DNA of 59,156 nt from a virus. Location of the stretch: positions 1 through 59,156 of IMG/VR virus record IMGVR_UViG_3300042559_001610. One strand, written 5' to 3'. The stretch's first letter is position 1. Every line of letters starts with the position of its first letter. The translations under genes and the position numbers were made by a program. This document shows, in pieces, positions 1 through 59,156 of this stretch. The notes beneath the pieces were generated by a model. It searched no databases, was not told where the DNA came from, and saw only the letters and a program-made list of their open reading frames with translations.

Positions 1-3000
1 CAGATGTTCCACTAGATCCTGAAGTTCCTGAAGATCCTGAAGATCCTGAGGTTCCAGAAGAACCGGAAGTTCCTGAAGATCCTGAAGATCCAGAAGAACC
101 TGATGTACCTGAAGAACCTGAAGTTCCACTAGCTCCTGATGATCCACTTGTTCCTGAAGATCCAGATGTTCCTGATGAACCACTAGATCCTGAGAAACCT
201 GAGCTTCCAGATGTTCCTGAGCTTCCAGATGAACCACTTGTTCCACTAGATCCTGATGAACCACTAGTTCCTGAAGAACCAGATGTTCCACTAGATCCTG
301 AAGTTCCTGAAGTTCCTGAAGTTCCTGAGGTTCCAGAAGAACCTGATGTACCTGAAGAACCTGAAGTTCCACTAGCTCCTGATGATCCACTTGTTCCTGA
401 AGATCCAGATGTTCCTGACGAACCACTAGATCCTGAGAAACCTGAGCTTCCAGATGTTCCTGAGCTTCCAGATGAACCACTTGTTCCACTAGATCCTGAT
501 GAACCACTTGTTCCACTAGATCCTGAAGATCCTGAAGTTCCTGAAGATCCTGAAGATCCTGAAGAACCAGATGTTCCACTAGATCCTGATGAACCACTAG
601 TTCCTGAAGAACCAGATGTTCCTGAGGTTCCTGAAGATCCAGAAGAACCTGATGTACCTGAAGAACCTGAAGTTCCACTAGCTCCTGATGATCCACTTGT
701 TCCTGAAGATCCAGATGTTCCTGAAGAACCACTAGTTCCTGAAGAACCAGATGTTCCACTAGATCCTGATGAACCACTAGTTCCTGAAGAACCAGATGTT
801 CCACTAGATCCTGAAGTTCCAGAAGAGCCAGATGTTCCAGAAGTTCCAGAAGAGCCAGATGTTCCTGACGAACCACTAGATCCTGAATTTCCACTAGATC
901 CTGAAGATCCAGATGTTCCAGATGAGCCTGATGTTCCTGATGAACCAGAGGATCCAGAAGTTCCTGATAATCCTGAGGTTCCTGATGTCCCGCTTGATCC
1001 TGATGTCCCCGCGATTGCACCAACTGAGGTTAAGATAAATGAGTAGTATGAATTACCTTCAGTGTAATAAACAACCGACATTGAACTAGATTCGTTACTA
1101 TTAAGATATAGTCTAATAATCATTCGGTTGGTAGGATCGATCGATGTTGTTGGTAATACAATATCCATATTGACCTCAACTGGAATTACTGAAGTAACCC
1201 AACCGATTAGAGAAACGTTTGAGGTTATTGTTGGACCAATAGGAGTTCCTGCTGAATCTGCTAATTGTATTTCAACATAAGCATCAATATCATCATTACT
1301 TGCCTGTTTTAAATAGTGTAAATGAAATCTTTGTACACCACTTGGAATTACACTAAATCCTAATTGAGATGTAATATAATCAGAAACCAATACGTTTTGT
1401 TGATTACTAGTTAAATTGGTTGTTACTGTTTGTTGAGCAGCTCCAGATGGTGTAGTAGAAGCTACTTTATAACCTGAAACATCTGAATTTTGACTTTCGT
1501 TAAGGTAGTATACTTGTCCGGCTGAAATACCATTCTGTCCAGTAGCTCCGGTAGCTCCAGTAGCCCCAGAAGTTCCAGATGATCCAGATGATCCTGATGA
1601 ACCAGATGTTCCAGAAGATCCTGATGAACCTGATGTTCCTGAAGAACCACTTGTTCCAGATGATCCGGAGGTTCCTGATGAACCACTAGATCCTGATGCT
1701 CCTGATGTTCCTGAAGAACCTGATGTTCCTGAAGAACCACTTGTTCCAGATGAACCAGAAGTTCCAGAAGTTCCAGAAGAGCCAGAAGAACCTGATGTTC
1801 CTGAAGAACCTGATGTTCCTGAAGAACCACTTGTTCCACTAGCTCCTGATGAACCACTAGATCCTGATGAACCAGAAGAACCTGATGTTCCTGAAGAACC
1901 ACTTGTTCCACTAGCTCCTGATGAACCACTAGATCCTGATGAACCAGAAGAACCTGATGAACCAGAAGATCCACTTGTTCCAGAAGATCCTGAAGTTCCA
2001 CTAGATCCTGATGCTCCTGAAGAACCACTAGATCCTGATGCTCCTGAAGAACCAGATGTTCCAGAAGATCCACTAGATCCTGAAGCCCCACTAGATCCTG
2101 ATGAACCACTAGTTCCAGATGTTCCTGAAGAACCACTTGATCCACTTGTTCCTGAAGAACCAGAGGTTCCTGAAGATCCTGAAGTTCCAGAAGATCCTGA
2201 AGATCCACTAGTTCCTGATGAACCTGATGTTCCAGATGTTCCAGATGAGCCTGAAGTTCCACTTGATCCGTCTGCTCCTTGAGCTCCCCCTAGATTCACA
2301 TCCCACGAAGGGAATGTTCCGGATCCAAAGATTGATGTAATGTCTCCAACCAGTGCACCTGTTCCGGAGTTATAACTGGTAACAGTTCCCTCCATTCTAT
2401 TAGTAGGTGAGTTTGCAATTACCAGTGATTGTCCTGTAGTATAAGATAACCCTGTTCCTACAGTTAAGCTTTGAGCTCCTGTTGCTATTGTTAAGCTTGT
2501 AACTGAGGTTGTTGCATATCTGTCTCCCGATAGACCAGAAGTTCCTGAAGAACCACTTGTTCCTGAAGAACCGGACGATCCAGAAGTTCCGGAAGAACCG
2601 GATGTTCCTGAAGTTCCAGATGAGCCTGATGTTCCAGAAGAACCAGATGTTCCGGACGATCCAGAAGTTCCGGAAGAACCAGAAGTTCCTGAAGAGCCAC
2701 TAGCTCCCGATGATCCTGAAGAACCAGAGGTTCCTGAAGAGCCACTAACTCCTGATGATCCTGAAGAACCAGAGGTTCCTGAAGAGCCACTAACTCCTGA
2801 TGATCCTGAAGAACCAGAGGTTCCTGAAGAACCAGAGGTTCCTGAAGAGCCACTAGCTCCTGATGATCCTGATGATCCTGAAGAACCAGAGGTTCCTGAA
2901 GAGCCACTAGCTCCCGATGATCCTGATGATCCTGAAGTTCCACTTGTTCCTGAAGTTCCAGATGAACCTGATGAACCAGCATCTCCTGATGTTCCTGAAG

Positions 3001-3889
3001 AACCAGAAGTTCCTGAAGAACCTGACGAACCAGCAGTTCCTCCTGTGATAGTTACAGTAACAAAGTCCCCGTCTGCAGATACAGATTGAACTCCTGCTCC
3101 CGTAAATAAAATTCCGGTTGCTCCGGGGGAAGCTAATCCGGTAGGACCATATATTCCAACAGGAGATCCTGTTCCCCCACCTCCACCAGTAATATTGTCG
3201 GTGATGTAGAGAGTATCTAAGTTGTAGATTGCTTCTTGTGCTCCGTCCTGAAATTCATATCCTAGATCTGCTGAGATCTGCCAAGAAAATAATTTATTAG
3301 GTGTCGGCTCAGAAATTGGATTTTGAACGTCTCCTCCTAGTGGGGTAGTTCCTGAAGCCAATTCTGTCCCAGGCTCATCCCAGGTTAAAAAAAAGTCTAT
3401 GGTCTGTAAAGAAGGATCTGAATTTACAACTTCTGTAATTCTATATTTATGAAATCCTCCAGGGATAGGAAGACCAGTATTATTGTTTACTGAAGAAGTT
3501 AAAATAATAAATCCGGAGGTAATATCCGAAACAGTACTTTGACCGGTAATATCTAAATATTCTGCTCCAGTAACTATGTAATTTCCAGGGGTCTCGAGAA
3601 TTTGAAATGTTGCTGTCCCGGTAGCTCCTGAAATCTCAGAAACTGTAATTTCCCCAAGAAGGGAATCTAGAGATTGAATGTATGCAGTTCCTCCAAATCC
3701 GGTTGAACCTGATATTAGCTGAACTATTTGACCTTCCCTTATGTAGTTAAATTCTCCACTCCCGGTAGGAACCCCTGTTATAACATTACTTCCTATTGAT
3801 AAATCCCCATAGGTAGAAGGAGCCCCCGAGATAGGAACGACAGTTCCATACTCGTAGATTGTTATTCCTCCTGTTATAATGTTTGACAT
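1..3889 (-). CDS. collagen-like tail fibre protein, 3' end outside window
   Basis: A single leftward frame stays open from ATG at 3889 to the window edge (about 1,296 codons, no stop in the stretches I translated). The first ~270 residues are non-repetitive, then long Gly-x-y tracts follow, mostly GTS and GSS triplets (collagen-like, probably a trimeric shaft). Two globular interruptions break the shaft: one encoded at about 2280-2540 containing GDRYATTSVTSL and a YNSGTGAL segment, a repeat type common in marine phage fibres, and one at about 1015-1560. It is the first of several fibre genes and probably contributes to host adsorption. The antisense and shifted Leu/Gln-rich frames here are shadows of the repeats. 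The role is inferred from composition. Confidence 0.85.
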   Translation of the reverse strand, partial: MSNIITGGITIYEYGTVVPISGAPSTYGDLSIGSNVITGVPTGSGEFNYIREGQIVQLISGSTGFGGTAYIQSLDSLLGEITVSEISGATGTATFQILETPGNYIVTGAEYLDITGQSTVSDITSGFIILTSSVNNNTGLPIPGGFHKYRITEVVNSDPSLQTIDFFLTWDEPGTELASGTTPLGGDVQNPISEPTPNKLFSWQISADLGYEFQDGAQEAIYNLDTLYITDNITGGGGGTGSPVGIYGPTGLASPGATGILFTGAGVQSVSADGDFVTVTITGGTAGSSGSSGTSGSSGTSGDAGSSGSSGTSGTSGTSGSSGSSGASGSSGTSGSSGSSGSSGASGSSGTSGSSGTSGSSGSSGVSGSSGTSGSSGSSGVSGSSGTSGSSGSSGASGSSGTSGSSGTSGSSGTSGSSGTSGSSGTSGTSGSSGTSGSSGSSGTSGSSGTSGLSGDRYATTSVTSLTIATGAQSLTVGTGLSYTTGQSLVIANSPTNRMEGTVTSYNSGTGALVGDITSIFGSGTFPSWDVNLGGAQGADGSSGTSGSSGTSGTSGSSGTSGSSGSSGTSGSSGTSGSSGTSGSSGSSGTSGTSGSSGSSGASGSSGSSGTSGSSGASGSSGSSGASGSSGTSGSSGTSGSSGSSGSSGSSGSSGSSGASGTSGSSGTSGSSGSSGSSGSSGASGTSGSSGTSGSSGTSGSSGSSGTSGTSGSSGTSGSSGTSGSSGTSGASGSSGSSGTSGSSGTSGSSGTSGSSGSSGTSGSSGSSGSSGTSGATGATGATGQNGISAGQVYYLNESQNSDVSGYKVASTTPSGAAQQTVTTNLTSNQQNVLVSDYITSQLGFSVIPSGVQRFHLHYLKQASNDDIDAYVEIQLADSAGTPIGPTITSNVSLIGWVTSVIPVEVNMDIVLPTTSIDPTNRMIIRLYLNSNESSSMSVVYYTEGNSYYSFILTSVGAIAGTSGSSGTSGTSGLSGTSGSSGSSGTSGSSGTSGSSGSSGNSGSSGSSGTSGSSGTSGTSGSSGTSGSSGTSGSSGTSGSSGSSGTSGSSGTSGSSGTSGSSGTSGSSGASGTSGSSGTSGSSGSSGTSGTSGSSGTSGSSGSSGTSGSSGSSGSSGTSGSSGSSGTSGSSGSSGTSGSSGSSGTSGSSGFSGSSGSSGTSGSSGTSGSSGASGTSGSSGTSGSSGTSGTSGTSGTSGSSGTSGSSGTSGSSGSSGTSGSSGSSGTSGSSGFSGSSGSSGTSGSSGTSGSSGASGTSGSSGTSGSSGSSGSSGTSGSSGTSGSSGSSGTSGSSGTS

Positions 3890-3961
3890 CTGTGAATTTT
3901 TCTCTTTTTTTAATTAAGTTCTTAGAGTATTTATCCTCCAAGTAAATTTGATCTTCTAGGA

Positions 3962-4903
3962 TTAGAAGTCGAATCTGATAAGGGTATTTAGAGAAGAACT
4001 TAAGTTCTGAACACTAAATACATTCGGACTTCCTGTCAAAGTCATAGAAGCAGCAACAATTGCTCCGGAAGAAACTAGTTGTGCTCTAATTATTGGAAAA
4101 TAACTATTTAAAATAGTAGTATTTAAACCTGCTCCATTTGTAGAACTTTGAGGAAGAGTTAAAGCATAAGAAGGACCTGATCTAGCCCCGGTAGAAACCA
4201 GCATTGAAAGTAGCTGGCAGTCTGCCCCAGACGGAGCACCCACTGTGCATCCGGTTGAAGATACAGAAGAGGTTTTAAATGCTTTGCTATATGCCCCATC
4301 AGATCCGCTGAAAGCTCCGGAATTTGCAACAGTAACTGTGAAATTCGAAGCAGTTACTGCAGTTACGATAGCATAAACATTATCCACGTTACAATTTCTA
4401 ACGATTACATAATCACCTACAATTAATCCACCTGGATCAGTTGTAATTGTGAGACTTGTTCCTGATCTTGTCCATGCTAGACTGTAGTAAACTGTAGAAC
4501 TAGAAACCGCCCATATTTGAGAATCTGTTAAGTTGTCATACATTTGATATCTAGAAACCGAGTTGTAGGATTGTCCAGAACCAACTACTCCAGTTGCTCC
4601 TCTTTCTCCTGCTGCTCCAGTTGCACCGGCAGATCCGGTTGCTCCAGCTGGTCCAGCAGATCCAGTTGCACCAGGTGATCCAGCTGGTCCAGCTGGCCCA
4701 GTTCCAGCAGGTCCTACAGGTCCAGTTGGTCCTGCATTTCCACCAGGAGCAAAATATGGTAAATCGTTCCAAGGATCGATACCATTTCCAAATTTAGCCT
4801 GATTGGTGTCTGTTTCGTATCCCATTTCCGCCAGCAACAAAACCGGATTGTTTATTTCCCAGTTTGCTGAGGTGTCTCTTCTCATTTGAATTCTAAAAGC
4901 CAT
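3962..4903 (-). CDS. tail fibre protein with Mtd-like N-terminus and collagen-like segment
   Basis: The 313-residue product starts MAFRIQMRRDTSANW and continues with ND.PYF, the N-terminal attachment domain seen in many phage tail-fibre and major-tropism-determinant proteins. Residues ~55-110 form a collagen-like run of GPTGPVGPAG type triplets, and the C-terminal ~200 residues are a Ser/Thr-rich globular domain that probably carries receptor binding. It lies between the giant collagen-like fibre and a truncated paralogue of its own N-terminus. I infer a virion-surface fibre; the receptor is unknown. Confidence 0.8.
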   Translation of the reverse strand: MAFRIQMRRDTSANWEINNPVLLLAEMGYETDTNQAKFGNGIDPWNDLPYFAPGGNAGPTGPVGPAGTGPAGPAGSPGATGSAGPAGATGSAGATGAAGERGATGVVGSGQSYNSVSRYQMYDNLTDSQIWAVSSSTVYYSLAWTRSGTSLTITTDPGGLIVGDYVIVRNCNVDNVYAIVTAVTASNFTVTVANSGAFSGSDGAYSKAFKTSSVSSTGCTVGAPSGADCQLLSMLVSTGARSGPSYALTLPQSSTNGAGLNTTILNSYFPIIRAQLVSSGAIVAASMTLTGSPNVFSVQNLSSSLNTLIRFDF

Positions 4904-4923
4904 TTACTTGTTGTATTTTTTGA

Positions 4924-5109
4924 TTATGCCGGACCTGTAGCTCCGCCAAGGCAGATAAAGTAGGGAAGAGAATTCCAAGCTGTAACTCCATCCCCGATTT
5001 TTAAACAATTGCTTGTTAAATCTAGAGCAAGTTCTGCTTCTAAAAGAACAGGATTTGTTGCTGCCCAGTTAACAGCTGTGTCTCTTCTAATTTGTATTCT
5101 AAAGGCCAT
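4924..5109 (-). CDS. truncated fibre N-terminal domain paralogue
   Basis: This 61-residue product (MAFRIQIRRDTAVNW...) is a close paralogue of the first ~60 residues of the neighbouring fibre protein and stops at GATGPA, just where a collagen-like tract would begin. The downstream fibre starts 20 bases after its stop. It is either a stand-alone attachment module or the remnant of a fibre whose shaft and head were lost or replaced. No frame in the gap restores a shaft. Confidence 0.65.
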   Translation of the reverse strand: MAFRIQIRRDTAVNWAATNPVLLEAELALDLTSNCLKIGDGVTAWNSLPYFICLGGATGPA

Positions 5110-5130
5110 CCGATATCTTATTATTTTCTT

Positions 5131-5140
5131 TGTATATATC
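5131..5140 (-). promoter_or_regulatory. GATATATA promoter-like motif
   Basis: On the minus strand the sequence GATATATACA lies about 22 bases before the ATG of the short fibre paralogue. The same GATATATA(G/A) string recurs before many leftward genes here and resembles a T4-like late promoter in its TATA-rich form and short spacing. No transcription data support it. Confidence 0.4.
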
Positions 5141-5191
5141 CACCAAAGTAAATAATAAGTAAAGGGTTATATCGAATAATATGAATTAAAA

Positions 5192-6091
5192 TTATTTCTG
5201 ATACACAGAAAATGATCTAATAATCATTGTGCTTTCGTCCGGGTTCTCAGGATAATCTTGATGCAGACCGTGGTTAAAAATAACAAACATCTGATCCTTC
5301 TCCCCGTTAAAATACTGAAGAATTTTTGGATTTGTGCACTCCAGGATTAAACCTCCGTCGTAGTAGATTCTGATAAAATCTTTTTCCCAATGACAAACAT
5401 ACTGAACAAATCTCTCTGTGCACTTTGCAACAGGAACGTCGTATGATCTGTAGTTGTCTTGGTTTGCATAGTAGATGTTCGGCTGAATTTTTCTGCCTGG
5501 TTTCTTTCTCCACTTTTCAAACAGAGTGTAGCCTTCGTATTTCGGTCCAATGTAGGAATACCCTTCTAAAATGTCAATTTCAGGTGGCCAAGAATTTTGA
5601 CCTGCCATCCAAAATGCAGGCCAGTAGCTTTGACCTTCTGGAAGTTTAATCCAAGCTTCGAACCAGCCATACTGCCAGGATTTTTTAGTGGAGACAAACC
5701 CAACCCCAACTGGAATTGTAAACTCGTCTGGCATTGCTGGGGTTCTTCTCCATTCAGGAAGATCTGATTTCTTCCAAGTCTTGGGAGATTTTTTAAGATC
5801 TAGAAGTAGACCTTCAGGTGAACAACGGCTTAGGGTTCCGTCGGTGTCGTAGTATTGATGAAGATGGGAAGGGTGGAAATCCCCCCATGGCATTCCATAT
5901 CTCCAATCTTCTACATATAATTTCTTTTGGAATTTTTCGGATAGCACAGGAGAATACCCTGCAGGAACAGAGACTTTTCTTTCTTCCCCGTTATAATTCT
6001 TAGCCCTCTTCTCAGCAGACCAAAGGGTTTTAAGATTTTTAATTACCTCCTTGAAGGGATGTTTTTTGAAGTGAATCCATCTGATATCCAT
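5192..6091 (-). CDS. glycoside hydrolase family 16 (endo-beta-glucanase type)
   Basis: The 299-residue product contains the GH16 active-site signature EIDILE at residues 171-176, with E171 as expected nucleophile, D173 and acid/base E176, plus aromatic sugar-binding stretches such as YWPAFWMAGQ just before it. GH16 enzymes cut beta-1,3 or beta-1,4 galactans and glucans (laminarin, agar, carrageenan). Its place beside tail-fibre genes suggests a virion depolymerase or a released enzyme that clears capsule or slime. There is no obvious signal peptide. The exact substrate cannot be read from sequence. Confidence 0.85.
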   Translation of the reverse strand: MDIRWIHFKKHPFKEVIKNLKTLWSAEKRAKNYNGEERKVSVPAGYSPVLSEKFQKKLYVEDWRYGMPWGDFHPSHLHQYYDTDGTLSRCSPEGLLLDLKKSPKTWKKSDLPEWRRTPAMPDEFTIPVGVGFVSTKKSWQYGWFEAWIKLPEGQSYWPAFWMAGQNSWPPEIDILEGYSYIGPKYEGYTLFEKWRKKPGRKIQPNIYYANQDNYRSYDVPVAKCTERFVQYVCHWEKDFIRIYYDGGLILECTNPKILQYFNGEKDQMFVIFNHGLHQDYPENPDESTMIIRSFSVYQK

Positions 6092-6128
6092 AATACAGTT
6101 TTATTTACTGTATTTATCAATTGATTTT

Positions 6129-6377
6129 TTAATCGTTAGATTTCCTGCTTATCTTTACTATTATCCCAGCAGGTCCGGATGAAATTTCATAGGTGTTGTA
6201 TCTGTTATCATTAATCCAACCAAGGTCTCTAAATTTAAAAATAATAACATCTTGATTCTCATACCAACCGTGAATTGCATTGGTTGCATAGTCAATGTGA
6301 AGACTACTCACATATTGCATTTTATAGGCAGCTCTGAATTCTTCTACTAATTCTTCCGGTGAAATAACAATTAACAT
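6129..6377 (-). CDS. hypothetical protein (82 aa)
   Basis: I do not recognise this small protein. It is mixed acidic and hydrophobic with no membrane segment or motif I can name. It follows a non-coding gap and is read in the same direction as its neighbours. Coding is supported by a clean frame and AT-rich third positions like nearby genes. Confidence 0.5.
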   Translation of the reverse strand: MLIVISPEELVEEFRAAYKMQYVSSLHIDYATNAIHGWYENQDVIIFKFRDLGWINDNRYNTYEISSGPAGIIVKISRKSND

Positions 6378-6391
6378 TTATCGATTTAGGA

Positions 6392-6529
6392 TCATTTTTT
6401 TCTGGATGGAATTTTATTTATCAATGCTATTAAAACGTCTCCTAGTATTACTAGACTTACCATGAACAATGCTCCTAAGAACATGGTTAAAAAGGGATGA
6501 CTTCCCATTACTTCAAATGCTTCTTTCAT
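6392..6529 (-). CDS. small membrane protein (45 aa)
   Basis: A short frame starts MKEAFEVMGSH and contains one long hydrophobic stretch at about residues 12-37, followed by a basic tail PSRKK. That is a single-pass topology. It sits between two leftward genes in an otherwise empty 197-base gap. Its role is unknown; small phage membrane proteins often affect lysis or superinfection, but nothing here decides. Confidence 0.5.
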   Translation of the reverse strand: MKEAFEVMGSHPFLTMFLGALFMVSLVILGDVLIALINKIPSRKK

Positions 6530-6574
6530 TTATGTTCTATTTATTCTTATTGAAAAGTTTCCGATTATTAATTT

Positions 6575-7099
6575 TTAAGTGTGCATCTTTTTACCTATCA
6601 AACCACATAGAAATTCAGTAACCAATTCAGCTTCAGGGTTTCTCCAACCGTGACTTAGATAAACATCTGCTTTTTTGTGATAGTGATAGTAGTTTAGATC
6701 CAGATGTTTTTGAGCAGCTTTAGCTGTTAAAAATGAATTTGTAAAGAAAGGTTCTAGAGAATATGAACACTCCTTTAAATCAGGACAATTCTCTTCGATC
6801 CAATCAGGAAGTCCAAAATCTTTGTCATCATTCCAAAGATTGGTTAGCTCAGTTTCGTCGTGCTCAATTCCCTTAGACTCCAAATAGCTTTTAAGATCTT
6901 CTAGAGATTCAATTTCCTCTTCATAGTCTCCTATCCAAATTCGGGTATCCCCATTTAGAGACCAATCATAAACCATTCTCCAATCTCTGATTTGAAATAT
7001 GTGAGGCATTCTGGTTGCTCTCGGATCCTGAGTTGTCATCTCTTTTGCAAGCTGAATAAGCTTTTCATACATTTCCTCTGATACTGTTATTGTCTTCAT
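6575..7099 (-). CDS. hypothetical protein (174 aa)
   Basis: This acidic, Trp/Tyr-rich soluble protein has no motif I recognise. It ends one base before the kinase gene begins upstream (7101), so the two are probably co-transcribed and translationally coupled. The N-terminus MKTITVSEEMYEKLIQLAKEM resembles small helical DNA-binding or adaptor starts, but this is weak. Confidence 0.6.
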   Translation of the reverse strand: MKTITVSEEMYEKLIQLAKEMTTQDPRATRMPHIFQIRDWRMVYDWSLNGDTRIWIGDYEEEIESLEDLKSYLESKGIEHDETELTNLWNDDKDFGLPDWIEENCPDLKECSYSLEPFFTNSFLTAKAAQKHLDLNYYHYHKKADVYLSHGWRNPEAELVTEFLCGLIGKKMHT

Positions 7100-7100
7100 T

Positions 7101-7562
7101 TTATAAATCTTTTTTCATCGGTCTTCCCGAAGAATCAAAAGAACCCACCAGGTTCTCATATTGCTTGAACATTCTTTCCAGAACTTCTTTGCCAACTTTT
7201 TTCTCTCTAGATTCGTCTCTTTCTAAAGCTTCATTTAAAGAGATGTCAAAGATCTGAAACTCTACAGAAGCATAAGGTTGAACCAATTTAGCGAAGTGTT
7301 CAATGTACTTCTTTTTCAAGTTTGTGTTGTCAATAACGACATTTATCCCTTTTGCCAAAGCGTCTAAGATCACGGAGTCTTGGATTGTGTTAATTAGACT
7401 TTCGATCTTGGGTTCACAGATCGGTTGATCTTTCAACATGAATCTAAAATCATCTCTGCTAACTCTAACCCAGTCAGGATTTGTTCTAACAAAGTCTAAC
7501 GACCAGGTGGATTTGCCCGAAGCCGGCACACCTATCAAGATGAGAACTTTCAAATTTTCCAT
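7101..7562 (-). CDS. P-loop polynucleotide/nucleoside kinase
   Basis: Walker A is GVPASGKST at residues 11-19, followed by VSRDDFR around residue 35-40 and VVIDNTN further on, the layout of the T4 Pnk N-terminal 5'-kinase and AAA_33 kinases. At 153 residues it has only the kinase domain, with no phosphatase domain. In T4 such a kinase works with an RNA ligase to repair cut tRNAs; this window also has an RNA ligase (56103-57203) and a separate HAD phosphatase (31835-32359). A promoter-like motif lies just upstream. Substrate is inferred. Confidence 0.75.
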   Translation of the reverse strand: MENLKVLILIGVPASGKSTWSLDFVRTNPDWVRVSRDDFRFMLKDQPICEPKIESLINTIQDSVILDALAKGINVVIDNTNLKKKYIEHFAKLVQPYASVEFQIFDISLNEALERDESREKKVGKEVLERMFKQYENLVGSFDSSGRPMKKDL

Positions 7563-7568
7563 TTTATA

Positions 7569-7578
7569 AATATACGGT
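7569..7578 (-). promoter_or_regulatory. ACCGTATATT promoter-like motif
   Basis: ACCGTATATT on the minus strand ends only seven bases before the ATG of the kinase gene. It is one of about 17 near-identical copies, most placed 7-30 bases upstream of leftward genes or RNA genes. Confidence 0.5.
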
Positions 7579-7593
7579 TCTCTTATTAATAAC

Positions 7594-7869
7594 TTAATTT
7601 TTAAATATTGCTGTGAAATGAACGACCGAATACTTGGACCCTTCTATCCTAACAATTTTAGAGCCGACCATCATCTCTCCGTTGCTCTGAACCGTTGCAA
7701 TATCTTCTACAACTCTAGAGAGATGCCTTAATTTGTCTAATGGAAAAGAAGGATCTTCGAAAACCGAATGATCTGAAACTATGCATTCTCCAACATCAAA
7801 TAGCTGGTCAACTACAAAATTTGCAATTCTAGTTGTTCTTCCTGATCTTCTGGGGTTTATTTCGTACAT
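7594..7869 (-). CDS. small protein with GRTTR nucleotide-binding-like start
   Basis: The 91-residue product starts with RRSGRTTRIANFVVDQL, which looks like a short P-loop-type strand and helix as seen in small phage NTPase-like proteins, but it lacks the rest of an ATPase. It has its own upstream motif (GTCGTATATT). Function unknown. Confidence 0.55.
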   Translation of the reverse strand: MYEINPRRSGRTTRIANFVVDQLFDVGECIVSDHSVFEDPSFPLDKLRHLSRVVEDIATVQSNGEMMVGSKIVRIEGSKYSVVHFTAIFKN

Positions 7870-7881
7870 ATTCTTTAATAA

Positions 7882-7891
7882 AATATACGAC
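7882..7891 (-). promoter_or_regulatory. GTCGTATATT promoter-like motif variant
   Basis: This variant of the ACCGTATATT motif lies 13 bases before the ATG at 7869, similar to the copy upstream of the tmRNA at 50576. Confidence 0.4.
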
Positions 7892-7923
7892 TACAAAGGG
7901 ATTATTTCTATTTTTCTTTAGAC

Positions 7924-8178
7924 TTATTTTCCTTTAAAGCCCACTTCGTAAATATTAATCTTGTCAATTGAATTATTGTCCAGGAAATCCAAATACTCAA
8001 AGTGACCCTGGTAGCTGTCTGGAAATTTAGGGTCGTAAGGATACCATCCTAATCTTTTACCGTCACTGCCATAGTACTCATCGATCATACTTAGGAGGGA
8101 TTCCCAATTGTCAGAAGAAGCTATTGGACAGTGATTTTGCTCGTGATAAGCTACGTAAACCCAGTTCATATTATTCAT
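7924..8178 (-). CDS. hypothetical protein (84 aa)
   Basis: A small soluble, aromatic-rich protein starting MNNMNWVYVAYHEQNH. Its start overlaps the stop of the preceding gene by four bases (ATGA), so it is translationally coupled. No family recognised. Confidence 0.55.
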   Translation of the reverse strand: MNNMNWVYVAYHEQNHCPIASSDNWESLLSMIDEYYGSDGKRLGWYPYDPKFPDSYQGHFEYLDFLDNNSIDKINIYEVGFKGK

Positions 8179-8384
8179 TCTTGTGTAAATTTTTGTTCTA
8201 CTTCGATTATTTGCGGTGCCATGTATAAGTGCATCAGGATCCCTGCTTTATCCGAGTCCAAACCTATCAACCAATCTTTACCCAGACCCTTGATGTCCTC
8301 CTTATTGATTAAGAAATCGTGAATGTACTGGCTTTGTCTAATCAGTTCTTGTTTTTGTTCTTCTGTTTCTACTATTATTTTCAT
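8175..8384 (-). CDS. hypothetical protein (69 aa)
   Basis: A small charged protein, mostly helical by appearance, in the same coupled run. Its stop shares four bases with the next start. No motif recognised. Confidence 0.55.
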   Translation of the reverse strand: MKIIVETEEQKQELIRQSQYIHDFLINKEDIKGLGKDWLIGLDSDKAGILMHLYMAPQIIEVEQKFTQE

Positions 8385-8387
8385 GGT

Positions 8388-8627
8388 TTAATTAGATAAA
8401 GGTGGTGAGATTGATATTCTATATTTCAAAGATCTATCGTTAACATCTATAATACCAAAAGTAACTGATTTATCCTCGGGATTAATTAGAGTTCCTATTA
8501 TATCGTAACCGTCCATTTTACCAAGCACTTGTTCAACTTCATTGACTAAATCCATAGGAATTTTAGTTTCAACCTCAGATTTTTCAAATGTCTCCGGGTG
8601 GTAATAATCTCCTTTGTATGTTTTCAT
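8388..8627 (-). CDS. hypothetical protein (79 aa)
   Basis: A small soluble protein ending RISISPPLSN, directly downstream of thymidylate synthase. The ThyA protein also ends in a similar PLSN, so the gene junction rather than the protein may be conserved. Function unknown. Confidence 0.55.
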   Translation of the reverse strand: MKTYKGDYYHPETFEKSEVETKIPMDLVNEVEQVLGKMDGYDIIGTLINPEDKSVTFGIIDVNDRSLKYRISISPPLSN

Positions 8628-8631
8628 ATTT

Positions 8632-9942
8632 TTAATTTGATAATGGGGCTTTGATTGTCGGATGGGACTTATAATTTTCTAGAATTACATCATTGGTTGA
8701 ACTGCAGAAAATACCATCTCTGACATGAACCGTTGGTAACTCAAATGGCTCTCTAGTTCTTCTTGGAATGCACCATTGATCAATTTCGGAATGAGATAAT
8801 GTTGAGCTATCCCCTGCTGTATAGATTTGACTAAACATTTCTGGGCTAACCAGATCCCTTCTTTCTTCCAGGGTCAATTCCCTTCCAATCTGTTCTTTTG
8901 CTTGTTCAAGGTGGTTAAGGTAAAGGTGGGTGTCACCCAAATTACCAATTAATTCATCAGGAACCATATTCACCTCGTCTGCAATCATCATTAGGAGTAG
9001 CCCATAAGAAGCTATGTTGAAGGGAAGTCCCAAAAAGGTATCTATGCTGCGCATATTAAACATTAAAGAGATTGCTCTGGTTGGAATATTCCATCCATTC
9101 AAATCTTCATGTTCAAAATTTTCAATATGTCCTTTTGGTTCCCACCCAGCTTTAAGTCCTAATTGTATTCTTTCAAGTCGATTCAACTCTCTTGTATAAA
9201 CTTGAAATCCATAATGACATGGAGGGAGCAACATCTGCGAAATTTCAGATACGTTCCAGCTATTAACCATTAGACGTCTTGAGTCTGGGTTTGTTTTAAG
9301 GTCGTTGATTAGGTTTGCGATTTGGTCTATTGGTTGATTTTTGTCTCTTTCTTTTATTAATCTACTAGCTTCCTCATGAAGATATTCGTCTGTAATTCCA
9401 TTACCAACTTCAATAAGAGTATCTATAACAGTCTCTAATGATATAGAGTCTATTTTAGGTATAGACCAACTTCTCCACTGCTTACCATAAATTGGGCCTA
9501 GTTCTCCAAATCTTTTAGAAAACTCATCATCTGTTTTGATTTTGTTGATGAATTCTTCTTGTGATAAAGGTGCCCATTGTAACCCGCCATCAACCAACTT
9601 CAACCATTTGTTAGACTGTTCTTCAGTTAAGTTACAACTACCATCTGATTCTTCCCACCATTTGGTATAAAACTTATAGCAGTCTCCGTCCCAAATATGA
9701 CAGTTATTTTCCAAAAGGTACCTTAGATCGGTTCTGCCCTGGAGGAACCACAGAAGCTCTGCTACTACCGAATTCCAGTGAATTTTTTTGGTGGTAATTA
9801 AGGGGAACCCTCCAGACATTTTATGACGAATTTGTCTACCAAATACTGAAATGGTTCCAGTTCCTGTGCGGTCTCCTTTTTGTACACCATTATCAAGAAT
9901 GTCTTGTAATAGGTCTGTGTATGATTTATCTAGGTTGTTCAT
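8632..9942 (-). CDS. thyA: thymidylate synthase with insertions
   Basis: ThyA makes dTMP from dUMP with methylene-tetrahydrofolate. Hallmarks are RTGTGT near residue 26, GPIYGKQWR near 149, nucleophile Cys242 in LLPPCHYGFQVY, and LPFNIASYG near the folate site. At 436 residues it is far longer than the usual ~264-300; extra segments lie at about residues 95-148, 162-215 and 250-290. The first includes EEFINKIKTDDEF, a motif that also recurs in the small paralogues encoded just upstream (10152-13252). The core residues are intact, so I expect an active enzyme. Confidence 0.95.
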   Translation of the reverse strand: MNNLDKSYTDLLQDILDNGVQKGDRTGTGTISVFGRQIRHKMSGGFPLITTKKIHWNSVVAELLWFLQGRTDLRYLLENNCHIWDGDCYKFYTKWWEESDGSCNLTEEQSNKWLKLVDGGLQWAPLSQEEFINKIKTDDEFSKRFGELGPIYGKQWRSWSIPKIDSISLETVIDTLIEVGNGITDEYLHEEASRLIKERDKNQPIDQIANLINDLKTNPDSRRLMVNSWNVSEISQMLLPPCHYGFQVYTRELNRLERIQLGLKAGWEPKGHIENFEHEDLNGWNIPTRAISLMFNMRSIDTFLGLPFNIASYGLLLMMIADEVNMVPDELIGNLGDTHLYLNHLEQAKEQIGRELTLEERRDLVSPEMFSQIYTAGDSSTLSHSEIDQWCIPRRTREPFELPTVHVRDGIFCSSTNDVILENYKSHPTIKAPLSN

Positions 9943-10159
9943 TTGTTAAATTTTTTACTTGTATCACATCGATGATGGATTTCAGGTGATTTGCCATTCT
10001 CTGATTAGGTTTACATCTTTCTACTGACGAGATGTATTTGTGGAAAAAATATTTCAAGCTATCAACATCAGATAATTCAGCTCCTGGTAATGAGACTTCA
10101 ACTTCTATATTGTCAAAAACATATTCTTTTTGGTAGGGTAGTTTGTTTAATTTACTCAT
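9926..10159 (-). CDS. hypothetical protein (77 aa)
   Basis: A small soluble protein whose 3' end overlaps the thyA start by 17 bases and whose own start overlaps the stop of the gene before it. It is the last member of the run joined by the repeated AGTTATGA junction. No motif recognised. Confidence 0.6.
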   Translation of the reverse strand: MSKLNKLPYQKEYVFDNIEVEVSLPGAELSDVDSLKYFFHKYISSVERCKPNQRMANHLKSIIDVIQVKNLTNEQPR

Positions 10160-10538
10160 AACTTTCTATTGTTTTATCGTTGTATGTTATTGTGATTAGT
10201 TTGGTTGGAATGTTCCTTGTTGTTAATTTAGCATCAATAAAATTATCAAATGGCGGTTCATAATTATTTTTAACCCCACCAGTATATTCTTTACAGTATA
10301 AATCAATTCTTTCATCCCTACTCAACTCTCGTTCTTCAATCTTTAATCCCCACTTTTCGGAGAATGTTTTATCGTAAGTACATAAATCAACAAACATTTC
10401 TTTGTTGGGTTTTCGGTAGGTTGATTTACCATCCAATCGTTTAACTAAAAGACACATCCCAATAGAATTATCCTTTTCATATTCCTTTGAATAATTCTCA
10501 TAAGCATCATTCAATAATTCTTGTTGTTCTTTATTCAT
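10152..10538 (-). CDS. EEFINK-family small phage protein, copy 1
   Basis: The product starts MNKEQQELL, has a central F..KWGLKIEERELS block, and ends in IPTKLITITYND followed by KTIESYE. The same three blocks occur in the copies at 10531, 11253 and 12836, with diverged sequence in between. The 3' end overlaps the next start by eight bases. Its EEFINK motif is more degenerate than in the other copies. Function unknown; paralogue expansion suggests recent tandem duplication. Confidence 0.7.
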   Translation of the reverse strand: MNKEQQELLNDAYENYSKEYEKDNSIGMCLLVKRLDGKSTYRKPNKEMFVDLCTYDKTFSEKWGLKIEERELSRDERIDLYCKEYTGGVKNNYEPPFDNFIDAKLTTRNIPTKLITITYNDKTIESYE

Positions 10539-10926
10539 AACTTTCTATTGTTTCGTTGTTGTATGTTATTGTGATTAGTTTGGTTGGGATATTGTTTTTA
10601 TCCATTGTTATTTGTTTCACATCATTGACTGAATGTTGAATAAAAACTTCTTTTCCAGAAGAATACATTCCTTCTAATCTAGCAATTTGAATTTCACATC
10701 GCTCTTCAAAACTCAACTCTCGTTCTTCAATCTTTAATCCCCACCTTTCAAAGAATTCTGTGTCGGTTTTACATTTGTTGATGAATTGTTCTTGCGTATA
10801 AGGTACGGGTATATTCATCTTACCAGCAGGAGTATTAACTTCCATCTGATTCAACCATTTTATGTGGCCTCCTTTTAGATAGTTTTCGTAAGCCTCATCC
10901 AATAGCTCTTGTTGTTCTTTATTCAT
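10531..10926 (-). CDS. EEFINK-family small phage protein, copy 2
   Basis: It shares MNKEQQELLDEAYENY at the start, EQFINKCKTDTEF and RWGLKIEEREL in the middle, and NIPTKLITITYNN with TIESYE at the end. The middle block resembles an insertion in thymidylate synthase a few hundred bases downstream. The stop and next start overlap. No catalytic residues can be named. Confidence 0.7.
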   Translation of the reverse strand: MNKEQQELLDEAYENYLKGGHIKWLNQMEVNTPAGKMNIPVPYTQEQFINKCKTDTEFFERWGLKIEERELSFEERCEIQIARLEGMYSSGKEVFIQHSVNDVKQITMDKNNIPTKLITITYNNETIESYE

Positions 10927-11260
10927 AACTTTCTATTGTTTTATTAAAATACATTAAATCTTTACCAATAGTTTTTTTGAACATTTTTTCTATATTCGGA
11001 ATGGGATTTGATTTATCCGTTTTACCATTTTTAGCCCACCCATGGTCACAACTAAAATAGTGAATTTCACCATTTTTTTGATAAACATCATAATCATAAT
11101 CTTGCCACGAAATGGTATGTATGTCCTCAAGTTTATCGGGAGTAGAATCCCAAGAAAAGGCTTTTGGTACAATAACCTCTTTTCTAGTATATTTTTTTCC
11201 TCTATACTCTACATAATGAGAGTATTCAATTTTTTTACTTGGATTACGTAATTCATTCAT
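10919..11260 (-). CDS. hypothetical protein in the coupled array (113 aa)
   Basis: The body (VEYRGKKYTRKEV...) is unrelated to the EEFINK paralogues on either side, yet the protein still ends in NKTIESYE. That ending is encoded by the same DNA junction, which supports conservation of the junction rather than of the peptide. Function unknown. Confidence 0.6.
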   Translation of the reverse strand: MNELRNPSKKIEYSHYVEYRGKKYTRKEVIVPKAFSWDSTPDKLEDIHTISWQDYDYDVYQKNGEIHYFSCDHGWAKNGKTDKSNPIPNIEKMFKKTIGKDLMYFNKTIESYE

Positions 11261-11639
11261 AACTTTCTATTTTTTTATCGTTGTATGTTATTGTGATTTG
11301 TTTGGTTGGAATGTTTGATTCATTTAATACTAATTCATCTTCTATAATTAATCTTCCATTTCTATCATAAAAATCTTTCTTATTATCACTCTTACTTACA
11401 AGAATTTTCGTTCTCTCTTCCAAACTCAGCTCTCGTTCCTCAATCTTTAATCCCCACCTTTCAGAGAAGTCAGAATCAGTTTTACATTTGTTGATGAATT
11501 CTTCTTGTGTGAATTTAACCATTGTGGCAAACGGAAGTTCTCCAACTAACTTACCTGCAGTCGTCATCGGGTTTGTTCCCCAACACTTGCAATAATTCTC
11601 ATAAACCTCATCCAATATCTCTTGTTGTTCTTTATTCAT
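11253..11639 (-). CDS. EEFINK-family small phage protein, copy 3
   Basis: It has MNKEQQEILDEVYENY, then EEFINKCKTDSDFSERWG with IEERELSLEER, and the common C-terminal NIPTKQITITYND block. The segment between start and motif is diverged from the other copies. It is coupled to neighbours by eight-base overlaps. Confidence 0.7.
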   Translation of the reverse strand: MNKEQQEILDEVYENYCKCWGTNPMTTAGKLVGELPFATMVKFTQEEFINKCKTDSDFSERWGLKIEERELSLEERTKILVSKSDNKKDFYDRNGRLIIEDELVLNESNIPTKQITITYNDKKIESYE

Positions 11640-11916
11640 AACTTTCTATTGTTTTATCTGTTGATGATATCGTAATTGGAATATCTAAATATTGTAATGA
11701 CATTTTTGGCTGTACCATAATATCATAGGATAAAACGTTTCCGTCATCATCAAACTTTGGTTTAATATTATAATCTACAATTTCCTGACCAACTAGACTT
11801 TCAATCCAATCTACAAATTTTTCTTTTTTATCCGTTTCTCCGTCCATAGGTTTCATACATTCCCCCGTACAACTATCACCGCAGTTATACATGCATCCTT
11901 TTGTTCCAAAATTCAT
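11632..11916 (-). CDS. hypothetical protein in the coupled array (94 aa)
   Basis: A Cys-containing small protein (CMYNCGDSCTGEC near the N-terminus, four cysteines that could bind metal) with an unrelated body but the shared KTIESYE end. The N-terminal cysteine cluster is its only recognisable feature. Confidence 0.6.
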   Translation of the reverse strand: MNFGTKGCMYNCGDSCTGECMKPMDGETDKKEKFVDWIESLVGQEIVDYNIKPKFDDDGNVLSYDIMVQPKMSLQYLDIPITISSTDKTIESYE

Positions 11917-11922
11917 AATTTT

Positions 11923-12318
11923 CTATTGTTTTGGTTTAAAACTTTGTAATTCACTAGCAATTGTTTTAGCACTTACATTTTTAACAATTGGAAAAGAAAG
12001 TGAGTCCCAATCAATCGGATGACTCTCAGCTTTTGGAATTATAATAAATTCCTCATTTTTCCATTTATAATCATCAGAACCAATATTCCAAAGACCTGAT
12101 GCGTATTGAGTAGCACGTAATCCAGTTTTGGTAATATATTCGGTATAAAATCCATATACAAAATTATGGCCGCAACCAGTTTCATATAAATTCTCACCAT
12201 TAAAAGAAAAGATTGAAACTTTATCTTCTGTGATTTCTGTTACTAATTTTTTTGTTTCATTCTTTATGTCCTCTTCAGTCACATAAACCAGATGAAATTT
12301 GTTTTGTTCTTTATTCAT
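11923..12318 (-). CDS. hypothetical protein in the coupled array (131 aa)
   Basis: The start MNKEQNKFHLVYV resembles the array, but the body does not. It ends FKPKQ because the stop TAG lies inside the shared junction DNA in another frame, so the DNA is kept while the peptide differs. Function unknown. Confidence 0.6.
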   Translation of the reverse strand: MNKEQNKFHLVYVTEEDIKNETKKLVTEITEDKVSIFSFNGENLYETGCGHNFVYGFYTEYITKTGLRATQYASGLWNIGSDDYKWKNEEFIIIPKAESHPIDWDSLSFPIVKNVSAKTIASELQSFKPKQ

Positions 12319-12324
12319 AACTTT

Positions 12325-12627
12325 CTATTGTTTTGTTTTTTCAAATAACACCTTCAACTGGTCTCGAAAAACCGTCATTACTAAATCTTCCGCTAAAAGA
12401 TGTCCGATTGGATTAAGCATATCTTCGCAATGCTGACATCCTAAGAAAACATTTTCCTCTAAACCTAGTAAGGTCATTTTTGTTGAAACACCTAATTGAC
12501 CGATTGGATAATGTTCAGATGGTTCTCCTCTTTTCATATCACTCAGAAATTCTACTTCTAAACCTTCATTAACTTGTTTCATTAAATCTACGGCAGAGAT
12601 AATGATAGGACTAATTTCTTTATTCAT
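12325..12627 (-). CDS. hypothetical protein in the coupled array (100 aa)
   Basis: A soluble protein with a C-x-x-C motif (GCQHCED) near residue 64. It ends KTKQ with the TAG stop inside the common junction AAACAATAGAAAGTTATGAA. Function unknown. Confidence 0.6.
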   Translation of the reverse strand: MNKEISPIIISAVDLMKQVNEGLEVEFLSDMKRGEPSEHYPIGQLGVSTKMTLLGLEENVFLGCQHCEDMLNPIGHLLAEDLVMTVFRDQLKVLFEKTKQ

Positions 12628-12633
12628 AACTTT

Positions 12634-12846
12634 CTATTTTTTAATGGGGTCAATACTTATTGGGAGACCTGATTCTGGGTTTGACAAACACACATTATAC
12701 CATCCTGGGATTAGTCCATAATAAAAATATACTTGTCTAATGGTTACAATTTCTAACCAATACCACCCGCCATCAAATCTTTTAGGGAACCATAAAAACT
12801 TAGTTTTATATCTATAGTCACCATCTTTTGGTCTATTAATTTTCAT
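12634..12846 (-). CDS. hypothetical protein in the coupled array (70 aa)
   Basis: A short Trp/Tyr-rich protein, start MKINRPKDGDYRYK, encoded between two array members. Its start overlaps the preceding IESYEN stop. The aromatic middle may be a small beta fold. No family recognised. Confidence 0.55.
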   Translation of the reverse strand: MKINRPKDGDYRYKTKFLWFPKRFDGGWYWLEIVTIRQVYFYYGLIPGWYNVCLSNPESGLPISIDPIKK

Positions 12847-13252
12847 AACTTTCTATTTTTTTATCGTTGTATGTTATTGTGATTAGTTTGGTTGGGATGT
12901 TAAGTGAATTGAATCTATCGTGTGATAGTTCTGATACACCTGGTTCCCATTGTCTTTTATACACATTATTTCTTTCTTCCAAACTCAATTCTCGTTCTTC
13001 AATCTTTAATCCCCACCTTTGAGAGAACTCAAAATCGGTTTTACATTTGTTGATAAATTCTTCTTGGTTATATGTTCTATACCCATATGCAAAAGATGGA
13101 TTTGTGAAATGTTCATAATATACATCATACTCAACTAAACATCCATCTAAATACCCCTTAATTTTATCTAACCCTGTTTCAATTCCATTTATAGTATATT
13201 CAAGATATTTCTCATAAGCCTCATCCAATAACTCTTGTTGTTCTTTATTCAT
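12836..13252 (-). CDS. EEFINK-family small phage protein, copy 4
   Basis: I place the start at the second Met (13252) because the other copies begin MNKEQQE there; an upstream ATG at 13264 would add four residues. The product has EEFINKCKTDFEF and RWGLKIEERELSLEER, and ends ITITYNDKKIESYEN. It is the most upstream full copy of the family. Confidence 0.65.
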   Translation of the reverse strand: MNKEQQELLDEAYEKYLEYTINGIETGLDKIKGYLDGCLVEYDVYYEHFTNPSFAYGYRTYNQEEFINKCKTDFEFSQRWGLKIEERELSLEERNNVYKRQWEPGVSELSHDRFNSLNIPTKLITITYNDKKIESYEN

Positions 13253-13254
13253 TA

Positions 13255-13479
13255 TTATTTCCATGATTTGGTTGAGGCTAAACCACTATAGTGGCAAATT
13301 GATTCTTCTTTTAGTTCCTTTAATTTTTCTATAATCTCATCAGAAAAATAAACTCCATCACTTTCTATATCTGCAATTGTTTTATGAATCGTTTTGACCT
13401 TAATGGGGGTTGATTTTTTAAATTGTTTAATTATTATTAAAATATTTTTCAATTGCTTCCAATTTATCGTCAGCTTCAA
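13255..13479 (-). CDS. hypothetical protein (74 aa)
   Basis: A Lys/Ile-rich protein whose annotated start overlaps the upstream gene by 53 bases. There is no later Met, so a non-ATG start nearer 13430 is possible. The C-terminal part (residues 25-74) looks more protein-like than the N-terminus. Confidence 0.4.
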   Translation of the reverse strand: MKLTINWKQLKNILIIIKQFKKSTPIKVKTIHKTIADIESDGVYFSDEIIEKLKELKEESICHYSGLASTKSWK

Positions 13480-13642
13480 CTAGAAGTTGTAAAGCTTCAG
13501 TTGCGTCTTTCAAGAAATCGTTTGCAGTGTGATCCCCTATGCCAACCCCCTGATTTTCTAATAAATCTAACACCATAAGTGCCTTCTCTTTGTCAGCCAT
13601 CGCTTGTGCTTTTAAAGCTGATATTACTTTTGTTTTTCTCAT
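13427..13642 (-). CDS. hypothetical helical protein (71 aa)
   Basis: A short, Ala/Leu/Glu-rich, probably all-helical protein starting MRKTKVISALKAQAMADKE. It is in the same operon. Function unknown. Confidence 0.55.
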   Translation of the reverse strand: MRKTKVISALKAQAMADKEKALMVLDLLENQGVGIGDHTANDFLKDATEALQLLVEADDKLEAIEKYFNNN

Positions 13643-13657
13643 ATTCTTTTATTATTT

Positions 13658-13891
13658 TTATTCAATCGACCAAGTTACCTCCCCAAGTTCAACATTTGAA
13701 TTCATTTCAACCTCCAAGAAATTTAATCCCATCTCTAATCCAATCAAAGTTATAGAATATCCAGAAAAAGTTTCCTCCTCTTGATTTATTCTGCTCTGCT
13801 CTGAAAGGTGGTCCTTTAGAATTTCAGACTGTTCCTCTGTCAGGTTAATTATCAACTTTTTGTTTTTCTCTTTCATTTTATCTTTCATCAA
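13658..13891 (-). CDS. hypothetical protein (77 aa)
   Basis: A small acidic protein with a Lys-rich N-terminus. The segment INLTEEQSEILKDHL resembles regulators that begin with a ribbon-helix, but this is weak. Its start overlaps the upstream stop. Confidence 0.5.
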   Translation of the reverse strand: MMKDKMKEKNKKLIINLTEEQSEILKDHLSEQSRINQEEETFSGYSITLIGLEMGLNFLEVEMNSNVELGEVTWSIE

Positions 13892-14166
13892 TTTAATTTT
13901 ATTTTTCTAATCTCCTCCAATAGAGCTAAACCTACTCTAACATCAGAGTCAAACATTCTGGTTAAATCCCTTTCCAGCTTTACAATTCTTATCATTTCAG
14001 ATTCCAAATTAGCTTTAAATAGGCGAGAAGGAAGCCATTGTTTTGCAAACTCTGCATCGGTTTCTATCCTTTTGGCAAAGCTTCCATACAGAACTGCATT
14101 GTCTGTTGTGTTCTCGATGACATAATTTGTATATGCTAATTTTAATTCTTCTTCGTTAATTTTCAT
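13888..14166 (-). CDS. distant EEFINK-type small protein
   Basis: I prefer the start at 14166 (MKINEEELKLAYTNY) over 14214, since the longer form overlaps the upstream gene. A block FAKRIETDAEFAKQW near the middle resembles EEFINKcKTDxEF in the array downstream and in thymidylate synthase, so this may be an outlying family member. Function unknown. Confidence 0.5.
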   Translation of the reverse strand: MKINEEELKLAYTNYVIENTTDNAVLYGSFAKRIETDAEFAKQWLPSRLFKANLESEMIRIVKLERDLTRMFDSDVRVGLALLEEIRKIKLN

Positions 14167-14195
14167 TTTGTTAGGATTTATTTTTTTGCTAGGAT

Positions 14196-14585
14196 TTAAT
14201 TTAGATCCCAGCAAATTTCAGTTAATAACTCGTCTCCTTCTCCAAGTACAACAACTTCTCTTTTGTGCTGATCGTTGAATGATTTTGTTGTTTTGATTTT
14301 CTCGTCATCCCTAGGCATCCACAAGTTGGGTTGATCGTAATGATTAAGTTTAGCTAATCGAACTAGCTCATTATAGTCTTTGTCCTGAAGATGTCCTTTT
14401 AAAGGCATTAGACCCCCGACGCAAGTATTCCAAGTTAGCTTTCTACCGTTATAGGTGATCCAATAATAATCCCATTCATCTTCGCCTATTGCTACCAATC
14501 TTTCGATTTTCCAGCTAGCATTAATTACAAATTGTCCCTTTAGCCTTTCGAATTCTTCTATTATTCCGCCTTTATTATCATTCAT
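14196..14585 (-). CDS. hypothetical protein (129 aa)
   Basis: A soluble Trp-rich protein (WDYYWITYNGRKLTW) with no motif I can name. Starts eight bases inside the preceding gene's end. Small phage proteins of this look are common near nucleotide-metabolism genes. Confidence 0.6.
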   Translation of the reverse strand: MNDNKGGIIEEFERLKGQFVINASWKIERLVAIGEDEWDYYWITYNGRKLTWNTCVGGLMPLKGHLQDKDYNELVRLAKLNHYDQPNLWMPRDDEKIKTTKSFNDQHKREVVVLGEGDELLTEICWDLN

Positions 14586-14775
14586 GATTGTAAAATTCTT
14601 CTAAGTTTATACCGTCAATCTCTCCAGATGTTCCGATAATGATTGGTTTTCCGGCTGTTTTATCCGATAAAACCGGAAATGCCTGATCCCACATTTGGAC
14701 CAGAACCTCTGGAGGGTATCCCAAAAAAAGTTCGTCTTCTGCGGAAATGTGGTTAGGTCGTCTACCGTTTTTCAT
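14578..14775 (-). CDS. hypothetical protein (65 aa)
   Basis: A short protein starting MKNGRRPNHISAEDELF; its end overlaps the next start by eight bases, implying coupling. No family recognised. Confidence 0.55.
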   Translation of the reverse strand: MKNGRRPNHISAEDELFLGYPPEVLVQMWDQAFPVLSDKTAGKPIIIGTSGEIDGINLEEFYNHE

Positions 14776-14806
14776 CTCTTTTTCTTAGTCCTAATATTCT
14801 CATTTT

Positions 14807-15202
14807 TTAAACTTGTATGTAATTTGATAACCCCATAATCTCTTCATATGCACATCCATACTCGAAACAAATGCCGTGGATAATTTTTGGATTATCCCCT
14901 GTGTACCTATAAATCTCATATCCGGTTAATTTGGATTTCCCTGCTGGGATTAAATATGGGGAATTTATTCTTTCCGAGGTTAAAAAAGTAACCATCGGGG
15001 ATTCCTTATAAGAAGGGGCTTCGTATATTTTCTCAGGAGGTTTGACCGGAGCTATGACTTCAGAAATGATCTTATGGGGCTTCCTTTCGATAAATGATTC
15101 TTCTACTAAGGGTCTATTAACTAAGGTTTTAACAGCCGATGCAATTTCTTCTATTGCAGGCTGTGGGGATTTCTTAGGTTTTTTCTTTAAAAAGCTCAGC
15201 AT
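14807..15202 (-). CDS. hypothetical protein with basic N-terminus (131 aa)
   Basis: It starts MLSFLKKKPKKSPQP and has a Pro/Lys-rich linker of ~60 residues followed by a compact C-terminal part with CFEYGCAYEEIMGL. The basic N-terminus could bind nucleic acid or membrane. Function unknown. Confidence 0.55.
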   Translation of the reverse strand: MLSFLKKKPKKSPQPAIEEIASAVKTLVNRPLVEESFIERKPHKIISEVIAPVKPPEKIYEAPSYKESPMVTFLTSERINSPYLIPAGKSKLTGYEIYRYTGDNPKIIHGICFEYGCAYEEIMGLSNYIQV

Positions 15203-15203
15203 T

Positions 15204-15392
15204 TTATCTTTTTATTTTCCAGTTGATAAGAAACCAAAGGGTAAACATTCCGGGGATAAGCATCCACCAAATCCATTCTAGATGATTGTGTTGGACACCA
15301 GCCATTTTCTGAGCTAAATAAAATACTGTCGGGATAATCCAAATATGAATTGTTCCTGTTGGGCTAAAATTTTCTCTTTTTTCTATTTTCAT
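15204..15392 (-). CDS. two-pass membrane protein (62 aa)
   Basis: Two hydrophobic stretches, at about residues 14-31 and 39-58, flanked by basic ends, suggest a small hairpin membrane protein. Its stop lies one base after the neighbour's start region. It is one of several small membrane proteins at 15.2-16.2 kb; a holin-like role is possible but not shown. Confidence 0.55.
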   Translation of the reverse strand: MKIEKRENFSPTGTIHIWIIPTVFYLAQKMAGVQHNHLEWIWWMLIPGMFTLWFLINWKIKR

Positions 15393-15395
15393 TTC

Positions 15396-15581
15396 TTATT
15401 TTATTTTAGTGGCCCAAACAGAGTCTGGGAAAACTTCGGATCTTAATTTTAGTAGCTCGTCTCTGTGTGCTTGGAATTCGTCACCGTGAGAAGGCTGATG
15501 CCCCTTAATGATTGCTGTAGTCATTTCTAGATCTAGCTTTATGATGCGAGAAGTTTTTTCTTGGTATTCTTGAAAGTCCAT
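15396..15581 (-). CDS. hypothetical protein (61 aa)
   Basis: A small, soluble, helical protein starting MDFQEYQEKTSRIIK. It is the first leftward gene after the divergent intergenic region facing the only rightward gene. Confidence 0.5.
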   Translation of the reverse strand: MDFQEYQEKTSRIIKLDLEMTTAIIKGHQPSHGDEFQAHRDELLKLRSEVFPDSVWATKIK

Positions 15582-15653
15582 TTTTACTATTAATTATATT
15601 GATTTGATCTAAAATGTTTCTTTAAAAAAATATATAAGGAAAACACAAACACT

Positions 15654-15935
15654 ATGAAAGATATTAGCAAATTCTCCTGGGCAGAAATGACATCCAACGA
15701 GTCAGGTAAGACATCAGCGAGCGGAACAATAGGGGTTATTATTTCCCTTGTTGGAGCTCTTGGGTTTTTACTTGGAATAATTGATAAAATGTTTCTTGAC
15801 GAGTCTGTCGAAATTTTAAATCAATCGATCTTCGTAATTGGGATTGGAGTAGGACTGCTAGGTTTTAGGAAGGGTAAAGATCCAAGGTCAACTGATAAGA
15901 CTGAAGAACCTAAGGAAGAACCTACTGAGGTTTAA
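15654..15935 (+). CDS. two-pass membrane protein, only rightward gene
   Basis: The 93-residue product has a soluble start (FSWAEMTSNESGKTSASGT), two membrane segments at about residues 26-42 and 58-72, and an acidic tail. Related small phage membrane proteins open with a FSW or similar motif and are often grouped with holins. It is preceded by an A-rich leader with TATATAAGGAAAA and runs convergently into the next leftward gene, overlapping its stop by four bases. Confidence 0.65.
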   Translation: MKDISKFSWAEMTSNESGKTSASGTIGVIISLVGALGFLLGIIDKMFLDESVEILNQSIFVIGIGVGLLGFRKGKDPRSTDKTEEPKEEPTEV

Positions 15936-16216
15936 AGACTATCTTTTACCTCCTCAACTTTAACCTTGTTAACTGGCCTTGTTCTCCAAACTGTATCGTG
16001 AATTCTAATTTCCTTTGGTGGGGAAGGAAGATAAATTGTGTCCCTTCCACAATTATAGTCCTGAACTATCTCTGAATTTTCTTCATAAGGGGTTACGTAC
16101 CTGTAGATATTTACTGCAATCATTGAGATAAATCCTGCAAGAACAATAATGATGAAAATACCCAAGTAAAGAGAATTTCTAAATCCTGTATTTCTTTGTG
16201 GGGTTTTATTTTTCAT
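15932..16216 (-). CDS. membrane-anchored protein (94 aa)
   Basis: One membrane segment at about residues 17-38 after a basic N-terminus, then a ~55-residue outer domain containing DTIYLPSPPKEIRIHDTVW. The N-in topology is like an inner-membrane spanin component, but no partner lipoprotein lies beside it. Confidence 0.5.
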   Translation of the reverse strand: MKNKTPQRNTGFRNSLYLGIFIIIVLAGFISMIAVNIYRYVTPYEENSEIVQDYNCGRDTIYLPSPPKEIRIHDTVWRTRPVNKVKVEEVKDSL

Positions 16217-16637
16217 TTGTAGTAGTCATTGAATTTAAAATGTTCTTCAGGGATTTTTTAATGTTAGCTGTAATTTCAACTTCAAATTCTTCGCTTCTTC
16301 TTTCTTGCTCCTCGTTGAATTCCCTGTCTACTTTTTCCCAGGATTTGTCGTCCAAGTGGATAGTGTAGCTGTAAACATGATTGATTATATCAGCATTTCT
16401 CTTATGAAGAACCACAGTGATACCAAACTTTTCATTTTTTAGATACCTCTTAGCTGAGATCGGAGCAAGCAGAAGCTCTGTTTCTTTGTCCTTGATTAAT
16501 TTTTTGTGGATGGCCATAAATTCGTGAATGTATTCAGACTTAGGCTCCTCGGGGATTTTAGTTTTTCTGCGGAATTCAATGTAGGACTTTTGAATTGTTC
16601 TCTTTAGAGAATGCATTAGCTTATCTAATATTTCCAT
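16206..16637 (-). CDS. hypothetical protein (143 aa)
   Basis: A soluble, strongly charged protein with a Lys/Arg-rich N-terminal helix and a Glu-rich C-terminal third. Its end overlaps the next start. No family recognised. Confidence 0.55.
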   Translation of the reverse strand: MEILDKLMHSLKRTIQKSYIEFRRKTKIPEEPKSEYIHEFMAIHKKLIKDKETELLLAPISAKRYLKNEKFGITVVLHKRNADIINHVYSYTIHLDDKSWEKVDREFNEEQERRSEEFEVEITANIKKSLKNILNSMTTTNEK

Positions 16638-16658
16638 TTATAATATGTTTTATACAGT

Positions 16659-16668
16659 AATATACGGT
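16659..16668 (-). promoter_or_regulatory. ACCGTATATT promoter-like motif
   Basis: A copy of the recurring motif lies 22 bases before the ATG at 16637 and just after the terminator of the upstream gene, where a new transcript would start. Confidence 0.5.
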
Positions 16669-16680
16669 TAAGCCCACAAA

Positions 16681-16714
16681 AAACCCCGAAATATTTAAAA
16701 ATATTTCGGGGTTT
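16681..16714 (-). terminator. Rho-independent terminator
   Basis: A 14-base-pair stem (AAACCCCGAAATAT with its complement) around a six-base loop is followed on the minus strand by six Ts. It ends the transcript of the zinc-ribbon gene at 16739-17611. Confidence 0.85.
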
Positions 16715-16736
16715 AAGCTTTGCCTTTTACCAGTTT
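16713..16736. repeat. left arm of inverted repeat flanking zinc-ribbon gene
   Basis: This arm reads TTAAGC then TGCCTTTTACC and GTTT. Its near-perfect inverted copy is at 17698-17720 with two mismatches and one gap. The pair encloses exactly one gene. Confidence 0.55.
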
Positions 16737-16738
16737 AT

Positions 16739-17611
16739 TTAGTTATTTTCGGTTCCGCAATTAGGGCAGAACTTCCAGGTGGTTTTTTTCATTCTAGATC
16801 CACATCCTGTACAGTAAGATCTAATTTCCTGTGTTTCCACAGGTTTTTGGGATAGAGGAATAATCTGAACCTCTGAGGTGTAAGCAGCCCAAGAGTAGAA
16901 ATCACCGTAGCCATTTTTAAACTCTTGATCGGATTTACCACCTTTCTCTACTCTTCCAGTTTCGAATGAACTGTCCAGGGATAGAGTTTTAACGTTGGAT
17001 TCCATTCCGGTTGAACAATAAAAAGAGTTAGCTGTATTTGATGTAAACGTTGAATTTGATAAATTCGCAGTATCAAAAGTTACAGTGGTAGATGAACCTG
17101 AATTTGATGTTGTTAGTTTCCCAGCGAGATTAGAAGACCCTGTACTTATTGTTCCATTATACAGGTTCCAGTTAGGAGTTCCTGAATTGTACCAGTAGTT
17201 TGGAGGGGTGTATGTTCCGTTCCATTGGTTTAATTTAACCTCAACTTCTGCAAAGAATTCAACTTCTAGCAGCCCATTTTTTTCTGTGGCCTTCTGATTA
17301 GTTTTGGTGTTCTCAACTTCGTAGGTTTGAAAGGCTAACTTTCTGTCTTCGTCAATAAATCTGTCTAAGAAATATCTTTGACCTGGATTAAGGATTAAGC
17401 CTCGGTCACTCTGGTACTTTCCGTTGATTTTGAATTTTACCAGATACCTATTTGAAGTTGGATTATAGAGTTCAATTTCAAACTCTTGTCCATCTTTAAG
17501 ATAGATTTTGGAAGGGGTAGAACCCTTGCCGTCATAAATTTTTTGCCTGTTTCTCTTGATGGCAACCCAAGCTTGTGGGGTGTCGTTTGACCCCGATTTT
17601 GTTGTTTTCAT
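16739..17611 (-). CDS. zinc-ribbon protein with beta-rich domain
   Basis: The C-terminus has CTGCGSRM and FCPNCG at about residues 268-286, a classic two-knuckle zinc ribbon. The N-terminal ~100 residues (RNRQKIYDGKGSTP..., FKINGKY) look like a beta-sandwich, and residues 125-210 are rich in Ser/Thr/Asn. It has its own terminator and is framed by inverted repeats, so it is a separate transcription unit and possibly a mobile cassette. A virion or host-interaction role is possible; nothing decides. Confidence 0.6.
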   Translation of the reverse strand: MKTTKSGSNDTPQAWVAIKRNRQKIYDGKGSTPSKIYLKDGQEFEIELYNPTSNRYLVKFKINGKYQSDRGLILNPGQRYFLDRFIDEDRKLAFQTYEVENTKTNQKATEKNGLLEVEFFAEVEVKLNQWNGTYTPPNYWYNSGTPNWNLYNGTISTGSSNLAGKLTTSNSGSSTTVTFDTANLSNSTFTSNTANSFYCSTGMESNVKTLSLDSSFETGRVEKGGKSDQEFKNGYGDFYSWAAYTSEVQIIPLSQKPVETQEIRSYCTGCGSRMKKTTWKFCPNCGTENN

Positions 17612-17697
17612 TTTACTTTACCTTTGTTATTTTTATTTTAAAATCCCCTCATGACCCCTAATCGATCATTCAAAAGCCATTTCTGACTCGGGACGTC

Positions 17698-17720
17698 AAA
17701 CGGTAAAAGGCACCGCTTAA
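17698..17720. repeat. right arm of inverted repeat flanking zinc-ribbon gene
   Basis: Inverted partner of 16713-16736. The rest of the 142-base gap 17612-17753 holds no gene I can support. Confidence 0.55.
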
Positions 17721-17753
17721 TTTTTTTATATTTAAGAACTAAAAAAGTTTCAT

Positions 17754-18149
17754 TTAAACCACGATTTTATCGCTGGTTGTCATGAAATCTTTTTTTCTCA
17801 TGATTGTCTTTAGAACCAGATCAAGTCCTCCTCTTCTGTCATACTCAATGACAAATGGAGTATTTAGATCTGTTCTCATGTCCTGAATTACTGCTTCTGC
17901 ATCAGGAGGCATTTCTGAAATCTTCTTGCCTGCTTTTTCATAGGACCTTTTAAAAAGCCCTATAAGCTCCGCTGCGCTAACTTCTTTCTTGTTCCTTGGA
18001 TCATTTAGTCTTTCCCTAAAATGTTTACTAAACTCAACGTCAAGTCCCAATTTTTTGAATAATTTATCAGCATACTCCTCCACTTTATTCATTTGGTCCA
18101 AAGTAATGTTTTCGTTGAGTGTTTCCCACTCTTTCCAGTTGTAGACCAT
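17754..18149 (-). CDS. conserved phage protein with FSKHF..R motif
   Basis: The sequence FSKHFRERLNDPRNKKEVS...ELIGLFKRSY...PDAEAVIQDMRTDLNTPFV...KTIMRKKDF matches a protein I recall in T4-like cyanophages and other myoviruses, of unknown role. The start MVYNWKEWETLNE resembles a capsid-targeting peptide ending at L-N-E, a gp21-type cleavage site. It overlaps the endolysin gene by one base. Head packaging is inferred. Confidence 0.65.
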   Translation of the reverse strand: MVYNWKEWETLNENITLDQMNKVEEYADKLFKKLGLDVEFSKHFRERLNDPRNKKEVSAAELIGLFKRSYEKAGKKISEMPPDAEAVIQDMRTDLNTPFVIEYDRRGGLDLVLKTIMRKKDFMTTSDKIVV

Positions 18150-19060
18150 TATGCTGTTTTCGTGTCGTCTATTTTGAATTGATTAGAAGCTGCTACTGCT
18201 TTACTGTAAGTCTCTCTAAAAAATCCTTTAGTAATGTCAGCTCCCGGTCCTGCATTGACATTCACAACTGCTTTTAAGGCTGTATCAAAATCTTTAAAAT
18301 CGTTAGGACCTTTATTTCCATATTTTCTTTGGATAGTAGGATTCAATAATCCCATTAGAAAGAAAAGAGCATTTACCTCTGCAGCAACTTCTTTATTCGT
18401 ATTCAGAAGAGTTGGATTAGCAATTATATCAGCGTTAACCCCGTTCTTCTTAAGAAGTTCGTTATATTTTTGATAATTCCCTCTCCCTGTAATTCCATTA
18501 AATCCTCTTCCAACATATTTGGCTCCGTCTCCTGGTTGTGTGTTTCCTAGATTTTTCCTTCCCCATTCTCCTCCATAAACTTTTTCCCAAAAAGCATCAT
18601 CGTCTTGCTTCACCTTGTTTATTTCTTCATCGGACATTCCTGAAAATCTTTTTCCAAAAACCTCTCTAATTCTTGCGGGTGAAGTTCCTTTGTAGGTAGT
18701 TTCTTTAAATTTTTCAAATCCAGATTCTTTTCCTATTGTTGATAAAATTGCTTTCTGAACAATAGGATTTGTTATCTGGTATTTATTGAGATATTTGATA
18801 ACAAGATCTACCATTTCTTTCTTTGATCCAGAGAAGCTAGATTTAACCTCCCCACTTTCTGTTGATCCTGGATTAGCCTGGCTAGCTTGAGGAGATTGAG
18901 GAGTACCTTCTCCTTCAGATCCCTCTTCATTTTCTTCGGGTTTTTTTGCCCCCAGATCTATCCCTGTTAAACTCTTTAATTTACTAGTGTAGGCATCAAA
19001 TTGCTTTGTAAGATCTGCAGCTGCGTCTTCAAGTAGAAAATCTTTATAACTTTTAATCAT
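18149..19060 (-). CDS. GH19-type endolysin (chitinase-like muramidase)
   Basis: Residues ~80-300 form a GH19 lysozyme domain: KESGFEKFKE around 111-120 (first catalytic Glu expected at 112 or 120), then YVGRGFNGITGRGNYQKY with the conserved GR.xxxITGR.NY segment. GH19 phage enzymes cleave peptidoglycan glycan. The first 12 residues MIKSYKDFLLED look like a T4-type capsid-targeting peptide with L-L-E as cleavage site, followed by an acidic low-complexity linker at ~40-75. That combination could mean the enzyme is virion-packaged rather than only a late lysin. Confidence 0.85.
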   Translation of the reverse strand: MIKSYKDFLLEDAAADLTKQFDAYTSKLKSLTGIDLGAKKPEENEEGSEGEGTPQSPQASQANPGSTESGEVKSSFSGSKKEMVDLVIKYLNKYQITNPIVQKAILSTIGKESGFEKFKETTYKGTSPARIREVFGKRFSGMSDEEINKVKQDDDAFWEKVYGGEWGRKNLGNTQPGDGAKYVGRGFNGITGRGNYQKYNELLKKNGVNADIIANPTLLNTNKEVAAEVNALFFLMGLLNPTIQRKYGNKGPNDFKDFDTALKAVVNVNAGPGADITKGFFRETYSKAVAASNQFKIDDTKTA

Positions 19061-19085
19061 CTTTTGGTTTTATTTAGTCTATATA

Positions 19086-19883
19086 TCAATTCCATCCTTC
19101 CAAAGAGGAATAATAAGTTTCATCATCCACAAATCTGTACTTGAAAGAATGCTCTCTTATTCTCACAGCTACGTCTAGTTCTTTACCTTTGTGATCCGAG
19201 AATGAAGTAATTTCTCTAGAGATCATTGGCCAAACTGTATAGTTTTTAATTGGAACGGTATTTGAAGTTAAGAAATGGTCAAAATCTCTCTTGAAAGGAT
19301 TTCCCTCTCTGGATTTTTCGTGATCTTTTATTTTCTGAAGGATAGTCTTTCTATAAACACCAAAGTTGGCCGTTGAAGCTCTATCTGTGGGTCTTGCTAT
19401 GCTGTCGGTGAGAATTTCCATCAGACCAAAGAAATAATGGTTTCCTATGAGGACGTCCCAATCGTCCGGAAGATCCTTCCAGGCTTCTCTTAACTTTTCA
19501 ATTCCTCCTTTAGCTAAATATGCATCGTCCTCCATTATAATAATGGATTCATCTTCAGAAAATCCAAATTCCATACAAGTCACAAAGCTTTGGAAGATTG
19601 CATCTACTACATCAGACCCAGGACGAAACTCTGGGGTTACTGCTTCCCATCTTTGGACATCAAATGTTTGATATAGTTCAGAATTGTTTTCCTTAAATTT
19701 TTCCATCCGGTCTTCTCTTTCAGACCTATTGATAACAAAAACTTTAGTTGGAAATGAGCATTTATTTTTTGGCCCTAAGTTGACTTGGCCTCTGAGATCA
19801 ACGATAGACTTTTCGTCCTCGATTTTGTTTTTTAAAGATTTTAATCTAAATCCTCCGAAGGAGGATCCTAATGGGTTGTTCAT
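19086..19883 (-). CDS. glycosyltransferase family 25-like
   Basis: KVFVINRSEREDRMEKF around residue 47-63 and the acidic motif IIIMEDDA near residue 115-121 match GT25/LPS-type glycosyltransferases that use a DXD-like metal site. The enzyme might glycosylate phage DNA, virion proteins or host surface sugar; with a possible base-modifying enzyme at 24717 the DNA option is worth considering. Substrate unknown. Confidence 0.75.
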   Translation of the reverse strand: MNNPLGSSFGGFRLKSLKNKIEDEKSIVDLRGQVNLGPKNKCSFPTKVFVINRSEREDRMEKFKENNSELYQTFDVQRWEAVTPEFRPGSDVVDAIFQSFVTCMEFGFSEDESIIIMEDDAYLAKGGIEKLREAWKDLPDDWDVLIGNHYFFGLMEILTDSIARPTDRASTANFGVYRKTILQKIKDHEKSREGNPFKRDFDHFLTSNTVPIKNYTVWPMISREITSFSDHKGKELDVAVRIREHSFKYRFVDDETYYSSLEGWN

Positions 19884-19890
19884 AAGCTAT

Positions 19891-20313
19891 TTAATTCCAC
19901 TCGTCATTCCACTCATCCCATTCATTTTCCCAGTAATTTCCGTCGTCCCAAGACTTATCCTCTTCAATGTCCTCAAGATCCCAAGAATAGTCTTCTCTGA
20001 CCCATTTTACAGGAGCATTAGAAAATTCCTCAGCATAGCTAAAATAGCTTCCTGTGGTAAACCCTCCGACTTTGGATTCTACTGATTTAATAAACGAAAG
20101 AACATCTTCTGGCGAGTCTTCATTTATAGCACCATCTTCAATATAAATTTCAATTTTTCCCTCTCTTGTTAGTTGAGAGGTTTCTGAGATAACTGTGGAG
20201 ATAGAAAAATCCTCTCCAATTTCCAGAATTTTTTCTTTTAATTTCTCTAAGCGCTCCGGGGTAAATTTACCTTTCGAGGTGAGATCTAAATTAAAAAGTA
20301 TTTTCTTTTGCAT
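19891..20313 (-). CDS. hypothetical acidic protein (140 aa)
   Basis: I choose the Met at 20313 (MQKKILFNLDLTSKGKF), because the upstream one at 20343 lies within a TATATAGTGG element. The last ~30 residues are rich in Trp, Asp and Glu (WENEWDEWNDEWN), an unusual acidic-aromatic tail. Function unknown. Confidence 0.55.
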   Translation of the reverse strand: MQKKILFNLDLTSKGKFTPERLEKLKEKILEIGEDFSISTVISETSQLTREGKIEIYIEDGAINEDSPEDVLSFIKSVESKVGGFTTGSYFSYAEEFSNAPVKWVREDYSWDLEDIEEDKSWDDGNYWENEWDEWNDEWN

Positions 20314-20361
20314 GGAAATTTTTTTATTTCCACTATATAACAAATTAGAAACGTTAAAAAA

Positions 20362-20529
20362 TTAACTTTCTGAAAAAACTCTGCCTTTTCTATTAGAATT
20401 TTTAACGAATTCTCTTCTCAGTAAAACTAATTCTTCTTCTAGTCTTAGAATTTCTGATTGATTTTTTTCTTCCTTTGCAGATTTTAGCTTTTCGAAAGCT
20501 TCGTAAATAAGATCCATTGTGTCTGCCAT
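20362..20529 (-). CDS. small coiled-coil protein (55 aa)
   Basis: MADTMDLIYEAFEKLKSAKE is followed by a Glu/Leu-rich helix and a basic end. It lies in a gap between larger genes and has a clean frame. Likely a small helical phage protein; no function assigned. Confidence 0.5.
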   Translation of the reverse strand: MADTMDLIYEAFEKLKSAKEEKNQSEILRLEEELVLLRREFVKNSNRKGRVFSES

Positions 20530-20536
20530 AATAGTC

Positions 20537-20698
20537 TTAAATTCCGATGTGAATTTCCTCCCCTTCTTCTGTAAAGAAGGTGTTCTTAAATAGATTTCTT
20601 CTCTTTCTCTTTACAGAGAATTTAAAAATTAAAAATGATCCGACCGAAATTATTCCAGCCGAAACAAGAATCGAAGAAAAGATTAACCAATGGGACAT
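20537..20698 (-). CDS. small membrane protein (53 aa)
   Basis: An N-terminal hydrophobic stretch (residues 4-26) is followed by VKRKRR and a polar tail, the pattern of a single-pass protein with a positive inside. Neighbouring small ORF starts eight bases after its stop. Confidence 0.5.
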   Translation of the reverse strand: MSHWLIFSSILVSAGIISVGSFLIFKFSVKRKRRNLFKNTFFTEEGEEIHIGI

Positions 20699-20735
20699 TT
20701 AAATAAGGATTTGAATTGTCCTATATATCTAAATT

Positions 20736-20987
20736 TTATTTGGTTTTTAGTGAATTTATGACCTGATTTACTTTAATTTCCTTTTCTACTTGATCAAAAA
20801 ATTCCGAGACAAATTTGCACTTCTCAAATTCTTCGGTTGACTCATAATAAGAGATTAAAGATTTCTTTATCACGTCCCTCTTTTCTAAAAGATGAGGAAT
20901 CATAATAGATTTAACCCCGAACTTTTCCATTCTGTCAAGGGCATTCTCGTAGATCACTCTTTCTATTGCTGCTTTTCCTTCGCTCAT
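20736..20987 (-). CDS. EEFEKC-type small helical protein
   Basis: This helical protein has the segment STEEFEKCKFVSEFF. Similar E-x-Y/F-E-K-C segments occur in the products of 20984 and 21464, so three adjacent genes seem to be distant paralogues. Four-base overlap with the upstream gene. Function unknown. Confidence 0.6.
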   Translation of the reverse strand: MSEGKAAIERVIYENALDRMEKFGVKSIMIPHLLEKRDVIKKSLISYYESTEEFEKCKFVSEFFDQVEKEIKVNQVINSLKTK

Positions 20988-21205
20988 TTTTTCTTCTTTT
21001 TGGACAATTTAGAAAGTATTCCAGGTTCATTATCCTTCAAAATGTGTAAAATATCAGAGCACTTTTCGTATTCCTCAAATTCTTCTAGAATATGAAGACA
21101 CTCTTCGCTTTCTTCCAAAACACTACTATCCAATCCATATTTCACTATGTCGGAGTAGATGTTCAAAGCCCAATTAAGCTGCGATATATTTTCTTCCTGT
21201 TCCAA
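20984..21205 (-). CDS. EEYEKC-type small helical protein
   Basis: An acidic helical protein with EEFEEYEKCSDILHIL and a tail of five lysines. Related by that segment to its two neighbours. The start overlaps nothing; a TATATA element lies just upstream (21213). Confidence 0.6.
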   Translation of the reverse strand: MEQEENISQLNWALNIYSDIVKYGLDSSVLEESEECLHILEEFEEYEKCSDILHILKDNEPGILSKLSKKKKK

Positions 21206-21239
21206 TTGTACAGTTTATATATTCTCAGCTCAAAAAAGA

Positions 21240-21482
21240 TTATCCCATTAAGAAGGACAGAGAATCTGCAGGTAAAAATCTAGTCTGACCGTTACCCCCT
21301 GGTTCTGTATTTTCGCACTCTATGTAGTATGCTCCGTCTGTATATCTTCTGTATACAGAAATAACTTTTAAAACTCTTCTGGTAGCATTTTCTCTTAGCA
21401 TGTCTCCACTTTGTACCCTCATGGTACCGGAAGGGCTATTTAAATAGACTGAAGCAACCAGTCCTAATTCTTTTCTTTCCAT
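21240..21482 (-). CDS. hypothetical beta-rich protein (80 aa)
   Basis: A small protein with alternating hydrophobic strands (GLVASVYLNSPSGTMRVQSG...) suggesting an OB or SH3-like barrel. Overlaps the upstream gene by 19 bases. Function unknown. Confidence 0.5.
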   Translation of the reverse strand: MERKELGLVASVYLNSPSGTMRVQSGDMLRENATRRVLKVISVYRRYTDGAYYIECENTEPGGNGQTRFLPADSLSFLMG

Positions 21483-21772
21483 TTTTCTAATTTATTTAAT
21501 ATTTTTTTAGCTTCTATGCATTTTTCATATCTCTCCAGTCCTTCAGACCACATCAGAAAATTCTGGAGAAGAATTTCATACTGATCATAAGTAATGATAG
21601 CCGAATATCCCTCTCCTGAATCGTCTTTTTCTGAAATTAGACCATCAAAGATGACTGCAAAATTCTGTTTTTGAATTACTGCTGCTGAGATTTTCTCGTA
21701 GAGAAGAGTCCAAATTTTGTCTCTTTCTTCGAACGGAATTCCGTCATCCTGATATGAATCTGAATTTATCAA
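21464..21772 (-). CDS. ERYEKC-type small helical protein
   Basis: The C-terminal half carries GLERYEKCIEAKKILNKLE, matching the EEYEKC segment of the two genes downstream. Its start overlaps the glutamine synthetase stop by four bases, so it is translated with it. Confidence 0.6.
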   Translation of the reverse strand: MINSDSYQDDGIPFEERDKIWTLLYEKISAAVIQKQNFAVIFDGLISEKDDSGEGYSAIITYDQYEILLQNFLMWSEGLERYEKCIEAKKILNKLEKWKEKN

Positions 21773-22818
21773 GCTTCTACTGCCGAAACAGATTTAATTG
21801 CATTTGTGATGTGATAAACCACTTTATAAGGATTTGCATTAGAAGCTGGCCTTCTATCTTCTAAATAACCTTTCCAACCTTCTTGCGGAACTGCAACTGG
21901 AATTCTGATCGAAGCTCCTCTGTCGCTAATTCCCCATGAAAATTTATCCATGCTTTGGGTTTCGTGTTTACCTGTTAATCTCAAGTGATTGTCAGATCCA
22001 TAGTCTTTGATTGCTTCCGAGTGGGTTCCTCTGAAAGCCTCACAGATAGATTCAAATAGATCTTCCCCCCCAATTTCTCTCATCTCTGAGTTAGAGAAAT
22101 TAACGTGCATTCCAGAACCATTCCAGTCACCTTCAGTTAAAGGTTTTGGTCTCAAGTCAATTTGAACCCCGTATTTCTCTGCAATTCTCATCAAGATAAA
22201 TCTGCTGATCCAAAGATCGTCTGAAGCTGATTGCTGACCTTTTCCTAGAATTTGATATTCCCACTGTCCAAGAAGAACTTCTGCATTTGTTCCTGTAATA
22301 TGTAATCCGCAAGAAAGACAAGCATCTAAATGCTCTTCAGAAATTTCTCTTCCTGCTGACCAAGGGTAACCAACTGAGCAGTAGTATTTTCCTTGAGGGT
22401 CAGGTTCACCTTCTTTAGGAAATCCTAGAGGCTTACCGTCTCTGCTTAGAACATATTCTTGTTCAAATCCAAACCAGTAGTCTTCGTCGTTACCAAGACC
22501 GTGTCTGTGATTTGAAGCATGTGGTGTTCCGTCTGGATTTAAAACTTCGCAGAAGACAAGAAATGAGAATCCACCTTTGGTTGGATCCTGGTAAATTCTA
22601 ACCGGCTTTAGTACGCAATCAGAAGAATTTCCCTCAGCCTGCTGAGTTGAACTTCCATCGAATGACCAAAGAGGTAAATCTTCTACCGAAGGTAGAGCAA
22701 AAAGTGGATTTTGTAGGGATTTTTCAGACTCCGATAAGTCATGAATCTTAATTTTAGATCTTAAATTTGGTTCTGGTTTATATCCATCAAGCCAAATGTA
22801 TTCAAGTTTTAATTTCAT
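21769..22818 (-). CDS. glutamine synthetase, type II
   Basis: Glutamine synthetase makes glutamine from glutamate, ammonia and ATP. The 349-residue length and motifs are those of the eukaryote-like GSII class: LPLWSFDGSST near 48-58, WFGFEQEY near 115-122 (metal-binding Glu), NGSGMHVNFS, DRGASIRIP and GYLEDRRPASNANPY. All core active-site segments appear intact. GSII occurs in some Bacteroidota and other bacteria; finding it in a phage is unusual and suggests the phage raises host glutamine for nucleotide synthesis. It starts a transcript after a terminator. Confidence 0.93.
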   Translation of the reverse strand: MKLKLEYIWLDGYKPEPNLRSKIKIHDLSESEKSLQNPLFALPSVEDLPLWSFDGSSTQQAEGNSSDCVLKPVRIYQDPTKGGFSFLVFCEVLNPDGTPHASNHRHGLGNDEDYWFGFEQEYVLSRDGKPLGFPKEGEPDPQGKYYCSVGYPWSAGREISEEHLDACLSCGLHITGTNAEVLLGQWEYQILGKGQQSASDDLWISRFILMRIAEKYGVQIDLRPKPLTEGDWNGSGMHVNFSNSEMREIGGEDLFESICEAFRGTHSEAIKDYGSDNHLRLTGKHETQSMDKFSWGISDRGASIRIPVAVPQEGWKGYLEDRRPASNANPYKVVYHITNAIKSVSAVEA

Positions 22819-22861
22819 ATTTTTTATTTATAGTTGTTATTTCAATTTTTGTTACACAAAA

Positions 22862-22887
22862 AATCCCTTTTCTGACGGAAAGGGATT
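22862..22887 (-). terminator. Rho-independent terminator
   Basis: A nine-base-pair stem (AATCCCTTT with complement) around an eight-base loop is followed on the minus strand by TTTTTT. It ends the transcript of the gene at 22916. Confidence 0.8.
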
Positions 22888-22915
22888 AAATATTTTTTAA
22901 TTTTCAGTGCATCTC

Positions 22916-23296
22916 TTACGCTTGGAAAAACATCAATTTTGTTAGGATACCAACGATGGCAGTAAATACTATCCACATTGCTTTGGTCATTGCATTCTTC
23001 CAGATTAGAAGATCTTTATGCTGATCTATAATTTCGTCATAATAGTCTTCTAATTCTTTCTTGTCTGTAATATACTGACCGTGTTGGTTGAGCTTAACTA
23101 CTACACCCGTTTCCGGATCTAATAATCTTTTCTTCATTTCGGAAAGATCGCTTTTCATAGAGTCCTGGGAGGTCTTAAGATCATTAATAGTAGTCTGGAT
23201 AACTTTAAGTTCTCCGTTAGGAAGTTTAGCTTTCATCGAAGCTAACTCTTCCAGAATTTTTTCCATCATTTTGGTGTTTTCGTTAGTACTTGACAT
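22916..23296 (-). CDS. coiled-coil protein with C-terminal membrane anchor
   Basis: Residues 5-95 are mostly heptad-like helix; a single membrane segment at about residues 105-124 ends the protein. The layout resembles XhlA-type holin partners or anchored tape-like proteins. It is bracketed by a terminator below and a promoter-like TATATAT at ~23340 above. Confidence 0.55.
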   Translation of the reverse strand: MSSTNENTKMMEKILEELASMKAKLPNGELKVIQTTINDLKTSQDSMKSDLSEMKKRLLDPETGVVVKLNQHGQYITDKKELEDYYDEIIDQHKDLLIWKNAMTKAMWIVFTAIVGILTKLMFFQA

Positions 23297-23395
23297 ATTT
23301 ATAATTCTGGTTTGATCCCCATCTCTCCAAAACTTATAATTATATATCTACCGAAAATATCAAAATTTTGAGGATTTAATCCTCTGATTATCAAT

Positions 23396-23599
23396 TTATT
23401 CTCTAGGAATTTCTAGAGTTAATCCAGGAACATAATAAAGAGCTTCTATTAAATCTGGAGACCCGTCTAGCAAGAAAAACCCATAGTTTTCCTCCTCTGA
23501 AATAATTCCAGAATCTACTATCCTCGGGCAAAATGTTTTAATTGCACTGCAGATTAGTAGATGTGATTTTGGGTCTACCGATTTAACTTTGAACTCCAA
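23396..23599 (-). CDS. hypothetical protein (67 aa)
   Basis: A small mixed alpha/beta protein, ending just before the start of the next gene. No motif recognised. Confidence 0.5.
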   Translation of the reverse strand: MEFKVKSVDPKSHLLICSAIKTFCPRIVDSGIISEEENYGFFLLDGSPDLIEALYYVPGLTLEIPRE

Positions 23600-23600
23600 T

Positions 23601-23867
23601 TTAGTTTCCTAATACCATGCTTGTAACCTCGTCGCAGTGAACAACATAACATGTTCCGTCCAACTGTGATTCAATAACCATTTCATAGGCATCGATCGTT
23701 CCTAACAGCTTAAATGGTGTGTTGCTATAGGTAAACTCTGCACCAAGATGATTAGATTCCAATTTAGATCTCCTCATAAATTTCATTTGATTACGGGTAA
23801 AAAGTTTTTCATAGTGCTTTCTTAGCGAATCTGATGGCGGGTTGATTTTTCTCCAGGTTTTTTTCAT
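23601..23867 (-). CDS. hypothetical protein (88 aa)
   Basis: A basic N-terminus (MKKTWRKINPPSDSLRKHYE) and a compact C-terminal half with strand-like segments. Function unknown. Upstream (23868-23920) is a run of three CTATTTTTT repeats. Confidence 0.5.
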   Translation of the reverse strand: MKKTWRKINPPSDSLRKHYEKLFTRNQMKFMRRSKLESNHLGAEFTYSNTPFKLLGTIDAYEMVIESQLDGTCYVVHCDEVTSMVLGN

Positions 23868-23920
23868 TTTTTATTTTCTATTTTTTCTATTTTTTCTATT
23901 TTTAATTTGTAAAATAAAAA

Positions 23921-24511
23921 TTAAAAAGACTGAATTTTTACACTTCTGTATAAATCTTTTTTGCAAGTTTTAATATTTGCTTGACTTGTTATTGAAATCA
24001 AACTGTCTTCAATACAATATTCCTTAGCCAGTATATATTTCATGTATACTGCTCTGTCATTAGCTAACTGTACATTAATCAATGAATCTCCAGACAAATC
24101 GGAATACCCTGTTATACAAAACTTTAATGATTTAGTTTGATTTAATTGTTTTTGAACCATCCATGATTTTAGTGTATTTTCAGACTCCTCTTTTATATTT
24201 ATTGTAGATGTATTAAAAAAAACCAAACAAATGTCATCTATTTTAATGGTATCAATTACTTCTTTTTTTAATTTTAAACTATCTAATTGCGTTTGAAATG
24301 CCTTAATTTTTAAAGACAATTGTAAATTTTCTTTTTTTACCAATTCAAACTCTTCTTGAGTTTCTTGTTCTAAAAGCTCTCTGGTTTGTAATTCTACCAA
24401 CTTAGATAATTTTGATTCTTTGTATTTAGTTGGTGTGTTTATCATACAAGAATTCATAGTTGTAATTGAAAGTGTTAAGATTAACACTAATTTAAAATTT
24501 GTTTTTTTCAT
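23921..24511 (-). CDS. OmpA-domain lipoprotein
   Basis: A lipoprotein signal peptide (LTLSITTMNSC, lipobox Cys22) is followed by a ~50-residue coiled coil and a C-terminal OmpA/Pal-like domain with FCITGYSDLSGDSLINV and LANDRAVYMKYIL. OmpA-like domains bind peptidoglycan; the lipid would anchor it in the outer membrane. A phage-encoded one could stabilise or remodel the infected envelope, or act like an outer spanin. Confidence 0.75.
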   Translation of the reverse strand: MKKTNFKLVLILTLSITTMNSCMINTPTKYKESKLSKLVELQTRELLEQETQEEFELVKKENLQLSLKIKAFQTQLDSLKLKKEVIDTIKIDDICLVFFNTSTINIKEESENTLKSWMVQKQLNQTKSLKFCITGYSDLSGDSLINVQLANDRAVYMKYILAKEYCIEDSLISITSQANIKTCKKDLYRSVKIQSF

Positions 24512-24541
24512 TTTATTTTTATTTTTTTTATTTTTTATTAT

Positions 24542-24715
24542 TTAAGATTTTGGTGAGTATTTAAGAATTTCTAGATCTTTGATTTCTTTTCCGTCTTTAT
24601 AGATGGAAAGAATTTTTCTAACTTTAGATCCAAGAACGTAGTTGTTCGGCTCCATTTTTTCAACCTTCATTAAAAGGGTGAAAATTCGAATTTGTTTTAT
24701 GATTCTTCTAATCAT
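24542..24715 (-). CDS. small basic protein (57 aa)
   Basis: Starts MIRRIIKQIRIFTLLMKVEK and contains YVLGSKVRKILSIYKDGKE. It ends one base after the next gene's stop region and fits the operon. Function unknown; the amphipathic basic N-terminus could bind membrane or RNA. Confidence 0.45.
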   Translation of the reverse strand: MIRRIIKQIRIFTLLMKVEKMEPNNYVLGSKVRKILSIYKDGKEIKDLEILKYSPKS

Positions 24716-24716
24716 T

Positions 24717-25493
24717 TTAGTATTTATTTAGTTTTAGGATTCCTTTTTCTTTATTGAAACAGTGAAGAGATGTGATGTGCATTGCATAATAACCTGGGGT
24801 AACGTCTCCCCATCTTTCAGGGTCTCTGTTTTTCAATTCGTCTAATACCCACATTAATTTTCTGCAAGCCATATAAATATCATCCCTAAAGTGTCTGATG
24901 TAGTCACAGGATCTAATGTAATATACGATATGAAGGTGATTTCCTCTTCTCATAAAATGATATCCGATTGTGCAAGGAACTCTTTCCCCATGAACTACCC
25001 CGGTGTCTTCCGGAAACCACATTGGAAGAAAAGCCTGTCTAGTAAAAGGTTCTTTCTGAAGTAGATTCAGAACATCTCCAAAATCCCCATAGTCATACCT
25101 GATCCCTTTCATGACTGTATTGGGTTCTTTGTCTGCATATCTAGGCCAAAGTCTTTCTGGATAAGTGTGGGAGAATTGACTGTGCCCTCCAAATTGCTCG
25201 TTGTTCTTCTGAGCAAAAGGCCACCACTCATGAGAAGGGGGAGGATTTAAAGGAAGACCTCCGATTCTTTCTTCAAAGTGATCGTCAGCCCAAGGTAAAT
25301 TTGGACGAACTTCTTCTCTTAACTCTTCTAGGGTTTGAGGTATGAAACACTGAAACGAGTGATTCATAATCTCGTTCATATCGTCAGGGGAATCTATCCC
25401 TTGCCACTTTTCAGTTTTAACAACGTATCCGTGATTGGAAAGTTTTTCTTTAGACCATTTGATTGCGTCTGAGAACTTTGAGAATGTCTTCAT
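24717..25493 (-). CDS. ThyA-superfamily enzyme, possible dNMP hydroxymethylase
   Basis: The 258-residue protein has the ThyA-fold pattern TRQAFLPMWFPEDTG, then VPCTIGYHFMRR with candidate nucleophile Cys174, and IRSCDYIRHFRDDIYMA, equivalent to the RS.D...G.PFNI segment. It diverges strongly from the canonical ThyA at 8632, so the two are not simple duplicates. Such second ThyA homologues in phages include dCMP and dUMP hydroxymethylases that feed hypermodified DNA. A role in modified bases is therefore plausible; the reaction itself cannot be read off. Confidence 0.75.
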   Translation of the reverse strand: MKTFSKFSDAIKWSKEKLSNHGYVVKTEKWQGIDSPDDMNEIMNHSFQCFIPQTLEELREEVRPNLPWADDHFEERIGGLPLNPPPSHEWWPFAQKNNEQFGGHSQFSHTYPERLWPRYADKEPNTVMKGIRYDYGDFGDVLNLLQKEPFTRQAFLPMWFPEDTGVVHGERVPCTIGYHFMRRGNHLHIVYYIRSCDYIRHFRDDIYMACRKLMWVLDELKNRDPERWGDVTPGYYAMHITSLHCFNKEKGILKLNKY

Positions 25494-25537
25494 TGAGGAT
25501 TATATCTCAGAAGACGAAAAAGTTTTCTTTTCTACAC

Positions 25538-26128
25538 TTAACTTTTAGGCCAAGATTTAATTTTGAACTCTTTGAAGTCAGAAGATTTTGGTTTGACGTT
25601 AGGAAAGTAATACATGCTGGTATCTTTTCCTGCAATTATTCTTTTATAGAAACCCGAAGGAACGGTAGCTCCAGTGGGTAATTTAATTGGATTTTTATAC
25701 TCGAGTTTGATTAGAACATTAACTTTATCTTTTTCCCCAGAAATCCTTCTTTCTTCTGCTTCTAAAAGTCTCCACGTTCCTCTGTTTAGATATTGATCTT
25801 GAAGAGCACAATTAAGGTATGAGAATGTTTTTCTTAGCATCTCCGTACTGCAAGTAAAAGCTGCCGCAGGAGCCATGTGTCCTTTATCGTAGACGTTATT
25901 TTCATAGTCTGCATTATCTGAAGTGATGATGGAATCGTTAGTGTAGAAGTCCATTCCTTTTCTTGAAGCGGTCCCATTTGGACAAAGAACTGTGTATTCT
26001 ACGCTTAAAGGTTGCTGATAAGCCTCGGAATAATTAACCGTAAAAATGTCGGTCTTTACCAGAACACTAGTCCTTGGCGTTAAAGATAAGAGGATAAGAA
26101 TTATTGGTATCAGAAAAAATCTTTTCAT
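25538..26128 (-). CDS. secreted DNA/RNA non-specific endonuclease (NUC1 family)
   Basis: An N-terminal signal peptide (residues 1-22) precedes a beta-beta-alpha metal nuclease: DKGHMAPA with general base His84, and YLNCALQDQYLNRGTW with metal-binding Asn about 106 and the following N-R-G-x-W. NUC1 enzymes cut DNA and RNA without sequence preference. Export suggests it acts in the periplasm or outside, for example on competing incoming DNA or released host nucleic acid. Confidence 0.85.
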   Translation of the reverse strand: MKRFFLIPIILILLSLTPRTSVLVKTDIFTVNYSEAYQQPLSVEYTVLCPNGTASRKGMDFYTNDSIITSDNADYENNVYDKGHMAPAAAFTCSTEMLRKTFSYLNCALQDQYLNRGTWRLLEAEERRISGEKDKVNVLIKLEYKNPIKLPTGATVPSGFYKRIIAGKDTSMYYFPNVKPKSSDFKEFKIKSWPKS

Positions 26129-26177
26129 GAATTTTTTGTTTTTCTATATATTAAAAACACAGAATCTAACTGCACAA

Positions 26178-26206
26178 AAAAGACCGATAATTTTTATCGG
26201 TCTTTT
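26178..26206 (-). terminator. Rho-independent terminator
   Basis: A twelve-base-pair stem (AAAAGACCGATA with complement) and a five-base loop, flanked by A/T runs on both sides, lies between the nuclease and AT-hook genes. Confidence 0.8.
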
Positions 26207-26226
26207 AATATATTCTAAAATATCAC

Positions 26227-26535
26227 TTATTGTGATTTTTTAGGTCTTCCTTTTTTCTTCGCAGGAGATTTCTCGGTCTCTGTAGTTTTCTTTGCCTTTG
26301 TAGTTTTCTTAGGTTTGCTAATTGCTTTAACCTCTTTAACTGGCTCTTGTACGGGAATTTCCTCAACAATTGGTTCTTCTTTAACCTCTTCTTCTGGTGA
26401 CCAGGTTTCAATAGGTAGATCTAATTCGGGAATTGTGGTTTCCTCTGAGGATAATTCTTTTTCGTCTTTCTTTAGAAACTTGTAAGCTCCAAAAATAAGT
26501 AAAGCGATTACTGTGATTAAAATTATTTCTGTCAT
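26227..26535 (-). CDS. membrane protein with acidic linker and AT-hook tail
   Basis: Residues 4-21 are a membrane segment; an acidic Pro/Glu stretch follows, and the last 30 residues are Lys-rich and end KKKGRPKKSQ, matching the AT-hook core G-R-P. A membrane anchor joined to a minor-groove DNA-binding tail suggests tethering of phage or host DNA to the membrane. No experiment supports this. Confidence 0.6.
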   Translation of the reverse strand: MTEIILITVIALLIFGAYKFLKKDEKELSSEETTIPELDLPIETWSPEEEVKEEPIVEEIPVQEPVKEVKAISKPKKTTKAKKTTETEKSPAKKKGRPKKSQ

Positions 26536-26555
26536 ATTATTTTTAGATTTATACC

Positions 26556-26996
26556 TTAAAGTGAGGAAAAAATTTCATCTACCATTGGAATATATCTTGG
26601 TAATGTTCTTCTCTGGCACTCTTCATAATCCATGAAAACTGCATCTGAAAGTTCTTCTTCCTGAAGCATATACTTTGGAATTTCCCCTTTTATCAATGTG
26701 GGTATTCCTAATTGATCCAGAGAATCAATTCTGCATTCAAAGATATAAACTTCTTTATAAGCTTTTGCCCCTTGAGCATTGGTGTACCTTACCAAGTGTT
26801 CTTTTCCGAGCATGTCTATCGGAACTTTAATTCCGCATTCTTCCTCTACCTCTCTAATTGCAGCTTCTTCTTTTGTCTCACCTTCTTCCAACTTACCTTT
26901 TGGAGGCATCCAGCTTCTAAACCAAGGAGAACGAGTTGCATGGGACAGGAGGATTTTCCCGTCGTAAATGATTGCTATTCCAGCTGACTTTTCCAT
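26556..26996 (-). CDS. Nudix hydrolase
   Basis: A complete Nudix box, G-x5-E-x7-REVEEECGI, spans about residues 34-56, so metal-dependent hydrolysis of a nucleoside diphosphate linked to another group is expected. Phage Nudix enzymes decap mRNA or clean nucleotide pools. The rest (about 146 residues) is typical of compact family members. Confidence 0.9.
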   Translation of the reverse strand: MEKSAGIAIIYDGKILLSHATRSPWFRSWMPPKGKLEEGETKEEAAIREVEEECGIKVPIDMLGKEHLVRYTNAQGAKAYKEVYIFECRIDSLDQLGIPTLIKGEIPKYMLQEEELSDAVFMDYEECQRRTLPRYIPMVDEIFSSL

Positions 26997-27039
26997 GGTT
27001 TATATATTCAAAATAATTTTGTGGGGGCATTGGCATACT

Positions 27040-27978
27040 TTAAAAGAATGTCCCCGTGACATGATTTAGGCTTAGATATTCTATTAGATTATCGTAATTT
27101 TTATCCACGATAAACATAAAATTATACCCTCTCTTTTTACATTCTTTCTCCTTCTCTAAATTACATTCTAAATCAGAATTAAGTGTATAGGTAGATTTAA
27201 TTTCTATTATAAGATTCAAATCATCAATAATAAAATCCGAATGGTAAACTCTATTTTTCTTATTAAAATTATAAGATAATGAAGGACCATTGTTTACTTT
27301 AATTGAATTAGATTCGCAAAATTCTAAAAAATCCAATTCGTAATCTCCCTGATAAGTTAAATCTGTGTCTTTGTATCTACAGACTCTAAAAGAGGATTTT
27401 TGAATTTTTTCCCAGATTTCTGGAATTTGGTTCGTGTGCCTTACCCCATATTTTAATAAGCAGGTTTCTTCTTTTTTCTCCTGATTGTTATAATTTTCGT
27501 CTCCGTGTTTATTTAACTTAGTTTCTTTCCTTTTCTTCTGATTATTATATGTTTCGTCACCGTGTTTCCTTTTTAAAGTTTCTTTTCTTTTCTCTGGGTT
27601 ATTATAATTTTGGTCTCCGTGTTTATTTAACTTAGTTTCTTTCCTTTTGTCTAAAGATTTTTTATTATTTCTTAAACTAAGCTCCCTTTGTAAAACCGGA
27701 TTTCTAAAAACAGATCCATTTTTAGAAATTCTATCTTTATGAATGCAGGATTTACATTCGTATGTAAAATTTATTTTGTCCCGTACCCCTCTAAACTCTA
27801 TATTTTCTATTTTTCCACATTTGTCGCATTCGGCATTTACCCTTACATGGCTTCCCTTTGGAAGGTGTAGAGAGTTTATATCTAATGTATCTGACATTTT
27901 AGCCTCATAGCCAAGATTTCTATAATATTTTAGATGGTTCGAATTTACTTTAATAGTAATTATTTCTTTTAAAATCAT
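27040..27978 (-). CDS. PD-(D/E)XK homing-type endonuclease with repeat module
   Basis: An N-terminal Cys4 zinc finger (ECDKCGK...CKSC, about residues 50-80) is followed by three to four ~19-residue repeats of the type RKETKLNKHGDENYNN, as in DNA-binding parts of phage homing nucleases. The C-terminus has HSDFIIDDLNLIIEIKSTY, a D..EIK catalytic core. It sits alone between a terminator-like gap and other genes and is probably a selfish free-standing nuclease. Confidence 0.75.
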   Translation of the reverse strand: MILKEIITIKVNSNHLKYYRNLGYEAKMSDTLDINSLHLPKGSHVRVNAECDKCGKIENIEFRGVRDKINFTYECKSCIHKDRISKNGSVFRNPVLQRELSLRNNKKSLDKRKETKLNKHGDQNYNNPEKRKETLKRKHGDETYNNQKKRKETKLNKHGDENYNNQEKKEETCLLKYGVRHTNQIPEIWEKIQKSSFRVCRYKDTDLTYQGDYELDFLEFCESNSIKVNNGPSLSYNFNKKNRVYHSDFIIDDLNLIIEIKSTYTLNSDLECNLEKEKECKKRGYNFMFIVDKNYDNLIEYLSLNHVTGTFF

Positions 27979-28023
27979 ATATTATATATCTTTATGCTAT
28001 CCTAAAAAATGTCACGGATAGAA

Positions 28024-28323
28024 TCAGAATAATTTAGAAGGAGCATTAGCATATTTTAGAAGTATATCTCCGTGGCATCTTCTATAGGGCTTACAGAAAC
28101 ATCCGAGGGTCTTTCCCTTTAGATCAGATAGTCTAGCCATTAATTCTTCATTAGACGTGAGGTATTGCTCAAATTTTTTAATGGCTTCTTCTCTATCCTT
28201 GACTACAAATTTGGCTAAAGTTCCTTCTTTGTGAGAATATGGATTTCCCCAAATTGAACCCCTTCCGATGAAAACATCAAAGGGTTCTTTCTGGCAATGA
28301 ACTACTCTGGGCTTATCCAGCAT
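28024..28323 (-). CDS. DUF4326 family protein
   Basis: I place the start at the Met at 28323 (MLDKPRVVHCQKE), since the upstream Met overlaps the neighbouring gene by 47 bases. The product contains DVFIGRGSIWGNPYSH and LGCFCKPYRRCHGD, both conserved in DUF4326 proteins found in phages and mobile elements. Biochemical function is not known to me. Confidence 0.75.
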   Translation of the reverse strand: MLDKPRVVHCQKEPFDVFIGRGSIWGNPYSHKEGTLAKFVVKDREEAIKKFEQYLTSNEELMARLSDLKGKTLGCFCKPYRRCHGDILLKYANAPSKLF

Positions 28324-28576
28324 TGAACGAAGATAAGATAACCCCTTTCTTTTGATCACTGTTGGCAGTTCCTATTTCTTCGCAAGTGATAGAAGAAGCT
28401 TTCAAAGCCCAAGATGTTCTCCAAGATCCTCTTTTTCCTGCGGTCTCTACGAAAATTCCACCTTCAGGAGAGATTGTCTTTGCTTCTTTCTCGTCCTTAG
28501 CACAAACTATACACGAATCGTAGGTATCATATCCGTTGTTGTCGTTCTGAGTTAGCAGATATAATTTCAATCTCAT
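28313..28576 (-). CDS. hypothetical phage protein (87 aa)
   Basis: It starts MRLKLYLLTQNDNNGYDTYD and ends GVILSSFNAG, a pattern I recall from small phage and bacterial proteins of unknown role. Its stop overlaps the DUF4326 start, so the two are probably co-expressed. Confidence 0.6.
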   Translation of the reverse strand: MRLKLYLLTQNDNNGYDTYDSCIVCAKDEKEAKTISPEGGIFVETAGKRGSWRTSWALKASSITCEEIGTANSDQKKGVILSSFNAG

Positions 28577-28586
28577 TTTTTGATGA

Positions 28587-28985
28587 TTAGTGAGTGATAA
28601 CTTCGAAATCCCTTCCAGAAGAATCTTTCAAGGACTCTATCCATTTTGAAGCTTCTTTTCCAGTTTCAAAACTTCGTTGAACTTGGATCTCGTGTTTAAG
28701 GTAAACCGTGACGTAAGGTTTATTACAAACCCTGTCGTTTATTCTTTCTCCCCAAGGGTAAACCAAGTATCCAAATCTTTTAAGATCTTCTTCTGAATAG
28801 AATTTTCTATCAAACCAGGAATCTCTATCTACAAATCCAGCTGGGGTTGCCTTTTGTTTAATCCTTAAACCGAAAAAAGATCTGATCTCTGGTTTGGCTT
28901 CTACCCAATGAAAAGAGGTTGGTCTTTCCGGGACAAATTTAATTTTTACTATTTGACTTGGGTCAAAGTGTTCTTGTATTTCCAT
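28587..28985 (-). CDS. hypothetical protein (132 aa)
   Basis: The start at 28985 (MEIQEHFDPSQ) lies two bases after the upstream stop, better than the Met at 29021 inside that gene. Aromatic-rich soluble protein with no recognised motif. Confidence 0.55.
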   Translation of the reverse strand: MEIQEHFDPSQIVKIKFVPERPTSFHWVEAKPEIRSFFGLRIKQKATPAGFVDRDSWFDRKFYSEEDLKRFGYLVYPWGERINDRVCNKPYVTVYLKHEIQVQRSFETGKEASKWIESLKDSSGRDFEVITH

Positions 28986-28987
28986 TT

Positions 28988-29452
28988 TTATTCTTCTATT
29001 TCTTTTCTTTTGTTGAACCATTCTACGAATTCACAAACTGCTCTAAACGTTGCTTCGATTTTGGTTGGATATTTCTCATCGAATGACTTGGGGTTAATGG
29101 TAAATCCTGGATCTAACTGAAGATTCACGTAAATCCAGCAGCTTTTGTTCTCAATTTCGACGCTAATTCCCTCGAAATTATACTCGGTCTCTCCATCTTC
29201 TCCTTCCCAAGAATACATTTCTTTTGAAAGGTCTAAGCTTTCGATTTTTTCCACTGCGGTCATCAACCATTCCCAAGATCTGTGATAGGCTAAATCCTTA
29301 TGGACTCTTCCTAAATAAGTTCCCGAAACTTTCGGATGAGCTTTTTCTTTCCTCCATCCCGGTAGGGTTTCTTCCCTCGTGTGAGGGTAGTAACCATAGC
29401 CCATAAATTCGGCTATTAATTTGTTTCCTTCTAGTATTTCTTCTGGTGTCAT
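28988..29452 (-). CDS. hypothetical phage protein (154 aa)
   Basis: The start is chosen at 29452 (MTPEEILEGNKLIAEF), which gives an ATGA overlap with the upstream stop; the longer form overlaps 70 bases. Segments LAYHRSWEWLMTAVEKIE and FRAVCEFVEWFN are typical of phage proteins in Bacteroidota mobile DNA. Function unknown. Confidence 0.6.
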   Translation of the reverse strand: MTPEEILEGNKLIAEFMGYGYYPHTREETLPGWRKEKAHPKVSGTYLGRVHKDLAYHRSWEWLMTAVEKIESLDLSKEMYSWEGEDGETEYNFEGISVEIENKSCWIYVNLQLDPGFTINPKSFDEKYPTKIEATFRAVCEFVEWFNKRKEIEE

Positions 29453-29766
29453 TTCGTATCTGGTTCGAATTCTGCTTTTAATCTTAGGTAGCTCTTGAGT
29501 CTTTCCTCTTTTGCCCATTTATCTTGTCGTTCAATATCCTTCATTCTTTTTTGAAACTGTTCATCAGTTTCTTCAACCATTCGAGTAATATAACCTCCCC
29601 AATTTCCTTCATTTTCATCCTCTTCCCATGAAGAATAAATTAAGTCATCATCTTCTAATTGAAGGTGTTTAATATCACCCCATTTTAATTGAGTATTAAG
29701 TTGATGCCAATAAATGTGTGTTTCTTTTTTAATTTTCTCTTTTGATTTTCTATCTTTTTCGAACAT
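29449..29766 (-). CDS. hypothetical charged protein (105 aa)
   Basis: A Lys/Glu/Trp-rich soluble protein ending FQKRMKDIERQDKWAKEE and a short helix. Coupled to the next gene by the ATGA overlap. Function unknown. Confidence 0.55.
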   Translation of the reverse strand: MFEKDRKSKEKIKKETHIYWHQLNTQLKWGDIKHLQLEDDDLIYSSWEEDENEGNWGGYITRMVEETDEQFQKRMKDIERQDKWAKEERLKSYLRLKAEFEPDTK

Positions 29767-29771
29767 ATTTT

Positions 29772-30353
29772 TTATTGTTTAAAACCTTCTATTTCTGCAA
29801 TTGTTTTCATTAGCTTATTGAGGTTGCAGTTCTTCACCAGAGTGCTTGAACTAATTCCCATTTTCTTAACTATCTTAGCAACATATCCGTCTGTATTGTT
29901 CTCAAACGAAGGGGCATATCTACTGATACAATCCCGGATTGAACTATTCCAGTACACTTTCTTTAGAACAATTTCCAGAGCTTTGTAACCGTGTTGCTCA
30001 TTGGCAAAATGTAGAAATTCTCCTGAGGGTGCTTGAACAGTTCCTATTGCTAGATCATTCACTTCTTTAATTGACGAGGGTCGAAGTGCCCCCGGATTGT
30101 TACAGAAGGTCGGAATATTAGCATTTCGATCCACTGTGATTTCCGTTAGACCGTGTTTCATGACAACTAATTGCTCGACTGTGTCATGAACTACTACCTC
30201 TTTGTAAATGAACTTTTGTTGGATTGGAATAAATGATGATAATATCACCAGTATCATTAAAGACACAAATAATCCGGCTAGTACGTTTTTAATTTTGTAA
30301 TTGAAGGTAATGTCCTTGACTGACATGTCCTCATTTTGTTTATAAATTCTCAT
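29772..30353 (-). CDS. membrane-anchored lytic-type protein (NPGALR)
   Basis: A basic cytoplasmic start and a membrane segment at about residues 24-46 precede an outer domain. That domain has NNPGALRPSS, FANEQHGYKAL and ISRYAPSFENNTDGYV, the N-P-G-N/A-L-R...G..A...Y.P..EN.T pattern of phage structural/lytic proteins such as the P5-like family. A role in cell-wall contact during entry or lysis is likely; catalytic residues are not certain. Confidence 0.6.
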   Translation of the reverse strand: MRIYKQNEDMSVKDITFNYKIKNVLAGLFVSLMILVILSSFIPIQQKFIYKEVVVHDTVEQLVVMKHGLTEITVDRNANIPTFCNNPGALRPSSIKEVNDLAIGTVQAPSGEFLHFANEQHGYKALEIVLKKVYWNSSIRDCISRYAPSFENNTDGYVAKIVKKMGISSSTLVKNCNLNKLMKTIAEIEGFKQ

Positions 30354-30372
30354 AACCTTTTATTTTTATTTA

Positions 30373-30382
30373 AATATACGGT
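30373..30382 (-). promoter_or_regulatory. ACCGTATATT promoter-like motif
   Basis: The motif lies 20 bases before the ATG at 30353 and overlaps the 3' end of the upstream gene by one base. Confidence 0.5.
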
Positions 30383-30582
30383 CAGGGTTTTCTATAGACG
30401 TAGAGGGTGTCAACTTTATTATCTTTGATGATTAGTTCTATCTCAGGAACCATTGGGGAAGTTGTTCTGATTGCGTCGTCAATAAAGATCCAATCTATTA
30501 ACTCCCATGCTCCCCAGACTGATAGACCGATAAAAAGTCCTCCTACTACTAATGCTGTGAAAACTCCGTCAAAATTGTACAT
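30382..30582 (-). CDS. small membrane protein (66 aa)
   Basis: A single hydrophobic stretch (residues 8-32) follows a short N-terminus; the rest is polar and ends DTLYVYRKP. It is one of three consecutive membrane proteins here. Function unknown. Confidence 0.5.
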   Translation of the reverse strand: MYNFDGVFTALVVGGLFIGLSVWGAWELIDWIFIDDAIRTTSPMVPEIELIIKDNKVDTLYVYRKP

Positions 30583-30584
30583 AA

Positions 30585-31070
30585 TTATTTTTCTAGAATT
30601 ACTTTTGCAAATGTTGAGTCCACTTTCATCTTTTCAACAATTTCCGTGGCGGTCATTGTTTTTGCTTGCTCTAGAATTTTCTCTTTTTGATTTTGGATTC
30701 CAAGGTCAACTTGGGCTTCCTTAGCCATATTTTTTAATTCTGATACTACAAAGCTAGAAAGCTCGTGTGGAATCTGCTTGGCAGTTGAGTCAGTGGTTAA
30801 GAAATTCATCGTTTGACCTCCTGCAATAATTAATAGTGCATCTTTTCTGTCCGGGGTAAAGATGAATAGGGACCAAAAGAAAATCATAAATGGATAAGAC
30901 CACCACATCCATTTTCGAGACATTCTCTGTGAATCTGGTTCATCACCGTTAAATATATATGCAATAGTCGCGATTACCGCAATTGCCGTAAATATAGTTA
31001 TAAACGTGATAAACATCGTTTTAGCGTTGTCGGCTACTGTTAGCCAATAGAATAATTTAGTATAATTCAT
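30585..31070 (-). CDS. two-pass membrane protein with helical tail
   Basis: Two membrane segments (about residues 17-40 and 54-73) are followed by a helical C-terminal domain of ~85 residues. The start NYTKLFYWLTVADNAKTMF is similar to other phage membrane proteins I recall. Position with other envelope genes suggests lysis or membrane function. Confidence 0.55.
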   Translation of the reverse strand: MNYTKLFYWLTVADNAKTMFITFITIFTAIAVIATIAYIFNGDEPDSQRMSRKWMWWSYPFMIFFWSLFIFTPDRKDALLIIAGGQTMNFLTTDSTAKQIPHELSSFVVSELKNMAKEAQVDLGIQNQKEKILEQAKTMTATEIVEKMKVDSTFAKVILEK

Positions 31071-31080
31071 TTTTTATTTA

Positions 31081-31090
31081 AATATACGGT
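31081..31090 (-). promoter_or_regulatory. ACCGTATATT promoter-like motif
   Basis: A perfect copy, eleven bases before the ATG at 31070; it overlaps the stop of the upstream NTPase gene by one base, so it sits exactly at a gene boundary. Confidence 0.5.
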
Positions 31091-31632
31091 CAAGACACAA
31101 GTTTAGAATACTCTTTGATGATAAAATTAACAATAGTTTCTTTGGAAGTTTCTGCTCCGTCCACAGTAAGGTGAATCTTATCTACCTCTTCTACCCTTTG
31201 TTTTATTTTAGCATCTAGGTCGATAGCCTCATCTAAGGTTTGGTTCCTTCCCTTTGGGTTATAATTTTTAACCCTATTAAGCATGATGTTGATGGTTGGT
31301 CTTCTAAAGTATTCGCTGATCACAAGATCTTTAAATTCCCTGCTAGTTTCGGTCTCTCCGTAAACTGTACTTAGGAGAAGTGGGGAATCTGTTATAATGA
31401 TGTCAACTTTTCCGTCCAGTCTCCAAATTCTGTGCTGCTGTTTTCCAAACACATAAATTTGATCCCTTAGGACATTGTACGATTCTCCCCAGGTTAGATC
31501 TTTTGCATACTCAGTTACAAGTTCTACATTGTAGTCAAGATCTTTTAGAGCTGAAAAAATTCTAGCTGAATTGGTGGATTTTCCACTCCCCGGTCCGCCA
31601 TATAGGTTAACGATTAAAGTTTTTGATTTCAT
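31090..31632 (-). CDS. P-loop NTPase/kinase (AAA_28-like)
   Basis: Walker A GGPGSGKST at about residues 12-20, a DSPLLL segment near residue 83 and R-rich lid region fit the AAA_28 group of phage and bacterial nucleotide kinases. Substrate is not known. It is co-transcribed with a HAD phosphatase and others. Confidence 0.75.
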   Translation of the reverse strand: MKSKTLIVNLYGGPGSGKSTNSARIFSALKDLDYNVELVTEYAKDLTWGESYNVLRDQIYVFGKQQHRIWRLDGKVDIIITDSPLLLSTVYGETETSREFKDLVISEYFRRPTINIMLNRVKNYNPKGRNQTLDEAIDLDAKIKQRVEEVDKIHLTVDGAETSKETIVNFIIKEYSKLVS

Positions 31633-31656
31633 TCATCTTAGTAGATGAAAATAGAC

Positions 31657-31842
31657 TCAAATGTTTCTTTTTTCTTTGGATTTTTTGATTTCATATTCCC
31701 AAAGATCCTGGTACATTCCTGCTTCAAACTCCTTCTCTTTTGCAAGGTACAAAGCACCTTCCATGGTCCTCTTTTGGTCTTCTGGCTTAACCGGGTAGCC
31801 TCCAAAGGCCAGCTGGCAAATAAAAATTTCCCGCTTATTCAT
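31657..31842 (-). CDS. hypothetical protein (61 aa)
   Basis: A small protein (MNKREIFICQLAFGGYPVK...) whose start overlaps the HAD gene stop by eight bases. It has conserved-looking AGMYQDLWEYE. Function unknown. Confidence 0.5.
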   Translation of the reverse strand: MNKREIFICQLAFGGYPVKPEDQKRTMEGALYLAKEKEFEAGMYQDLWEYEIKKSKEKRNI

Positions 31843-32359
31843 TCAAGAATTTTATAATTTTATCTCTTACTCCAGATTGTTTGATTCCCTCGTAAGATCT
31901 AGGTGTTAAAACAAAGTTTGTTAAACCCCATCCATCCCTCATAGACATATCCAAGTCGTCAACGGCAACCCATTTGGTAATTTCTGGATGCTCTTCTAGG
32001 TATTTCAGGATCTCTAAAGATCGGGTTTGTGCTAATTCAGTCATGTAAAACCAAGGAAAATCATCAGGGGATCTAACAGGACCTTTAGTTGTCATTCCGA
32101 TTGGAACTTTGATAACTCCAGAATCCCGATAAACTTGTTGAAGCAATTCCAAATCTCCATGAAATCTCCAGTCGGAAGAAATAACTATCTCCGCATCTGT
32201 TACTTCCAGGATTTTGTTTAAAACCTTTACAGCTTTAAGATCAAATCCATCAAAAACAGATTTCCATCCATCAGACGGAGTAAACTTCCGTCTTCTACCC
32301 CATTGAGCAGAAAGACAAATTACACCATCGTGATCTAAAAATATAACTTTAGAATTCAT
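31835..32359 (-). CDS. HAD phosphatase of the RNA-repair (SAK) type
   Basis: Motif I is FLDHDGVI (nucleophile Asp near residue 8), motif II IVISSDWR, and a late acidic motif WVAVDDLDM. This order matches HAD domains found in multi-domain RNA-repair proteins (HAD_SAK). A free-standing phosphatase of this type could remove 2',3'-cyclic or 3' phosphates during RNA repair together with the kinase at 7101 and ligase at 56103. That partnership is inferred. Confidence 0.7.
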   Translation of the reverse strand: MNSKVIFLDHDGVICLSAQWGRRRKFTPSDGWKSVFDGFDLKAVKVLNKILEVTDAEIVISSDWRFHGDLELLQQVYRDSGVIKVPIGMTTKGPVRSPDDFPWFYMTELAQTRSLEILKYLEEHPEITKWVAVDDLDMSMRDGWGLTNFVLTPRSYEGIKQSGVRDKIIKFLNE

Positions 32360-32542
32360 TTAGGACCCTATTTTTTTAACTGAGTATTTATGACCTGAGT
32401 CTGTGTTAGTGTTCATGATGTCTGCAAAGTTTAAAGCTTCAGCTTCCTTTTCAAACTCAAGAATTTCTGCATGACCGTTCAACATAATGACAGGCAATTT
32501 TGTGCCTTTGCTAGATTCGATTTCTTTGATTATTATATACAT
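32360..32542 (-). CDS. hypothetical protein (60 aa)
   Basis: A small alpha/beta protein (MYIIIKEIESSKGTKLPVIM...) immediately next to the HAD gene, with no gap. Function unknown. Confidence 0.55.
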   Translation of the reverse strand: MYIIIKEIESSKGTKLPVIMLNGHAEILEFEKEAEALNFADIMNTNTDSGHKYSVKKIGS

Positions 32543-32543
32543 T

Positions 32544-33083
32544 TTATTTCTTTATCCAATTGTAATTTTCTTTTAGTATTTCTCTTGAGTATCTGTTTAG
32601 ACACGGAGATCCAGTGTTATAAGCACCAAATGCTAAACCCCAATCCCCATGAATTTTATACCAGTCTTTCATCATGCTCATAGAAACCCTGACGTTGAGT
32701 TTGATGTCGTTCCTTAACTCCTTTCCAGTTACCTTTCTTCCGGCATGTTTACGGGCATATCTGGGCATAATCTGCATAGGACCAACCGCTCCAGCTGATG
32801 AGGTCTGTTTGTGGTTGTACGAGGAATCTAGAGGACCTTGATATCTCGTCTCCTGATAGGCAATCCCAAAGGCATATTTTTCAGGAATCCCATACTCTTT
32901 GCAATATTTTTTGATGTAGTAGTACACCCTAATTGAGGGGATAGATTTATCGATCTCCTCCTCCGTCATGTTCCCTATATAAGGGTCTTTTGGTTCCTCC
33001 CTTGGGAATAAAATCAAAGCAAGACAAACTATAATACCTGTTATAGTTGCTGCTACAATTTTATTTCTCTTCTGAGATTCCAT
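32544..33083 (-). CDS. membrane-anchored lytic transglycosylase (SLT)
   Basis: A membrane anchor at residues 9-26 precedes an SLT domain with catalytic Glu78 in AYQETRY, then SSAGAVGPMQIMP and LAFGAYNTGSP, all diagnostic. The enzyme cleaves peptidoglycan glycan strands. As an anchored enzyme it may act in lysis or help DNA entry; it has its own promoter-like motif at 33091. Confidence 0.9.
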   Translation of the reverse strand: MESQKRNKIVAATITGIIVCLALILFPREEPKDPYIGNMTEEEIDKSIPSIRVYYYIKKYCKEYGIPEKYAFGIAYQETRYQGPLDSSYNHKQTSSAGAVGPMQIMPRYARKHAGRKVTGKELRNDIKLNVRVSMSMMKDWYKIHGDWGLAFGAYNTGSPCLNRYSREILKENYNWIKK

Positions 33084-33090
33084 TCATATA

Positions 33091-33100
33091 AGTATACGGT
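33091..33100 (-). promoter_or_regulatory. ACCGTATACT promoter-like motif variant
   Basis: A variant eight bases before the transglycosylase ATG, at the boundary with the outer-membrane protein gene. Confidence 0.45.
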
Positions 33101-33103
33101 CAT

Positions 33104-33982
33104 TTAGAACTCAGTGCATTTTCTTTTGCTGTTGATATTGGATTTGTATTTTTTACCAGATCCAAATCCAAAGTTTCCATTTTTTCCTAGAGTATAATTA
33201 AAGCCAAAGGTAAAGAAAAAGAAATTGTCGTTGTTCTTATAATCACCTCTGATTGACCCGGGACTGCTAAATCCTGGAATGGTTGAAATGTTTCTGTCCG
33301 CTAATGCTGCAGATGTTGGGCCAAGTAAATTTGGATCCACGTAGAACGTGCTCACGTCATCGATATAGTCCGTTTGAGTTTTTCTACCATTAACCTCAAT
33401 TGTAAAGTAAGATCTCCTGCTAGTGACAAATTTACAACCAAATCCGAGAGGAAAACAAACTGAATATAGGGAATATGGAGATTTTCCAGGAAGAACATAC
33501 TGGCCTTCGGTTCCCCAGTCTCTTAGGGTATAAACCTGACCGTTCATTCTAGTTTTTGGGTTAAAATGGAAATATCCAACCCCACCAAGAACATAGAAGA
33601 TTTTCTTTTTGTTTGGTGTTCTGTAGATGTTGGCCTCAAGGGTTAAATCTGCTTCATAGATCTCACTAAAGAAATTTAGATTTCTTCCTCTTCTCTCTCT
33701 GTTGATGGTGTATTTGTCATCGCCATAAAGTCTTGCATACCAAAAATTTGTTCTCACAGAAAATGTTTTTCCAATTCCAAACCTAAGTCCAGCATCCAGT
33801 GCGTATCTAGTAGAACCAAAATCTAGGTCTTGAAGGTCGTTAGTTCCCAAAAAGGGTTTACCCCCAAGATCCCCAAGGAAATGACTGGTTGATATTCCTC
33901 CCATCAGATCCACCTTCTGGGATTTTAAATTTACAGGGAGCAAAACAAAAATCCCCAATACTAAGCTAAAGATAATTTTCAT
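33104..33982 (-). CDS. outer-membrane beta-barrel protein
   Basis: A Sec signal peptide (MKIIFSLVLGIFVLLPVNLKSQ region) precedes ~270 residues of alternating strands, with segments such as ALDAGLRFGIG, FYVLGGVGYFHF and FFFFTFGFNYTLG typical of Bacteroidota barrels (DUF6089-like). A phage-encoded barrel may alter host surface receptors, block superinfection or be cargo acquired from a host. Confidence 0.8.
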   Translation of the reverse strand: MKIIFSLVLGIFVLLPVNLKSQKVDLMGGISTSHFLGDLGGKPFLGTNDLQDLDFGSTRYALDAGLRFGIGKTFSVRTNFWYARLYGDDKYTINRERRGRNLNFFSEIYEADLTLEANIYRTPNKKKIFYVLGGVGYFHFNPKTRMNGQVYTLRDWGTEGQYVLPGKSPYSLYSVCFPLGFGCKFVTSRRSYFTIEVNGRKTQTDYIDDVSTFYVDPNLLGPTSAALADRNISTIPGFSSPGSIRGDYKNNDNFFFFTFGFNYTLGKNGNFGFGSGKKYKSNINSKRKCTEF

Positions 33983-34027
33983 ATAGCTTATGTATCGGGG
34001 ATTTTCTAAATTGTTTCAAACCCTATG

Positions 34028-34270
34028 TTATTCTTTCGTAAATTTATAACCATTCGAAGTGTAGTAAATCTTTCCTTCCTCTGCATAATTCTGAAGAAAA
34101 TCCTTGTACAGACCTTCAAAAATTAGTCTTTCATTTTGATAAACCCCAGAGGAGGTTACCGATTTTACTGAAAGGGTGTAGATGCTATCTGTTTGAGCAG
34201 AAGCATGAATCGGGATTAACGATAACAGGATAAATAGTATCCAGTTAAAAATTGACTTTTTTTGTTTCAT
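34028..34270 (-). CDS. secreted small protein (80 aa)
   Basis: I use the second Met (34270, MKQKKSIFNWILF), which gives a standard signal peptide ending near HASAQ. The mature part is about 58 residues and ends KIYYTSNGYKFTKE. It follows the beta-barrel gene, so both may act in the envelope. Confidence 0.6.
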   Translation of the reverse strand: MKQKKSIFNWILFILLSLIPIHASAQTDSIYTLSVKSVTSSGVYQNERLIFEGLYKDFLQNYAEEGKIYYTSNGYKFTKE

Positions 34271-34356
34271 GTTGGTGTTATAATTCAATTTATATACCCA
34301 ACAGAGCCTATACTTTTAACCCCTTACTAGAAAAATAATTTTTATCCTTTCGTCAA

Positions 34357-35619
34357 TTATAAGAATTTGGAATTGGACATTTCGTGAGACTTTAAGATTG
34401 CCTGGTGAAGGGTTTCATTAAGCTCGTCTATCTTGTCCATGTCAATATTTCCGATTGATATTCTAAACCAACCCTTGTTGTCTTTAGATCCAAAGTATTC
34501 AAAAGGAACTATTCCAAGCCCACAAGTGTTGATCAGGAAAGCGAGATAATTCTCGGTGGAAGAAAAGCAATTGACATAGTCCAAATAGATCGAAATGTAA
34601 ATTCCCCCTTCTGGTCTCTGACAATCAACTCTAAATCCTGTTTCTTTCATTTCTTCTAATTTAGAACAGATTTTACCCACGATGTAACCATACTGACCTT
34701 TCTTGTCCTCGATATACCCAACCATGTCTTCGTATTCGTCTAGATATCTAGAAACTGCATTTTGTTCAGGTTTAGGTGCCCAAGCCCCGATGTGGGAGAA
34801 CAGCTCAGTCATTTTTCCGATAATGTCTTGAGGTCCAAAAACCCAGCCAACTCTAATTCCAGTTGCACAGAGGGATTTAGAAACCCCGTCCACACAGATC
34901 AAATATTCTCTAATCTCTGGACATAGTTTTGTTGGATGAACGAACGAAAATCCAACTGAAAGATCTGAGTAGATCTGATCAAAGAATAGGTAGCAAGGTC
35001 TGGAATTGGTTTCTTTTCTCTTCTTGTTTTCTTCCACTATAGCTTCGCAGATTCCTTTTAAGACCTCTTTATCAATTACCCTTCCCGTTGGGTTTTGAGG
35101 TGAGCACAGACAAACTAATCTTGCTTCAGCGTGGAGCCTTGATTTCACATCCTCCACAGTTGGGAAAAAAGAATTTTCTGGTGTGCACTCAATCGGAACT
35201 TTCTTGGCGTGATGTAAAAAAGAGTAGTGATTATTGTTCCAAGAAGGAACAGGATATAAAACAGATTCTCCTTCGTCTACGATAGACTTGAAGATTGTGT
35301 AGATTAAAGGACGAACCCCTCCACCGATGAGAATTTCATTCTCTGAATATTTAATTCCTTGGCGGTTGCTAAGGTAAGTCGAAACTGATTTTCTAAGGTT
35401 TAATTCCCCTGCTGATAGAGGGTAGTTGGTTAGATCCTCTTGGTAGCACTTGATAATTTCGTCTCTCAGAGGTGTTGGGATTGGATTTATCTTGGAATCA
35501 AAATCACCAATGGTTAAATTTTGAACCGACCTTGTCTTTGAAATTTCTTTGATTTGCTGGGAGATTTTAATGATTTCGGATCCCACGATTCCGTTTCCTA
35601 TAATTGATAATTTGTCCAT
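34357..35619 (-). CDS. PLP-dependent aminotransferase, class I/II
   Basis: The protein has the fold-type I aminotransferase pattern: CSPQNPTGR at about 172-180, Asp214 in FFDQIYSD (cofactor pyridine), and the PLP Schiff-base Lys248 in DGVSKSLCATGIRVGW. It transfers amino groups between amino and keto acids, aspartate or related substrates being likely. Such enzymes are rare in phages; with glutamine synthetase at 21769 it suggests manipulation of host nitrogen metabolism. All core residues look intact. Confidence 0.92.
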   Translation of the reverse strand: MDKLSIIGNGIVGSEIIKISQQIKEISKTRSVQNLTIGDFDSKINPIPTPLRDEIIKCYQEDLTNYPLSAGELNLRKSVSTYLSNRQGIKYSENEILIGGGVRPLIYTIFKSIVDEGESVLYPVPSWNNNHYSFLHHAKKVPIECTPENSFFPTVEDVKSRLHAEARLVCLCSPQNPTGRVIDKEVLKGICEAIVEENKKRKETNSRPCYLFFDQIYSDLSVGFSFVHPTKLCPEIREYLICVDGVSKSLCATGIRVGWVFGPQDIIGKMTELFSHIGAWAPKPEQNAVSRYLDEYEDMVGYIEDKKGQYGYIVGKICSKLEEMKETGFRVDCQRPEGGIYISIYLDYVNCFSSTENYLAFLINTCGLGIVPFEYFGSKDNKGWFRISIGNIDMDKIDELNETLHQAILKSHEMSNSKFL

Positions 35620-35679
35620 TCTTGATTTATATACCCTGTCGGTATTTTAGACAAAACCTGAATTTCTGTTTCAAATAAA

Positions 35680-35710
35680 AACACCCTAATTTATTCAACT
35701 TACAGGTGTT
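35680..35710 (-). terminator. possible terminator after tRNA-like array
   Basis: A six-base-pair stem (AACACC with GGTGTT) and long loop, followed on the minus strand by TTTTT, could end the leftward RNA transcript before the aminotransferase gene. Weak stem. Confidence 0.35.
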
Positions 35711-35924
35711 ATGGCTGTCCTCTTGTAACCTACCACTATGAGCACGAGCTACAGGAGTTAGAACTAAACTTACTGAGATACGTTGGTTTCTTCATCTCAT
35801 TTGATATTTCCCACAGATAGTCAATCTGAGTATACCGGCCCGTAATACTAGGAGACTCATATAGGCATCACCCTATTTCTCATCGTTCAGAGTTGAACTA
35901 TCCGCTGTCATGTTTCGGAACGTG
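35711..35924 (-). other. non-coding stretch with tRNA-like fragments
   Basis: No open frame of useful size is present. Fragments such as a GTTC...GAAC D-arm-like hairpin occur but I cannot fold a complete tRNA. It adjoins the aberrant tRNA-like genes and is probably part of the same RNA transcript. Confidence 0.3.
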
Positions 35925-36055
35925 TAGTCAGGACAGGACTCGAACCTGCAAGCCCTTATTTATTATAGTGATTCTATAAGGCCTCTCTCACTCGGGGAGT
36001 GCGTTTACCACGATACGTTCGCTCACCACTACTAATATCTTTCCGCCACCTGACT
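35925..36055 (-). ncRNA. aberrant tRNA-like RNA, AGTCAGG acceptor, 131 nt
   Basis: A perfect seven-base acceptor pair (AGTCAGG/CCTGACT) and normal T arm (CAGGTTCGAGTCCTG) enclose an interior far too long for a tRNA. A Leu-like GGCGGAA start is separated from a second GCG...CGC D-arm-like pair by ~25 extra bases, and the helix at the anticodon-arm position (CACTC/GAGTG) closes on only three bases. A long variable-arm-like hairpin follows. It cannot decode as written unless a part is removed. Confidence 0.6.
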
Positions 36056-36135
36056 ATGTTGCTCGTCTTTCCGAGCTGTCAGCTATTTAGTGTACGTTTT
36101 TGAGGTCGTTTAGCATAGCTGCCGTTCTTTCCTCG

Positions 36136-36249
36136 TAGTCAGGACAGGATTCGAACCTGCACGTAGTGCTAATCTCTACACAATCTCCACCTTAGCTGGG
36201 ACCGATCTCGTAAGTACCTCTTGTGCGTCTACCATTCCGCCACCTGACT
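36136..36249 (-). ncRNA. aberrant tRNA-Leu-like RNA, AGTCAGG acceptor, 114 nt
   Basis: Acceptor AGTCAGG/CCTGACT, a perfect Leu-type D arm (GCG GAATGGTAGA CGC), a Leu-type variable arm (GTAG/CTAC) and a normal T arm are all present. Between D arm and variable arm lie 45 bases instead of about 18, so an insertion of roughly 27 bases sits in the anticodon arm. It is best explained as an interrupted tRNA-Leu. Confidence 0.6.
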
Positions 36250-36323
36250 ATGTTGCTGTCTTTCCAGCAGTCAACCACCTTATCTCATATTGGAGTAATC
36301 ACCTCAAGTTAAGCAGGATTTTG

Positions 36324-36414
36324 TAGTCAGGACAGGACTCGAACCTGTCATCCGTTCTATCACCGTTTCTAGAGGGATTCGAACCCCGATAGATAGGACT
36401 GCCATCACCTGACT
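36324..36414 (-). ncRNA. tRNA-like RNA with 26-base anticodon loop
   Basis: Acceptor AGTCAGG/CCTGACT and T arm are normal. A five-base stem CTATC/GATAG in anticodon-arm position encloses 26 bases rather than seven. The insert contains a second T-arm-like hairpin (GGG-TTCGAAT-CCC), giving two TTCGA loops within 91 bases. Confidence 0.6.
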
Positions 36415-36419
36415 ATATT

Positions 36420-36584
36420 TTAATATCCGTAATCTTGTTCTCCACACATGCAATAATCAGCATAAGTAGATTGATAGATTTTACTACCGCAACTGGGGCA
36501 AATCCCACAGTATTGGTCTGACCTTTCATTCCATTCTTCTAATGGAGATTTATATTCCTCTTCGTCGTAGTCTTCGTCTTCCAT
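36420..36584 (-). CDS. small zinc-ribbon protein (54 aa)
   Basis: An acidic N-terminus precedes CGICPSCG and later CMCG, four cysteines in two pairs that form a probable zinc ribbon. It is embedded in the RNA gene cluster. Possible RNA- or DNA-binding role; unproven. Confidence 0.6.
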   Translation of the reverse strand: MEDEDYDEEEYKSPLEEWNERSDQYCGICPSCGSKIYQSTYADYCMCGEQDYGY

Positions 36585-36593
36585 TTTATTATT

Positions 36594-36749
36594 TTAATCT
36601 TCTAGATCAAATTTATTATTGTCTCTACGTTGAGAAGAAGTAAAATAAGTTAGCCCTTTAATTCCTTTGCCAACCCACTTCATAAAGTATGCACCTCTAC
36701 CCCAATGTAGTCTTTTATCAGATTTTCTTTTTTTGTTCTCAGATGCCAT
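36594..36749 (-). CDS. small basic protein (51 aa)
   Basis: The start at 36749 (MASENKKRKSDKRLHW) is preferred, because the longer frame runs through a tRNA-like gene. The product is very basic with GRGAYFMKWVGKGIKGL. It might bind RNA. Function unknown. Confidence 0.5.
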   Translation of the reverse strand: MASENKKRKSDKRLHWGRGAYFMKWVGKGIKGLTYFTSSQRRDNNKFDLED

Positions 36750-36765
36750 AATTTTATTTCTTTTG

Positions 36766-36912
36766 TAACCGGGCCAGGATTCGAACCTGGTTGAACTCAC
36801 TCTAGAGCTTATTTACTACATATCTTTCGATCTGCAGCTGAGTTCTCATCTCCTCGAGGACGTCTCCCCTTACAGACTGACTCTGTAGCGTATACCCTTC
36901 CGCCTCCCGGTT
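36766..36912 (-). ncRNA. aberrant tRNA-Leu-like RNA with giant variable region, 147 nt
   Basis: Acceptor AACCGGG/CCCGGTT, Leu-type D arm (GCG...CGC) and T arm are intact. The anticodon-position helix ACAGA/TCTGT closes on a five-base loop, and ~85 bases follow before the T arm, including a GAACTCA/TGAGTTC hairpin. This is about 60 bases longer than any normal Leu tRNA. Confidence 0.6.
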
Positions 36913-37114
36913 ATGCTTTCTTTCTCACAGTTAAAAGATGATATTGGTGACAATGAGTGCATTTGTAAGCAACCAATTTAGTTCCCAATTTCGGATCTTT
37001 TTCGTTAACTATTTTAGCTGCACTTATTGCTGCCTTGTCATCCGGATAAGCTTTTTTAGCAAGCCCATTTCTAGAAATACAAGTCCATTTTCCTTTATCA
37101 GTACATTTAACCAT
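36911..37114 (-). CDS. small zinc-binding-like protein (67 aa)
   Basis: MVKCTDKGKWTCISRNGLAKK opens the protein and YKCTHCHQYHLLTVRKKA closes it; the C-x-x-C-H...H pattern suggests zinc. Its stop overlaps the 5' end of the tRNA-like gene by two bases. A promoter-like motif lies upstream at 37127. Confidence 0.65.
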   Translation of the reverse strand: MVKCTDKGKWTCISRNGLAKKAYPDDKAAISAAKIVNEKDPKLGTKLVAYKCTHCHQYHLLTVRKKA

Positions 37115-37126
37115 TTTATTTATCTA

Positions 37127-37136
37127 AATATACGGT
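37127..37136 (-). promoter_or_regulatory. ACCGTATATT promoter-like motif
   Basis: Perfect copy 13 bases before the ATG at 37114, directly after the next tRNA-like gene. Confidence 0.5.
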
Positions 37137-37139
37137 TAG

Positions 37140-37224
37140 TAGTCAGGGAAGGAATCGAACCTCCAACGCAAAACCCGTCTTAACGTGGGTGAACTGCCAT
37201 TTCTCCATTATATGCCACCTGACT
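37140..37224 (-). ncRNA. tRNA-like RNA, AGTCAGG acceptor, possible Leu(TAA)
   Basis: Acceptor AGTCAGG/CCTGACT and a T arm are present. The anticodon region contains GTTAAGA, compatible with anticodon TAA, but the supporting stem needs a bulge (CCC-A-CG/CG-GG). Length 85 fits a type II tRNA. It may be a degraded or modified tRNA-Leu. Confidence 0.5.
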
Positions 37225-37371
37225 AAATTTAAGAACAAGGCATATCGGTCGTTCCCTCTATATTGACTAACCCCTGCCATATTCTTTGCCCCGCTAAAGG
37301 CATACCTTTTGAGATGTTGGTCTGAGATTGAATTGGCTATTACGTAATTTACCTCATCAATTTATTCTTAG
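37225..37371 (-). other. non-coding gap between tRNA-like genes
   Basis: No gene is supported. The eight-base string AAGGCATA occurs twice in the same orientation about 63 bases apart. Probably transcribed spacer or structured RNA. Confidence 0.3.
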
Positions 37372-37476
37372 TAGTCAGGGCAGGAATCGAACCTGCGAGT
37401 GCTTTGCCATAAAGAGTGCCATTAGCTGTTAATCTCAACCTTGGGAGGTGCCACGTTACCACTACGCCACCTGACT
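37372..37476 (-). ncRNA. aberrant tRNA-like RNA, AGTCAGG acceptor, 105 nt
   Basis: Acceptor AGTCAGG/CCTGACT, T arm GCAGG/CCTGC and a D-loop-like GTAGTGGTAA are present. At the anticodon position ACCT/AGGT closes on four bases; a CTTT/AAAG hairpin follows like a variable arm. No normal seven-base anticodon loop can be formed. Confidence 0.55.
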
Positions 37477-37492
37477 ATATTTGACCACTGGT

Positions 37493-37569
37493 GGGATTTG
37501 AACCCCGAAGACCTTACGTATCGGTCACCCTCCTGTTCGTCCGTTCCAAACGTAACTTACATCAGTGAT
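37493..37569 (-). ncRNA. tRNA-like RNA, unresolved
   Basis: Acceptor ATCACTG/CAGTGGT pairs over seven bases and a TTCAAAT T-loop is present, but the T stem is weak and no clear anticodon arm forms. A GACC/GGTC hairpin resembles a variable arm. Identity unknown. Confidence 0.4.
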
Positions 37570-37576
37570 TTTTAAT

Positions 37577-37618
37577 CAATAGGGGGACTACGAATCCCTA
37601 GAACAGGTACTCCTATTG
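37577..37618 (-). ncRNA. tRNA minihelix-like hairpin (acceptor plus T arm only)
   Basis: In 42 bases, a seven-base pair CAATAGG/CCTATTG directly abuts a T-arm mimic (GGGA-TTCGTAG-TCCC). The D and anticodon arms are replaced by 13 bases. It looks like the top half of a tRNA and could be a decayed tRNA or a substrate for tRNA-processing enzymes. Confidence 0.45.
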
Positions 37619-37625
37619 AAGTTGG

Positions 37626-37702
37626 TAGTCAGTGCAGGATTCGAACCTACTTGTAGGATTTTCCGCCCTACTTTTCCAGGTGTCTTGTACTTCGACCTGA
37701 CT
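37626..37702 (-). ncRNA. tRNA-like RNA, AGTCAGG acceptor, Phe-like loop
   Basis: The acceptor pairs with one mismatch; T arm GTAGG/CCTGC is fine. A six-base anticodon stem GTAGGG/TCCTAC encloses CGGAAAA, which would read GAA if position 33 were T. The D arm is not recognisable. A degenerate tRNA-Phe is possible; a normal tRNA-Phe exists at 39920. Confidence 0.45.
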
Positions 37703-37712
37703 ATATTTAAAA

Positions 37713-37817
37713 AATCCGAGGGGGCCTCACCGTCCCTCTATGTGGCTGAGTTAAACTCTTCTCTCAAGAGGAGATACCATCATGTGCCGGCCTATTACTT
37801 GTTTACACTACCGGATT
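37713..37817 (-). ncRNA. structured RNA without T loop
   Basis: AATCCG/CGGATT closes a 105-base element containing CTCTT/AAGAG and GAGTTTAACTC hairpins. There is no TTCGA loop, so it is not a standard tRNA. It is the first RNA downstream of a promoter-like region. Confidence 0.35.
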
Positions 37818-37828
37818 CTTTTTGTCTT

Positions 37829-37870
37829 TTACTATTTCAAATAACTTTTTGTTTCGATTAAATATACGGT
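37829..37870 (-). promoter_or_regulatory. promoter region of the first tRNA-like array
   Basis: On the minus strand ACCGTATATT is followed 14 bases later by GTTATTTGAAATAGTAAAA. Variants of the second string (GTTATTTGACATATTAGAAA) occur just upstream of tRNAs at 39997, 41180, 48771 and 49978. Confidence 0.5.
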
Positions 37871-37904
37871 CGATACCGAGATTTAATTCTGATCTGGACC
37901 ACAT

Positions 37905-38150
37905 TTATTGTAATTCCATTTCTTTTAATTCATAGACTACAATTTCGCAATCAATTTCTCCAAAATCTTTGTTTGTTGGATTTGGAGGTGTTTTCCATCC
38001 CTTATGGGTGTCAAACAATTGATTACCCATTTCCGGTGTTATCCTTTCTAAAACCCCCTTTTCTTTCCAAACTTTAATACCCGCTATTTCAAGTTTTATT
38101 CTAAGGAATTTACCAGTAGGAATATGTCTTATTTTATACAATTTACTCAT
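37905..38150 (-). CDS. hypothetical protein (81 aa)
   Basis: The start MSKLYKIRHIPTGKF at 38150 gives an eight-base overlap with the upstream stop; an earlier Met would overlap 90 bases. The product is a small alpha/beta protein ending in IVVYELKEMELQ. Function unknown. Confidence 0.6.
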   Translation of the reverse strand: MSKLYKIRHIPTGKFLRIKLEIAGIKVWKEKGVLERITPEMGNQLFDTHKGWKTPPNPTNKDFGEIDCEIVVYELKEMELQ

Positions 38151-38550
38151 ATTGATGACTGTTGTCTTTAATGTATTCAAATGCTGCTGAATAAGCTTCT
38201 TGTGGTGAATTAAATTCCCCTCCAAATCCGCCATATTTATGCCCTTTTAATTGTAATAATCTGATGTTAAATTTCCAATAAGTGGATCCTTCTTCTCTGT
38301 CCACACAAACCCAAATTCCATGGTTAACTCTTAACCATTCAACTACTTGCCATTGTTCAGGTACAGGAATCCATTTATCATCTGGAAATACTTCTTCTGA
38401 AAAATCACTTTCATGACATCTTCCTTGTATATCTTTATCATAATAATCGTAATAACTTGCAAAGGCCTGAAATATTTTATGATAGTTAAATCCTTTTTCT
38501 TTAAGCCATTTAGCTTGTTCAAAGGTTACATACTTTGGTTTTATTTCCAT
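38143..38550 (-). CDS. conserved hypothetical protein (135 aa)
   Basis: It carries YVTFEQAKWLKEKGFN and PEQWQVVEWLRVNHGIWV, a pattern I associate with small proteins widespread in Bacteroidota phages and mobile DNA. A promoter-like motif lies at 38558. Function unknown. Confidence 0.65.
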   Translation of the reverse strand: MEIKPKYVTFEQAKWLKEKGFNYHKIFQAFASYYDYYDKDIQGRCHESDFSEEVFPDDKWIPVPEQWQVVEWLRVNHGIWVCVDREEGSTYWKFNIRLLQLKGHKYGGFGGEFNSPQEAYSAAFEYIKDNSHQYE

Positions 38551-38557
38551 ATATTAG

Positions 38558-38567
38558 AATATACGGT
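38558..38567 (-). promoter_or_regulatory. ACCGTATATT promoter-like motif
   Basis: Perfect copy eight bases before the ATG at 38550, just below the tRNA-His gene. Confidence 0.5.
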
Positions 38568-38588
38568 CGGGGATTAGGATCCCCAGCA

Positions 38589-38662
38589 GGGTGAATACTG
38601 GGAATCGAACCCAGATTACTGGCACCACAAACCAGTGTCTTGACCGTTAGACGATACTCACC
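38589..38662 (-). tRNA. tRNA-His (GTG)
   Basis: Acceptor GGTGAGT/ATTCACC, anticodon stem CTGGT/GCCAG with loop TTGTGGT (anticodon GTG), and T arm CTGGGTTCGATTCCCAG. CCA is not encoded. Confidence 0.9.
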
Positions 38663-38676
38663 ATATTTATTTTTTG

Positions 38677-38747
38677 AACCCCCGGCAGGACTCGAACCCG
38701 CATCAGACGATCCGTATTCGCCCATTCTTCCGTTGAACTACAGGGGC
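38677..38747 (-). tRNA. tRNA-Arg (ACG)
   Basis: Acceptor GCCCCTG/CGGGGGT, D arm GTTC/GAAT, anticodon arm GGCGA-ATACGGA-TCGTC (ACG) and T arm GCGGGTTCGAGTCCTGC. CCA not encoded. Confidence 0.85.
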
Positions 38748-38754
38748 AGTTCGA

Positions 38755-38967
38755 TTAGACTATCCATCTAATCAAAAGCTTTGCTGGCATATGAAGCAGA
38801 AAGTCCGAATCTCCCATATCAGAAACTGGGATCTCGAATCTAACCTCATGCTCGTAGTCATCCACATCTACTACAACAGCGTAGTAAGCAGTTCCCTTTC
38901 GGATCATCTGGAAGTTTGCTTCCGGATTCTGTTTATACAGAGCTTTCTTTATTTCATTTTTTTCCAT
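38755..38967 (-). CDS. hypothetical protein (70 aa)
   Basis: The start at 38967 (MEKNEIKKALYKQNP) is used, since the longer frame runs through tRNA-Trp. The product is a small alpha/beta protein (YYAVVVDVDDYEHEVRFE) between two tRNA genes. Function unknown. Confidence 0.55.
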   Translation of the reverse strand: MEKNEIKKALYKQNPEANFQMIRKGTAYYAVVVDVDDYEHEVRFEIPVSDMGDSDFLLHMPAKLLIRWIV

Positions 38968-38984
38968 AGTTTCTTCTTTAGCAG

Positions 38985-39055
38985 CACGAGCGGAGGGACT
39001 CGAACCCCCATCAACGGTTTTGGAGACCGGTATGCTACCATTGCACCACACTCGT
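38985..39055 (-). tRNA. tRNA-Trp (CCA)
   Basis: Acceptor ACGAGTG/CGCTCGT, anticodon loop CTCCAAA (CCA), T arm GGGGGTTCGAGTCCCTC. Close to bacterial tRNA-Trp around the anticodon. Confidence 0.88.
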
Positions 39056-39064
39056 GTATATTTG

Positions 39065-39140
39065 AGGTCAAACTCAGAATCGAACTGAGATTAAGTAGAT
39101 TTTGCAGACCTACCCCTATACCAGTATTGGGTATTTGACC
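39065..39140 (-). tRNA. tRNA-Cys (GCA)
   Basis: Acceptor GGTCAAA/TTTGACC, anticodon arm TAGGT-CTGCAAA-ATCTA (GCA), T arm CTCAGTTCGATTCTGAG. Confidence 0.88.
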
Positions 39141-39152
39141 ATAGCAGTGGAT

Positions 39153-39374
39153 TTACTTCCACTGTGTTTTTCTGTTGTGTTTCCAGGTCCTGTACATTCT
39201 CATCTTGTAAGACTCGAGTCTTTTTCCTGGATTCTTAAATCCTCTTCTCCAAGAGGGATATAGGTTTAACCCATCGTCCCAATAAGGAGGGTAATTTTCT
39301 TCTAGCCAAAGAATTCTATATTCTCTGGAAGTTTTTGCTTCATCTAAGAAGCTGCGTTTTCTGTTTTTTGACAT
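39153..39374 (-). CDS. small basic protein (73 aa)
   Basis: A very basic protein with MSKNRKRSFLDEAKTSREYR and a Trp/Arg-rich C-terminus, embedded in the tRNA cluster. It might bind RNA. A perfect CTATTAG/CTAATAG hairpin lies between its start and an ACCGTATATT motif. Confidence 0.5.
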   Translation of the reverse strand: MSKNRKRSFLDEAKTSREYRILWLEENYPPYWDDGLNLYPSWRRGFKNPGKRLESYKMRMYRTWKHNRKTQWK

Positions 39375-39422
39375 GATCTATTAGAGTTACCTAATAGAAG
39401 TCCATTTCTTTTTTCATATTTG

Positions 39423-39432
39423 AATATACGGT
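39423..39432 (-). promoter_or_regulatory. ACCGTATATT promoter-like motif
   Basis: Perfect copy between the small basic protein gene and tRNA-Ser(TGA). Confidence 0.45.
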
Positions 39433-39434
39433 GG

Positions 39435-39520
39435 CGGAGAGCTGAGGTGTCGATCCCCATACATTTTTCAGTACCCACAGTTTTCAAGACTGCGACTCAG
39501 GCCGCTGAGTTTAACTCTCC
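39435..39520 (-). tRNA. tRNA-Ser (TGA)
   Basis: Acceptor GGAGAGT/GCTCTCC, anticodon arm CAGT-CTTGAAA-ACTG (TGA) and a long variable arm typical of Ser. The T loop reads ATCGACA instead of TTCGANN. Confidence 0.82.
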
Positions 39521-39528
39521 ATTTTTTG

Positions 39529-39600
39529 CAGACCAGGTAGGTTTCGAACCCACAGCCTCAGGGATTGGAATCCTGCGCTCTACCGTTGAGCTACTGGCCT
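39529..39600 (-). tRNA. tRNA with CCA anticodon (second Trp-type)
   Basis: Acceptor AGGCCAG/CTGGTCT, D arm GCTC/GAGC, anticodon arm CAGGA-TTCCAAT-CCCTG (one A-C mismatch; anticodon reads CCA) and normal T arm. It differs from the tRNA-Trp at 38985, so identity as Trp is tentative; a shifted reading would give TCC (Gly). Confidence 0.7.
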
Positions 39601-39607
39601 ATTTTTG

Positions 39608-39690
39608 TGGGTAGGGAGGGACTCGAACCCCCAAGGCCCGAAGGCGGCAGAGTTACAGTCTGCTGAGCCAACCAATTGCTCAACCTACCC
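39608..39690 (-). tRNA. tRNA-Tyr (GTA)
   Basis: Acceptor GGGTAGG/CCTACCC, anticodon arm GCAGA-CTGTAAC-TCTGC (GTA), variable arm GCC-TTCG-GGC, normal T arm. Confidence 0.92.
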
Positions 39691-39741
39691 ATGGTGGCTA
39701 TCTAAACTCATATAGAGAACTTCGCCGATTAGTTTTTTTTA

Positions 39742-39829
39742 GTAGCTCCACCCGGACTCGAACCGGGATTCTACTTCTCGTCTCCACTTTGTAAGAGTGG
39801 GATGTTTATCCAGTTACACCATAGAGCTA
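39742..39829 (-). tRNA. tRNA-Val (TAC)
   Basis: Acceptor TAGCTCT/GGAGCTA, anticodon arm CCACT-CTTACAA-AGTGG (TAC), T arm CCCGGTTCGAGTCCGGG. The region between anticodon and T arms is longer than usual for Val. Confidence 0.82.
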
Positions 39830-39835
39830 TTTTTT

Positions 39836-39914
39836 GTGACCCCGGTGGGAATCGAACCCACATTTACACGAGTTAAAAGCTCGTTCCTATGGCCAGTATA
39901 CGGGTACGAGGTCA
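39836..39914 (-). tRNA. tRNA-Lys (TTT)
   Basis: Acceptor TGACCTC/GGGGTCA, anticodon arm ACGAG-CTTTTAA-CTCGT (TTT), T arm GTGGGTTCGATTCCCAC. The D arm is poorly matched. Confidence 0.85.
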
Positions 39915-39919
39915 TTTTG

Positions 39920-39991
39920 CGGACCCTCCCCGGATCGAACGGGGGCTACCAGGGCTTCACTCTGGCGCTCTACCATCTGAGCTAAGGGTCC
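39920..39991 (-). tRNA. tRNA-Phe (GAA)
   Basis: Acceptor GGACCCT/AGGGTCC, D arm GCTC/GAGC, anticodon loop GTGAAGC (GAA) on CCAGA/CCTGG with one mismatch, normal T arm. Confidence 0.87.
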
Positions 39992-39996
39992 ATTTT

Positions 39997-40015
39997 TTCT
40001 AGTATGTCAAATAAC
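39997..40015 (-). promoter_or_regulatory. tRNA promoter-like motif GTTATTTGACATACTAGAA
   Basis: This 19-base element lies six bases before tRNA-Phe and recurs with few changes upstream of four other RNA genes. Its TATTTG resembles the Bacteroidota -7 box. Confidence 0.5.
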
Positions 40016-40021
40016 TTTTGG

Positions 40022-40094
40022 TTGTCTGGGAAAGACTCGAACTTTCAACTTTCTCCGTATCAGGGAGATGCTCTAACCATTGAACTACCAGACA
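40022..40094 (-). tRNA. tRNA-Ile (GAT)
   Basis: Acceptor TGTCTGG/CCAGACA, D arm GTTC/GAGC-like, anticodon arm TCTCC-CTGATAC-GGAGA (GAT), T arm GAAAGTTCGAGTCTTTC. Confidence 0.9.
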
Positions 40095-40096
40095 AT

Positions 40097-41062
40097 TTAT
40101 TTTTTTCTATATTTACGAGAACAAGAATTATTACAAAAAGTGTTTATTCTTTTACATTTGGACCCACAATATTTACAAGTCCCTGAATATAAAGAATTAT
40201 TTTTATCCTCGTATAGCTTTATAAAGTCGTTTCCATATTTAGTTTTAACATATTCTAATATAGGTTTCATTTCCCTTTTATAAAAAACTATAACGTCAGG
40301 GTTTTCTTTATGTTTTTGTTCCCATTCTTTTGTTTTAAATCCTTTTATTTCTACAATCCCCTCCTGGGTTACAAAGTCTGGCAAATATTTTCTAGTTTTC
40401 CCTTCCAATGTATATTCTCTCCATTCGGTGTTTCTTTCTATTTTTTCCCCCATATCTTTTTTATAAATAACAAAAGCTAACTCCCAACTACTGTCACAGA
40501 ATATCCCTTTATACCATCCTTTCTCCCCTCTTCCAGACCCTTCTCTTTTTCCGCCAGATACTTTTTTAAAGCATTCCCCGTGATATTTTCTATCTGGATA
40601 TGTACTAATTATATTTTCATTACAATGTAAACATTTTGCTTCATATCTTTGGGCTCTAAGAGGTTTTTTTGCATTTTTTGCTGCTTCTATAACCTTTGGA
40701 TTTCCTTTTAAACCTTTTGATATATTTTCTCTCCTTTTTTCCAGATTAGCATTAGCTGCATATTTATTAGCACAATTTCTTCCGCAAAAGTATTTTTCTT
40801 TCTTCGGGGATTTCCTGTTATATTCTAAAACACTAAATCCAATCTTACAGGTAAAACAATTAACATCAAACTCTTTATATTTTAATTTATTTTCTTTTTT
40901 TACTTTTTCTATCCCTTCTCGAGCTTTTTCGCTTTTTGATAGAGAATTTCTTATTTTATCCCTATGCTCTTGCGTTATTTTTCTTCCTTTTTGAGAACAA
41001 CTTCTAGAGCAATGCATTCCATTTTTTTCATGGGGATTTCCACATTTTTTACAGTTTTTCAT
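40097..41062 (-). CDS. zinc-finger PD-(D/E)XK homing-type endonuclease
   Basis: The 321-residue product has Cys-rich fingers at the N-terminus (CKKCGNP, CSRSC), middle (CFTCK, FCGRNC, CLHC) and C-terminus (CKYCGSKC, CNNSC). The catalytic core is CDSSWELAFVIY...YLPDF...GIVEIKGF (E..D..E-x-K). It ends two bases from tRNA-Ile and lies within the tRNA cluster, as free-standing homing nucleases often do. Confidence 0.78.
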   Translation of the reverse strand: MKNCKKCGNPHEKNGMHCSRSCSQKGRKITQEHRDKIRNSLSKSEKAREGIEKVKKENKLKYKEFDVNCFTCKIGFSVLEYNRKSPKKEKYFCGRNCANKYAANANLEKRRENISKGLKGNPKVIEAAKNAKKPLRAQRYEAKCLHCNENIISTYPDRKYHGECFKKVSGGKREGSGRGEKGWYKGIFCDSSWELAFVIYKKDMGEKIERNTEWREYTLEGKTRKYLPDFVTQEGIVEIKGFKTKEWEQKHKENPDVIVFYKREMKPILEYVKTKYGNDFIKLYEDKNNSLYSGTCKYCGSKCKRINTFCNNSCSRKYRKK

Positions 41063-41103
41063 ACTCTATATATCTTTCGAACCCTAATTTTTTTAATGAT
41101 TGT

Positions 41104-41175
41104 ATTACCGCACAGAATCGAACTGAAATTTCCGCAGTGAAGTTGCAGTGTCCTAAACCATTTAGACGACGGTAA
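41104..41175 (-). tRNA. tRNA-Glu (TTC)
   Basis: Acceptor TTACCGT/GCGGTAA, anticodon arm CTGCA-ACTTCAC-TGCGG (TTC), T arm with TTCGATT. Position 33 is C rather than T. Confidence 0.8.
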
Positions 41176-41230
41176 CATTTTTTTCTAATATTTCAAATAA
41201 CTATTTTTTTTATTTTTAGGGACAAACAAA

Positions 41231-41256
41231 AAAGGAACCTTTTGAGGGGTTCCTTT
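41231..41256 (-). terminator. Rho-independent terminator
   Basis: Nine-base stem AAAGGAACC/GGTTCCTTT followed on the minus strand by a T-rich tail. It ends the transcript coming from 41282 and the array above. Confidence 0.8.
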
Positions 41257-41281
41257 AAAATATCTGTATAAAAATTTCTTC

Positions 41282-41410
41282 TTATTCAAAAATCTTATGA
41301 AACCCATTTAGACGCTTAAAGCAAATCCAATAGACGATCACCTCAACTTCATGTACGAAGCTTGAGAACGATTTCTCTGATTTCTTTAATATGTTAATTA
41401 AGTTTCTCAT
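41282..41410 (-). CDS. small protein (42 aa)
   Basis: MRNLINILKKSEKSFSSFVH begins a short frame that directly precedes the terminator. Both promoter-like motifs occur upstream: GATATATA at 41425-41433 and ACCGTATATT at 41447. That makes a real short gene likely despite its size. Function unknown. Confidence 0.45.
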   Translation of the reverse strand: MRNLINILKKSEKSFSSFVHEVEVIVYWICFKRLNGFHKIFE

Positions 41411-41446
41411 TTCTTTGATTGGTTTATATATCTTATTAGTTGTGTA

Positions 41447-41456
41447 AATATACGGT
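41447..41456 (-). promoter_or_regulatory. ACCGTATATT promoter-like motif
   Basis: A perfect copy 37 bases before the short ORF at 41410; a GATATATA element lies between them. Confidence 0.45.
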
Positions 41457-41537
41457 AGTTATACTGTTTTTTGGTAAAAAATTTCAAATATTTTCAATTA
41501 TTTTCAAACTTTTTTGATTTTTTTATTTGTTTTATTG

Positions 41538-41547
41538 AATATACGGT
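41538..41547 (-). promoter_or_regulatory. ACCGTATATT promoter-like motif downstream of array
   Basis: A perfect copy just below the last gene of the MKHIKLFE array. With the copy at 41447 it would drive the short gene and any RNA up to the terminator at 41231. Confidence 0.45.
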
Positions 41548-41578
41548 GATTATACACAAGATTTAGAAAAAGTTTCAA

Positions 41579-42013
41579 TTATTTTCTTATCTCCCCTAGC
41601 TTTTGAATTACATCTCCAAAGACTCTAGCCGTTTCGGATCTGTCTACAAATCTGTTATAATCTTTGGGCTTTACGTGAATAGCATAACGATCTGATGCAA
41701 ACACGGAGTTTCCATCAATTCCGGAACTATAATTATCAGGGATTCCAAAATCTTTTGGCCTTTTAAAAGTGTATGCTTGCCCATATGGTATAATGTCCCC
41801 TTTATAGAATAGGAAATCAAAAAGATCCGAAGACATGGCTGGATATTCTTTCCCAGTTATTTCTGTTCCAAATCCAACTCCATTAGGTCCATGTCCAAAT
41901 CCAAAATCTTCTCCAAAGGACCATTTTGTCTTGTGACCTATGTCATGTAGGGTGTCCTGAAGATCTCTAAGTTCTTCTTCTGAGTAGTCTTCAAATACTT
42001 TGATGTGCTTCAT
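41579..42013 (-). CDS. MKHIKLFE-module protein 1
   Basis: It begins MKHIKVFEDYSEEELRDLQ and continues DIGH, the module shared by eight tandem genes; the rest (residues 25-144) is unique, with GFGTEITGKEYPAMSS. The overall arrangement is one constant N-terminal module joined to variable domains. The first residues resemble a T4-type capsid-targeting peptide (L/V-F-E as possible cleavage site). Four-base overlap with the next gene. Confidence 0.7.
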   Translation of the reverse strand: MKHIKVFEDYSEEELRDLQDTLHDIGHKTKWSFGEDFGFGHGPNGVGFGTEITGKEYPAMSSDLFDFLFYKGDIIPYGQAYTFKRPKDFGIPDNYSSGIDGNSVFASDRYAIHVKPKDYNRFVDRSETARVFGDVIQKLGEIRK

Positions 42014-42432
42014 TTTTTTAGTTCGTTATAAAATTTCAGAAGAGATTCTGTGTAAGTTTCTTCGTGAGGACCATTTTTAAAAAATTGGTTTGCATAGTTT
42101 GTATTTCCGTCAAAACCATCCCCAGTGATGAGTAGTTCTGGTGATCCCCAGCCTGCGTATGTCGGAATTGTTAAATCAATTTTAACTCCGTTGCTCAGGA
42201 TCAAATGAAGATCTGCAAGAAAGTGAGATCCCATCTCACCATCTACGGAAAGAAGGGCAACGTCACTCTTGTAATTTCTGGCAAATTCTTCTTCTCTATC
42301 TCGTTCCTTTTTATACATTGCATCAGAACGAACATTAAATTTTAAATCGTGATGCCCTATTCCTCTAAGGTCTCCAATTAGATCCCCGAGTTCTTCTTCT
42401 GAGTAGTCTTCAAAAAGTTTAATGTGCTTCAT
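42010..42432 (-). CDS. MKHIKLFE-module protein 2
   Basis: N-terminus MKHIKLFEDYSEEELGDLIG then GIGH; variable domain of ~110 residues with DVALLSVDGEMGSHFLADL. The variable domain shares LSNGVKIDL-type strands with proteins 5 and 6, suggesting a related beta fold. Function unknown. Confidence 0.7.
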   Translation of the reverse strand: MKHIKLFEDYSEEELGDLIGDLRGIGHHDLKFNVRSDAMYKKERDREEEFARNYKSDVALLSVDGEMGSHFLADLHLILSNGVKIDLTIPTYAGWGSPELLITGDGFDGNTNYANQFFKNGPHEETYTESLLKFYNELKK

Positions 42433-42803
42433 GATTTAAGTTCTGATAAGTATTTTTCAATTTTTAGATATCTTGATTTAGCATTACTCGCATAAAATGC
42501 TATTCTAAATAGGTTTGTTCCAAATAAAGTTATAGCAGCTTTAATTTTTGGATCGGTAAATTGATAATAATTTGCATCTGGATTTGGTTTGGCTATTATC
42601 CCTTTATCCTCTAACTTTTTAATTCCTAATTTAGTGAGATATAAGGGATATCCCTGGCTAGCACCATCATGAAGAGCCGTTCCATATCCAAAATCCCTGC
42701 CCTTTTGAAGGAGTTTGTACTCATGACCAATCCCCTCTAGATCAACTTGGAGTGCCCTAAGTTCTTCGTCTGAGTAGTCTTCAAAAAGTCTAACGTGTTT
42801 CAT
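42429..42803 (-). CDS. MKHIKLFE-module protein 3
   Basis: N-terminus MKHVRLFEDYSDEELRALQ, then GIGH and a domain with GRDFGYGTALHDG. It shares a DFGYG/DFGFG segment with proteins 1 and 4. Coupled to neighbours by ATGA overlaps. Confidence 0.7.
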   Translation of the reverse strand: MKHVRLFEDYSDEELRALQVDLEGIGHEYKLLQKGRDFGYGTALHDGASQGYPLYLTKLGIKKLEDKGIIAKPNPDANYYQFTDPKIKAAITLFGTNLFRIAFYASNAKSRYLKIEKYLSELKS

Positions 42804-43270
42804 TTTCTAATAGAAGATAGATAGTCAAAAACCTCCTGAGCAAAATCTTTCTTTATTTTTAGTCTTTCTTCAGTAGAAAGTCTGACGTGGGGTTTTACTT
42901 CAAGAGAATAGTCTCCTTCTGAGGGATCAAAAATACCCTGTTGAAAATAACGATAGACTGAATAGCTTGGGTATTTCAAAGAAAGTCCTACAGAGTCATC
43001 AAAATAAATAGCTCCTGGGGTGTGTGAGTCTCTTTTCATGAGGCCCTTTTTAAGCATATCCTCCACAACTGATTTTTTTATCACCAGATCTTCATATCCT
43101 GTATTTGGTCTTTTCATAAACCACTTCCTTTGCTGCTGTATGTCCTTTCCAAATCCAAAGTCTTCTCCAGGAATAAGCCTGTATGTGTGTCCAATGGTTT
43201 CTAAGTCCCCTAAAAGGCCCTCTATTTCTTCGTCTGAGTAGTCTTCAAATAGTTTGATGTGTTTCATCAT
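42800..43270 (-). CDS. MKHIKLFE-module protein 4
   Basis: N-terminus MMKHIKLFEDYSDEEIEGLL, then TIGHTYRLIPGEDFGFG. The DFGFG segment recurs in proteins 1 and 3. The C-terminal half is charged and helical. Function unknown. Confidence 0.7.
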   Translation of the reverse strand: MMKHIKLFEDYSDEEIEGLLGDLETIGHTYRLIPGEDFGFGKDIQQQRKWFMKRPNTGYEDLVIKKSVVEDMLKKGLMKRDSHTPGAIYFDDSVGLSLKYPSYSVYRYFQQGIFDPSEGDYSLEVKPHVRLSTEERLKIKKDFAQEVFDYLSSIRK

Positions 43271-44202
43271 ATTAGTTTATCATATAGTGAGAGAGCGGAT
43301 AAAATCCATCCTCCTGGATATTCAAACATTTCATCTCCTACGGTTTCTTTGATTTCTTTTCCTCCAGTAAAGATGGTGATGTGTCCTAGATATCTATTAA
43401 AGGAATTATTTCCAGTATTTTTGAATTCAAATTCAAATTTGTCTCCGTTGGATAAATCCAGATTTAGCTGGATATCTTCTGGGTCGTTTTTATTGATTAT
43501 GTGTCCTTCAACTCTAACAACATGAACACCAGGATTTTCTTCAGAAACCCAATTTTCGCATTCATCTTTTTCAACTTTAGGATTTCCCCATGATTTGGAC
43601 AAATCAACATTAAAAATTAGATTGCTGTGACCAACACCTTTAAGATCTCCCATGAGATCTCTAAGCTCTTCTTCTGAGTAGGACTCTTTAAGACCTAGCT
43701 TTGACTTTATTCTTTGCAGAAAGGTTGGGTTTTTACTTCTGGATTTGTTAGCCAAATGACGTTCGTATCTCGTCAGAGCAGCCAAGGTGTGTGGATATTC
43801 CACGATTCCCATGTTATAGTTTTCGTTGTCATATGGGGAGTCGTCTTCATCATCTTCTAAATTGAGTATGGGATTTCCATTGACAGAAAAAGAGACCCCT
43901 TCGTAATTGTCTGTCACTGTTTCGATGACATCACCATTGGAAAGGTTTAGGGCAACAAGAACCTTATTGTCCGGGAGAATTTTGAGAGACCCAGATTTAA
44001 CTTTAATTTCCCCTCCTGGGGTTGGAAAAGACCAGGAATTAACGATGTCCCTCTCTTCTTGTTTATCCTTCTCCTTCATCCCAAATAAATGACCATAGTC
44101 TATATCCATACGAACTTCAGACTGCCCAACAGATCTCAGATCTCCAATGAGGTCCCTAAGTTCTTCATCCGTGTACTCCTCAAATAGTTTAATGTGCTTC
44201 AT
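43267..44202 (-). CDS. MKHIKLFE-module protein 5, two-module fusion
   Basis: At 311 residues this is twice the usual size. It starts MKHIKLFEEYTDEELRDLI...SVGQ, and near residue 174 a second copy of the module begins: ESYSEEELRDLMGDLKGVGH. The two halves each carry VRV/ISLSNGD-type strands (LNLSNGDVIETV and LDLSNGDKFEFEF), so it is a tandem fusion of two array members. This records duplication followed by loss of a stop. Confidence 0.75.
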   Translation of the reverse strand: MKHIKLFEEYTDEELRDLIGDLRSVGQSEVRMDIDYGHLFGMKEKDKQEERDIVNSWSFPTPGGEIKVKSGSLKILPDNKVLVALNLSNGDVIETVTDNYEGVSFSVNGNPILNLEDDEDDSPYDNENYNMGIVEYPHTLAALTRYERHLANKSRSKNPTFLQRIKSKLGLKESYSEEELRDLMGDLKGVGHSNLIFNVDLSKSWGNPKVEKDECENWVSEENPGVHVVRVEGHIINKNDPEDIQLNLDLSNGDKFEFEFKNTGNNSFNRYLGHITIFTGGKEIKETVGDEMFEYPGGWILSALSLYDKLI

Positions 44203-44659
44203 CTTCTAAAAATGCTTCTCCTTTAGATTTGATTCCGTCGTAGAGATCAAGACAAGCTCTAACTACACTTCCAGATTCTAATAGCTCCAAATATTTTTCT
44301 TTAACCTCATAGTATCTGTCGTTGAGAGTAAAAGTCCCCTCGTCCTTATTGTCAGATCCTTTGTTTCCAGGCCCAGATTGGTAATAAAAGTAGAGATTAG
44401 CACGGTCACCGTTGGAAAAAACAAAGTCTAGATCAGTAGTTTCCTCGCTGATCTCTCCAGAAACTGATTTCAAGTAGGTACCTGGGCTAGATTTGGATTT
44501 CCAAAACTCTGCTTGCTTTGCCTCTTCTTCTGCCAATTCTGGATAGTCTATGTGATCTATATCCACCTCGACAACATTATGTCCAATCCCATAAAGGTCC
44601 TTCATCAGAGAATCTAAATCTTCTTCTGAGTACTCCTCAAAAATTCGGATGTGCTTCAT
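44189..44659 (-). CDS. MKHIKLFE-module protein 6
   Basis: N-terminus MKHIRIFEEYSEEDLDSLMK then GIGH; the domain has DFVFSNGDRANLYFYY, like the LSNGD strands of proteins 2 and 5. The C-terminus overlaps the next start by 14 bases. Function unknown. Confidence 0.7.
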   Translation of the reverse strand: MKHIRIFEEYSEEDLDSLMKDLYGIGHNVVEVDIDHIDYPELAEEEAKQAEFWKSKSSPGTYLKSVSGEISEETTDLDFVFSNGDRANLYFYYQSGPGNKGSDNKDEGTFTLNDRYYEVKEKYLELLESGSVVRACLDLYDGIKSKGEAFLEDEAH

Positions 44660-44664
44660 TTCAT

Positions 44665-44976
44665 TTAATCTAATATATCAATCGGGCTTCCCTGAAGAGA
44701 TCCATATCCCTTCATTTTTTTTGCTATTTCAACTAGAAAACCCCCTACTTCCTTTTTTCCCTTGAACTTTTTAATTTCCTCTGGACTCATTCCCAGTATT
44801 TTCCCGAGCTTTCCAATAACCGGGTAGAGCATGGCTGGGTTTAACCTGTGAACTTTATTTCCATATCTAGTCCCTATCTTTAGCGGAGATTCTGCAAGTC
44901 CTACTGAGGATAGATCATCTATTAGATCCCCTATCTCTTCTTCTGTGTAGTCTTCGAATAGTTTAATGTGCTTCAT
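44665..44976 (-). CDS. MKHIKLFE-module protein 7
   Basis: N-terminus MKHIKLFEDYTEEEIGDLI, then a short variable domain with YPVIGKLGKILGMSPEEIK, mostly helical. It is the smallest array member (103 residues). Confidence 0.7.
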   Translation of the reverse strand: MKHIKLFEDYTEEEIGDLIDDLSSVGLAESPLKIGTRYGNKVHRLNPAMLYPVIGKLGKILGMSPEEIKKFKGKKEVGGFLVEIAKKMKGYGSLQGSPIDILD

Positions 44977-45374
44977 TACCTCTTGTTTTTATTGTAGTAG
45001 TCAGACATTTTGAGGTAGAGCTTGTAGAGTGGCTCCTGTTCTATTTTAGAGGTCGACCATCTTTCGTACGTTCCCATTCTCATGGGGCCACTCAGATTGT
45101 ATCTAGCGTGGTCTTCCACTGAGTTTTCATAAAGGTACCAGATCATGTCGTAGTAGTCTCCCTTCGTGTCTATATCAAAGTCTTCTGGGTTGGTGTAGTA
45201 GTCGTATAGGTACTCCGCATAGTCCTCAGCAGACATTCCCCCACCAAATTGGTTTATGAACTTTAGCATGTCCTCTTCTTCTTCAGTCAGAGCATGCCCA
45301 ACCGATCTTAGGTCCCCGATCAGGTCCTTTAGTTCCTCGTCTGAATAGTCTTCAAATAGTTTAATGTGTTTCAT
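44976..45374 (-). CDS. MKHIKLFE-module protein 8
   Basis: N-terminus MKHIKLFEDYSDEELKDLIG then SVGH; the variable domain is Tyr/Asp-rich (YAEYLYDYYTNPEDFDID). It is the most upstream array gene, so probably the first translated. Confidence 0.7.
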   Translation of the reverse strand: MKHIKLFEDYSDEELKDLIGDLRSVGHALTEEEEDMLKFINQFGGGMSAEDYAEYLYDYYTNPEDFDIDTKGDYYDMIWYLYENSVEDHARYNLSGPMRMGTYERWSTSKIEQEPLYKLYLKMSDYYNKNKR

Positions 45375-45385
45375 TTAATAATCTT

Positions 45386-45520
45386 TTATTTAGGCATTTC
45401 TCTCACACAATTCGGAACTACTCTGCCATTCTTCTTTTTGGTTCCAATTTGCTTATATCCCTTCCAGCATGGATTTTTTTCCTCCAGCACAAATTCGTTA
45501 TATTCTCTAAGAAATTTCAT
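45386..45520 (-). CDS. small conserved phage protein with GYKQIGTKKKNG motif
   Basis: The 44-residue product contains CWKGYKQIGTKKKNGR and VPNCV, a short motif I recall at the ends of many phage virion or head-associated proteins. Its start MKFLREYNEFVLEEK also resembles a capsid-targeting peptide. A GATATATAG element lies five bases upstream. Real despite its size. Confidence 0.6.
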   Translation of the reverse strand: MKFLREYNEFVLEEKNPCWKGYKQIGTKKKNGRVVPNCVREMPK

Positions 45521-45544
45521 AATCTATATATCCTTTTATTCCAC

Positions 45545-46024
45545 TTACTTGGCGGAATAAATTTCAACTACAGATCCATCAGATCGAAAAATTCTAACGT
45601 CTGGTGATGTCCAACCATATTCGTCTGCCAAATACTGTGCATAAGACTCTGGAGTTGCAAAGACCACATCCCAATTTCTGTCCTTCCATCCTCCTTTAGA
45701 CGCTGCTACCGATGCTCCGTACTTCTCAGCAACCGAAGCTGCTTCTTTCTCAGTCATTGAACCGTAAGAACGAGGAAAGGACACCTCATGACCGCTGTAC
45801 CATCGGTCTCCGCAGCAAGGACAATCCATTCCCTCGTCTACTCCATTGAAGTAAACACCCATAGACTCGGCTTTAAGTTCTGCTTCTGCTTCGGAAGCAG
45901 CTTCTATTAGAAGTCTATGACAAACTTGAGAATTTGTAACGAAACTTCCACCTGTGTTGTTCTGGCTGAACTCGTAAAATTTTTGTAGTTTAGATTCTTT
46001 GACTGTTGATTTTATTTCTTTCAT
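45545..46024 (-). CDS. conserved phage protein with CPCCGDRW motif
   Basis: I choose the Met at 46024 (MKEIKSTVKESKLQKFYEF); the one at 46045 follows a poly-T directly. The central CPCCGDRW suggests a metal site and the segment FYEFSQNNTGGSFVTN is familiar from jumbo-phage proteins of unknown role. The C-terminal domain resembles a small alpha/beta fold. Confidence 0.65.
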   Translation of the reverse strand: MKEIKSTVKESKLQKFYEFSQNNTGGSFVTNSQVCHRLLIEAASEAEAELKAESMGVYFNGVDEGMDCPCCGDRWYSGHEVSFPRSYGSMTEKEAASVAEKYGASVAASKGGWKDRNWDVVFATPESYAQYLADEYGWTSPDVRIFRSDGSVVEIYSAK

Positions 46025-46050
46025 ATTGTTTAAATTCACGTTCATAAAAA

Positions 46051-46089
46051 CCGGACCAGTTTCTGAAACGTCTTCCAGTCTTTGTCCGG
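46051..46089 (-). terminator. terminator-like hairpin below tRNA cluster 2
   Basis: CCGGAC/GTCCGG encloses 27 bases and is followed on the minus strand by TTTTT just before the next gene. It would end the tRNA transcript. The gap 46090-46212 holds nothing else I can support. Confidence 0.5.
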
Positions 46090-46212
46090 GGTGTCAATAT
46101 AGGTTATGCCTTGGGCTATTCCCTTGTTTGACTTGAAAACACCTCAGGAGTGAGCAGATCTAACGGTATGCTTCGAGGCAATTTGTTCCTTTGAACTATT
46201 AGAAAAACCAGG

Positions 46213-46288
46213 TGTGTCGAGAACAGGAGTTGAACCTGTGACCTTGAGGTTATGACTCTCACGCTACTACCAACTGAGCTACCTCGAC
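46213..46288 (-). tRNA. tRNA-Met (CAT)
   Basis: Acceptor GTCGAGG/TCTCGAC, D arm GCTC..., anticodon arm TGAGA-GTCATAA-CCTCA (one mismatch; CAT), T loop TTCAACT. One of three CAT tRNAs here. Confidence 0.85.
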
Positions 46289-46293
46289 ATGGA

Positions 46294-46327
46294 GCCGGCA
46301 CCAGGATTCACTGGTGGATCGCCCGGC
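46294..46327 (-). ncRNA. nested hairpin, possible tRNA fragment
   Basis: GCCGG/CCGGC encloses CACCAG/CTGGTG, a stable 34-base structure between two tRNAs. It may be a processing signal or the remnant of a tRNA acceptor and T arm. Confidence 0.35.
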
Positions 46328-46350
46328 ATTTATTTCCCAATTAGGGGTCG

Positions 46351-46423
46351 AGCGAGAAACCAGGTACGATCTGGCAACCTCCGACTTGGAAGGACGGCGC
46401 TCTACCAATTGAGCTACTCTCGC
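46351..46423 (-). tRNA. tRNA-Gly (TCC)
   Basis: Acceptor GCGAGAG/TTCTCGC, D arm GCTC/GAGC, anticodon loop CTTCCAA (TCC) on CCGTC/GTCGG, and an unusual T loop ATCGTAC. Confidence 0.8.
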
Positions 46424-46440
46424 ATGGCGGACAAGCGAGT

Positions 46441-46503
46441 AATTTAATACTTCCTCTCATCCATAGTCACATCTTAGATTTAACTCCGCTTGTGCTAAGC
46501 TCG
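46441..46503 (-). ncRNA. tRNA-like element without T loop
   Basis: A seven-base pair ACAAGCG/CGCTTGT encloses 49 bases with no TTCGA. Acceptor-like only; function unknown. Confidence 0.3.
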
Positions 46504-46540
46504 GACTGTATACCGGCATTTGTTCTGTTAAGAACCGTGG

Positions 46541-46612
46541 AGCAAGTGATAGGAATCGAACCTACGTCTCAGGCTTGGAAGGCTAGAGTAATAACCACTA
46601 TACGACACTTGC
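46541..46612 (-). tRNA. tRNA-Gly-like (TCC)
   Basis: Acceptor GCAAGTG/CACTTGC and T arm are good; the loop CTTCCAA reads TCC but its stem (CTAGC/GCCTG) has mismatches. A second Gly(TCC) or a decaying copy. Confidence 0.65.
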
Positions 46613-46626
46613 TTGTAAAAAATACA

Positions 46627-46763
46627 GGATTGGGGTTTTTTTCCTGCTCTAACCAACTGAGCTACTCTGAACGATGCCACTTAAGGCTGTGTTCAAAGGA
46701 AGGACTCGAACCTCCGACCCGGGCATTATAAGTGCATTTTTTTAATTTTTGCTGTAACAATCC
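46627..46763 (-). tRNA. circularly permuted tRNA-Ile (TAT) in enclosing element U1
   Basis: Reading leftwards, GGATTG-TTACAGCAA and an A-rich spacer come first, then the tRNA 3' half (46735-46691: GCA-CTTATAA-TGCCC anticodon side, T arm GGAGG/CCTTC, acceptor CTTTGAA). An 18-base linker follows, then the 5' half (46672-46643: acceptor TTCAGAG, D arm GCTC/GAGC, GG), AAAAAAACCC and CAATCCTG. Rejoined, the halves give acceptor 7/7 pairs, anticodon stem GGGCA/TGCCC and loop CTTATAA. GGATTG/CAATCC encloses the unit. This order is that of a permuted tRNA gene. Confidence 0.85.
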
Positions 46764-46777
46764 TTTAATAAGTTTCA

Positions 46778-46903
46778 GGTTTCAGGTTTTTTGACCAGTG
46801 CGTCTACCAATTTCGCCATCGGGGATTTCTCCCTCTGTGGGGCTCGAACCCACACATCCTTTCGGATATCGGTTTTGATTATTTTTTCTTGCTGTAAGAA
46901 ACC
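46778..46903 (-). tRNA. circularly permuted tRNA-Leu-like in enclosing element U2
   Basis: The 3' half (about 46878-46829: TCAAAACCGAT, variable arm ATCC-GAAA-GGAT, T arm GTGGG/CCCAC, acceptor AGAGGGA) precedes the 5' half (46825-46793: TCCCCGA, Leu D arm GCG/CGC, ACTGGTC). Acceptor strands pair at four of seven positions and are joined by GAAA, forming GGGA-GAAA-TCCC. The halves both carry TCAAAA at the join, giving likely anticodon CAA. The enclosing helix is GGTTTC/GAAACC with the same conserved leader and trailer. Confidence 0.7.
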
Positions 46904-46915
46904 TTTTATTATCTT

Positions 46916-46951
46916 AGATCAGTAAGTGAAAATAGTTTCATTTACTGATCT
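46916..46951 (-). other. long perfect hairpin between tRNA-Pro and U2
   Basis: AGATCAGTAA/TTACTGATCT plus TGAAA/TTTCA gives about 15 pairs around a short loop. It may be an RNase III-type processing site or attenuator that separates the tRNA-Pro and permuted units. Confidence 0.5.
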
Positions 46952-46954
46952 TTT

Positions 46955-47032
46955 GTCTCCGCGGAGGGCTTCGAACCCCCAGTAATGTCCTCGTCCCAAA
47001 CGAGGCGACTTCCCAATTAGTCTACACGGAGA
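46955..47032 (-). tRNA. tRNA-Pro (TGG)
   Basis: Acceptor TCTCCGT/GCGGAGA, anticodon arm CCTCG-TTTGGGA-CGAGG (TGG), T arm GGGGGTTCGAAGCCCTC. Normal, unpermuted gene. Confidence 0.9.
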
Positions 47033-47100
47033 AATTATGGGTGGGATCAGAGGCCTTCTGCCCACCGGGACCTTCATTTTGAGATTGCTCTCAGGGAACG
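47033..47100 (-). other. structured spacer between tRNA-Pro and U3
   Basis: Contains GTGGG/CCCAC with an inner CAGA/TCTG hairpin but no TTCGA loop. No gene supported. Confidence 0.3.
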
Positions 47101-47121
47101 AAGACACTTTTTTAAAAATGC

Positions 47122-47246
47122 GGGATCGCATGTTTTTGGCCTGCTGCTCTACCAACTGAGCTACCGGGGATGCCGAAGCATTGTCCCCAGGTGAGACTCG
47201 AACTCACGACCCGCGGGTTGGATTTTTTCGTTGCTGTAACGATCCC
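47122..47246 (-). tRNA. circularly permuted tRNA in enclosing element U3
   Basis: The 3' half (47221-47183: CCAA-CCCGC, GGGTC, T arm GTGAG/CTCAC, acceptor CTGGGGA) precedes the 5' half (47170-47138: TCCCCGG, D arm GCTC/GAGC, GCAGG). Acceptor strands pair 7/7 and the 13-base linker contains a TGC-TTCG-GCA hairpin. Anticodon stem GCAGG/CCCGC has one mismatch; the anticodon is uncertain (CCA or TCC by where the halves join). Helix GGGATCG/CGATCCC encloses the unit. Confidence 0.8.
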
Positions 47247-47258
47247 AATAAATTTACA

Positions 47259-47313
47259 GGATGCTTGTTTTTTCAATTTAAAAGTTTGATTTTTTGATTT
47301 GCTGTATGCATCC
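47259..47313 (-). ncRNA. empty permuted-tRNA-type element U4
   Basis: GGATGC-ATACAGCAA ... AAAAAAC-AA-GCATCC-TG has the full enclosing helix, leader and trailer of U1-U3 but only about 30 A/T-rich bases inside and no tRNA. It abuts U3 with a TAAATTTATT spacer. Confidence 0.7.
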
Positions 47314-47326
47314 TTTAATAAGTTCA

Positions 47327-47385
47327 GGTTAGTTTTTGATTTTACATCCAATTGTATAATTTTTTTAATTTTGCTGGAACTAACC
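47327..47385 (-). ncRNA. empty permuted-tRNA-type element U5
   Basis: GGTTAGT-TCCAGCAA ... AAAAACTAACC-TG carries the same helix and conserved ends with a 40-base A/T-rich interior and no tRNA. The spacer AACTTATTAAA to U4 matches that between U2 and U1. Confidence 0.7.
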
Positions 47386-47393
47386 TTTTTTTG

Positions 47394-47467
47394 CAGTTCG
47401 TACGGGATTCGAACCCGTGATCTCCACGATTGACAGTCGGGTATCTTAACCGCTAGACCAACGAACT
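47394..47467 (-). tRNA. tRNA-Asp (GTC)
   Basis: Acceptor AGTTCGT/ACGAACT, anticodon loop CTGTCAA (GTC), T arm ACGGGTTCGAATCCCGT. It immediately precedes element U5. Confidence 0.88.
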
Positions 47468-47479
47468 ATGTTTAAAAAA

Positions 47480-47621
47480 GAAAATAATGAGGGAGTACCC
47501 GTCTCGCTCCAATCTTAATTGCTTCTTCAGTTTTAATGAGGCCTCGGCAAAGGGTGGTGCACTTCTTAAATTCCGTTCCTGGTTTGTCGACAACCGAAAA
47601 ACAGAGAAGGCCATTATTTTC
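47480..47621 (-). ncRNA. structured RNA closed by a ten-base helix
   Basis: GAAAATAATG/CATTATTTTC closes 142 bases lying between a homing nuclease gene and tRNA-Asp. Inside are a GGTTGTCGACAAACC palindrome and several short helices. No ORF. Possibly a new structured RNA or a degenerate RNA gene. Confidence 0.45.
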
Positions 47622-47630
47622 TTTTATCTT

Positions 47631-48539
47631 TTATTGTTTCCAAGATTTTCTTTTGAAACAATTAATTTCATAAAATTCTGGGAGAAATCTTTTCATCCAT
47701 CCATTTATTTTTTGATCTGATAATCCAACTATTTTAGAAGCTTGAGATACCCATCCAAAGGAAGAAAAATCTATGCCTGATGAAATTAATTCTTCTGCAA
47801 TTCTTTGATTCTTTTCGTTGTATTGTATTGCATTTAAAGCTCTCTTATCTACTTTTGGGGTTTTTAATTCTTTGGATCTTATTAATCTTTCTTCTAATTT
47901 TTTAGTTTCGGAATTTGAAAGGAAGGAAATTAAGTCCTCGATTTTAAAGCTCTCTGTCTCGTCATAAGCTATTCTATAAACTCTCCATCCTGATTTTTCT
48001 AAATTATGATCCCTGGTTATGTCATGATCTATTCTTTTTTTATTTATAAAATGACATTTTCCATCAAATTCAACTGCTACTTTTTCATTAATAAAAGCAA
48101 AATCAATAAAATATGGATAAACTGGATGTTGAAAGATAACATCATACTTTGAATAAATCTTATTCTCTTCAAATATATTGTGTAACCATTCCTCTCCGTA
48201 GGTCATTAACCCGTTTGCTACTTTACCCCAAGCCGTTTTTTGGAAATTGTTTTTATCCGAAAGATATTCGAATCTTTTTTTCCTCATTTTTTCCTTAGTT
48301 TCTTCTGAATATACTTTAGTATGACTGAGTGTTTTTAAACATTTTTTATCTCCACAAGTGGAATTAAATTTTATACCTCTTCTTAATTTTCTATTTTTTT
48401 CACAATATGGGCACTTAGGAATTTTCATATTTTCATATTTTTGATAATATTCAAGAAGACTGATTCCATATTTTTTTAAACTTGTCGATAGACCTAATTT
48501 ATTTTTACAAATTGTTCCATCTATTTTAGATATAATCAT
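47631..48539 (-). CDS. PD-(D/E)XK (DUF559/Vsr-like) homing-type endonuclease
   Basis: An N-terminal zinc finger (CPYC...CGDKKC) precedes a Vsr/DUF559-like catalytic core: YPYFIDFAFINEKVAVEFDGKCHF and a later KSGWRVYRI. A C-terminal helix-turn-helix-like part (SQASKIVGLSDQKINGWMKR) could read DNA. It lies inside the second tRNA cluster, as selfish nucleases often do. Confidence 0.75.
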   Translation of the reverse strand: MIISKIDGTICKNKLGLSTSLKKYGISLLEYYQKYENMKIPKCPYCEKNRKLRRGIKFNSTCGDKKCLKTLSHTKVYSEETKEKMRKKRFEYLSDKNNFQKTAWGKVANGLMTYGEEWLHNIFEENKIYSKYDVIFQHPVYPYFIDFAFINEKVAVEFDGKCHFINKKRIDHDITRDHNLEKSGWRVYRIAYDETESFKIEDLISFLSNSETKKLEERLIRSKELKTPKVDKRALNAIQYNEKNQRIAEELISSGIDFSSFGWVSQASKIVGLSDQKINGWMKRFLPEFYEINCFKRKSWKQ

Positions 48540-48596
48540 AATCTATATATCCAAATTAAGTTCGAATAATTTGTCGTTTTGCCATTTTTTAAGTTG

Positions 48597-48679
48597 TTAT
48601 CCCGTCAGGAGTCGAACCTGAATACAGCTTTCGCTTCCAGAGCCAAAATCTGGGGTGTTGCCAGTTACACTACAGGATA
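48597..48679 (-). tRNA. tRNA-Gln (TTG)
   Basis: Acceptor TATCCTG/CGGGATA, anticodon arm CCAGA-TTTTGGC-TCTGG (TTG), longer variable region, T arm TCAGGTTCGACTCCTGA. Confidence 0.87.
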
Positions 48680-48691
48680 ATTTATTTGGGG

Positions 48692-48765
48692 TGGGCCATA
48701 CAGGGCTCGAACCTGTGACCTTGACATTATGAGTGTCCCGCTCTGACCAACTGAGCTAAAGGCCC
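48692..48765 (-). tRNA. tRNA-Met (CAT), second
   Basis: Acceptor GGGCCTT/ATGGCCC with one mismatch, D arm GCTC/GAGC, anticodon arm GACA-CTCATAA-TGTC (CAT), normal T arm. Could be Met or, if modified, Ile. Confidence 0.87.
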
Positions 48766-48770
48766 GATTT

Positions 48771-48811
48771 TTCTAATATGTCAAATAACTCTTTGTGAAG
48801 TAACATACGGT
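48771..48811 (-). promoter_or_regulatory. tRNA promoter-like region
   Basis: ACCGTATGTT followed by AGTTATTTGACATATTAGAAA ends six bases before tRNA-Met, combining both recurrent elements in the same order as at 37829-37870. Confidence 0.5.
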
Positions 48812-48813
48812 GG

Positions 48814-48899
48814 CAGAAGATACAGGACTCGAACCTGTACACCGAATTAACGGTGAGCTAGTTAGCAACCAGTTGCAGTACCATTATGCTTAATCTTCT
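48814..48899 (-). tRNA. tRNA-Ser (GCT)
   Basis: Acceptor AGAAGAT/ATCTTCT, anticodon loop TTGCTAA (GCT), Ser-type variable arm CACCG/CGGTG, normal T arm. Confidence 0.82.
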
Positions 48900-48903
48900 A
48901 ATT

Positions 48904-48981
48904 GTGGAGCTAGTGGGAATCAAACCCACCACAGTCTGATTGCAAATCAGACTCGCCGAAGTCTTGGTACATGTAACCCCA
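48904..48981 (-). tRNA. tRNA-Ala (TGC)
   Basis: Acceptor TGGGGTT/AGCTCCA, anticodon arm TCTGA-TTTGCAA-TCAGA (TGC), T loop TTTGATT. D arm is poor. Confidence 0.8.
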
Positions 48982-48989
48982 TTTTTATT

Positions 48990-49077
48990 TGGCGGAGAGG
49001 ACAGGATTCGAACCTGCGGTACCTTTCGGTACACATGCTTTCCAAGCATGCTCCTTAAACCACTCGGACACCTCTCC
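48990..49077 (-). tRNA. tRNA-Ser (GGA), CCA encoded
   Basis: Acceptor GGAGAGG/CCTCTCC, anticodon arm CATGC-TTGGAAA-GCATG (GGA), variable arm GTACC-GAAA-GGTAC. Unlike most here, GCCA is encoded at the 3' end. Confidence 0.92.
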
Positions 49078-49082
49078 AGGTG

Positions 49083-49166
49083 AGCCAGATGTAGGATTCG
49101 AACCTACGGTGTACTTTCGTATCCGGTTTACAAAACCGGCGCTATCGACCTCTAAGCGAATCTGGC
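49083..49166 (-). tRNA. tRNA-Thr (TGT)
   Basis: Acceptor GCCAGAT/ATCTGGC, anticodon arm CCGGT-TTTGTAA-ACCGG (TGT), variable region GTAC-like, T arm GTAGGTTCGAATCCTAC. Confidence 0.88.
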
Positions 49167-49172
49167 GTTTTT

Positions 49173-49207
49173 GACAAGCTTATAACTGGTCCTGTCCAGT
49201 ACTTGTC
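49173..49207 (-). ncRNA. nested hairpin, possible tRNA fragment
   Basis: GACAAG/CTTGTC encloses ACTGG/CCAGT in 35 bases, similar in layout to 46294 and 37577. Probably a tRNA remnant or processing hairpin. Confidence 0.35.
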
Positions 49208-49239
49208 GTGTATGCCACTTTCCAGGATGAGATCAAAAA

Positions 49240-49413
49240 TTACTTACAGTCTGCACTGTCAGAACAAACTGATGTGCTGTCTGGGCAAACACAAGCAGTG
49301 TCTTTGTTACAAGTGCTGTCGCATTTACTAGCGCAATTGCTAGATTGATTTGATCCGTTAGAGCAAGAGCCCAATGCTAATGCTAAAGTTAAAGCTAAGA
49401 TTAAGTTTTTCAT
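49240..49413 (-). CDS. Cys-rich small lipoprotein (57 aa)
   Basis: A lipoprotein signal peptide (LTLALALGSC, lipobox Cys17) precedes a 40-residue mature part with seven cysteines (CASKCDSTCNKDTACVC...). It lies among tRNA genes with no other protein gene nearby. A small secreted or surface-anchored disulphide-rich peptide is likely; possible toxin, receptor block or metal binder. Confidence 0.6.
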   Translation of the reverse strand: MKNLILALTLALALGSCSNGSNQSSNCASKCDSTCNKDTACVCPDSTSVCSDSADCK

Positions 49414-49434
49414 TTTTATTTTTAAGTTGTTTTG

Positions 49435-49506
49435 CTGGGATGGAGAATTTCGAAATCTCGACCTACGGATTAACAGTCCGCCGCTCTGCCTCTGAGCTAC
49501 ATCCCA
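49435..49506 (-). tRNA. tRNA-Asn (GTT)
   Basis: Acceptor TGGGATG/CATCCCA, D arm GCTC/GAGC, anticodon arm CGGA-CTGTTAA-TCCG (GTT), T arm with TTCGAAA. Confidence 0.9.
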
Positions 49507-49515
49507 ATGTAATTT

Positions 49516-49608
49516 GCTGACTAAAAGGGATTCGAACCCTAAACTCCCGCCCTATTGTCTTCCGTTAAGAATATCGTCGGGCAGTGTGCTCCAATACACC
49601 ATAGCCAA
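49516..49608 (-). ncRNA. tRNA-like RNA with 26-base anticodon loop
   Basis: Acceptor TTGGCTA/TAGTCAG (two wobbles), D arm GTGT/ACAC and T arm are present. A five-base stem TGCCC/GGGCG encloses 26 bases instead of seven, exactly the loop size seen at 36324. A 19-base insert in the anticodon loop would explain it. Confidence 0.6.
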
Positions 49609-49655
49609 TCGAGAGTTTCGAACCTCTCAGTTTTAGGTTAATTACTCCTAAAATT
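49609..49655 (-). ncRNA. T-arm-like fragment
   Basis: TTTTAGG/CCTAAAA followed by GAGAG-GTTCGAAA-CTCTC: two hairpins, one a T-arm mimic, without a matching acceptor. Possibly a tRNA remnant joined to the next RNA. Confidence 0.35.
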
Positions 49656-49657
49656 TG

Positions 49658-49731
49658 TTGCGGCTCTCAGGATTCGAACCTGGTGTCTCTGGGTTATGAG
49701 CCCAGTATGTAAGCCATTTCACTCAGCCGCA
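49658..49731 (-). tRNA. tRNA-Met (CAT), third
   Basis: Acceptor TGCGGCT/AGCCGCA, anticodon arm CTGGG-CTCATAA-CCCAG (CAT), T arm CCAGGTTCGAATCCTGA. One of the three may be an initiator or an Ile tRNA with modified C34. Confidence 0.85.
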
Positions 49732-49741
49732 ATTTATTTAG

Positions 49742-49848
49742 CCCCTCCAGCTGGATTCGAACCAGCTTACTCGTGGATGAATTCGTCGGGGGATACCGAA
49801 AGGGCGATTCATCCGTCTCTGTGTTTTACCTCATAGAACTACAGAGGG
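49742..49848 (-). ncRNA. aberrant tRNA-like RNA, 107 nt
   Basis: Acceptor CCCTCTG/TGGAGGG and T arm GCTGG/CCAGC are good. The middle holds an eight-base helix GGATGAAT/ATTCATCC around 24 bases, far larger than an anticodon arm. Another interrupted or non-decoding tRNA-like RNA. Confidence 0.55.
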
Positions 49849-49854
49849 ATTTTG

Positions 49855-49976
49855 TACAAAAGGCAGGACTTGCACCTGCATGGTTCGGTTACCCTGTACC
49901 GACCCCTGACGGGGTCACGTCTGTCTATCATCCTTTTTCGAATATGGATGCTTCCGCCACTCTTGTATTTTTGGCT
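49855..49976 (-). ncRNA. aberrant tRNA-Leu-like RNA, 122 nt
   Basis: Acceptor ACAAGAG/CTTTTGT and a Leu-type TGGCGGAA start are present; a CATCC/GGATG hairpin is inserted in the D loop. The anticodon-position helix GACCCC/GGGGTC closes on four bases (GTCA), and CGGT/ACCG resembles a variable arm. T loop is TGCAAGT. Not decodable as written. Confidence 0.55.
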
Positions 49977-49977
49977 T

Positions 49978-50040
49978 TTCTAATATGTCAAAGAACCAAT
50001 AAAGATTTTTTATTGTCTTTATTGTACCTAAGTATACGGT
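49978..50040 (-). promoter_or_regulatory. promoter-like region upstream of aberrant tRNA
   Basis: ACCGTATACTT at 50031-50040 and GGTTCTTTGACATATTAGAAAA near 49978-49998 repeat the two-part tRNA promoter arrangement. Confidence 0.45.
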
Positions 50041-50062
50041 CTTGTTTCGTAGAACCTAAGAG

Positions 50063-50096
50063 GAAATTAAAAATTTTTTAATTATTTTTTAATTTC
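50063..50096 (-). terminator. terminator-like hairpin after tmRNA
   Basis: GAAATTAAAAA/TTTTTAATTTC forms an A/T-only hairpin just below the tmRNA 3' end on the minus strand. Confidence 0.5.
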
Positions 50097-50102
50097 TTTT
50101 TT

Positions 50103-50552
50103 TGGTGGAGCAGGGGGGAATCGAACCCCCGTCTTGTTCAGCTTGTTCAAGGACTCGTTCACATGCTTAGATCAGTTTTTCTAAACTGTCAAAATTTGTC
50201 ACCTGGATTTTTTGACTGATTCCTTGGTGACCGTTTTATCAGCGAACCTTCCGATAGTGTCGATCTGAATGGGTATTGGATTTCTCCTCAAGGTTTCACT
50301 CGGTTTCCACTTGGCGGTACTACAAACCTTTTTCCCGCATGTGAGATTTTCTGTTCCTGGGTAATCTCAAACCCGATGAGAATTAAGCTGCAATAGCTAA
50401 TTCAGCTCCTACTAAAGACATTGCATCTTCAAAGGAGAAAGTTGACTTTTCGCCGTTTACATTTTATATAGGTGATTAAAGAGTTTCCAATACTAACTCT
50501 GCATGCATCATCACGAAAATCAAGAACTGCCAATCGATGCCTGGTCTGCCCC
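50103..50552 (-). ncRNA. ssrA: tmRNA with unusually long tag
   Basis: tmRNA frees stalled ribosomes by adding a degradation tag. The ends pair as GGGGCAG/CTGCTCC, the T arm is GGGGG-TTCGATT-CCCCC, CCA is encoded, and the 5' part has GCATCGATTGG and ATGCATGCAGAG as in bacterial tmRNAs. The tag frame begins GGC GAA AAG at 50454 and ends TAA at 50383: 23 residues, starting GEKSTFS and ending ELAIAA. Bacteroidota tags are usually eight or nine residues (for example GENNYALAA), so this tag is about 14 residues longer. Confidence 0.93.
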
Positions 50553-50575
50553 ATAAATTAAAGAACTGTTTATCT

Positions 50576-50585
50576 AATATACGAC
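50576..50585 (-). promoter_or_regulatory. GTCGTATATT motif upstream of tmRNA
   Basis: The variant motif lies 24 bases before the tmRNA 5' end, the position expected for a promoter. Confidence 0.5.
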
Positions 50586-50621
50586 TATAGATACGGACCT
50601 GTAGAAAATTTCATAAAAAAA

Positions 50622-50644
50622 CCTGAACTTTTTAAAGGTTCAGG
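50622..50644 (-). terminator. Rho-independent terminator
   Basis: CCTGAAC/GTTCAGG with a nine-base loop is followed on the minus strand by TTTTTTT. It ends the short gene at 50674 and separates it from tmRNA. Confidence 0.8.
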
Positions 50645-50673
50645 CTTAGTAGAGGATCTTCTATATTTCTATA

Positions 50674-50769
50674 TCACGATATTCGAACTAAGCCTGCAGC
50701 ATCCGGGTTGCCGTCTCCTGTAGTAGAGGCTCCCATCTGATTTATATTTGCTTGACTTATCGAAATCAT
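50674..50769 (-). CDS. very small protein (31 aa)
   Basis: MISISQANINQMGASTTGDG begins a 31-residue frame with a GATATATAAC element 32 bases upstream and a strong terminator 30 bases after its stop. The framing by transcription signals supports a real gene; the product is too short to classify. Confidence 0.4.
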   Translation of the reverse strand: MISISQANINQMGASTTGDGNPDAAGLVRIS

Positions 50770-50819
50770 TTTTTAGTTTTTTATTGTTTGTTATATATCA
50801 ATTTGTTTTTAAAGTTTCA

Positions 50820-50908
50820 CATTTTTTTCCACTATAATTGAAAAAAATTGAATTATTTTCCATTTTTTTCCACTAAGGCCACATTTTTTGGAAAAATTTT
50901 CCACTATA
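50820..50908. repeat. three direct repeats TTTTCCACTA
   Basis: Copies of T5-8 followed by CCACTA(TA/AG) occur at about 50823, 50864 and 50896 in the untranslated stretch upstream of 50769. They could be binding sites. The gap 50770-50911 has no gene. Confidence 0.45.
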
Positions 50909-50911
50909 GGC

Positions 50912-51523
50912 TTAAGCGAAGAAGGTTTTACCCTCTATATTTGAGATGTCTTGGAGTTTTCCGTCCATTTCAACCGAAAGAATTTTTAGTGGAACCCCTT
51001 TAATGAGGGTTATTTCTTTCTCGTCATCCCCAGTAAAAGGTTCGACGTTGGTGATTAGAGTCTTTTCCCAGTCAACTCCATTCTCAGGAACTTCTGCTTC
51101 TATCAAGACTTTAGATGGCTTGCTGTAGTCACCCCAGTGTGTGTCTGCTGAGTCAGAATCCCAAGTCCAATAGATACCAAGGTGTTTCCCTTCGCGTTCT
51201 AAATGATCAAGCCACGAGCTTGTAACGGTCATTGCTCTCCATATAGTCGCCTTTCCGTTTCGAATAACATCATTTTTATATACGCTAATCAGTTCTTCCA
51301 TCTTATATCTTAGATCATATTCTAACCAATTCAAGAAATCCTCTTGATCTATATCTTCGTCATCAACATCGGTTAGCTGCTCCTCGTCTTTGTAAAGGGT
51401 CATAGCCCATTCGTCTTTAGCTGCCATGTCTTCGACAAAATCTCGGGTAAGAATTGAATCCAGATTTACCGAGGATAAGAGAGACTCGGTGATGAAATTT
51501 TCAAAGAGTGTTAGGTGTTTCAT
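50912..51523 (-). CDS. possible ADP-ribosyltransferase with capsid-targeting N-terminus
   Basis: Residues 90-200 show an R-S-E type ART pattern: TIWRAM with Arg96, a long central part with YWTWDSDSA, and EKEI with E168-x-E170. The N-terminus MKHLTLFENFITES matches the T4 internal-protein targeting peptide and ends at I-T-E, a gp21-type cleavage site. T4 injects an ART (Alt) carrying such a peptide, so an injected effector that modifies host proteins is plausible. The fold assignment is from motifs only. Confidence 0.55.
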   Translation of the reverse strand: MKHLTLFENFITESLLSSVNLDSILTRDFVEDMAAKDEWAMTLYKDEEQLTDVDDEDIDQEDFLNWLEYDLRYKMEELISVYKNDVIRNGKATIWRAMTVTSSWLDHLEREGKHLGIYWTWDSDSADTHWGDYSKPSKVLIEAEVPENGVDWEKTLITNVEPFTGDDEKEITLIKGVPLKILSVEMDGKLQDISNIEGKTFFA

Positions 51524-52443
51524 TATAGACCGATGTCATTTAAGTCTGCTAGAAGATCCGATTCCTCCGAATAGCCTTCTGGAAACTCTAGACCTGAGTA
51601 TCCTGGAAGTTTCTTCAGTTCTTTCCAGATTGATTTTAGTTCAACCGCCATTTTTGCTGGGTTAGCATGGATCATTTCTTGTACCTCCTCAGGAGAATTT
51701 GCCATGAAATCGCATAATCCCTGCTCTTCGTATTTTCCGTTTAGCATAAGATCTAATTTTCCTACTGGATTCCATTTCCCTTCTAATGAGACCCTAAACA
51801 TTCTTCCACCTATTACTACATCCCATATTTTAAATTGGCCTTTAACCTCGGTAGGTAAAAAGTCTTTTGCTTCGGATTTAGTTAAAGATAAATCCCTCGA
51901 AAAATCTCCTTTCCGATTATAACCTTCTCTTCCATACAAAGAAAATCCCCCGACTTCTCCAAACTTTATCCCTTCTTCCATTACATTAAGTGCCCCTTGC
52001 TTTGTTAATGTAATGTTCTTAGGAGAATCAATTCTACCGGTGGAGGGATTCAATTTAAAATCTGATGCATATCTTCTGAGAATACCATATGCTTTTTCAC
52101 TTAAACCTGTTTTTGAGGATTGACTTTCATATTTAGAATATCTGTCAATCAAATAATCTAGCATTCCTTTTAAATCTAAACCATTTTTTAGAAATCCGGA
52201 TCTTACCCCTCTATCTCTAACATATCCAGAACCAGGCTGAAGAACTATCCCTTCCGGGTAGTAATCAAATCTTCTGTTCTTTAGAATGATGTTTCCATTT
52301 TTAGCAACGATTGGGGTTGTGGAATCATAAAATCCTAGCTCTTCCAGTCTTTTCCATTCTGCAGGAAAATCTGAAGCTATGCTTGCAACGCTAGCCTCGT
52401 TTAGCTTTAAATAGGATTCAAAATTGTGGATTCTTGACTTCAT
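51523..52443 (-). CDS. hypothetical protein with capsid-targeting-like N-terminus
   Basis: The product starts MKSRIHNFESYLKLNEAS, with L-N-E as a possible protease site, and ends GYSEESDLLADLNDIGL. That ending resembles the YSEEELxDLxxDL..IGH module of the array at 41579-45374, here at the C-terminus. The 300-residue body is not recognised. It overlaps the ART-like gene by one base, so both are co-translated. Confidence 0.6.
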   Translation of the reverse strand: MKSRIHNFESYLKLNEASVASIASDFPAEWKRLEELGFYDSTTPIVAKNGNIILKNRRFDYYPEGIVLQPGSGYVRDRGVRSGFLKNGLDLKGMLDYLIDRYSKYESQSSKTGLSEKAYGILRRYASDFKLNPSTGRIDSPKNITLTKQGALNVMEEGIKFGEVGGFSLYGREGYNRKGDFSRDLSLTKSEAKDFLPTEVKGQFKIWDVVIGGRMFRVSLEGKWNPVGKLDLMLNGKYEEQGLCDFMANSPEEVQEMIHANPAKMAVELKSIWKELKKLPGYSGLEFPEGYSEESDLLADLNDIGL

Positions 52444-52461
52444 CTTCTATATATCACAAAA

Positions 52462-52482
52462 AACCCCGATTGAATCGGGGTT
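52462..52482 (-). terminator. Rho-independent terminator
   Basis: AACCCCGATT/AATCGGGGTT with a one-base loop is followed on the minus strand by TTTTTT. It ends the RNA region containing U6 and U7. Confidence 0.85.
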
Positions 52483-52494
52483 AGAAGTTTGACA

Positions 52495-52662
52495 GGATCG
52501 TGTTCGTTTATTTCTCCCCGGCGGGATATCTCTCTTTTGACGTCTGAGAATTTGACGGTAACCTTTTTTGAAACTGGAGATTTTACCAGGGTGCTCGATA
52601 AGGACGAATCCTTAATTAAGCTTGCATTGATTAATTGTAGTTAATTTTTGCTGTATCGATCC
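52495..52662 (-). ncRNA. enclosing element U6 with unknown RNA cargo
   Basis: GGATCG-ATACAGCAA ... CGATCC-TG reproduces the permuted-tRNA enclosing element, but the 156-base interior has no T arm. It contains a TAAGGA-TTCG-TCCTTA hairpin and a GAGAGATATCCCGCC segment. It may carry a different RNA or a degraded tRNA. Confidence 0.6.
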
Positions 52663-52669
52663 TTTTACT

Positions 52670-52727
52670 GGTTCCTGTGGGTTTTTCTTAATTTAATTTT
52701 AGGTTTTTAAGTTTGCTGTAAGGAACC
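52670..52727 (-). ncRNA. empty element U7
   Basis: GGTTCCT-TACAGCAA ... AGGAACC-AG forms the same enclosing helix with a short A/T-rich interior. It directly precedes U6, as U5 precedes U4 and U2 precedes U1. Confidence 0.65.
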
Positions 52728-52800
52728 TGGGATGTTTTACCATCCAAGATGTTTTACCATCTGTATCTTATATATCAGAACGCTGATTTTGTTTCAATCA

Positions 52801-52837
52801 AAAAGAAGGAATTTTTTAAGGATTCCTCCTTTCTTTG
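52801..52837 (-). terminator. terminator-like hairpin
   Basis: GGAAT/ATTCC extended by AAAGA/TCTTT is followed on the minus strand by CTTTTTG. It would end the transcript of 52898. The rest of 52728-52897 shows no gene; two copies of GATGGTAAAACATC stand before U7. Confidence 0.55.
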
Positions 52838-52897
52838 GGACTTGATCCGGAGATCAACACCACCACTCTGTTTTAGGAACAGAGAAACCATTATCTC

Positions 52898-53149
52898 TTA
52901 ATTGAAAGACTTTGCTCTCTCAATTGCATCTTCGAGGGAAATCCACTTGATGTATTCGGGATTGGTATCCGCTTCTACTCCAAAGAGCATCTTTCCCTCA
53001 TCTGACTTTGCCACTGCCAGTGTCCCCAGACCTTCACAAATTTGACCCATTGCTTCGTTAGGTTTCAAGTCATTGAATAACTCCGCATAGTCGAAATCGC
53101 TGTGATCAAAACCAAATGCATCCTGATATTGTTTACTAAATTCTGCCAT
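52898..53149 (-). CDS. hypothetical acidic protein (83 aa)
   Basis: A small acidic protein in the same run as the Ro60-like gene, with the segment NDLKPNEAMGQICEGLG. No motif recognised; co-transcription suggests a shared process. Confidence 0.55.
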   Translation of the reverse strand: MAEFSKQYQDAFGFDHSDFDYAELFNDLKPNEAMGQICEGLGTLAVAKSDEGKMLFGVEADTNPEYIKWISLEDAIERAKSFN

Positions 53150-53150
53150 C

Positions 53151-53384
53151 TTAAAATTCCTTTATCTTTTCAAATTCTTCCTTGCTGATAAAAACTTCTC
53201 CCGAGCAATAGGAACCACCCGTTAGGATGGCCCATGCTTTGGAGATTCTTCTACCCAAGGTGTCCCCTGAATAGCTTTTATAAACAGTTACTATAGTTTC
53301 CTCCAACTCGTCGTTAAACTTGTCGAAAGCTATAATAGAGCATCCATCGGAGCATCTAACCAGTAATTCTTTTCTTTCTTCCAT
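53151..53384 (-). CDS. hypothetical protein (77 aa)
   Basis: A small alpha/beta protein overlapping the Ro60-like stop by one base (TAATG type), so it is translated together. Function unknown. Confidence 0.6.
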   Translation of the reverse strand: MEERKELLVRCSDGCSIIAFDKFNDELEETIVTVYKSYSGDTLGRRISKAWAILTGGSYCSGEVFISKEEFEKIKEF

Positions 53385-54826
53385 TATGCTTTGATAGCTT
53401 CGTATCTAGGTGAAAGAATAGTTTCGTCCATTATTGCAGATGGGCTTGTTATTTCCCCTCTAACAACAGACTTTAGAATCGATGGGCTAAATCCGGAGAT
53501 TAAAGCTGTTCCAGTCTTGTCGAAAGCTACTGGAACGTTGTCCCCTCTGGATTGGATGTTCCAGTAAACTATCTGAGGCATTTTATAACCTGCAGAAGAG
53601 TACTTTTGCTCGATCATTTGTTGAGCAGTTGGATTCCAAGAACTTCCTTCAGATCTTCCGTAGTAACCCCCTCTAGATCCGTTTGCTGCATCGAATTCCA
53701 TATCTGATAGGATCAAAACCTTAGTTGGCATTTCAGACTCAGGAACTGAGTTCTTCTTTGCTTGGTCTAGGATTAGATCAAACACCCTTTCGACGTTGGT
53801 GTTCATTCCCCATTCAGCTCTTGCAAGTTGAGCAAATCTGTCTCTCAAGTTACCTTTTAGGTATTGAAGAGTTGGGTTAGCAGAGAAGGTAACGAATGCA
53901 TCCTTGAATGCACCTTCGTTTCTTTCAGAGATGTAAAGACCTAGTGATAGGGAAACATCCATACAAGTAACGTTTTTGTTTCCTCCTGCTGGGCAACCCA
54001 TAGATCCAGAAACGTCTACCACTGGTAGGATTCTTTCTGTAGAACCTTCCATGTAGTTTGGAAGAGCTTTCCATTGCTCGATTGCTACATCTGCGTTTCC
54101 TCTTTGTAGTGACTTAGTCACGTCGTAAGGGTAAACTGCAGAAGCATTAATCTTAGCTTCTCCTTTTTGAAGAGATGCAATGTAGGCTTTGTATCCCGCC
54201 TCGTTTCTTTTCCAGAAAGCCTTTTGGTATCTAGCAGAAGCAACTGATGGCAATTTACCAAAGTCGATGCTCTCCCACTCGTTTGAACACATTTGGGTTT
54301 CTACCACCTTAGTTAATTCAACTAAAGTCTTTCTATATTGTTTTGGTGACATTTCTAAGAACTGTCTTAATCTGTTAGCAACTGGACCTTTTCTAGGCAT
54401 CCATTTTGCTGCAAGACCATTCTTGTTCTCTAAAGCCCAACGAATTTGAGTTAAAGCTTCTGTCTCTAACTTAGTTCCAACCAGAGTTAAAAGATCGTCC
54501 CATCTTCCATATTCGGAAACATAAGGAATGTTTTCCTTTAGGAATTGAGGGTGGTTTTCTGCAAGGTAAACCATGATGTCCTTGAAGATCTGACGTTCTC
54601 CAGCTCCACCTCTAATGTCTCTTACCCAAAAGAGAATTTTCATTGCTCTATTTGGATCATTTAACAAAGCAAGCGAGAACTTAGAGATCAAACGCTCTTT
54701 GTTTTGACCTCTCATAGCTCCGATTGTGAAGAATAAATCCACACAAGCGTTTAGAGAAGATGAGTTAGTTGTCATCCCGTTTTCTGTAACGGTGTTGTTT
54801 TGTCTTAATGCGTCTACAAGTTTCAT
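53384..54826 (-). CDS. Ro60-like TROVE and von Willebrand A domain protein
   Basis: The 480-residue product has a helical N-terminal domain (about residues 20-260, FSLALLNDPNRAMKILFWVRDIRGGAGER) and a vWA domain whose MIDAS motif is DVSGSM at 271-276 with ILSDMEFD later. This is the architecture of Ro60/TROVE and related DUF2828 proteins that hold misfolded or non-coding RNAs such as Y RNAs; bacterial Y RNAs contain tRNA-like modules. In this phage, with many odd tRNA-like RNAs and an RNA ligase nearby, a role in RNA handling is a strong lead. Confidence 0.8.
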   Translation of the reverse strand: MKLVDALRQNNTVTENGMTTNSSSLNACVDLFFTIGAMRGQNKERLISKFSLALLNDPNRAMKILFWVRDIRGGAGERQIFKDIMVYLAENHPQFLKENIPYVSEYGRWDDLLTLVGTKLETEALTQIRWALENKNGLAAKWMPRKGPVANRLRQFLEMSPKQYRKTLVELTKVVETQMCSNEWESIDFGKLPSVASARYQKAFWKRNEAGYKAYIASLQKGEAKINASAVYPYDVTKSLQRGNADVAIEQWKALPNYMEGSTERILPVVDVSGSMGCPAGGNKNVTCMDVSLSLGLYISERNEGAFKDAFVTFSANPTLQYLKGNLRDRFAQLARAEWGMNTNVERVFDLILDQAKKNSVPESEMPTKVLILSDMEFDAANGSRGGYYGRSEGSSWNPTAQQMIEQKYSSAGYKMPQIVYWNIQSRGDNVPVAFDKTGTALISGFSPSILKSVVRGEITSPSAIMDETILSPRYEAIKA

Positions 54827-55275
54827 AAATTTTTCCTTTTAATTGTCTCTATTTTATATTGGTTATACAGTTTTGTTTCGTCTCCGTCACATTTTTCTAC
54901 GATTTCTTCCCAGATATCAAGATCAAATGTTTTTATTAGTCCTTCTTTTAGAAGAGATAATCGATTTGTTTCATATCGAAGATGCTCTTCTTTTAATTTT
55001 TCAATTCTTTTATGGTAAACCTTCCATCGGTTGTTTGCAAAGTCCCTAACTGAAGCCTCGGAAATTCTAGGATTCTTGACTTTGTATTCCTTGATTTCTT
55101 TTTCCCAGTAGACCAGCTCTTTGTCTGCCATTTTCCAGTAAGGGCTCTCTTTGAAGTCCCCGTTTAGAATTTGATACCAAACTAGAGGTTCTAATGCCCC
55201 CTTGGGTTTCTTCTTCAAAGGGGGATTTACGCTTACCCCTCTTTTCCACCACGTATACGGATTAAATTTTGCCAT
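54823..55275 (-). CDS. hypothetical basic protein (150 aa)
   Basis: A highly charged protein with Lys/Glu-rich helices and Trp-rich N-terminus (MAKFNPYTWWKRGVSVNPP). It overlaps the Ro60-like start by four bases. It might partner that protein. A motif AATCGTATATT lies upstream at 55310. Confidence 0.6.
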   Translation of the reverse strand: MAKFNPYTWWKRGVSVNPPLKKKPKGALEPLVWYQILNGDFKESPYWKMADKELVYWEKEIKEYKVKNPRISEASVRDFANNRWKVYHKRIEKLKEEHLRYETNRLSLLKEGLIKTFDLDIWEEIVEKCDGDETKLYNQYKIETIKRKNL

Positions 55276-55405
55276 TTGCTTTATCTCTGGAGATTGCTTC
55301 CATTAATGAAATATACGATTGCCTTACCGGTCCAGGTGAGAAACTTAGTGAAAAAATTCCAAAAAGTTTCTGCTGTTTTATTTTCTTTACTATTCTACTT
55401 CTCAT
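55262..55405 (-). CDS. small basic protein (47 aa)
   Basis: MRSRIVKKIKQQKLFGIFSL begins a frame whose ATG overlaps the metallophosphatase stop (ATGA), the coupling style of this phage. It overlaps the next gene by 14 bases and contains its promoter-like motif, so it could also be a chance frame. Confidence 0.4.
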   Translation of the reverse strand: MRSRIVKKIKQQKLFGIFSLSFSPGPVRQSYISLMEAISRDKANGKI

Positions 55406-56094
55406 AAGAATTCTATCTCGTTAGTTTCCGGATCCCATTCTATCGTTAAAGGGGGATTGGTAAAATTATACCCCTCGTTTAGAACACAAGCATTGATGTA
55501 GTGGGTATTCCCATCAAACTTATATCCATAACTTCCGTGAATATGACCGAAGACGTGGATCTTTGGTTTTATCTTCTCTATTCTTTTCAGAAGAAGCTCA
55601 CACCCAAGATCCCGGGTTCCATATCCAGAAACGTCCAAGTGTCCCCACGGTGGTCCGTGGGTAACAAGGATGTCTGTATTGTCAGGAATCCAAGACCACT
55701 TCTCTTCTAAGTCTGGACCGTTTCTAGGAAGATTGAAACCCCAGTTATAAAACTCAGGTTGCCAAGGACTTCCCCAGATGTTCACAGTCTTGTCAGTGTC
55801 CATGTCATAGATTCCAAAACTACTATCCTGAAGGTAAATCAGATCGTTGTAGAAATCTAGAATCTCTTTGGTCATTTCCGGGTAGTCTTCAAATCCCATA
55901 TCGTGGTTACCAGCAATAAAAACTTTGAAGTTATAACCCTTTAATTCTTTATACCACTTGCAGAACTGTTGAATCTCATGCTTATATCCCATCGAAGTCA
56001 AATCTCCAGCATGGAGAATTAAATCCCCTCCAGGAAGAGAAGATGTGATCTGATTATGTTTGAGGTGAGTGTCGGAAATAAACGTGATTTTCAT
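55402..56094 (-). CDS. calcineurin-like metallophosphoesterase
   Basis: All five signature blocks are present: ISDTH, GDLTS, GNHD, THGPP and GHIHG, binding two metals. The layout resembles UPF0046/MPPED-type enzymes. Near an RNA ligase and Ro60-like protein it could remove phosphates from RNA ends, though cyclic nucleotides and others are possible. Confidence 0.88.
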   Translation of the reverse strand: MKITFISDTHLKHNQITSSLPGGDLILHAGDLTSMGYKHEIQQFCKWYKELKGYNFKVFIAGNHDMGFEDYPEMTKEILDFYNDLIYLQDSSFGIYDMDTDKTVNIWGSPWQPEFYNWGFNLPRNGPDLEEKWSWIPDNTDILVTHGPPWGHLDVSGYGTRDLGCELLLKRIEKIKPKIHVFGHIHGSYGYKFDGNTHYINACVLNEGYNFTNPPLTIEWDPETNEIEFL

Positions 56095-56102
56095 TCTAAC
56101 AC

Positions 56103-57203
56103 TTATACTTCCTCCTCAGATTTAGTTTCAAACGGTCTTGAATATACAGGTTTTATCATTTGCCAGATTTTAGAATTTGGATCTCTCCCATCTGCAATCA
56201 GAAATAAAATTCCAGTGCTAATTCTCGAGTCTTTCACCGACAAAAATGCTTCAGCAATTTGCTTTCTGCTCATCTCTTCTGACTTTAAGATGGAATTTAC
56301 TTGAGCAACGTGAAGGGACTTTATAAAGGAAAATTTACTTCTAAGATCAATTTCAACTTTTCTTATCCAATCGTAAAATTCGTCTGGAACGTTATTCAAG
56401 AAAGTTTCTGGTAATTCCCCATTAGTTTTTAAAAAATCCCAAACATCATAAGTTGAAACCTGAGTTACAATTCTGTGGAGTCTCACATATTCTTCAAACT
56501 TAATTTTACATCTTAACCCAGAAGGAAAAAATCTAAGAACAAATCCCTCCTTATTTGATTCATTTCTGTCTTTTAATTTTAGAAATAAGTCTTCCTTATC
56601 TCTTTCCATTAAAGTTGGAACTATGTCCTCTTCTAAAATTCCGTTTGATTTGAACACAGATTTTGCAGTCCCCCAATTCAATTCTCCGGCTGGGGTAGAA
56701 GCAGTTATAAAAACAAAGGTCTCCAAATCCCCATAATCTACAACTATTCTATTTTCTTTAAAAATGATTTCTCCAATATAAGCAACCTCTGACATGAATT
56801 TATCTAAATTGTATTTAGATTTTATAATTTCAAACCCTCTGACGGCTTGATCTGAAGTAAAAGACCCTCTAGATGAGAATACCCATTTCCCTTTGTAGTT
56901 AAATAATATCCCCAGAGAACCGTCCATTTTTTCTTGAACGTAGATGTACTCTGAAGAATTGATTAGGTTCTCATTTTCGTCTATCCTTTCCTCGTAGTTG
57001 AAGAATTTAGGAATTGGTCTAACTAGGATTTCTCCAGTTGACGAGTCAACTATTAGACCCCGGCAAGCCAAAGTCACGTCGTCCCATTGACCATCGTATT
57101 GAGTCTTCTGAGTGTAGTTATAAATAGTCAGCGGAAGAGTTGGATGCACTTGAGACATCAACCAACCTTCAGCCACATAAGCGTCTAAAATTTCTTTGTT
57201 CAT
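56103..57203 (-). CDS. RNA ligase (T4 Rnl1-like)
   Basis: Ligation Lys92 lies in EKMDGSLG (motif I); SSRGSF, GEIIFKENRIVV, EGFVLRF (motif IV) and CKIKFEEY (motif V) follow in order. CRGLIVD near residue 47 matches CRGIMFE of Rnl1. These enzymes seal RNA 5'-phosphate and 3'-hydroxyl ends and repair cut tRNA anticodon loops. In this window it could also close the circular or split tRNAs implied at 46627-47246. Confidence 0.88.
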   Translation of the reverse strand: MNKEILDAYVAEGWLMSQVHPTLPLTIYNYTQKTQYDGQWDDVTLACRGLIVDSSTGEILVRPIPKFFNYEERIDENENLINSSEYIYVQEKMDGSLGILFNYKGKWVFSSRGSFTSDQAVRGFEIIKSKYNLDKFMSEVAYIGEIIFKENRIVVDYGDLETFVFITASTPAGELNWGTAKSVFKSNGILEEDIVPTLMERDKEDLFLKLKDRNESNKEGFVLRFFPSGLRCKIKFEEYVRLHRIVTQVSTYDVWDFLKTNGELPETFLNNVPDEFYDWIRKVEIDLRSKFSFIKSLHVAQVNSILKSEEMSRKQIAEAFLSVKDSRISTGILFLIADGRDPNSKIWQMIKPVYSRPFETKSEEEV

Positions 57204-57328
57204 TATGATTTCTTTTTTCGAGAATAGATTTTACCAGAAGGTTTAACCTTGGTAATCATGTTTCTTCTGATTTGCTGAGCAAATGATCTGGTTTCTTTAT
57301 CTTGTCGTGAGTTTTGTGAGTCTTTCAT
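57203..57328 (-). CDS. small basic protein (41 aa)
   Basis: MKDSQNSRQDKETRSFAQQI begins a frame that ends with one-base overlap at the RNA ligase ATG (TAATG), after its own ACCGTATATT motif. Basic tail SRKKKS. Real but unclassified; coupled to RNA ligase. Confidence 0.6.
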   Translation of the reverse strand: MKDSQNSRQDKETRSFAQQIRRNMITKVKPSGKIYSRKKKS

Positions 57329-57333
57329 ATTAG

Positions 57334-57343
57334 AATATACGGT
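57334..57343 (-). promoter_or_regulatory. ACCGTATATT promoter-like motif
   Basis: A perfect copy six bases before the ATG at 57328 marks the start of the RNA-repair transcript and its boundary with the recombinase gene. Confidence 0.5.
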
Positions 57344-57348
57344 CAGAT

Positions 57349-58152
57349 CTAAATTGGAAGTTTAACTCTCGAAAGCATTTGATTCGAAACGTGGGTGTAA
57401 ATTTCAGTAGTCTTAGAAGATGAATGTCCTGCGATCTTTTGAATTATTCTAAGATCTGTTCCAGATTCAAGAAGGTTGGTAAAAGAGGAATGTCTAAGAG
57501 TATGGATGGATGATTTGTCATCTATATATTTCTTATAGATTTTTTGACAGCTTCCTATTGAATACTTCAGAGAATTTTGTCCATTAAAAAGATACACTTT
57601 AGGTTTAAAATTTCTCCAGTATTCTCTAAGAAGTTCCAAGACTATCTGAGAAAGTGGAACAATCCTATCTTTTCTACCTTTGGCATTTTTAATGTGAATT
57701 ATCATCCTTTTTGAATCGATATCCTCTATTTTAAGATTGATAATTTCGGACACGCGGAGTCCTACTGAGTAAGTTAATGTTAAAATTGTCTTGTGTTTTG
57801 GATTTTCAATTAAATTTAATTTAGATAAAATAAATTCCGAATCAATTACTTTAGGTAGTTTCTTTTCTGACCTTGGTCTTTTGAAAGAAACTTTATCGTA
57901 CTTTTTATTTAAAATCTCCTTATATAAAAATCGGATAGCATTAATTACTTGGTTCTGCTGCGAGATAGAGGTGAATTTATAGTTATCTAAGTAAGATTGA
58001 AAATCAGAAGAATTGCAATGTATAATCTGTTTATTATTTAAACTTTCTAAAAAAGGTTTGATATGAGATAAATAATTATCTCTTGTTCTAGGAGAATAGT
58101 TTAAGTATATAAATTTTTCTTCACAAATCTTTATAATTTTTTGATTTTTCAT
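57349..58152 (-). CDS. tyrosine recombinase (XerC/D-like integrase)
   Basis: Catalytic residues Arg133 (GLRVSE), Lys about 158-161 (KGRKDR), HTLRH at 217-221, His243 (GHSSSKTT) and Tyr252 (EIYTH) are all present, in a 267-residue protein with a normal core-binding N-terminus. It could insert or excise DNA. Three small genes with cassette-like repeats follow, so an integron-style or other recombination role is possible. Confidence 0.9.
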   Translation of the reverse strand: MKNQKIIKICEEKFIYLNYSPRTRDNYLSHIKPFLESLNNKQIIHCNSSDFQSYLDNYKFTSISQQNQVINAIRFLYKEILNKKYDKVSFKRPRSEKKLPKVIDSEFILSKLNLIENPKHKTILTLTYSVGLRVSEIINLKIEDIDSKRMIIHIKNAKGRKDRIVPLSQIVLELLREYWRNFKPKVYLFNGQNSLKYSIGSCQKIYKKYIDDKSSIHTLRHSSFTNLLESGTDLRIIQKIAGHSSSKTTEIYTHVSNQMLSRVKLPI

Positions 58153-58226
58153 GCTGTAATCTGTTGATGATTAATGATTTATACTTTATTACATATATAA
58201 TATAGTTATAAGTAATAAAACAAAAA

Positions 58227-58409
58227 TTACGAGTATAATATTTTGCCACTCTGTTTCAACATGGGTAAAACACAAAACCTAAATTCGTGTTTATCAAATT
58301 CATCTTTTAGTTCTTTTTTAATAATCAAGTAATCAATTGATGTACCAATCAAAGGTTTTGTGTTTTCTAATGAATTAATCTCCAACACTTTTTTATTTTC
58401 TATTTTCAT
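58227..58409 (-). CDS. hypothetical protein (60 aa)
   Basis: The Met at 58409 (MKIENKKVLEINSLENTK) is used; the earlier one at 58457 adds a Cys-rich start. Small alpha/beta protein, first of three cassette-like genes downstream of the repeat at 58471. Confidence 0.5.
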   Translation of the reverse strand: MKIENKKVLEINSLENTKPLIGTSIDYLIIKKELKDEFDKHEFRFCVLPMLKQSGKILYS

Positions 58410-58449
58410 ATTGTATAATTTTTGTTTTACATACTTATAACAACAAATA

Positions 58450-58487
58450 AAACACATTAAAACGATGTTTTATTTGCAATCGTTAGT
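58450..58487 (-). repeat. attC-like repeat a
   Basis: Contains CTAACGATTGCAAATA on the minus strand within a ten-base inverted pair AAATAAAACA/TGTTTTATTT. Similar CTAAC..TTGCAgAT strings occur at 58840 and 59062, each between small genes. Confidence 0.4.
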
Positions 58488-58492
58488 ATCAA

Positions 58493-58786
58493 TTATTTTT
58501 TGCTACGTTCTGCACAAAATTTACAATTCCCCTTGTGAGTTAAAACATCGCTATTAAATGCGTTTATATGTCCAATGTATTCGCAACTATCAATAACGTA
58601 TAATCTCACATTTCTTATACCATTTCCATCAACAGATTCAATTTTATCAATAATTGGATAAATTTTGTCAATAGGTGTTAGCTCTTGTTTTGGTGTTTCG
58701 TTTCCACAACCGAAAAAAATAACAGCTACTAACAGCACATAAGCAAAAGCAAAGGTGTGATGGTAAATTGATGTTTTCGTTTTCAT
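58493..58786 (-). CDS. small lipoprotein (97 aa)
   Basis: A lipoprotein signal ends at FFGCGN (lipobox Cys27). The mature part contains GNCKFCAERSKK, a C-x-x-C pair. Cassette-like gene in the recombinase region; unknown role. Confidence 0.6.
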   Translation of the reverse strand: MKTKTSIYHHTFAFAYVLLVAVIFFGCGNETPKQELTPIDKIYPIIDKIESVDGNGIRNVRLYVIDSCEYIGHINAFNSDVLTHKGNCKFCAERSKK

Positions 58787-58839
58787 ATTATATTCTGTTT
58801 TTAAATTAAATTTTTCGTTTCTAAATCTTTGCCTTCGCT

Positions 58840-58857
58840 TATCTGCAAACCGTTAGT
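58840..58857 (-). repeat. attC-like repeat b
   Basis: CTAACGGTTTGCAGATA on the minus strand, sharing CTAAC and TTGCAGATA with the flanking copies. Confidence 0.4.
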
Positions 58858-58862
58858 TGTAA

Positions 58863-59030
58863 TTATAATATATTTCTATCTTTAGCCCATTTTCTATCTA
58901 TTTCACGTTGTTTTAGTGCATCATCACCTAATTTATCAATATAACTACAACTAACATCAGATATATTCAATTGTTTTTCATATTCTTGAACTATCTGCTT
59001 TGCTTTTAAGTATTCTTCTTCTGTTATCAT
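58863..59030 (-). CDS. small acidic protein (55 aa)
   Basis: MITEEEYLKAKQIVQEYEKQ begins a helical, charged protein located between two copies of the repeat. Third cassette-like gene. Function unknown. Confidence 0.5.
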   Translation of the reverse strand: MITEEEYLKAKQIVQEYEKQLNISDVSCSYIDKLGDDALKQREIDRKWAKDRNIL

Positions 59031-59061
59031 TTGTATTTTAATTTAAGTAAACAACTGAATA

Positions 59062-59078
59062 TATCTGCAACAGTTAGG
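59062..59078 (-). repeat. attC-like repeat c
   Basis: CCTAACTGTTGCAGATA on the minus strand, upstream of the small acidic gene. A nearby AACTG/CAGTT pair forms a short hairpin. Confidence 0.4.
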
Positions 59079-59111
59079 TTCAATATTCAATTTTTTCCTT
59101 TCTCATACTTA

Positions 59112-59121
59112 AATATACGGT
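59112..59121 (-). promoter_or_regulatory. ACCGTATATTT motif near window end
   Basis: The phage promoter-like motif resumes here, outside the cassette-like region, suggesting the recombinase block is an insertion between phage transcription units. Confidence 0.4.
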
Positions 59122-59156
59122 CTCTTCTTCAGATCTCCAAACTTTTTTTAAGAAAA

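Follow-up and report, generated by a model that had tools for sequence, protein, structure and literature searches.

Three neighbouring units in a viral DNA of 59,156 nucleotides (positions 1 to 59,156 of IMG/VR record IMGVR_UViG_3300042559_001610, hereafter the window), described in the original prediction as circularly permuted tRNA genes, are in our reading noncoding RNAs of the Y RNA kind. We put at roughly 0.84 the probability that these units, U1 to U3, are not tRNA genes and carry a handle of their own for a Ro60-fold protein of the phage, which would bind it. This reading draws on the anatomy of the units, on their linkage to the gene of this protein in phage and cellular genomes, on the predicted fold of the protein and on helix pairing in relatives, whereas transcription in this phage, binding and function are presumed. 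It is very likely that U1 to U3 are Y-type Ro RNAs with a different handle, and unlikely that they are permuted tRNA genes.

Ro60 proteins bind Y RNAs (PMC7765460, in part). In the mechanism that we propose, the 5' and 3' ends of each RNA would pair into a short stem, and this stem together with the adjacent UUACAGCAA would form the handle held by the phage Ro60-fold (DUF2828/DUF7788) protein. The insert would mimic a tRNA in circularly permuted order, with its acceptor end closed into a hairpin and the handle standing where the anticodon arm would be. By analogy with Ro60 and YrlA, such an insert may allow tRNA-like handling of the Ro-like particle or, alternatively, may gate or tether the particle towards tRNA-like or misfolded RNA and their enzymes. 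U4 to U6 have the handle and an A/U-rich loop but lack a tRNA part. The setting is a phage rich in tRNA genes that also encodes an RNA ligase, and there the tRNA-like arm may, again by analogy, attract tRNA-handling enzymes or gate the Ro-like ring.

Anatomy of the units and of their tRNA-like halves

On the minus strand U1, U2 and U3 each consist of a stem strand, TTACAGCAA, a T-arm half, a short linker, a D-arm half and the stem complement (Table 1). The T-arm (3') half lies ahead of the D-arm (5') half in all three, as predicted and as can be read directly from the strand. The common enclosing motif and its covarying end helix also proved real, and the frame shared by the units can be written as a terminal stem, [A/T]TACAGCAA, an insert and the stem again. 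Four further units, U4 to U7, have the same frame without a tRNA, U7 being less certain. Seven elements had been counted originally; the frame is found in U1 to U6, and the long partner pairing of U7 is tentative, a shorter fold at 52597-52666 being favoured (E 0.012) by R1, a covariance model that we built from 25 phage units. The uniform start and end that had been claimed hold for the enclosing frame but not in every letter: U5 has the core TCCAGCAA, and U3 and U6 end in CCCGC and CCAG, neither of which is CCTG. Eight copies of TACAGCAA occur in the window against 1.2 expected, six of them within units and the remaining two (15512 and 51120) inside listed ORFs. R1 misses U1 and U3 at E <= 1; in U2 it matches the 5' end weakly (18.6 bits, E 0.078).

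Table 1 Units, Ro-like gene and RNA ligase gene of the window
Feature	Position	Strand	Description	Score or size
U1	46626..46764	-	open handle GGATTG + TTACAGCAA ... CAATCC around a circularly permuted tRNA-like domain, Ile-TAT-like once rejoined	
U2	46778..46903	-	open handle GGTTTC + TTACAGCAA ... GAAACC around a permuted class-II tRNA-like domain (Leu-like, long variable arm)	
U3	47122..47246	-	open handle GGGATCG + TTACAGCAA ... CGATCCC around a permuted tRNA-like domain with TTCG-capped closed acceptor	
U4	47258..47314	-	short unit with handle, no tRNA-like insert	R1 55.5 bits (training sequence)
U5	47326..47386	-	short handle unit, variant core TTCCAGCAA	R1 48.8 bits (training sequence)
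U6	52670..52727	-	short unit with handle, lying downstream of the Ro-like gene at 657 nt	R1 31.2 bits (training sequence)
U7	52494..52663	-	handle core GGATCGATACAGCAA; tentative partner CGATCCTGT about 170 nt off	
Ro60-fold protein (predicted), DUF2828 + DUF7788 (phrog_850 'RNA-binding protein')	53384..54826	-	proposed handle binder	480 residues
T4 Rnl1-like RNA ligase	56103..57203	-	linked to the units by position only	

ARAGORN finds 24 tRNA genes in the window, plus one tmRNA. Several odd tRNA-like repeats with the common ends AGTCAGGT...CTGACTAC and long unusual interiors lie at 36780-37860 on the minus strand, and a DUF559 / REase_MTES_1575 endonuclease-like gene sits within the tRNA cluster (47631-48539, minus strand). 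The matches listed for homologous DNA in known phages (20 of 22 records) were all short, with 75-83% identity and at the query start, and where annotated they were mostly tRNA genes. Self-splicing or ribozyme cores were absent from the Rfam matches of the region.

Circularly permuted tRNA genes occur in algae and archaea, and we examined how well the two halves of each unit make a tRNA. The acceptor strands pair at seven of seven positions in U1 (TTCAGAG/CTTTGAA) and in U3 (TCCCCGG/CTGGGGA), reproducing the predicted pairing, and at only four of seven in U2 (counted by eye). With default settings ARAGORN called no tRNA in U1 to U3 as they stand. After rejoining of the halves it called tRNA-Ile(tat) in U1, the Ile TAT identity that had been proposed, and tRNA-Gly(tcc) in U3, while U2 gave no call; rejoined U1 retains a complete anticodon hairpin. 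Rotated units analyzed with introns allowed gave Ile(tat) for U1 and Gly(acc) for U3, so that the anticodon of U3 is ambiguous. The relaxed setting (-ps60) was set aside because extra calls appear there, including U2 rotated and U2 and U3 as they stand. Out of the nine pairings of 5' and 3' halves, two of the three cognate ones were called (U1 and U3) and none of the six non-cognate ones. Together with the complete acceptors of U1 and U3 this indicates that the permutation is real, that the halves belong together instead of coming from different tRNAs, and that U2 is degenerate. The acceptor hairpins of U1 and U3 also appear in RNAfold. Terminal helix and T-arm are both present in the best RNAfold structures of U2 and U3, the terminal helix in those of U4 to U6, and neither in that of U1 folded alone.

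These calls speak for genuine permuted tRNA genes, in which RNase P and RNase Z would free the acceptors and an endonuclease and the phage ligase would join the anticodon halves across the handle to give tRNA-Ile(UAU), tRNA-Gly and a Leu-like tRNA. The fit of cognate halves alone, the intact acceptors of U1 and U3 and the T4 Rnl1-like ligase gene all agree with such a route; the failure of U2 does not. The remaining evidence on this reading comes from the relatives and is given with the inserts below.

The Ro60-fold protein and its linkage to handle units

The gene of the proposed handle binder lies 0.7-6.8 kb from the units, with U1 to U3 at 6-7 kb. Its product is predicted to adopt the Ro60 fold, with a helical-repeat part and a vWA part. 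An AlphaFold model (pLDDT 85, pTM 0.86, 18 sequences) had 1yvr as its top match in a fold search (Z 21.9, 413 aligned residues, rmsd 3.8, about 12% identity). The ten best solved matches were all Ro60/TROVE, the tenth at Z 12.6 and the next at Z 10.2 over 164 residues, and so were all five Foldseek matches at E <= 0.001. The fold search alone revealed Ro60: by sequence the protein matched no solved structure at E <= 1, it had no match to Pfam TROVE, and it scored 11.8 bits with the Pfam model of the Ro60 vWA part (vWA_Ro60), under the 27.7 required. In the vWA part D271, S273 and S275 are invariant across the 18 sequences. The homologue in several mycobacteriophages is annotated as 'Ro-like RNA binding protein', and in phage Crossroads three units directly follow the gene that bears the Ro-like annotation. 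By tblastn, DUF2828 proteins were matched in 682 phage records out of 50,697, and in cellular genomes they were matched in at least 552 contig stretches.

We analyzed the surroundings of this gene in 23 IMG/VR loci (the near copy L014 being left out), 17 annotated phage loci and 80 cellular loci, the latter being the best 80 of at least 552. Every [A/T]ACAGCAA within 1.5 kb outside the gene was counted on both strands, helix or not, and a core was scored as closed when it had a 7-bp helix. Closed cores made up 113 of 148 in the cellular loci (56 of 80 loci), 23 of 29 in the phage loci (11 of 17) and 14 of 27 in the IMG/VR loci (7 of 23), and all of them were on the gene's strand. With 104 scrambled cores the median closed counts were 1, 0 and 1, respectively. 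The highest scrambles were register shifts of the motif, at 49 and 38 and then 6 for the cellular loci, 9 and 6 and then 4 for the phage loci, and 6 and then 5 (the 6 alone being a register shift) for IMG/VR. Over whole IMG/VR loci 17 of 55 cores were closed against 18 for the best scramble; as this is no excess, the IMG/VR signal is confined to the gene's vicinity. The loci are partly non-independent, since L021/L022 and L016/L017/L018 look like near copies, and viral contigs may be present in the genome collection.

A covariance-model search for relatives was successful, R1 finding handle units in phage and cellular loci alike. At E <= 0.1 it gave 103 matches, spread over 58 of the 80 cellular loci, every one on the gene's strand and 98 of them within 1 kb upstream of the gene; the other 22 loci were without a match. 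Counting an R1 match or a stem-closed unit, 71 of 80 cellular loci have one, partly by a loose 6-bp rule. In the 27 same-protein phage loci outside the training set 27 matches reached E <= 0.5, none of them on the strand opposite to the gene, and 15 of these loci have a match at E <= 0.05. In L015, L016, L017, L018, L023 and L024 an R1 match, whatever its E, begins no more than 20 nt from where the gene match ends, and the phage loci L020, L030, L037, L129 and L130 have neither an R1 match nor a stem-closed core near the gene. In 16 of 20 whole records R1 found units at E <= 0.1, some of them a long way from the gene, and by coordinates the distance between units and the Ro-like gene is 10-60 kb in other phages. 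Four of seven whole cellular genomes gave none at E <= 0.1, with 150 candidates scored in each. Out of two control records without a DUF7788 match, one (G043) gave four R1 matches at E <= 1, the best at E 0.009 and with no closing helix seen, and the other (G044) gave none at E <= 1. Rfam models at their cut-offs detected tRNAs only over 15 such loci.

The conservation of the end helix in homologues, on which the original prediction in part depended, was borne out: two-sided changes keep the helix at 7 of 7 pairs in units that were chosen for having it. Since the units were so chosen, the count with scrambled cores is the fairer test. Both results bear on the idea of neutral debris, namely tRNA pieces caught by repeated short hairpins such as the sites of a tyrosine recombinase. 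A recombinase gene does lie nearby (57349-58152) and the units stand in tandem, but the two-sided changes in these helix-selected units, the strict strand bias, the linkage to the Ro-like gene and the acceptor pairing kept in U1 and U3 leave this idea highly improbable. Integron-like or recombinase sites as such were set aside on account of the strand bias and the gene linkage.

Very high transcription is reported for three noncoding regions of Listeria phage CKA15, all less than 2 kb upstream of the homologue CKA15_055, and the authors discuss siRNAs or Y RNAs together with the Rsr-like protein, which was also present in purified particles (PMC12282133, in part). R1, the training of which included two units from a related Listeria phage, places three units at 25,286-25,555 (OR088597.1), directly upstream of CKA15_055. 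The most transcribed noncoding region in the published RNA-seq, 26,236-26,727 (L135, OR088597.1), is not a handle unit by R1. Y RNAs had earlier been found bioinformatically in mycobacteriophages (PMC12282133, in part), so that such RNAs in phages are not wholly new. The Ro-like gene of Vibrio phage KVP40 has a handle-like stem with TTACAGCAA across its start codon and the stretch directly ahead of it (L039 7957-7996), which is a possible autoregulatory site.

Inserts enclosed by the frame

A script gathered 194 stem-closed units, with a 6-bp helix allowed and chance closures included. Out of these, 151 had no tRNA arm, 25 a T-arm only, 11 a permuted insert, 5 an insert in normal order and 2 a D-arm only. 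The script misfiled U2 as T-arm only through a spurious inner partner and missed the permuted-looking units of S13 (L040) and phiN3 (L126 2339); the entries L132 4671, L066 1939 and L079 3834 may have arisen by reading across tandem closed-handle tRNAs, and two of the nine units that it gathered in the window (+ positions 33033-33139 and 15316-15526) lie outside the system. Permuted inserts were found by script in FelixO1, Crossroads and phiN3 and by eye in S13. The anticodon stem of the 11 permuted units is paired at 1 to 5 of 5 positions, and in the cellular units of L115, L119 and L106 the acceptor strands are 0, 0 and 1 nt apart, which means a closed hairpin. Open handles by the 7-bp rule with a T-loop inside numbered 38, against at most 4 in scrambles except for two register shifts (13 and 9).

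In other loci the tRNA is in normal order and the handle forms a closed hairpin in its anticodon loop (L034, L127, L132, L066, L072, L079, L090 and L122). Examples lie at 8871-8987 of L127, where it is annotated as a tRNA-Leu joined from two pieces, at about 9750-9870 of L034, at 3592-3832 of L090 and at 1880-2010 of L066. Judged by their sequences, these closed-handle tRNAs are circular permutants of U1 to U3, and the open-handle permuted and closed-handle normal forms would then be natural circular permutants of one RNA. Taken alone, closed hairpins ahead of the core were not enriched (25 of 603 against up to 22 in scrambles). Those between a D-arm and a T-arm numbered 11, that of L056 probably by chance, against at most 4 in scrambles, with the register shift ACAGCA at 8. 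In the phage locus L031 two adjacent handle units (9693-9888) differ in their inserts, a T-arm with a possible 5' part after it in one and a tRNA-like sequence in normal order in the other.

The closed-handle tRNAs, among them the two-piece tRNA-Leu, can be added to the case for genuine permuted tRNA genes. Against it stand the anticodon stem, which is unconserved over the 11 permuted units, the linkers between acceptor strands, 0-1 nt long in three units from cellular loci, and the 151 of 194 frame units filed without a tRNA arm (chance closures included), and on this balance we consider it very improbable. The proposal of tRNA genes in need of a new maturation route was not supported: the frame also encloses tRNA-free, T-arm-only and normal-order inserts, and it tracks the Ro60-fold gene.

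The inserts bear also on an intermediate possibility, in which handle RNAs have a tRNA by-product: the Ro-like particle would store or repair phage tRNAs, and a unit could be opened into a usable tRNA. Such a role is consistent with the occurrence of both topologies (the handle open and the acceptor closed, or the reverse) and with the tRNA clusters and RNA ligases that neighbour the units. As no conserved splice site was seen, and the anticodon stem is retained in only some of the closed-handle tRNAs (by eye), we hold it to be very improbable.

Comparison with known RNAs and proteins

With true tRNAs and the tmRNA set aside, YrlA (RF02553; PDB 6CU1) is the best Rfam match in the region for U3 (38.0 bits, E 1.2e-6) and U1 (34.8 bits, E 9.4e-6), both under the cut-off of 69 bits, which was reached in none of 16 records. 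The YrlA model also matches ordinary neighbouring tRNAs or tRNA pairs weakly, at 22.1 bits in the window, and it gives matches in 11 of 14 control genomes. Like YrlA, the units present a T-arm, a closed acceptor-like hairpin and a D-arm in that order, their ends pair into a stem beyond the tRNA-like part, and they are encoded near the gene of a proposed partner with the predicted Ro60 fold, which adjoins them in relatives. A permuted tRNA-like module with a closed acceptor hairpin is found in U1 and U3 and partly in U2, and the RNA's own ends can form a stem, although U1 alone folds otherwise in RNAfold. The bacterial Y RNA 6CU1 superposes on tRNAs with circular permutation, and ARTEMIS listed 81 permuted pairs featuring it with tRNAs (PMC11472068, in part). 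Unlike the window units, the Rfam consensus of YrlA is without ACAGCAA, and the unit scores are under the family cut-off; the phage arrays differ further in having tRNA-free members and, in relatives, normal-order and T-arm-only ones. The window protein resembles Ro60 and Rsr (TROVE) in its predicted fold over 413 residues but falls in Pfam DUF2828/DUF7788 instead of the TROVE model. With the units read as Y-type RNAs, what looked like an oddity (permuted tRNA genes in a phage) becomes a general rule that can be tested, in which DUF2828 proteins may be Ro60-like particles with an RNA family of their own.

With the permuted tRNA genes of algae and archaea (PMC10085705, in part) the units share the encoding of the 3' half before the 5' half and, in U1 and U3, halves that rebuild a tRNA. 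They differ in that a handle and a Ro-like gene accompany them instead of a splicing system, and in the anticodon stem, which is unconserved among the 11 permuted units.

The short units resemble the Class I RNAs of dictyostelids. In an open Rfam scan the Class I model (RF01414) matched U4 at 30.8 bits (E 0.0093, and 0.0011 in a second scan), under its cut-off of 41.5, and it scored 27.9 bits on U6 (E 0.051) and 17.5 bits on U5. In 16 of 28 phage records its best whole-record match, placed by sequence or coordinates, coincided with a handle unit, several of these matches being weak (E up to 0.18), and the 41.5-bit cut-off was reached in none of the 28 phage records or of 20 cellular genomes. 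In these 20 genomes (about 60 Mb, 150 candidates scored per genome, 11 with any match at E <= 1) the best match lay, by coordinates, at a DUF2828 locus in three (G030, G032 and G040). In record G001 the model pointed to a unit, which led to a DUF7788 match that ends about 60 nt ahead of this unit. At E <= 10 the model also matches in 8 of 14 control genomes.

Class I RNAs are marked by AA before an invariant G, a variable stem (6 bp in D. discoideum), a length of about 60 nt, an 11-nt motif just past the 5' strand and a CTGT end (PMC7919456, in part). U4 has an AAG start, a variable stem, (CC)UUACAGCAA 3' of the 5' strand, CUGU and about 60 nt. The 3' ends differ: CTGT is found in only 9 of the 25 phage rows of alignment A2, in which two rows misaligned at the 3' end (L124 and window 52666) were retained, the others having CTGA, CTGG, CAGT and so on, and the commonest end in bacterial units is TTGT (41 of 137). 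The DUSE promoter element and binding by Rnp1A are eukaryote-specific features of Class I RNAs. Four associated proteins are reported for one Class I RNA, the RRM protein Rnp1A being the one that binds it directly. The description of Class I RNA in PMC7919456 (in part) says nothing of tRNA-like inserts, which some of the phage units carry. Its authors state that Class I RNA is unique to dictyostelids, the taxa tested being other amoebae, Archaeplastida, Opisthokonta and one bacterium, Myxococcus xanthus. We found no published report of a link to Class I RNA in a search that lacked Chen 2014, Sim 2018 and Sim 2020, where the handle may be described.

A relation of the handle RNAs to Class I RNA is plausible. 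We give an even chance to the view that the DUF2828-linked handle RNAs and the Class I RNAs form one ancient family with a Ro60-like partner, characterised by the UUACAGCAA stem handle and by tRNA domains in either topology; convergence on a similar handle, in place of common descent, stands at about even odds. If the two do belong to one family, the Ro-like protein would be among the partners of Class I RNAs. A class published as confined to social amoebas would then have phage and bacterial relatives and a candidate protein partner, and the link would affect an RNA class tied to the origin of multicellularity in these amoebas.
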